Below are positions 1 to 14,163 of a DNA stretch of 14,163 nt, piece by piece (position 1 is the stretch's first letter; the number at the start of each line of letters is the position of its first letter). The stretch is taken from assembly GCA_002311925.1 (NCBI GenBank), contig DCAK01000054.1, positions 5,196 through 19,358 of the forward strand, given 5' to 3'. Position numbers and translations under genes: made by a program. The notes under the pieces are model-generated. The model had not been told where the DNA came from. It searched no databases and saw only the letters and a program-made list of their open reading frames with translations. Source of the DNA: Planctomycetes bacterium UBA1135 (lineage in GTDB: Bacteria > Planctomycetota > UBA1135).

Positions 1-321
1 AATCACCCCGTCCAGGCTCTCCTTGTCGATGAGCTGGCGAAAATCGGTGTACCGCTTGGCGCCGGGAAGCTTTTCCCCGAGTGCCCCCAGGTAATTTTCA
101 TCCACATCGCAGATAGCCACCAAATTCTCAGCCCCGAGGCCTGCAATGTTGGCCGCAGCCCGGTTGGCGGTGCCGATGACCCCAAGGTCGAGCTTTTCGT
201 TGGCTCCCAAGGCCCGCTCTCCTGCGGGAAAGGGGAAACCGCCCCAAAGGCCCAATCCTCCGGCAAGGGTTCCGGCCCGCCTGATGAAATCTCTTCGGGT
301 GAGGGATGTCCGTCGGGTCAT
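1..321 (-). CDS. Tat-exported Gfo/Idh/MocA family oxidoreductase, N-terminal part (partial)
   Basis: The 107 codons from the ATG at 321 run open off the left edge of the window, so only the N-terminus is seen. It begins with a twin-arginine signal (T-R-R-D-F-I at residues 8-13) followed by a Gly/Leu-rich hydrophobic stretch to about residue 35. A Rossmann fold then starts with L-G-V-I-G-T at 46-51 and continues with V-A-I-C-D-V-D at 68-74, the second beta strand and the acidic end that contacts the NAD(P) ribose. This layout is typical of exported Gfo/Idh/MocA proteins, which are usually sugar or cyclitol dehydrogenases or related lyases. The substrate cannot be told, because the EKP motif and C-terminal domain lie outside the window. 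The gene is divergent from the esterase at 345, with only 23 bases between them. A second member of the family lies at 5789-7267. Confidence 0.9.
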   Translation of the reverse strand, partial: MTRRTSLTRRDFIRRAGTLAGGLGLWGGFPFPAGERALGANEKLDLGVIGTANRAAANIAGLGAENLVAICDVDENYLGALGEKLPGAKRYTDFRQLIDKESLDGVI

Positions 322-328
322 GATGCCC

Positions 329-338
329 AGACTAGAAT
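329..338. promoter_or_regulatory. Overlapping divergent -10-like hexamers
   Basis: On the plus strand TAGAAT (333-338) ends 6 bases before the ATG at 345. On the minus strand TAGTCT (334 down to 329) ends 7 bases before the ATG at 321. Neither start has a Shine-Dalgarno sequence at normal spacing. This spacing would place transcription starts at or next to the start codons, meaning leaderless mRNAs. No convincing -35 element is visible. The call is inference from motif and spacing only. Confidence 0.3.
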
Positions 339-344
339 CTCCCC

Positions 345-2099
345 ATGGCGGCATGGATGTTCATGGTTTTGGCAGTGGCCCTCGGTCACGAAAGCAATCA
401 AGACCAGGCTGCCCTGACCCTCAAAGAGGCGTCGGCCCTTGCCCAACAAGTCGCTGCGGATAGGGCGACAACCTTGCGCGAAGAACGCAAAGAGGAGATG
501 GAGGCCAAGGTGTTCGAGGTGAACGGGATCAAGATGCCGTTTTGGTTCAAGACCCATGGGGAAAAACCAGAGGGCGGCCGCTCGCTTTGGATTTCCCTGC
601 ACGGAGGGGGCGGCACGACCCCCGCCGTCAACGACGGCCAATGGAACAACCAGAAGCGGCTCTACCAACCCGAGGAGGGGGTCTACCTGGCCCCGAGGGC
701 GCCCACCGACACTTGGAATCTATGGCACCGGGCTCACATAGACCCCCTCCTGGACCGACTGATTGAAAACCTGGTGCTTTTTGAGGATGTCGACCCCGAC
801 CGGGTTTACCTGATGGGGTATTCGGCAGGCGGGGATGGGGTCTACCAGTTGGCCCCTCGGATGGCCGACCGATGGGCGGCGGCCGCCATGATGGCGGGCC
901 ACCCCGGCGACGCCCGGGCCCGACCCCTGCGGAACCTTCCCTTCACCCTCCATGTGGGGGGACAGGACGGGGCCTACCAGCGCAACCAGCGGGCCGAAGA
1001 GTGGAAGGAACGGCTGGCCGGTTTGGCCGAGGAAAACCCGGGCGACTATCCCCACTGGGCTCGGATTCCACCCGAGAAGGGCCACTGGATGGACCGCGAA
1101 GACGCGGCAGCGGTTCCCTGGATGGCCAAGTTTCGTCGAAACTTGCGCCCCGAGAGGGTTACCTGGGTTCAGGATGATGTGACCCATTCCCGCTTCTACT
1201 GGCTTGCGGTGGAAACTCCGACAAAAGGCGCCTGGTTGGACGTGGAACGCCGGGGGCAGGATTTCCTGGTGCGCAAGGCCGAAGGGTTGGCGGGATTCCG
1301 TCTCCGGCTCGACGATTCCATGGTGAATCTCGACCAGGAAATCCGAGTTCTGCGGGACGAGCAGGTCCTCTTTCAAGGCAAGGTTCCGAGGACGGCGGCC
1401 TCCATCCGGCGCACTCTGGCCGAGAGGGGCGACCCTTCGGGAATTTTTACCGCCGAAGTCGCGATTTCCCTTCGCGAGGAGATCGTGGCCATGGACTTCA
1501 AATCCTCCGAAAGTACTGCGCACATGGTCTTTTCCGATTCCGAGGCTTGGCAATGGAACGAGGAGGGGGGCGGGAGCCTGAGTTGGTCCGAGGGCAGCCG
1601 TTACAAGCCTCCCGTTCGCTCCCCGCTCACTCTTGGGCTGGTTCGCGACCTCGAGGTTCGGGACTTCGTCATGGAAGCGGAAGTGATGCAGGTGGGCAAG
1701 GAATACGCCCACCGCGACATTTGCTTTTTCCTTCACTTCACAAGCCCCTCTCGTTTCACCTATGTCCACCTTTCGACTCGGCCCGATGCCAGAGCGCACA
1801 ATGTCTTCCTCGTTGCGGATGCGGCTCGGGTCCCGCTTCTTCCCGTTCAGGACAAGGGGGTCGAGTGGGGCCGAGATACTTGGTACCGGGTCAAAGTGGA
1901 TTCCTCGCCGGCCCGGGGAACTGTGCAAGTTTTTTTCGAGGACATGATCACTCCACTCATGGAGGCCCCCCTGAAGGGGGACGGGTGGGGCAGGGTCGGA
2001 GTTGGCTCTTTCGACGACCCTGGTTGCATCCGCTCATTTCGCATACGCGCCGCGGAAACCCGGGCCCCACAGAACCAAGACCCCTTTCCAGCCAGATGA
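345..2099 (+). CDS. Secreted alpha/beta-hydrolase (esterase/depolymerase-like) fused to a LamG-like domain
   Basis: This 584-residue protein has a short signal peptide (about residues 1-14, hydrophobic from M5) and a serine-hydrolase domain to about residue 385. The domain shows an oxyanion-type H-G-G-G-G at 86-90 and the nucleophile elbow G-Y-S-A-G at 158-162 (Ser160). Likely acid and base residues are Asp208 (G-G-Q-D-G) and His247 (G-H-W-M-D). The hydrolase resembles the PHB-depolymerase/peptidase-like esterases common in planctomycetes. Residues about 390-568 form a separate beta-rich segment resembling LamG/DUF1080 concanavalin-type domains, with R-D-I-C-F-F-L, Y-V-H-L-S and V-G-V-G-S-F-D-D motifs, and probably bind carbohydrate. 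The ATG at 345 is the first start after an in-frame stop at 333. A periplasmic or extracellular ester hydrolase acting on decorated polysaccharide is plausible, but the substrate is unknown. Confidence 0.85.
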   Translation: MAAWMFMVLAVALGHESNQDQAALTLKEASALAQQVAADRATTLREERKEEMEAKVFEVNGIKMPFWFKTHGEKPEGGRSLWISLHGGGGTTPAVNDGQWNNQKRLYQPEEGVYLAPRAPTDTWNLWHRAHIDPLLDRLIENLVLFEDVDPDRVYLMGYSAGGDGVYQLAPRMADRWAAAAMMAGHPGDARARPLRNLPFTLHVGGQDGAYQRNQRAEEWKERLAGLAEENPGDYPHWARIPPEKGHWMDREDAAAVPWMAKFRRNLRPERVTWVQDDVTHSRFYWLAVETPTKGAWLDVERRGQDFLVRKAEGLAGFRLRLDDSMVNLDQEIRVLRDEQVLFQGKVPRTAASIRRTLAERGDPSGIFTAEVAISLREEIVAMDFKSSESTAHMVFSDSEAWQWNEEGGGSLSWSEGSRYKPPVRSPLTLGLVRDLEVRDFVMEAEVMQVGKEYAHRDICFFLHFTSPSRFTYVHLSTRPDARAHNVFLVADAARVPLLPVQDKGVEWGRDTWYRVKVDSSPARGTVQVFFEDMITPLMEAPLKGDGWGRVGVGSFDDPGCIRSFRIRAAETRAPQNQDPFPAR

Positions 2100-2106
2100 C
2101 CTCCCT

Positions 2107-2112
2107 TAGGAT
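2107..2112 (+). promoter_or_regulatory. TAGGAT -10-like hexamer upstream of the SurE-type gene
   Basis: TAGGAT lies 9 bases before the ATG at 2122, in the 22-base gap after the esterase gene. The same hexamer occurs 8 bases before the GTG at 5789 and 6 bases before the GTG at 10427. It could instead be a weak AGGA ribosome binding site, and the sequence alone does not separate the two readings. Confidence 0.25.
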
Positions 2113-2121
2113 GGGGGCTCC

Positions 2122-2997
2122 ATGACCCCCTCTCCCAAGTTCGCTTTTCCGTCTGCAATCGCTTGCGTCCTTGGTTTGGCGAGCCCTTTTTTTCTGGTGG
2201 AGCAAGATTCACCTCACGGAATCCAGCCCCACCCTCGGGTTCTTGTTTCCAACGACGACGGCTGGGATGCGGAGGGCCTCCAATCTCTGGCTGTTGAACT
2301 GAGCACTTTTTGCGAAGTCGTGGTCTGTGCTCCCGCAATAAACCAGTCGGGAAAGAGCCAAGCCAGCGAGATGTTCGGCAAGGGGTTGACAGTCACCCGT
2401 GTTGAAATCGAGGGGGTCGAGGAGGCCTGGTCCCTGGCGGGAACGCCTGCCGATGCGGTCGCCTATGGACTGCTCGAGCTTGGCGGGGAAAGACCCTTTG
2501 ATTGCGTGGTGGTTGGAATCAACGCCGGAGCGAACGTCGGTGAAATTTCCCATTACTCGGGGACGGTAGGGGCGGCTATGGAGGCCGCGGGCCGCGGGGT
2601 TCTTGCGGTGGCGGTTTCCCAGCAATCCCGAAGCGGTTTCAATCAGGCGGCCAGGTTCACCGGTCGCTTCCTTGGCAAGTTGCTGGAGAACGGCACCCGA
2701 AAGGGCGTGGTCTATTCAATCAATGTGCCGCGCCTCAAGGCAGGCGTATCGCCCCCGGTAGTTTTTTCCCCCATGGGAGGGAGGTACCTGAACATTCGAG
2801 GATTCTCGATGGAGGAGAAGGGCGAGGAAGGGAAGACGGTGAGGGCCAAGCTGGATTTTCGGGCTGAAGCTCCTGCTGGTTCGGATACTCTGGCTTTTCT
2901 TCAGGGGGCCATCACGGTGACCCCCCTGGCTTGGGATTGGACCCACACCGAGGCCTTGGCCTCGTTGAAGTCCTGGGAAGGGGAATGGCAGAAATGA
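2122..2997 (+). CDS. surE: Secreted SurE-type 5'/3'-nucleotidase (acid phosphatase)
   Basis: The 291-residue protein carries all the SurE hallmarks: S-N-D-D-G at 43-47 (metal-binding Asp45/Asp46), A-P-x-x-N-Q-S-G at 70-77 (Ser76 ligand), G-T-P-A-D at 107-111, G-I-N at 132-134 (Asn134 ligand) and Y-S-G-T-V-G-A-A-M-E at 145-154. Family members are divalent-metal phosphatases that remove phosphate from nucleoside 5'- or 3'-monophosphates and sometimes from polyphosphate. Ordinary bacterial SurE is cytosolic, with the NDDG motif near residue 8. Here about 35 extra N-terminal residues, including a hydrophobic stretch at 8-25, look like a signal peptide, so the enzyme is probably exported. The usual surE neighbours (pcm, rpoS, nlpD) are absent. 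Its stop overlaps the start of the DUF3500 gene (ATGA at 2994-2997), so the two are probably translationally coupled. The symbol reflects family, not a proven orthologue. Confidence 0.9.
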   Translation: MTPSPKFAFPSAIACVLGLASPFFLVEQDSPHGIQPHPRVLVSNDDGWDAEGLQSLAVELSTFCEVVVCAPAINQSGKSQASEMFGKGLTVTRVEIEGVEEAWSLAGTPADAVAYGLLELGGERPFDCVVVGINAGANVGEISHYSGTVGAAMEAAGRGVLAVAVSQQSRSGFNQAARFTGRFLGKLLENGTRKGVVYSINVPRLKAGVSPPVVFSPMGGRYLNIRGFSMEEKGEEGKTVRAKLDFRAEAPAGSDTLAFLQGAITVTPLAWDWTHTEALASLKSWEGEWQK

Positions 2998-4019
2998 TGT
3001 TCAGACTTTCAAACAAATCCAGTCTTCCCGCCATGGCCCTGTCGGGACTGGCTTTTTCAGCAGGGTTGGCGACCGCGACGAGCTTCGAGTCCTCCTCTAT
3101 GGAGGCCTCCGCCCTGACCTTCATTGAATCTCTCGAACCCGCTCAGCGCGAGAAGTGCGGTTTCCCCTTCGACCACGAGGAGAGGCTCGCCTGGACCTAC
3201 CTTCCGGGCGACAGGCGAGGAATCTGGATTGGCGACCTCGCCCCGGGCCAGCGTGTCCATCTGACGGATCTTCTGCAAAGCGTTCTCAGTTCTGCCGGTT
3301 ACCTCAAGACGGAAGGAATCCTCGTGCTCGAATCCGTTCTCGCCGATCTTCAACCAAACGCAGGACGCGACCCGGGCCGCTACGCCTTCACCTTTTTCGG
3401 GAAACCCGGGGACGGTCGGTGGGGCTGGAGCCTGGAGGGCCACCACCTCTCCCTCAACTTCACCGGGGGCCCGTCCGAAGAGATTCGAGGCACCCCCTTT
3501 TTCCTGGGAGTCGCCCCCGCCACCGTCCTGGGTGGGCCCCACGCCGGCCTGCGCCCCTTGGGGGCCGAGGTTGCGAGGGCAAGGGAACTTCTCGAAATCC
3601 TGGATGAGGCCGAAAGGAAAACCGCACGGCTTGCGACCGCCCGTCCCCGGGATGTGGTCTTAGGCCCCTCCCGCGAAAAGCCCCTGGCAGCTTTGGGGCT
3701 TCCAGTTTCAAAGATGTCGGCGGCAGCCCGCGAGGCCCTCTTTCTCTTGGTGGACGAATTCACGGGGAATCTTCATCCCGGGCTGGCCAAGGAGGAAATG
3801 GCCCGAATCCAGGCTCTCCCTCTTGAGGATTTGTTCTTCTGCTGGACGGGGAAACCCGGGGAAGGCCCGTTTTATTTCAGGGTCGCCGGTCCCCGGTTCG
3901 GTATGGAATACGCCTGTGTGGGGAACGACCCCAATCATGCCCACGCCGTCTGGCGCGACCTTGACCGGGATTTCGGCGCCGACATCCTTCGCGCCCACCT
4001 GGCTGATAGCCACGATTGA
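2994..4019 (+). CDS. Secreted DUF3500 family protein
   Basis: Starting at the ATG at 2994 the protein is 341 residues long. This start is preferred over in-frame upstream ATGs because it follows a GGGAAGGGGA ribosome site (2975-2984) and gives a proper signal peptide: basic residues, then L-P-A-M-A-L-S-G-L-A, with cleavage near A-T-A at 27-29. The mature protein matches DUF3500, with a Y-A-F-T-F-F-G-K-P strand pair and W-G-W-S-L-E-G-H-H-L-S-L-N-F early on. The signature C-terminus has G-P-R-F-G-M-E-Y, P-N-H-A-H-A-V-W-R-D (313-322) and D-F-G-A-D-I-L-R-x-H. No biochemical function is established for the family to my knowledge. The conserved histidines suggest metal or ligand binding, but that is inference. 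It overlaps the SurE-type gene by four bases and ends tail-to-tail with the DUF6807 gene, 13 bases away. Confidence 0.85.
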   Translation: MMFRLSNKSSLPAMALSGLAFSAGLATATSFESSSMEASALTFIESLEPAQREKCGFPFDHEERLAWTYLPGDRRGIWIGDLAPGQRVHLTDLLQSVLSSAGYLKTEGILVLESVLADLQPNAGRDPGRYAFTFFGKPGDGRWGWSLEGHHLSLNFTGGPSEEIRGTPFFLGVAPATVLGGPHAGLRPLGAEVARARELLEILDEAERKTARLATARPRDVVLGPSREKPLAALGLPVSKMSAAAREALFLLVDEFTGNLHPGLAKEEMARIQALPLEDLFFCWTGKPGEGPFYFRVAGPRFGMEYACVGNDPNHAHAVWRDLDRDFGADILRAHLADSHD

Positions 4020-4036
4020 CCCCGGACCGCGGTCAA
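4016..4036. terminator. Small inverted repeat between convergent genes
   Basis: TTGACC (4016-4021) and GGTCAA (4031-4036) are perfect inverted repeats around a 9-base loop, and each arm contains the TGA stop of one of the two convergent genes. There is no T-run after either arm and the stem is only 6 bp, so terminator function is uncertain. An overlapping perfect palindrome, GACCGCGGTC, lies at 4025-4034. Confidence 0.2.
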
Positions 4037-5769
4037 CTGTTCGCAAAATCCAGAAAGAGAGTTTCGACCTTTTCCGCCGCGGGGATTTCCGGGAAGAGAA
4101 CCACGCGCCACCTAAATTGGAGGGATTCTCCCGGCGGAATCTCAATCCTGCCGGAACCTTCCGGGGCGCCTTCGAAGGCGTGAAGCCCGAAAGGATTTGC
4201 CGCGACCAGCCCGTAGGTCCGTGCGTGCCAAGGGGTGGGGTGGCGTGGATTGCCGGGGTGGTCCATCACCGCCACGGCTGCCGGGCCCCTGGAAAGTTCC
4301 CCCGAAGCCATCACCCATCGCGACCGTTGCCCCCAGGCAACTTTCCCCCGATTCCCTTCCGAATTGACGAGGGTTCCTCCTTGGTCGGCTACCAATTCCG
4401 CCGCAAGGCGGAGGGCGAAGGTCCCCTCCTTCGTGTCCCCGAAAACAAGCCCGTCGCCCCCGGCTTCCAGGGTGATGCTGAAATCAAGGCCCCATGCCGA
4501 CCCCCTCTTGAAAAAATCAATCCGACGTCGGTCCGAGAACACTTCTCGATCCGAGGGCCCCGACCAGGAACTCTCCATTTCAAGCCATCCCCGGCCTTCA
4601 CCCGAGCCCATTCCCAGAATTCGATTCGCGCGAACCTTCGCCTCCGGGTCGTGCCAAAAGTCGAGGCCGTCAATCTTGCCGTGCGCGAACCACAGAGATT
4701 GGTGATGGGGGTGGTCCTGCTTTCCGCCCTGGCCGCCTTCCCTTGGCCACGCCCGCGACAGGGCCTGTCCCGCCGAATTACGAAGCGGCCAGAAATCAGG
4801 ATGGCGACGGTCCATCTTGAGCTCGGTGAAAGGTCGGCCGCCGATGTAAATCTTGGCTCCTCCCCCGGCGGTGGGAGTCACCTCCACCCAACCGGGGCCG
4901 CGGTGCACTGGCAGGGCTCGATCTCCTTGGAGCTCGAACCGAGAGTTGATTTCCTCCAGCTGACGGTCAACCCCTATTTCAGCCCCGGGGACGAATCCGG
5001 GAACCGTGATTACCTGGACCACCGCCCCTCCAACCCCCCGGTGGACCATCCCACGGGGCAGATATACGAGGTCGTCGGGTTGGATAGGAATGGATCGCAA
5101 CAAACCTGCCGCATCCTCGGGGCCGAGGTCGTCCGGGTCGAGGATACCGGCAAGGTCTTCGCCAACGACGAGCCGGGCTCCCGGGGGAGCTTCCTGGACC
5201 AGGTAGAACTCGTCGAACCCTCCTTCCTTGGGGTGGTAGTGGGTGAAGGAATCCCAAATGCGCACCCGATGGGCGTTGATTTGACGGGAGAGATAGGGCC
5301 CGTTCTTTCCCTGCCAAGTCAGGAGAATGCGACGATAGGCGTCTCCTTCCGTGGCGCATCCGCCCGGGGTGTCGGTGATGTTTTCGTCCCAGTCGGGCCG
5401 GATGTTGGAGGGTCGGCTTGCTGCGAGCGGCTTGGGCAGGGTGAAGACCAGGACACCGGCAGGGGGGTCGAAGAGAACCGTGTCTCCTTGCCGAAGCCGA
5501 AGGAGGTCGCCCACTTCATAGGGGGATGTTTCCTTCCCCAAGGTGCACATTCCCTCTCCCACTTGGACGAAGGCGACGGTGGGGGCGGAGGCCTGAAACA
5601 GGGGGGTGTCGGGTAGCCATTCGAGGGTGTGTCCAGGATTGGCGGCTTCGAATTGACTCCTAACCTGGCCGATGTCGGAGGCATCCGGCCCAAGGTTGAC
5701 CAAGGCCGGCCCCTGGAAACCAAACAGGCCTGAAGCCAGGGCGAACCAGGCGGCCAACACTTTCCACAT
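4033..5769 (-). CDS. Exported bicupin fused to DUF6807 (PmoA-like) domain
   Basis: The 578-residue protein starts at the ATG at 5769 with a signal peptide (M-W-K-V-L-A-A-W-F-A, cleavage near residue 18). The frame is open further upstream, but that extension is antisense to the Gfo/Idh/MocA gene and looks non-coding. Residues about 60-112 look like a degenerate cupin barrel. Residues 165-255 form a second cupin with candidate metal ligands His177 and His179 (T-H-Y-H-P), Glu187 and His243. From about 295 to the end it matches DUF6807, often labelled methane oxygenase PmoA in databases, with D-H-P-H-H-Q-S-L-W-F-A-H at 352-363 and D-F-W at 370-372. Despite that label it is unrelated to particulate methane monooxygenase catalysis. 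In planctomycetes such domains often sit beside Gfo/Idh/MocA genes, as here, where the neighbour is divergent with a 19-base gap. Function is unknown; a carbohydrate-related role is inference. Confidence 0.8.
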   Translation of the reverse strand: MWKVLAAWFALASGLFGFQGPALVNLGPDASDIGQVRSQFEAANPGHTLEWLPDTPLFQASAPTVAFVQVGEGMCTLGKETSPYEVGDLLRLRQGDTVLFDPPAGVLVFTLPKPLAASRPSNIRPDWDENITDTPGGCATEGDAYRRILLTWQGKNGPYLSRQINAHRVRIWDSFTHYHPKEGGFDEFYLVQEAPPGARLVVGEDLAGILDPDDLGPEDAAGLLRSIPIQPDDLVYLPRGMVHRGVGGAVVQVITVPGFVPGAEIGVDRQLEEINSRFELQGDRALPVHRGPGWVEVTPTAGGGAKIYIGGRPFTELKMDRRHPDFWPLRNSAGQALSRAWPREGGQGGKQDHPHHQSLWFAHGKIDGLDFWHDPEAKVRANRILGMGSGEGRGWLEMESSWSGPSDREVFSDRRRIDFFKRGSAWGLDFSITLEAGGDGLVFGDTKEGTFALRLAAELVADQGGTLVNSEGNRGKVAWGQRSRWVMASGELSRGPAAVAVMDHPGNPRHPTPWHARTYGLVAANPFGLHAFEGAPEGSGRIEIPPGESLQFRWRVVLFPEIPAAEKVETLFLDFANS

Positions 5770-5774
5770 GTCTC

Positions 5775-5781
5775 TAGGATA
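5775..5781. promoter_or_regulatory. Overlapping divergent -10-like motif TAGGATA
   Basis: One 7-base motif reads TAGGAT on the plus strand, 8 bases before the GTG at 5789. It reads TATCCT on the minus strand, 6 bases before the ATG at 5769. It lies in a 19-base divergent gap and could be a bidirectional promoter giving near-leaderless mRNAs. On the plus strand the AGGA could also act as a Shine-Dalgarno site. Confidence 0.3.
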
Positions 5782-5788
5782 GAAGGCC

Positions 5789-7267
5789 GTGGTTCCAACC
5801 CTTTCCACTCGAAGGTCCTTCATCCGCACCAGCGGAGGAGCCTTGGTTGGGCTGGCGGCCCTCGGATGCTCCATGCCCCGGGCGCGGACCGCCATGGGGC
5901 CGGACGAGGAAATTCGAATCGCTGTCGCCGGCATCCGCAGCCGGGGCCGCAGCCACATCGAGGGCCTCCGCAAGCTCGCCAACGTCCGTGTGGTGGCCCT
6001 GTGCGATGTGGACTCCGATGTTCTTGCCCGGGAAGTCGCCCAGTTCGAAAAACGGGGCGAAAAGGTCGACGCGGTCGTGGATTTCCGCGAACTGCTCGAG
6101 CGCAAGGACCTCCACGCAGTTTCCCTGGCGACGCCCAATCATTGGCATGCCCTGCAAACGGTTTGGGCTTGCGAAGCAGGACTGGATGTCTACGTGGAAA
6201 AGCCGGTCTCGTACGGATTCCACGAGGGCGAACTCATGGTTGAAGCCGCCCGGGATTACGGTCGCATCGTCCAAACCGGAACCCAGAGTCGCTCCAGTCA
6301 GGCCATCCGGGCAGCCATCGAGTGGATGCACGCAGGGAACCTCGGGCCCATCAAGGTGGCTCGTGGATTCTGCTACAAACCCCGCAAGAGCATAGGCAAG
6401 GTCGCGGGCCCCCAGAACGTCCCGAACCACATCGACTACGACCTATGGACCGGGCCGGCGCCCCTGACTCCGCTCATGCGCCGCAACCTCCACTACGACT
6501 GGCATTGGGAATCGGCCACCGGCAACGGCGACCTTGGCAACCAGGGAGTTCACCAGGTCGATCTCTGTCGCTGGGCTCTTGGTGAGAACGGTTCGCCTTC
6601 AGAGGTCTTGTCGGTGGGAGGCCGAATGGGCTATGACGATGACGGAGACACCCCCAATACCCAGATTCTCTGGTGCCGCTATCCGACGGCCCCGATGTTG
6701 TTCGAAGTTCGGGGTCTTCCTCGGGACATCAAGGCCCAGAAGGAGGACTGGGGAGGGCGCATGGACCGCTATCAGGGGATGGGTATCGGAGTTGTCGTTG
6801 AATGTGAGGGAGGGAAACTTCACCTTCCCAACTACAGTTCGGCGGAGGCTTTCGATTCGGAGGGTCGGTCCATGCGCAAGTGGACCGGGGCCCGCGACCA
6901 CTTCGCCAACTTCATCGCCGCCGTGCGAAGCGGCAACACGGGTAGTCTCTCCGCCGATATCGCCGAGGGGCACCGCTCCGCCACCCCATGTCATCTGGGT
7001 TCCCTTTCCCTGGGCCTGGGTCGCACGGCCGACGCGGCGGAGGTTCATGAATCCCTGGAAGACCATCCCATTCTTGGGGAAGCCTTCGCCCGGATGGCCT
7101 CCCACCTCGAAGCCAACCAGGTGGATTTGAATTCCACGCCTCTCACCTTGGGCCGACACCTTGTTGCGGAGGGGAGTTCCCTTCCCGAGGCCCTGGCAGC
7201 AGACCCGGCGACCGCCCCTCTCCTCTTCCGCCCGGGAAGGGCCCCGTTCCGTTTTCCGTCAGGGTGA
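5789..7267 (+). CDS. Tat-exported Gfo/Idh/MocA family oxidoreductase
   Basis: The GTG start at 5789 gives 492 residues. A twin-arginine signal (T-R-R-S-F-I at 7-12) is followed by a hydrophobic region ending at Cys27, which only weakly fits a lipobox. The Rossmann domain begins with I-A-V-A-G-I-R-S-R-G at 44-53, where the usual second glycine is replaced, and continues with V-A-L-C-D-V-D at 69-75. Further motifs are T-P-N-H-W-H at 115-120 and E-K-P at 137-139, with Lys138 the conserved catalytic/cofactor residue. The planctomycete-type D-W-H-W-E-S-A-T-G-N-G-D-L-G-N-Q-G at 237-253 is also present. Family members oxidise or rearrange sugars and cyclitols using NAD(P), often tightly bound when Tat-exported. 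The substrate is unknown. It is 34 bases upstream of the selenocysteine-type thioredoxin gene on the same strand. Confidence 0.92.
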   Translation: MVPTLSTRRSFIRTSGGALVGLAALGCSMPRARTAMGPDEEIRIAVAGIRSRGRSHIEGLRKLANVRVVALCDVDSDVLAREVAQFEKRGEKVDAVVDFRELLERKDLHAVSLATPNHWHALQTVWACEAGLDVYVEKPVSYGFHEGELMVEAARDYGRIVQTGTQSRSSQAIRAAIEWMHAGNLGPIKVARGFCYKPRKSIGKVAGPQNVPNHIDYDLWTGPAPLTPLMRRNLHYDWHWESATGNGDLGNQGVHQVDLCRWALGENGSPSEVLSVGGRMGYDDDGDTPNTQILWCRYPTAPMLFEVRGLPRDIKAQKEDWGGRMDRYQGMGIGVVVECEGGKLHLPNYSSAEAFDSEGRSMRKWTGARDHFANFIAAVRSGNTGSLSADIAEGHRSATPCHLGSLSLGLGRTADAAEVHESLEDHPILGEAFARMASHLEANQVDLNSTPLTLGRHLVAEGSSLPEALAADPATAPLLFRPGRAPFRFPSG

Positions 7268-7289
7268 TGACGACAATGCGACCTTCCCC

Positions 7290-7293
7290 GGAG
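7290..7293 (+). promoter_or_regulatory. Ribosome binding site GGAG deciding a TTG start
   Basis: GGAG (in GGAGA) lies 8 bases before TTG 7302. No in-frame ATG occurs near the N-terminus, and this TTG directly precedes the hydrophobic signal-like stretch, which supports it as the start of the selenoprotein gene. Confidence 0.6.
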
Positions 7294-7301
7294 ACGTCTT
7301 T

Positions 7302-8477
7302 TTGAACCCTGTTCTTCTTCTCGGTCTCCTCGTGGGAGTGCAGGAACCGGTTCTGCCGACCTTCCCGGATGTCGACCCCGCGGTCGAGGCGCTGGCCGCG
7401 ATTTCCGCGAAGATTCACGACGGCGAAGCCCTTCACTTCTCCCTTGAAACCGATTTCTCCATCGAGCTTCGGGAGGGCGAAGGCCTGGAGGCGCTGAGTC
7501 GGTCCTCGGTGGAAGCCCGCTTGCTCAAGCCCATGCTGGGATGGGTCCGGATTCAAGGGGAGGGCAATTCGCCCGGAGACGGGGACAAAATCGATGTCAC
7601 TTTCGTCGGAGACGGAAAGAATTTCTGGTTGCTTGACCATGCCCGCAAGCAGCGCATCAAGACCGGCCGGGGCTTCAAGAACCTGGAGATGTTCCTGCCC
7701 CATTTCCTGCCCCTCCGATTTTGGCTTGAGGGTCCATCGTCAGACGAGAAAACGCCATGGCCCTCCGGAGCCGTGGAGTTTGCCCCCCCGAACAAGGCCT
7801 TCGAGGGATTGTTCGGTCTCGAGCTGGCCGAGGACAAGGGATGGAAGACTCTTTGGCTGGACGACGAGGGCGCATTGAAAGCCTTCACCTGGCGAACCGA
7901 CCCGGAGAAGGGGCGTCCCATTCGGGTCGCGATGACGGGGCTGGACCTGTCCCACCCCGATGAAATCTCTCCGGAGGACTACGAGGTGGAGATTCCCGAG
8001 GGTTATCAACTGATTGACCTCGAGGCCCGGAAGTCCGACAGCATGACGGCTTCCCTTCTGACGGTCGGGTCCATGGTCCCCTCGGTCGGTTTCACAGACA
8101 TTTCAGGCAGGACCTTGACCATGGAGGATTTCCAGGGCAAGACGGTGTTCCTGAACTTCTGGTTCTATCACTGAGGGGGTTGCCGCGAGGAGCTTCCCCG
8201 GCTCCAAGCCCTCTGGTCGGAGGCGCAAGGGGAGAGAAAGGAACTGGTGTTTCTGGCGATGAACGTCGGTGACACCGCCGAGGTCATCCGCGATTACTGG
8301 AGTGAATCCGGGTTCACCTTTCCTGCCATGATGCAGGAAAAAGGCGAGGTCTCGGCCTCCTTCGGTGTCCGGGCCTACCCAACCAATTATCTCATCGGGC
8401 CGGACGGCAAGGTTATTTGGAGAGGGGTGGGTTTTGAGGAGGAGGTCGTGCGGGAACTCCTGGGATTGGACTCCTAG
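7302..8477 (+). CDS. Predicted selenocysteine (UxxC) thioredoxin/TlpA-like protein with N-terminal DUF2092-like domain
   Basis: Read through the in-frame TGA at 8172-8174, this gene encodes 391 residues from the TTG at 7302. A short hydrophobic N-terminus (M-N-P-V-L-L-L-G-L-L-V-G) suggests export. Residues about 20-240 resemble DUF2092/LolA-like outer-surface domains. Residues 255-390 form a TlpA/redoxin fold: G-K-T-V-F-L-N-F-W at 279-287, then F-Y-H-U-G-G-C-R-E-E-L-P with U at 291 and resolving Cys294, and A-Y-P-T-N-Y-L-I with cis-Pro360. In cysteine homologues the residue at 291 is the nucleophilic Cys of C-x-x-C. The frame and fold are intact on both sides, so selenocysteine insertion is the simplest reading; a nonsense mutation or sequencing error (TGC/TGT to TGA) is the alternative. 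No Sec machinery is in the window. The role is probably thiol-disulfide or peroxide reduction outside the cytoplasm. It ends tail-to-tail with DUF1801. Confidence 0.8.
8172..8174 (+). other. In-frame TGA, predicted selenocysteine codon
   Basis: The TGA replaces the first cysteine codon of the thioredoxin-fold active site (codon 291), three codons before the conserved second cysteine. It is flanked by conserved sequence on both sides: F-L-N-F-W upstream and C-R-E-E-L-P downstream. Without readthrough the product would stop at residue 290 and lack the active site. Confidence 0.8.
8182..8202 (+). promoter_or_regulatory. Candidate bacterial SECIS hairpin (proximal)
   Basis: In the mRNA, GCCG (8182-8185) pairs with CGGC (8199-8202). 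Inside it, G8187 pairs with C8198, and G8189, G8190 and A8191 pair with C8197, C8196 and U8195. This leaves single-base bulges at C8186 and A8188 and an apical GCU triloop starting with G, 17 bases after the TGA. Position, bulges and a G at the loop start resemble the E. coli fdhF element. A competing simple stem pairs 8189-8193 with 8201-8205. Folding energy was not computed. Confidence 0.35.
8208..8224 (+). promoter_or_regulatory. Candidate bacterial SECIS hairpin (distal, GGUC loop)
   Basis: CCUCU (8210-8214) pairs with GGAGG (8219-8223), including one U-G pair, and G8208 pairs with C8224 across a bulged C8209. The apical loop is GGUC, the same loop sequence as in E. coli fdhF. The loop starts 40 bases after the TGA, slightly farther than typical bacterial SECIS elements, so this is an alternative or additional candidate. 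Confidence 0.3.
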
Positions 8478-8893
8478 GCCTCGTGCTTGCGGCGCATCTC
8501 CTCGAATGAATCCTTGATGAGTTTTTCAAGCACTTCAAGGTCCACATCCTCGAGATGGTTCACGTAGAGGCAGGACTTCCCAATCTTGTGCTTGCCCAGC
8601 TTCTTGAGGAGGGGGGCTGATTTCCTGAACCCGGGCATGATGTAGATACTGAGACTGGCTTTCCGGGGGGAAAATCCAGTCAAAGGCCACTCGCCGGAAT
8701 GACCGCTGGCGTAGACGTAGGAGTAGCGGCCGAAACCGACGATGTTGGCGCCCCACATCCGGGCGGTTTCGCCCGTGATCTTCTCCATCATTTGCCGGAG
8801 GACCTTGCCGTCCTCCCGTCGCGCCGGGTGACCCACTCCGTCGAGAAAGGCAGTCACGCTTGCGTCGTTTTCCTTGGTTTTGAGTTCAGCCAT
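8474..8893 (-). CDS. DUF1801 family protein
   Basis: The 139-residue protein spans the whole DUF1801 fold: N-D-A-S-V-T-A-F-L near the start, R-R-E-D-G at 25-29, and M-W-G-A-N-I-V-G-F-G at 46-55. These are followed by Y-A-S-G-H-S-G-E-W-P (61-70), G-F-S-P-R-K (73-78) and G-K-S-C-L-Y-V at 105-111, then L-E-D-V-D-L. DUF1801 proteins are small cytosolic proteins, one branch being annotated as iron-chaperone/YdhG-like; no enzymatic function is established for this type. It has no signal peptide. The start at 8893 overlaps the sulfatase stop by 8 bases (8886-8893), indicating translational coupling as the last gene of the VOC-sulfatase-DUF1801 operon. Its TAG stop shares the CTAG palindrome at 8474-8477 with the stop of the convergent selenoprotein gene. 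Confidence 0.9.
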   Translation of the reverse strand: MAELKTKENDASVTAFLDGVGHPARREDGKVLRQMMEKITGETARMWGANIVGFGRYSYVYASGHSGEWPLTGFSPRKASLSIYIMPGFRKSAPLLKKLGKHKIGKSCLYVNHLEDVDLEVLEKLIKDSFEEMRRKHEA

Positions 8894-10427
8894 TTTTTGA
8901 GGGCACACCGTCGACGGAGGGGAGGGTCTCGTCCGGCCAAGGGATGGGTTCACCGGTGGCCTTGTCCACCGAACGCTGGGCATTCCGCTTCTTGAGCTCG
9001 CGGGTAAGGATTCCTGCCATCCCGGCAAGGCGGTCGGGCAACGATCCCGCCAGGTTGTTCCTCTCGCCGATGTCATCCTTCAAGTTGAAGAGCTCCCAGC
9101 GAGGGTCGCGACCGGGGTCGTGATAGGAGACGACCTTCCAGTCTCCGCGGAGAAGGGTGGAATGCGGGCCCAGGCCCTTGCGGGCGATGATGTTGGTCCA
9201 GGTGTTGGGTTGGTGCCAGAGGAAAGTCCTTTCTGAGGTATCCATGGCCTCGCCTCGAAGAAGGGGAGTGAAGGGGACGCCTTCCGCCTGGTCAGGAATG
9301 GGGGCTCCCGCCACTTCCATCAAGGTGGGGAGGAAGTCCTCGACAATGACCGGGGTGGGGCAGACGGAGCCGGGTTCCACCACCCCCGTCCACCTGGCCA
9401 GCATGGGAACCCGGATGCCGCCTTCGTGGGCGCTGCCCTTGCCCGAACTCAGGGGCAGATTGTGGGTGAAGGGTTCACCGCCGCGAGCGTAGCTGGTGAG
9501 TCCTCCGTTGTCGGACAAGAACAACACAAGCGTGTCTTCCGAGGCCTCCAGCTCGTCGAGAAGGTCCAACACATCGCCGAGGCTCTTGTCCATTCCCTCG
9601 ATCATCGAGGCGTAGGCGGTTTCGCGCGGGTCCAAGTCGCCGTAATTCTCCGCGAACCTGGAATCCTTCATGAGCGGGGCATGAACGGCGTAATGAGCCA
9701 GGTAGAGGAAGAAGGGTTTCCCGGCATCGACGGCTTTGCGGACTTCCCGGCAAGCCTCCACGGTCAACGCCTCGGTGAGATGGACATCCTTGCCGTGCCA
9801 GGCCTCCAGTCCGGGGACATCCCAGACCGAACTCCCTTCGGCCTTTCCCTGCTTGCCCGCTTGAGAGAAACCGTGGGAGCCGTAGTAACTGGCTGGAGCC
9901 CCGGCAGCGTGGCCTGCGATGTTGACATCGAAGCCTAGGTTCAGAGGTTCCGCCCCTGGCGTGTCGATTGCTCCGAAGTGGGCCTTGCCCACGTGTATGG
10001 AGTGATAACCCGCTTCGGCAAGAAAGGAAGGAAGCGCGCGGGCATGCACGGTTCGGGGAATTTCGGCCTCCGGGCTGAGGCCGTTGACGTGCCAGGCCGG
10101 GGAGGCGAGCCGGGGGTGGGAATGGTCGTTGTTTGCGTCCTTGCGCAGAGTCCAGTTGGTCACCCGGTGGGTTGCGGCATTGAGCCCTGTCATCAAGCTC
10201 ACCCGCGTGGGAGAGCAGATGGCCGAAACATAGGCCTGGGTGAACTTCATTCCCTCCCGGGCCATCCGCTCCATGGCAGGGGTCCTGTAGCGGCGGTTGA
10301 AAGGAGTGACCTCGGAGTGGAAGGGAACCGAGGTGTCCTGCCAGCCCATGTCGTCCACCAGGAACAGGACCACGTTGGGCGGGTCCTGGGCGGGTACGAG
10401 GCCGACCGAAAGGAGAAGAGCAATCAC
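8886..10427 (-). CDS. Exported type I (formylglycine-dependent) sulfatase
   Basis: The 513-residue enzyme starts at a GTG (10427) that follows AGGA at 7-base spacing and opens a short signal peptide (M-I-A-L-L-L-S-V-G-L-V-P-A). Active-site elements are all present. Metal ligands are Asp25-Asp26 (V-D-D-M-G-W) and D-N-G-G at 306-309. Cys71 lies in C-S-P-T-R and is to be oxidised to formylglycine by a maturase. G-K-A-H-F-G is at 147-152, with further catalytic residues in G-K-G-S-A-H-E-G-G-I-R-V-P at 329-341. It hydrolyses sulfate esters, probably on polysaccharide or glycan in the periplasm, as is usual for the large planctomycete sulfatase families; the exact substrate is unknown. It follows the VOC gene by 17 bases and overlaps DUF1801 by 8. 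Divergently, across the VOC gene, lies an aryl-sulfate sulfotransferase. Confidence 0.95.
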   Translation of the reverse strand: MIALLLSVGLVPAQDPPNVVLFLVDDMGWQDTSVPFHSEVTPFNRRYRTPAMERMAREGMKFTQAYVSAICSPTRVSLMTGLNAATHRVTNWTLRKDANNDHSHPRLASPAWHVNGLSPEAEIPRTVHARALPSFLAEAGYHSIHVGKAHFGAIDTPGAEPLNLGFDVNIAGHAAGAPASYYGSHGFSQAGKQGKAEGSSVWDVPGLEAWHGKDVHLTEALTVEACREVRKAVDAGKPFFLYLAHYAVHAPLMKDSRFAENYGDLDPRETAYASMIEGMDKSLGDVLDLLDELEASEDTLVLFLSDNGGLTSYARGGEPFTHNLPLSSGKGSAHEGGIRVPMLARWTGVVEPGSVCPTPVIVEDFLPTLMEVAGAPIPDQAEGVPFTPLLRGEAMDTSERTFLWHQPNTWTNIIARKGLGPHSTLLRGDWKVVSYHDPGRDPRWELFNLKDDIGERNNLAGSLPDRLAGMAGILTRELKKRNAQRSVDKATGEPIPWPDETLPSVDGVPSKNG

Positions 10428-10433
10428 AGCGCC

Positions 10434-10439
10434 ATCCTA
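10434..10439 (-). promoter_or_regulatory. TAGGAT motif before the sulfatase start
   Basis: On the minus strand TAGGAT ends 6 bases before the GTG at 10427, in the 17-base gap after the VOC gene. It may be a -10-like box giving a leaderless sulfatase mRNA, or simply an AGGA ribosome site. The same hexamer precedes the starts at 2122 and 5789. Confidence 0.25.
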
Positions 10440-10444
10440 GGCCC

Positions 10445-10897
10445 CTAGTCGCAGTTTCCGTTCTCGGGATAGGCCTCCACCATCTCGGAGGGGTCCACGT
10501 CCCGGACGTGGGTTGCGAAGTACCAGGTGTGGCCCCCTGGGTCCCGGGCCCGGTAGGACCGGTCGCCGTAGGGTTTGTCCTCGGCCTCCTCGACCTCGGC
10601 TCCCGCCGCGATTGGGGCGTCCACATCGTCCACGTAACAGGTGACGAAGGCAGACTGGCCGGGAAGATCCCTGGGGCTGGAGAAACCGCTGTCAGGGGGC
10701 GCGGTTGCCAGCATGACCACGCTCTCCTCCATGGCGAGTTCGGCGTGGCCCAGGGCCCCCTCGCCCCTCTCGATACGGAACCGCTCGGTGAAGCCGAAGG
10801 CCTTGCAGAGGAAATCACAGGCCGCGGGAGCGTCGGCGTAAAGTAGGTAGGGGATGATGCGTTGGTAGCCTTCGGGAGGATTCTGGACCATGCCCAT
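10445..10897 (-). CDS. VOC (glyoxalase/bleomycin-resistance/PhnB-like) family protein
   Basis: The 150-residue protein begins at the ATG at 10897, preceded by GAGGGGG at suitable distance. It folds as paired beta-alpha-beta-beta-beta modules. It opens with I-I-P-Y-L-L-Y-A-D-A-P-A-A-C-D-F-L (residues 14-30), has the first ligand region L-G-H-A-E-L at 49-54, and ends with Y-G-D-R-S-Y-R-A-R-D-P-G-G-H-T-W-Y-F-A-T (110-129). The last segment is the classic VOC C-terminal motif. His51 and His123 are possible metal ligands. Members range from lyases and dioxygenases to resistance proteins, so no reaction can be named. There is no signal peptide, in contrast with its exported neighbours. It is the first gene of the minus-strand operon with the sulfatase and DUF1801 and is divergent from the sulfotransferase, 36 bases away. 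Confidence 0.88.
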   Translation of the reverse strand: MGMVQNPPEGYQRIIPYLLYADAPAACDFLCKAFGFTERFRIERGEGALGHAELAMEESVVMLATAPPDSGFSSPRDLPGQSAFVTCYVDDVDAPIAAGAEVEEAEDKPYGDRSYRARDPGGHTWYFATHVRDVDPSEMVEAYPENGNCD

Positions 10898-10913
10898 AGC
10901 ATGCCACCCCCTC

Positions 10914-10922
10914 GGATATCCT
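10914..10922. promoter_or_regulatory. GGATATCC palindrome with -10-like TATCCT in a divergent gap
   Basis: The perfect palindrome GGATATCC (10914-10921) sits in the 36-base gap between the VOC and sulfotransferase starts. On the plus strand it provides TATCCT (10917-10922), 11 bases before the ATG at 10934. On the minus strand it gives TATCCG, 15 bases before the ATG at 10897. It may be a promoter core or a small operator; the evidence is motif and position only. Confidence 0.25.
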
Positions 10923-10933
10923 TCACGTTCGGC

Positions 10934-12496
10934 ATGAACAACCCACCCGGAAACATGGTCCCCTGGGTTCTCGTGGGCGCGACCTTCGCCCTCGGATTGG
11001 CTTTGAGGGGGCAAGGCTCGGACCAAGTTTCAGGTGAAATTCCCCTTTTGGAGGTCCGGGCCGTGCTCAGGGAACCCCGGGAGACCGGCTTGATTAGGAA
11101 CCGCCCCGGCGCGTTCCTCGGCTACACCCTCTTCGCGCCCCTCAAGTCAGAGACGACATACTTGATTGATCTCGGTGGCGAGGTCGTCCATTCCTGGGAA
11201 TCAGATTTACCTCCGGGGAACTCGGTCTTTCTTCTTGAGGATGGCAGCCTGCTGAGAACTGCGCGGGTCGATGCCCCCCCGGTTTTCCACGGTGGAGGCC
11301 AGGGGGGGCGTTTGCGGTGCCTCACCTGGGAGGGTGAACTTCTTTGGGAATTCCACCTGGCCGACGAAGACCTTCTCCAGCACCACGATGTATGCCCACT
11401 GCCCAGCGGAAACATCCTTGTGATTGCGTGGGAGGGAAAGACCCGGGAGGAGGCCATTGCCCACGGTCGAGATCCGGAGGAGGTGGGCGAGGAAGGACTG
11501 TGGCCTGATTGCGTCCTTGAGTTGAAGCCTGTCCTTCCAGATGGCGCGGAAATCGTCTGGGAATGGCACGCTTGGGACCACCTCGTGCAGGATTTCGACC
11601 CTGCCCTTCCCGGCTTCGGGGATCCGGCTTCCGTGCCCGGCAGGGTGGACATCCACGCCGGTTTGGACCGTCCTATTGAATCGCACGAGGAAATGGAGCG
11701 CCTTGCTGCCTTGGGTTACGCGGGCGAGCAGCCAGAGCCGGACCCCGGGCCTCCCGACGGACGAGGAGACGGGCCGGGAAGGGGACGGGGGAGGGCCGAC
11801 TGGTTCCACACGAATTCCATCGCCTGGAACCCCGACCTGGACCAAATCCTGCTCTCCGTACGTCGACTGAACGAGGTCTGGGTCGTCGACCATGGAATCA
11901 CCACCGGGGAGGCGGCGGGCCCGGCGGGTGAGATTCTTTATCGGTGGGGGAATCAAGCCGCATGGAGGCAGGGAGGCCCGGAGAATCGAAAACTATTCGG
12001 GCAGCACCACGCCACCTGGGTGAAAGAGCCAGAGGGAATCCCTGGAATCCAGGTCTTCAACAATGGCGAAGACCGCCCAGCTGGCCCCTGGTCGTCGGTC
12101 GACGCGTGGGTTTTGCCCTTGAATGGAGACGGGACTTATCGGCGGGAAAAAGGGAAGGCGTTTGGTCCGGGCGATTTCTCCTGGTCGCTTTCCGCTCCGG
12201 GAGTCCGGGGGTTTCATTCTCCGAGGATTTCCAGCGCCCAACGACTTGCCAACGGCAACACCCTGGTCTGTGCAGGTGAACAGGGCTGGTTCTTCGAGGT
12301 GACCCGGGAGGGCGCTGTCGTTTGGGAATACAAGAACCCCTTCGGGGGCGAGCAGGAAGGCCGGGAAGGGCGTCGGCCAGGTGGGGGAGGAGGCCCCGGG
12401 AGGGGAATGCCTGGAAAGGCCGTATTCAGGGCTGAGCGGATTTCACCTGCTCACCCTGGCTTGGTCGGAAGAAATCTCACCCCGAGCAAAGGCTGA
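10934..12496 (+). CDS. Exported aryl-sulfate sulfotransferase-like beta-propeller protein
   Basis: From the ATG at 10934 the protein has 520 residues; the in-frame ATG at 10955 is an alternative start, and neither has a strong ribosome site. A hydrophobic stretch, M-V-P-W-V-L-V-G-A-T-F-A-L-G-L-A-L (8-24), serves as signal peptide. The rest is a six-bladed-propeller arylsulfotransferase pattern: L-I-D-L-G-G-E-V-V-H-S-W (77-88), H-H-D-V-C-P-L-P-S-G-N (150-160), W-F-H-T-N-S-I-A-W-N-P (290-300), G-Q-H-H-A-T-W (356-362) and S-A-Q-R-L-A-N-G-N-T (434-443). Characterised family members move sulfate between phenolic compounds via a catalytic histidine; a histidine in H-H-A-T is a candidate here. Two Gly/Arg-rich low-complexity inserts (about 271-288 and 471-493) are unusual. 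Its last 54 bases overlap the convergent hydrolase gene. Confidence 0.85.
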   Translation: MNNPPGNMVPWVLVGATFALGLALRGQGSDQVSGEIPLLEVRAVLREPRETGLIRNRPGAFLGYTLFAPLKSETTYLIDLGGEVVHSWESDLPPGNSVFLLEDGSLLRTARVDAPPVFHGGGQGGRLRCLTWEGELLWEFHLADEDLLQHHDVCPLPSGNILVIAWEGKTREEAIAHGRDPEEVGEEGLWPDCVLELKPVLPDGAEIVWEWHAWDHLVQDFDPALPGFGDPASVPGRVDIHAGLDRPIESHEEMERLAALGYAGEQPEPDPGPPDGRGDGPGRGRGRADWFHTNSIAWNPDLDQILLSVRRLNEVWVVDHGITTGEAAGPAGEILYRWGNQAAWRQGGPENRKLFGQHHATWVKEPEGIPGIQVFNNGEDRPAGPWSSVDAWVLPLNGDGTYRREKGKAFGPGDFSWSLSAPGVRGFHSPRISSAQRLANGNTLVCAGEQGWFFEVTREGAVVWEYKNPFGGEQEGREGRRPGGGGGPGRGMPGKAVFRAERISPAHPGLVGRNLTPSKG

Positions 12497-13276
12497 TAAT
12501 GCTTGGAATAGGGCTGGGCCGCAGGGCTCCTTGTGGATTTCGTGGAAGGCTCCAGGCCATCCCGTGATGTTCACGGATCCTCCCCAGCGGCCGGCGAAAT
12601 CACGAGCTGCCTGGGGGTTTACGATTTGCTCGTGTTCGGCCAAGTGGAGATCGAGCGGGAGGATGTACTTGTCGGCGTGGGCGTGGACCCGGGCCAAGGC
12701 CTTTTTCATTTCGGTGAACCATCTCGGGGTGGCGGTGCTGACGGTCAGGGGGTCGGCCAGCCAAGCTTCGACGATGGAGGGGATTGAACAAAGGGCGGCG
12801 GTGTCGATGCCGTTGGGGATGGGAATCGAGGGGGCAAACCGGGACAAGAGCGGAGCCAACAGCGTTTTCCAACCCGCCACGGGCATATACACCCCTAGGA
12901 GAGGGCCGCTGAGAATCACCCGCTTGGCCTCCCTTTTACGCAACCAGTCGAGGGCCACCAGGCTGCCCATTGAGTGTCCCATCAGCGTGCATTTCCCTGC
13001 CCATTCCCCGGCAATCGCGTCCACGTCCTCAAGGTAATCCGACCAGCGTCGCACGTGGGTCCGGAGGCCCTCGGACAAGCCGTGCCCCCGAAGGTCGCAC
13101 CCCCGGACCTCAACGCCCATCTTGCTCATGGCCTTTCCGAAGTCCTCCCATCTTCCGAGGTGGTCGGACAGTCCATGAACAAGAAGTAGGCGGCCATGGA
13201 CCTTGCCTACGGGGGTCCAGGTATACACCACCAATTTGGTTCCGTCCTTGGAACGGGTTTCTGTGCGGGTACTCAT
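12443..13276 (-). CDS. Alpha/beta-hydrolase, monoacylglycerol lipase/S33 type
   Basis: This is a 277-residue cytosolic serine hydrolase, with no signal peptide. It has L-L-L-V-H-G-L-S-D-H at 30-39 (oxyanion region), D-L-R-G-H-G-L-S-E-G at 61-70, the nucleophile elbow G-H-S-M-G at 100-104 (Ser102) and F-H-E-I-H around His245. This is the pattern of monoacylglycerol lipase or lysophospholipase-like enzymes (Hydrolase_4 type). The usual acid aspartate in the G-x-x-D-x-I-V segment appears replaced by Glu216 in A-E-H-E-Q-I-V, which could still complete a triad. The start at 13276 overlaps the stop of the MauE/DoxX gene as ATGA (13273-13276), so it is coupled as the last gene of the rhodanese operon. 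It overlaps the convergent sulfotransferase gene by 54 bases. A lipid ester substrate is likely but not certain. Confidence 0.88.
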   Translation of the reverse strand: MSTRTETRSKDGTKLVVYTWTPVGKVHGRLLLVHGLSDHLGRWEDFGKAMSKMGVEVRGCDLRGHGLSEGLRTHVRRWSDYLEDVDAIAGEWAGKCTLMGHSMGSLVALDWLRKREAKRVILSGPLLGVYMPVAGWKTLLAPLLSRFAPSIPIPNGIDTAALCSIPSIVEAWLADPLTVSTATPRWFTEMKKALARVHAHADKYILPLDLHLAEHEQIVNPQAARDFAGRWGGSVNITGWPGAFHEIHKEPCGPALFQALSAFARGEISSDQARVSR

Positions 13277-13707
13277 CCCTTCGCGTTCCGGAAAGCCACC
13301 CACAATCCAGTGAGCAGAACAAGGTTGCCGGCAAGCTTCTGCCAGGCCACCACCACTCCCGTTCCGCATCCACAATCGTAGGCGAGGTCCAGGAAACCGA
13401 CCCCTTGCGCCGCCATTTCAGACGGGACCCGGAATGCCACTGCCAGGGTGAAGACCAGGACCAACAGGGCGGATGCAAGGGCGGCGCCCCGTCTCATGCG
13501 CCCGGAAAGAAGAGCGGCGGCCGCCAGCAATTCAATCCAGGGAAGAAGGGCCGCGGCGAGGTTGAGGAAAAGCGGGGGCTTTTCAGGCAAAACCCCGTAG
13601 GCGTGGATGGATTTGAGAAAATCCACCGGGTCGGCGATCTTCGCCAGGGCATACCAGGCAAGTGCGGCGCCGCAGAGAGGAGCTGCCAAGCGAGCGAGGA
13701 CGGTCAC
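13273..13707 (-). CDS. MauE/DoxX family membrane protein
   Basis: The 144-residue protein starts at a GTG (13707) after a strong GGGAGG site. It has four hydrophobic segments, about 5-22, 46-67, 74-92 and 115-138, as in MauE/DoxX proteins. The loop between the third and fourth carries F-L-D-L-A-Y-D-C-G-C-G-T-G (105-117). Cys112 and Cys114 sit in the C-G-C-G motif typical of MauE-like members, which are linked to disulfide or electron transfer in the envelope; MauE itself supports methylamine dehydrogenase maturation. Overlaps of four bases with the rhodanese gene upstream (GTGA 13704-13707) and with the hydrolase downstream show tight coupling. With rhodanese as partner, a role in sulfur or thiol redox at the membrane is a reasonable guess. 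Confidence 0.85.
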   Translation of the reverse strand: MTVLARLAAPLCGAALAWYALAKIADPVDFLKSIHAYGVLPEKPPLFLNLAAALLPWIELLAAAALLSGRMRRGAALASALLVLVFTLAVAFRVPSEMAAQGVGFLDLAYDCGCGTGVVVAWQKLAGNLVLLTGLWVAFRNAKG

Positions 13708-14163
13708 GGCCCCCCTCCCTTCTCGGTCGGCTTCCCTGCATCCCCTTTCTCGACCGGCTTGCCCGCGTCCCGCCAGGCTTCCATCCCGCCATCGAAGATG
13801 CGGATGGCGGCGGGGTCGACCCCCTCGCGGTAGATGAGATCGGTGGCCAGGAAGATGCTGTCCTCGCAATCCCCTCCGGCACAGTAGACCACGACCTCGA
13901 AGGCCTCCTCGAGGAGGGGCCTCAGGGCGGGGAGGGCGTCCTCCTGCCGGTGTGAATCGCAATGCCGTGCCCCGGGCACGTGGCCGGCGAGAAACTCCGC
14001 CCGCTTGCGTGCATCCAGAATCAGGATTTCGGGCCCGGTTTGAGCCACCGATACGAGGGCCTCCACCTGCTCCACTCCGTATACGGGATAGCCGTGTTCC
14101 GGGCGGGGGAAATGGTCGCGGCCCAATTCCAGGCCCCGTGGATGAAGGGCATTGCCCATCAGA
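13704..14163 (-). CDS. Rhodanese-like domain protein, 5' end probably beyond the window
   Basis: An ATG at 14159 gives 151 residues, but the frame is still open at the right edge. The sequence N-A-L-H-P-R-G-L-E-L-G-R-D resembles the stretch after a membrane helix in longer relatives, so the true start may lie outside. The rhodanese domain runs from about residue 27 to 131. It contains I-L-I-L-D-A-R (45-51), G-H-V-P-G-A-R (59-65), the active loop Y-C-A-G-G-D-C (92-98, nucleophile Cys93, second Cys98) and F-D-G-G-M-E-A-W at 122-129. Rhodaneses carry persulfide sulfur on the active cysteine, or bind oxyanions in regulatory forms. After the domain comes a tandem duplicated nonapeptide tail. It is the first visible gene of the operon with the MauE/DoxX protein and the alpha/beta-hydrolase. 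Confidence 0.85.
   Translation of the reverse strand, partial: LMGNALHPRGLELGRDHFPRPEHGYPVYGVEQVEALVSVAQTGPEILILDARKRAEFLAGHVPGARHCDSHRQEDALPALRPLLEEAFEVVVYCAGGDCEDSIFLATDLIYREGVDPAAIRIFDGGMEAWRDAGKPVEKGDAGKPTEKGGGP
13716..13769 (-). repeat. Tandem 27-bp repeat in the rhodanese C-terminal tail
   Basis: Two adjacent 27-base units encode D-A-G-K-P-V-E-K-G and D-A-G-K-P-T-E-K-G, one residue different. The DNA of the two copies differs at synonymous positions as well, so the duplication is not recent. It lengthens a charged, probably flexible tail beyond the catalytic domain. Confidence 0.75.

Follow-up and report, generated by a model that had tools for sequence, protein, structure and literature searches.

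A predicted UxxC selenoprotein joining a LolA-like domain to a ResA/TlpA-like domain in a planctomycete genome

The locus and its reading frame

The window, i.e., the whole stretch of 14,163 nt that was analyzed, belongs to a 2.04-Mb, 80%-complete MAG of 125 contigs and carries a putative selenoprotein gene, whose features are collected in Table 1 together with its neighbors. Translation yielded a frame of 290 codons, a TGA, 100 further codons and a terminal TAG. The TGA at codon 291 is the single internal stop and lies between ...FLNFWFYH and GGCREELPRLQ..., where a preliminary description of this DNA had placed it (between FLNFWFYH and GGCREELP). The G+C contents of the three codon positions are alike on both sides (0.631/0.41/0.759 5' of the TGA and 0.65/0.43/0.74 3' of it), so that there is no sign of decay past the TGA. 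The same description had considered a stop by chance to be unlikely at this place. Its appeal to the open frame did not hold by itself, since an open 100-codon stretch is not rare at this G+C, with 27 of 582 off-frame windows of the same gene also open over this length; what lifts the case beyond chance is the homology spanning the TGA and the recurrence of the TGA in relatives. It had also been foreseen that automated calling would cut the gene, and the identical database protein (P0001) indeed comprises the 290-residue front part only. P0002 and P0003 likewise stop at LNFWFYH, and in the protein database search the closest copies of the subfamily finish at or before the UGA. Ten window ORFs (345-13375) were compared with Pfam, and no clear redox partner of the selenoprotein gene was found among them.

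Table 1. Features of the candidate selenoprotein gene and ORFs around it in the window
Feature	Position	Strand	Basis or remark
Selenoprotein gene (putative)	7302..8477	+	391 residues, Sec at 291, TTG start, TAG stop 8475-8477
GGAG, likely ribosome-binding site	7290..7293	+	8 nt 5' of TTG start; suggested by sequence
Stop codon of upstream neighbor gene	7265-7267
LolA-like N-terminal domain (predicted)	7365..8030	+	residues 22-243
ResA/TlpA-like thioredoxin-fold domain (predicted)	8055..8474	+	residues 252-391
UGA, very probably read as selenocysteine	8172..8174	+	residue 291, first position of UxxC
Resolving cysteine (UGGC)	8181..8183	+	residue 294; sequence, role expected from thioredoxin chemistry
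Pro360 of YPT, thioredoxin cis-proline position	8379..8381	+	sequence, cis state expected from family
SECIS-like hairpin, consensus fold	8173..8213	+	RNAalifold, 11 core sequences
Lower stem of hairpin	8173-8177 with 8209-8213
Upper stem of hairpin	8189-8194 with 8200-8205
Loop of hairpin	8195-8199
ORF	345-2096		no Pfam match
SurE	2122-2994		Pfam
DUF3500	2931-4016		Pfam
DUF6807	4036-6138	-	Pfam
Gfo/Idh/MocA	5789-7264		Pfam
DUF1801	8477-9076	-	Pfam
Sulfatase	8889-10427	-	Pfam
Glyoxalase	10448-11026	-	Pfam
Arylsulfotransferase-like	10862-12493		Pfam
Serine hydrolase	12446-13375	-	Pfam

Domain architecture and active site

The C-terminal part has a predicted thioredoxin fold and passes the Pfam gathering cut-off, as befits a TlpA/ResA-type redoxin. 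The match to AhpC-TSA spans the TGA (residues 255-373, 67.1 bits, cut-off 26), as does the match to Redoxin (residues 255-380, 58.2 bits), and the 100 residues 3' of the TGA alone still reach 39.2 bits to AhpC-TSA, above the cut-off. In the active site U291-G-G-C294, the TGA falls on the first of the two CxxC cysteines of ResA/TlpA proteins (NFWFYH-U-GGC-REELP), and the aligned homologues show U or C at the residue-291 column. Both the proposed position of the TGA at the first Cys of CxxC and the claim of a thioredoxin fold with its proline in the 100 codons beyond it are borne out. Ten places in the window genome match AhpC-TSA, three of which contain a TGA, namely the window gene, a second member of its subfamily at C77:9043-9399 (34% identity) and C77:1017-1256 (TWUGPC). 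The last of these (L063) is partly masked by N runs.

The N-terminus of the protein is hydrophobic. As the C-terminal domain filled the structure comparison of the whole model, the N-terminal domain was modelled and compared separately, and a LolA-like fold was then found to cover most of it. The predicted structures thus describe a protein with a LolA-like N-terminus joined to a ResA-like UxxC domain.

Selenocysteine machinery of the window genome

The tRNA-Sec of the window genome scores 58.2 bits (cut-off 47) and has the anticodon TCA, with two gene bases given as N. SelB reaches 255.1 bits against a cut-off of 242.25, and selD, which adjoins tRNA-Sec and extends to the contig end, is above its cut-off as well. 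SelA appears as four consecutive pieces split by N runs, the best of which scores 174 bits (cut-off 267.9), and nowhere in this 80%-complete MAG was selA found above the cut-off in one piece. All four components (selA, selB, tRNA-Sec and selD) are therefore represented, selA solely by pieces below the cut-off. A gene for RF2 is present, and the 12 window ORFs, some of which are perhaps not genes, end in TGA (nine) or TAG (three). UGA thus serves as an ordinary stop elsewhere.

The subfamily and its TGA site

Characteristic of the subfamily are LLNFWFYH-U-GGC-REEMP and an approximately 220-residue front domain. When its profile was compared with 154 class genomes, 13 of the best 15 matches (E up to 5e-61) held one TGA. 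The remaining two are the G001 copy, which ends before the site, and a second copy in G010 with neither Cys nor Sec there. One of the 13 (G174, FYT-U-GAC) comes from another family. Besides the window gene, the TGA occupies the same column in its paralogue and in 11 further profile matches in other genomes, while no intact Cys orthologue of the subfamily was found among the best 15 matches to the 154 genomes. In a tree of 16 sequences, P0002, P0003, P0004 and the window protein form one group (100/100), which has a long stem, P0004 being the cut-off G001 copy. G001 (UBA8587) is the only other genome of the same genus that was examined, and its copy (L024 276-1050, G001:C17) reaches about residue 265 before unrelated sequence sets in, i.e., it ends ahead of the thioredoxin domain, either through real loss or through an assembly join. 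A separate scan of genome contigs gave two relatives, one of them this same UBA8587 copy lacking the thioredoxin part.

Several observations concern the surroundings of subfamily members. In G010 (L036 1936-2394, minus strand) and G003 (L033 1-1041, plus strand), a further copy lies next to the Sec gene, keeps the thioredoxin part and has neither Cys nor Sec at the active-site column; such copies could possibly be non-catalytic partners. The second subfamily copy of the window genome (L139, G000:C77:5500-12500) directly follows a DEAD/DEAH-type helicase gene, and the same arrangement is seen in G013 (L107). A cyclase-like gene is found near the C77 copy and also beside the G003 copy (L033). 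The window copy has different neighbors from the C77 copy; these neighbor names were read from translations. The class profile search also gave a redoxin match with two internal TGAs (G128:C36:45906-46274), in which there are perhaps two Sec residues.

Recurrence of the TGA across the phylum

The joined protein matches 60 of 61 relatives. Among the 150 matches listed for these genomes, 117 contain exactly one TGA and 33 no stop; a TGA match occurs in 56 of the 59 genomes represented, with up to five UxxC paralogues per genome among the matches listed. tRNA-Sec lies above the cut-off in 56 of the 61 relatives, the others being G011, G015, G018, G027 and G032. Four of these five (G011, G015, G018 and G032, the last 92% complete) have TGA matches nevertheless. 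Inside the matches listed in the relatives, the phylum panel and the class profile search, TAA and TAG never occur, only TGA or no stop.

The phylum panel comprised 59 genomes, 52 of which match the joined protein and 47 of which pass the Rfam cut-off for tRNA-Sec. As tRNA-Sec scores of 47-54 overlap with those of other long-armed tRNAs, a stricter line of 58 bits was drawn, a judgement made after the scores had been seen, which gave 42 strong genomes and 17 others. Among the 150 matches listed for the panel, a TGA match was found in 25 of the 36 genomes above this line compared to 1 of the 11 below it (G032; Fisher p 0.001), and at Rfam's own cut-off the figures for the matches listed are 25 of 38 and 1 of 9. 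The 69 distinct sites at the catalytic column comprise 58 TGA, eight Cys codons and three others (CAG, TCG, AGT), a ratio that is not a frequency, as 39 of the 40 added stretches were picked for their TGA.

A SECIS-like hairpin after the UGA

Downstream of the UGA, 11 ungapped core sequences gave the RNAalifold consensus.(((((...........((((((.....))))))...))))) starting from the TGA; the twelfth core sequence (G010) was left out, as it is cut by a contig end. In this hairpin 111 of 121 cells are paired compared to at most 62 in slid versions, and the covariation score is 0.221 vs. 0.152; neither cells paired nor covariation was matched by any of 500 shuffles. Two-sided changes occur in three pairs, a number reached by 150 of 500 shuffles and so not unusual, and the cells with a two-sided change and the further pair types were reached by 2 and 8 of 500 shuffles, respectively. 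G174 preserves 10 of the 11 pairs and was found after the consensus had been made. This conserved two-helix hairpin, which shows some covariation, resembles bacterial SECIS elements in following the UGA.

Folding energies were compared with those of synonymous-codon shuffles. For bases 9-42 after the site, the mean z was -1.21 for the 11 core sequences, -1.21 for 46 other TGA sites and -0.24 for eight Cys sites, and three control stretches gave values between -0.52 and +0.42. For bases 3-48, the core showed no excess folding (z -0.14), with -1.34 for the other TGA sites and -0.37 for the Cys sites. The 48 nt of the window gene alone are not folded more stably than their dinucleotide shuffles (z -0.28), RNAalifold found no common structure among 42 mixed UxxC sites, those with GPC, and Rfam gave no match at 8100-8300. 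Another UxxC subfamily (GDW/GFW-U-GPC; L071, L075, L076, L083, L096, L097) carries a strong hairpin of a different type, whose loop is GGUC and which lies farther out, at about 28-45 bases from the TGA.

According to the bSECIS rules given in PMC13188914, an upper stem of 4-16 bp bears a loop of 3-9 nt at 16-37 nt from the UGA with an energy of at most -7.5 kcal/mol, and a G stands in the first two loop positions. The core consensus hairpin, with a 6-bp upper stem and a 5-nt loop 20 nt from the UGA, agrees with these rules for stem, loop and distance, and the energy of the window sequence in this fold (-15.1 kcal/mol) also lies within them. The minimum-energy fold of the window copy (-20 kcal/mol) differs from the consensus and places a loop GCU at 8192-8194, 17 nt from the UGA. 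Only in this minimum-energy fold, and not in the consensus fold, does the window copy obey the loop-G rule of PMC13188914. In the consensus fold, G is first in the loop of 8 of 12 core members, the exceptions being the window copy, G005, G016 and G174, which have no G at either of the first two loop positions.

Alternative explanations

With the frame, the site and its conservation, the machinery, the hairpin and the predicted folds all read from sequence, the best explanation is very probably that the UGA at 8172-8174 is read as Sec to give a 391-residue ResA/TlpA-type selenoprotein. The preliminary description had proposed such a reading and suggested looking for U or C in the residue-291 column of homologues, for Sec machinery in the same genome and for scattered other stops in relatives; the column, the machinery (with selA in pieces) and the stops among the matches listed all turned out in favor of it. 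That a Cys enzyme has instead become a pseudogene through a nonsense mutation, or that the TGA is an assembly error, might be suspected from a sequence known from a MAG assembly with a same-genus copy (G001) lacking the thioredoxin part. However, the frame beyond the TGA is intact, its codon-position composition is unchanged, and the TGA recurs at the same column in the same-genome paralogue and the 11 further profile matches elsewhere. This explanation was rejected on these grounds and, with no TAA or TAG among the matches listed, is considered extremely improbable.

A changed code or suppressor tRNA, through which UGA would be decoded as Cys, Trp or Gly, leaves the frame open as well, but there is hardly any room for it either. 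A general code change was rejected given RF2, the TGA at the end of most window ORFs and a UCA-anticodon tRNA that was identified as tRNA-Sec, alongside selA, selB and selD. Moreover, the matches listed hold one TGA and not many, G128 being the sole match with two, and TGA matches accompany tRNA-Sec across the phylum panel. Selenium could also act as a switch between two functional products, a 290-residue LolA-like protein at low selenium and the redox fusion at high selenium. The UGA comes only after the complete LolA-like part, matches to the front part only and without a stop occur in G012, G008, G005, G006, G020 and G013, and G001 has the front part only. The short form would, however, end in approximately 40 residues of an incomplete thioredoxin domain, and we regard such a switch as unlikely.

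Proposed function and implications

For the preferred reading of the UGA as Sec, we propose that SelB recognizes the hairpin beginning at the UGA and delivers Sec-tRNA-Sec, so that the ribosome would insert Sec at position 291 and complete the 391 residues. Most likely, this protein is exported and acts as a thiol-disulfide oxidoreductase of the ResA/TlpA type, export being suggested by the hydrophobic N-terminus. In thioredoxin chemistry, the first active-site residue is the nucleophile and the second the resolving thiol. Sec291 would accordingly attack a disulfide or another oxidized group, Cys294 would resolve the bond via a selenenylsulfide intermediate, and a membrane electron donor would restore the Sec291/Cys294 pair. 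The LolA-like fold of the front domain suggests a hydrophobic ligand or client (lipoprotein or lipid), which is probably held near the redox center.

Beyond this locus, we lean slightly towards the view that TlpA/redoxin proteins throughout this class, which consists of uncultured Planctomycetota, normally use Sec as their catalytic residue, with several UxxC paralogues per genome, the LolA-like + HUGGC subfamily included. If this is true, the class would hold a large and largely unrecorded set of exported selenoproteins cut short by gene callers. Counts of thioredoxin-family proteins in Planctomycetota MAGs may suffer from a systematic error. For the present family of probably exported selenoproteins, the database search returned shortened copies only. 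Sec seems to be common at this active site in the lineage, and the LolA-like fusion points to hydrophobic or lipidated clients on which a redox step would depend on selenium. The hairpins collected here, of which some lack the usual loop G, offer test material for SECIS rules.

Comparison with known systems

Sec in UxxC thioredoxin-fold proteins is of a known kind (PMC1794560, PMC2398784, PMC13188914), and Sec genes have been reported in planctomycetes (PMC4807772). The label "unannotated-type" in the preliminary description was too strong, as the 2026 review PMC13188914 lists UxxC TlpA/redoxin selenoproteins. The titles and abstract starts of open-licence papers revealed none on this subfamily or class. 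The LolA-like + HUGGC subfamily is new as far as searched, and so is the observation that UGA abounds at this site throughout the class. Two members of the subfamily passed no NCBIfam cut-off. For ResA (NF002854), the score was 81.8 of 170 bits, short of membership. NF041054 (WAxxUGC_long), a ResA-like selenoprotein, is of similar length to the window protein (model 354), but was matched in the redox domain only (44.9 bits, cut-off 300). LolA/RseB-type proteins resemble the N-terminal domain in predicted fold at 8% identity, and this domain is here joined to a redox domain. The thiol-disulfide isomerase-like (cd02966) and Redoxin (PF08534) selenoproteins in table 1 of PMC13188914 carry Sec first in UxxC, as is the case here; the descriptions of them consulted in that review do not mention a LolA-like fusion or an HUGGC motif. 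ResA/TlpA/DsbE-type oxidoreductases share the C-terminal fold, the active-site position, a CxxC-type motif and the YPT proline with the window protein, which differs from them in that Sec replaces the first Cys, in the UGGC motif and in the LolA-like fusion.
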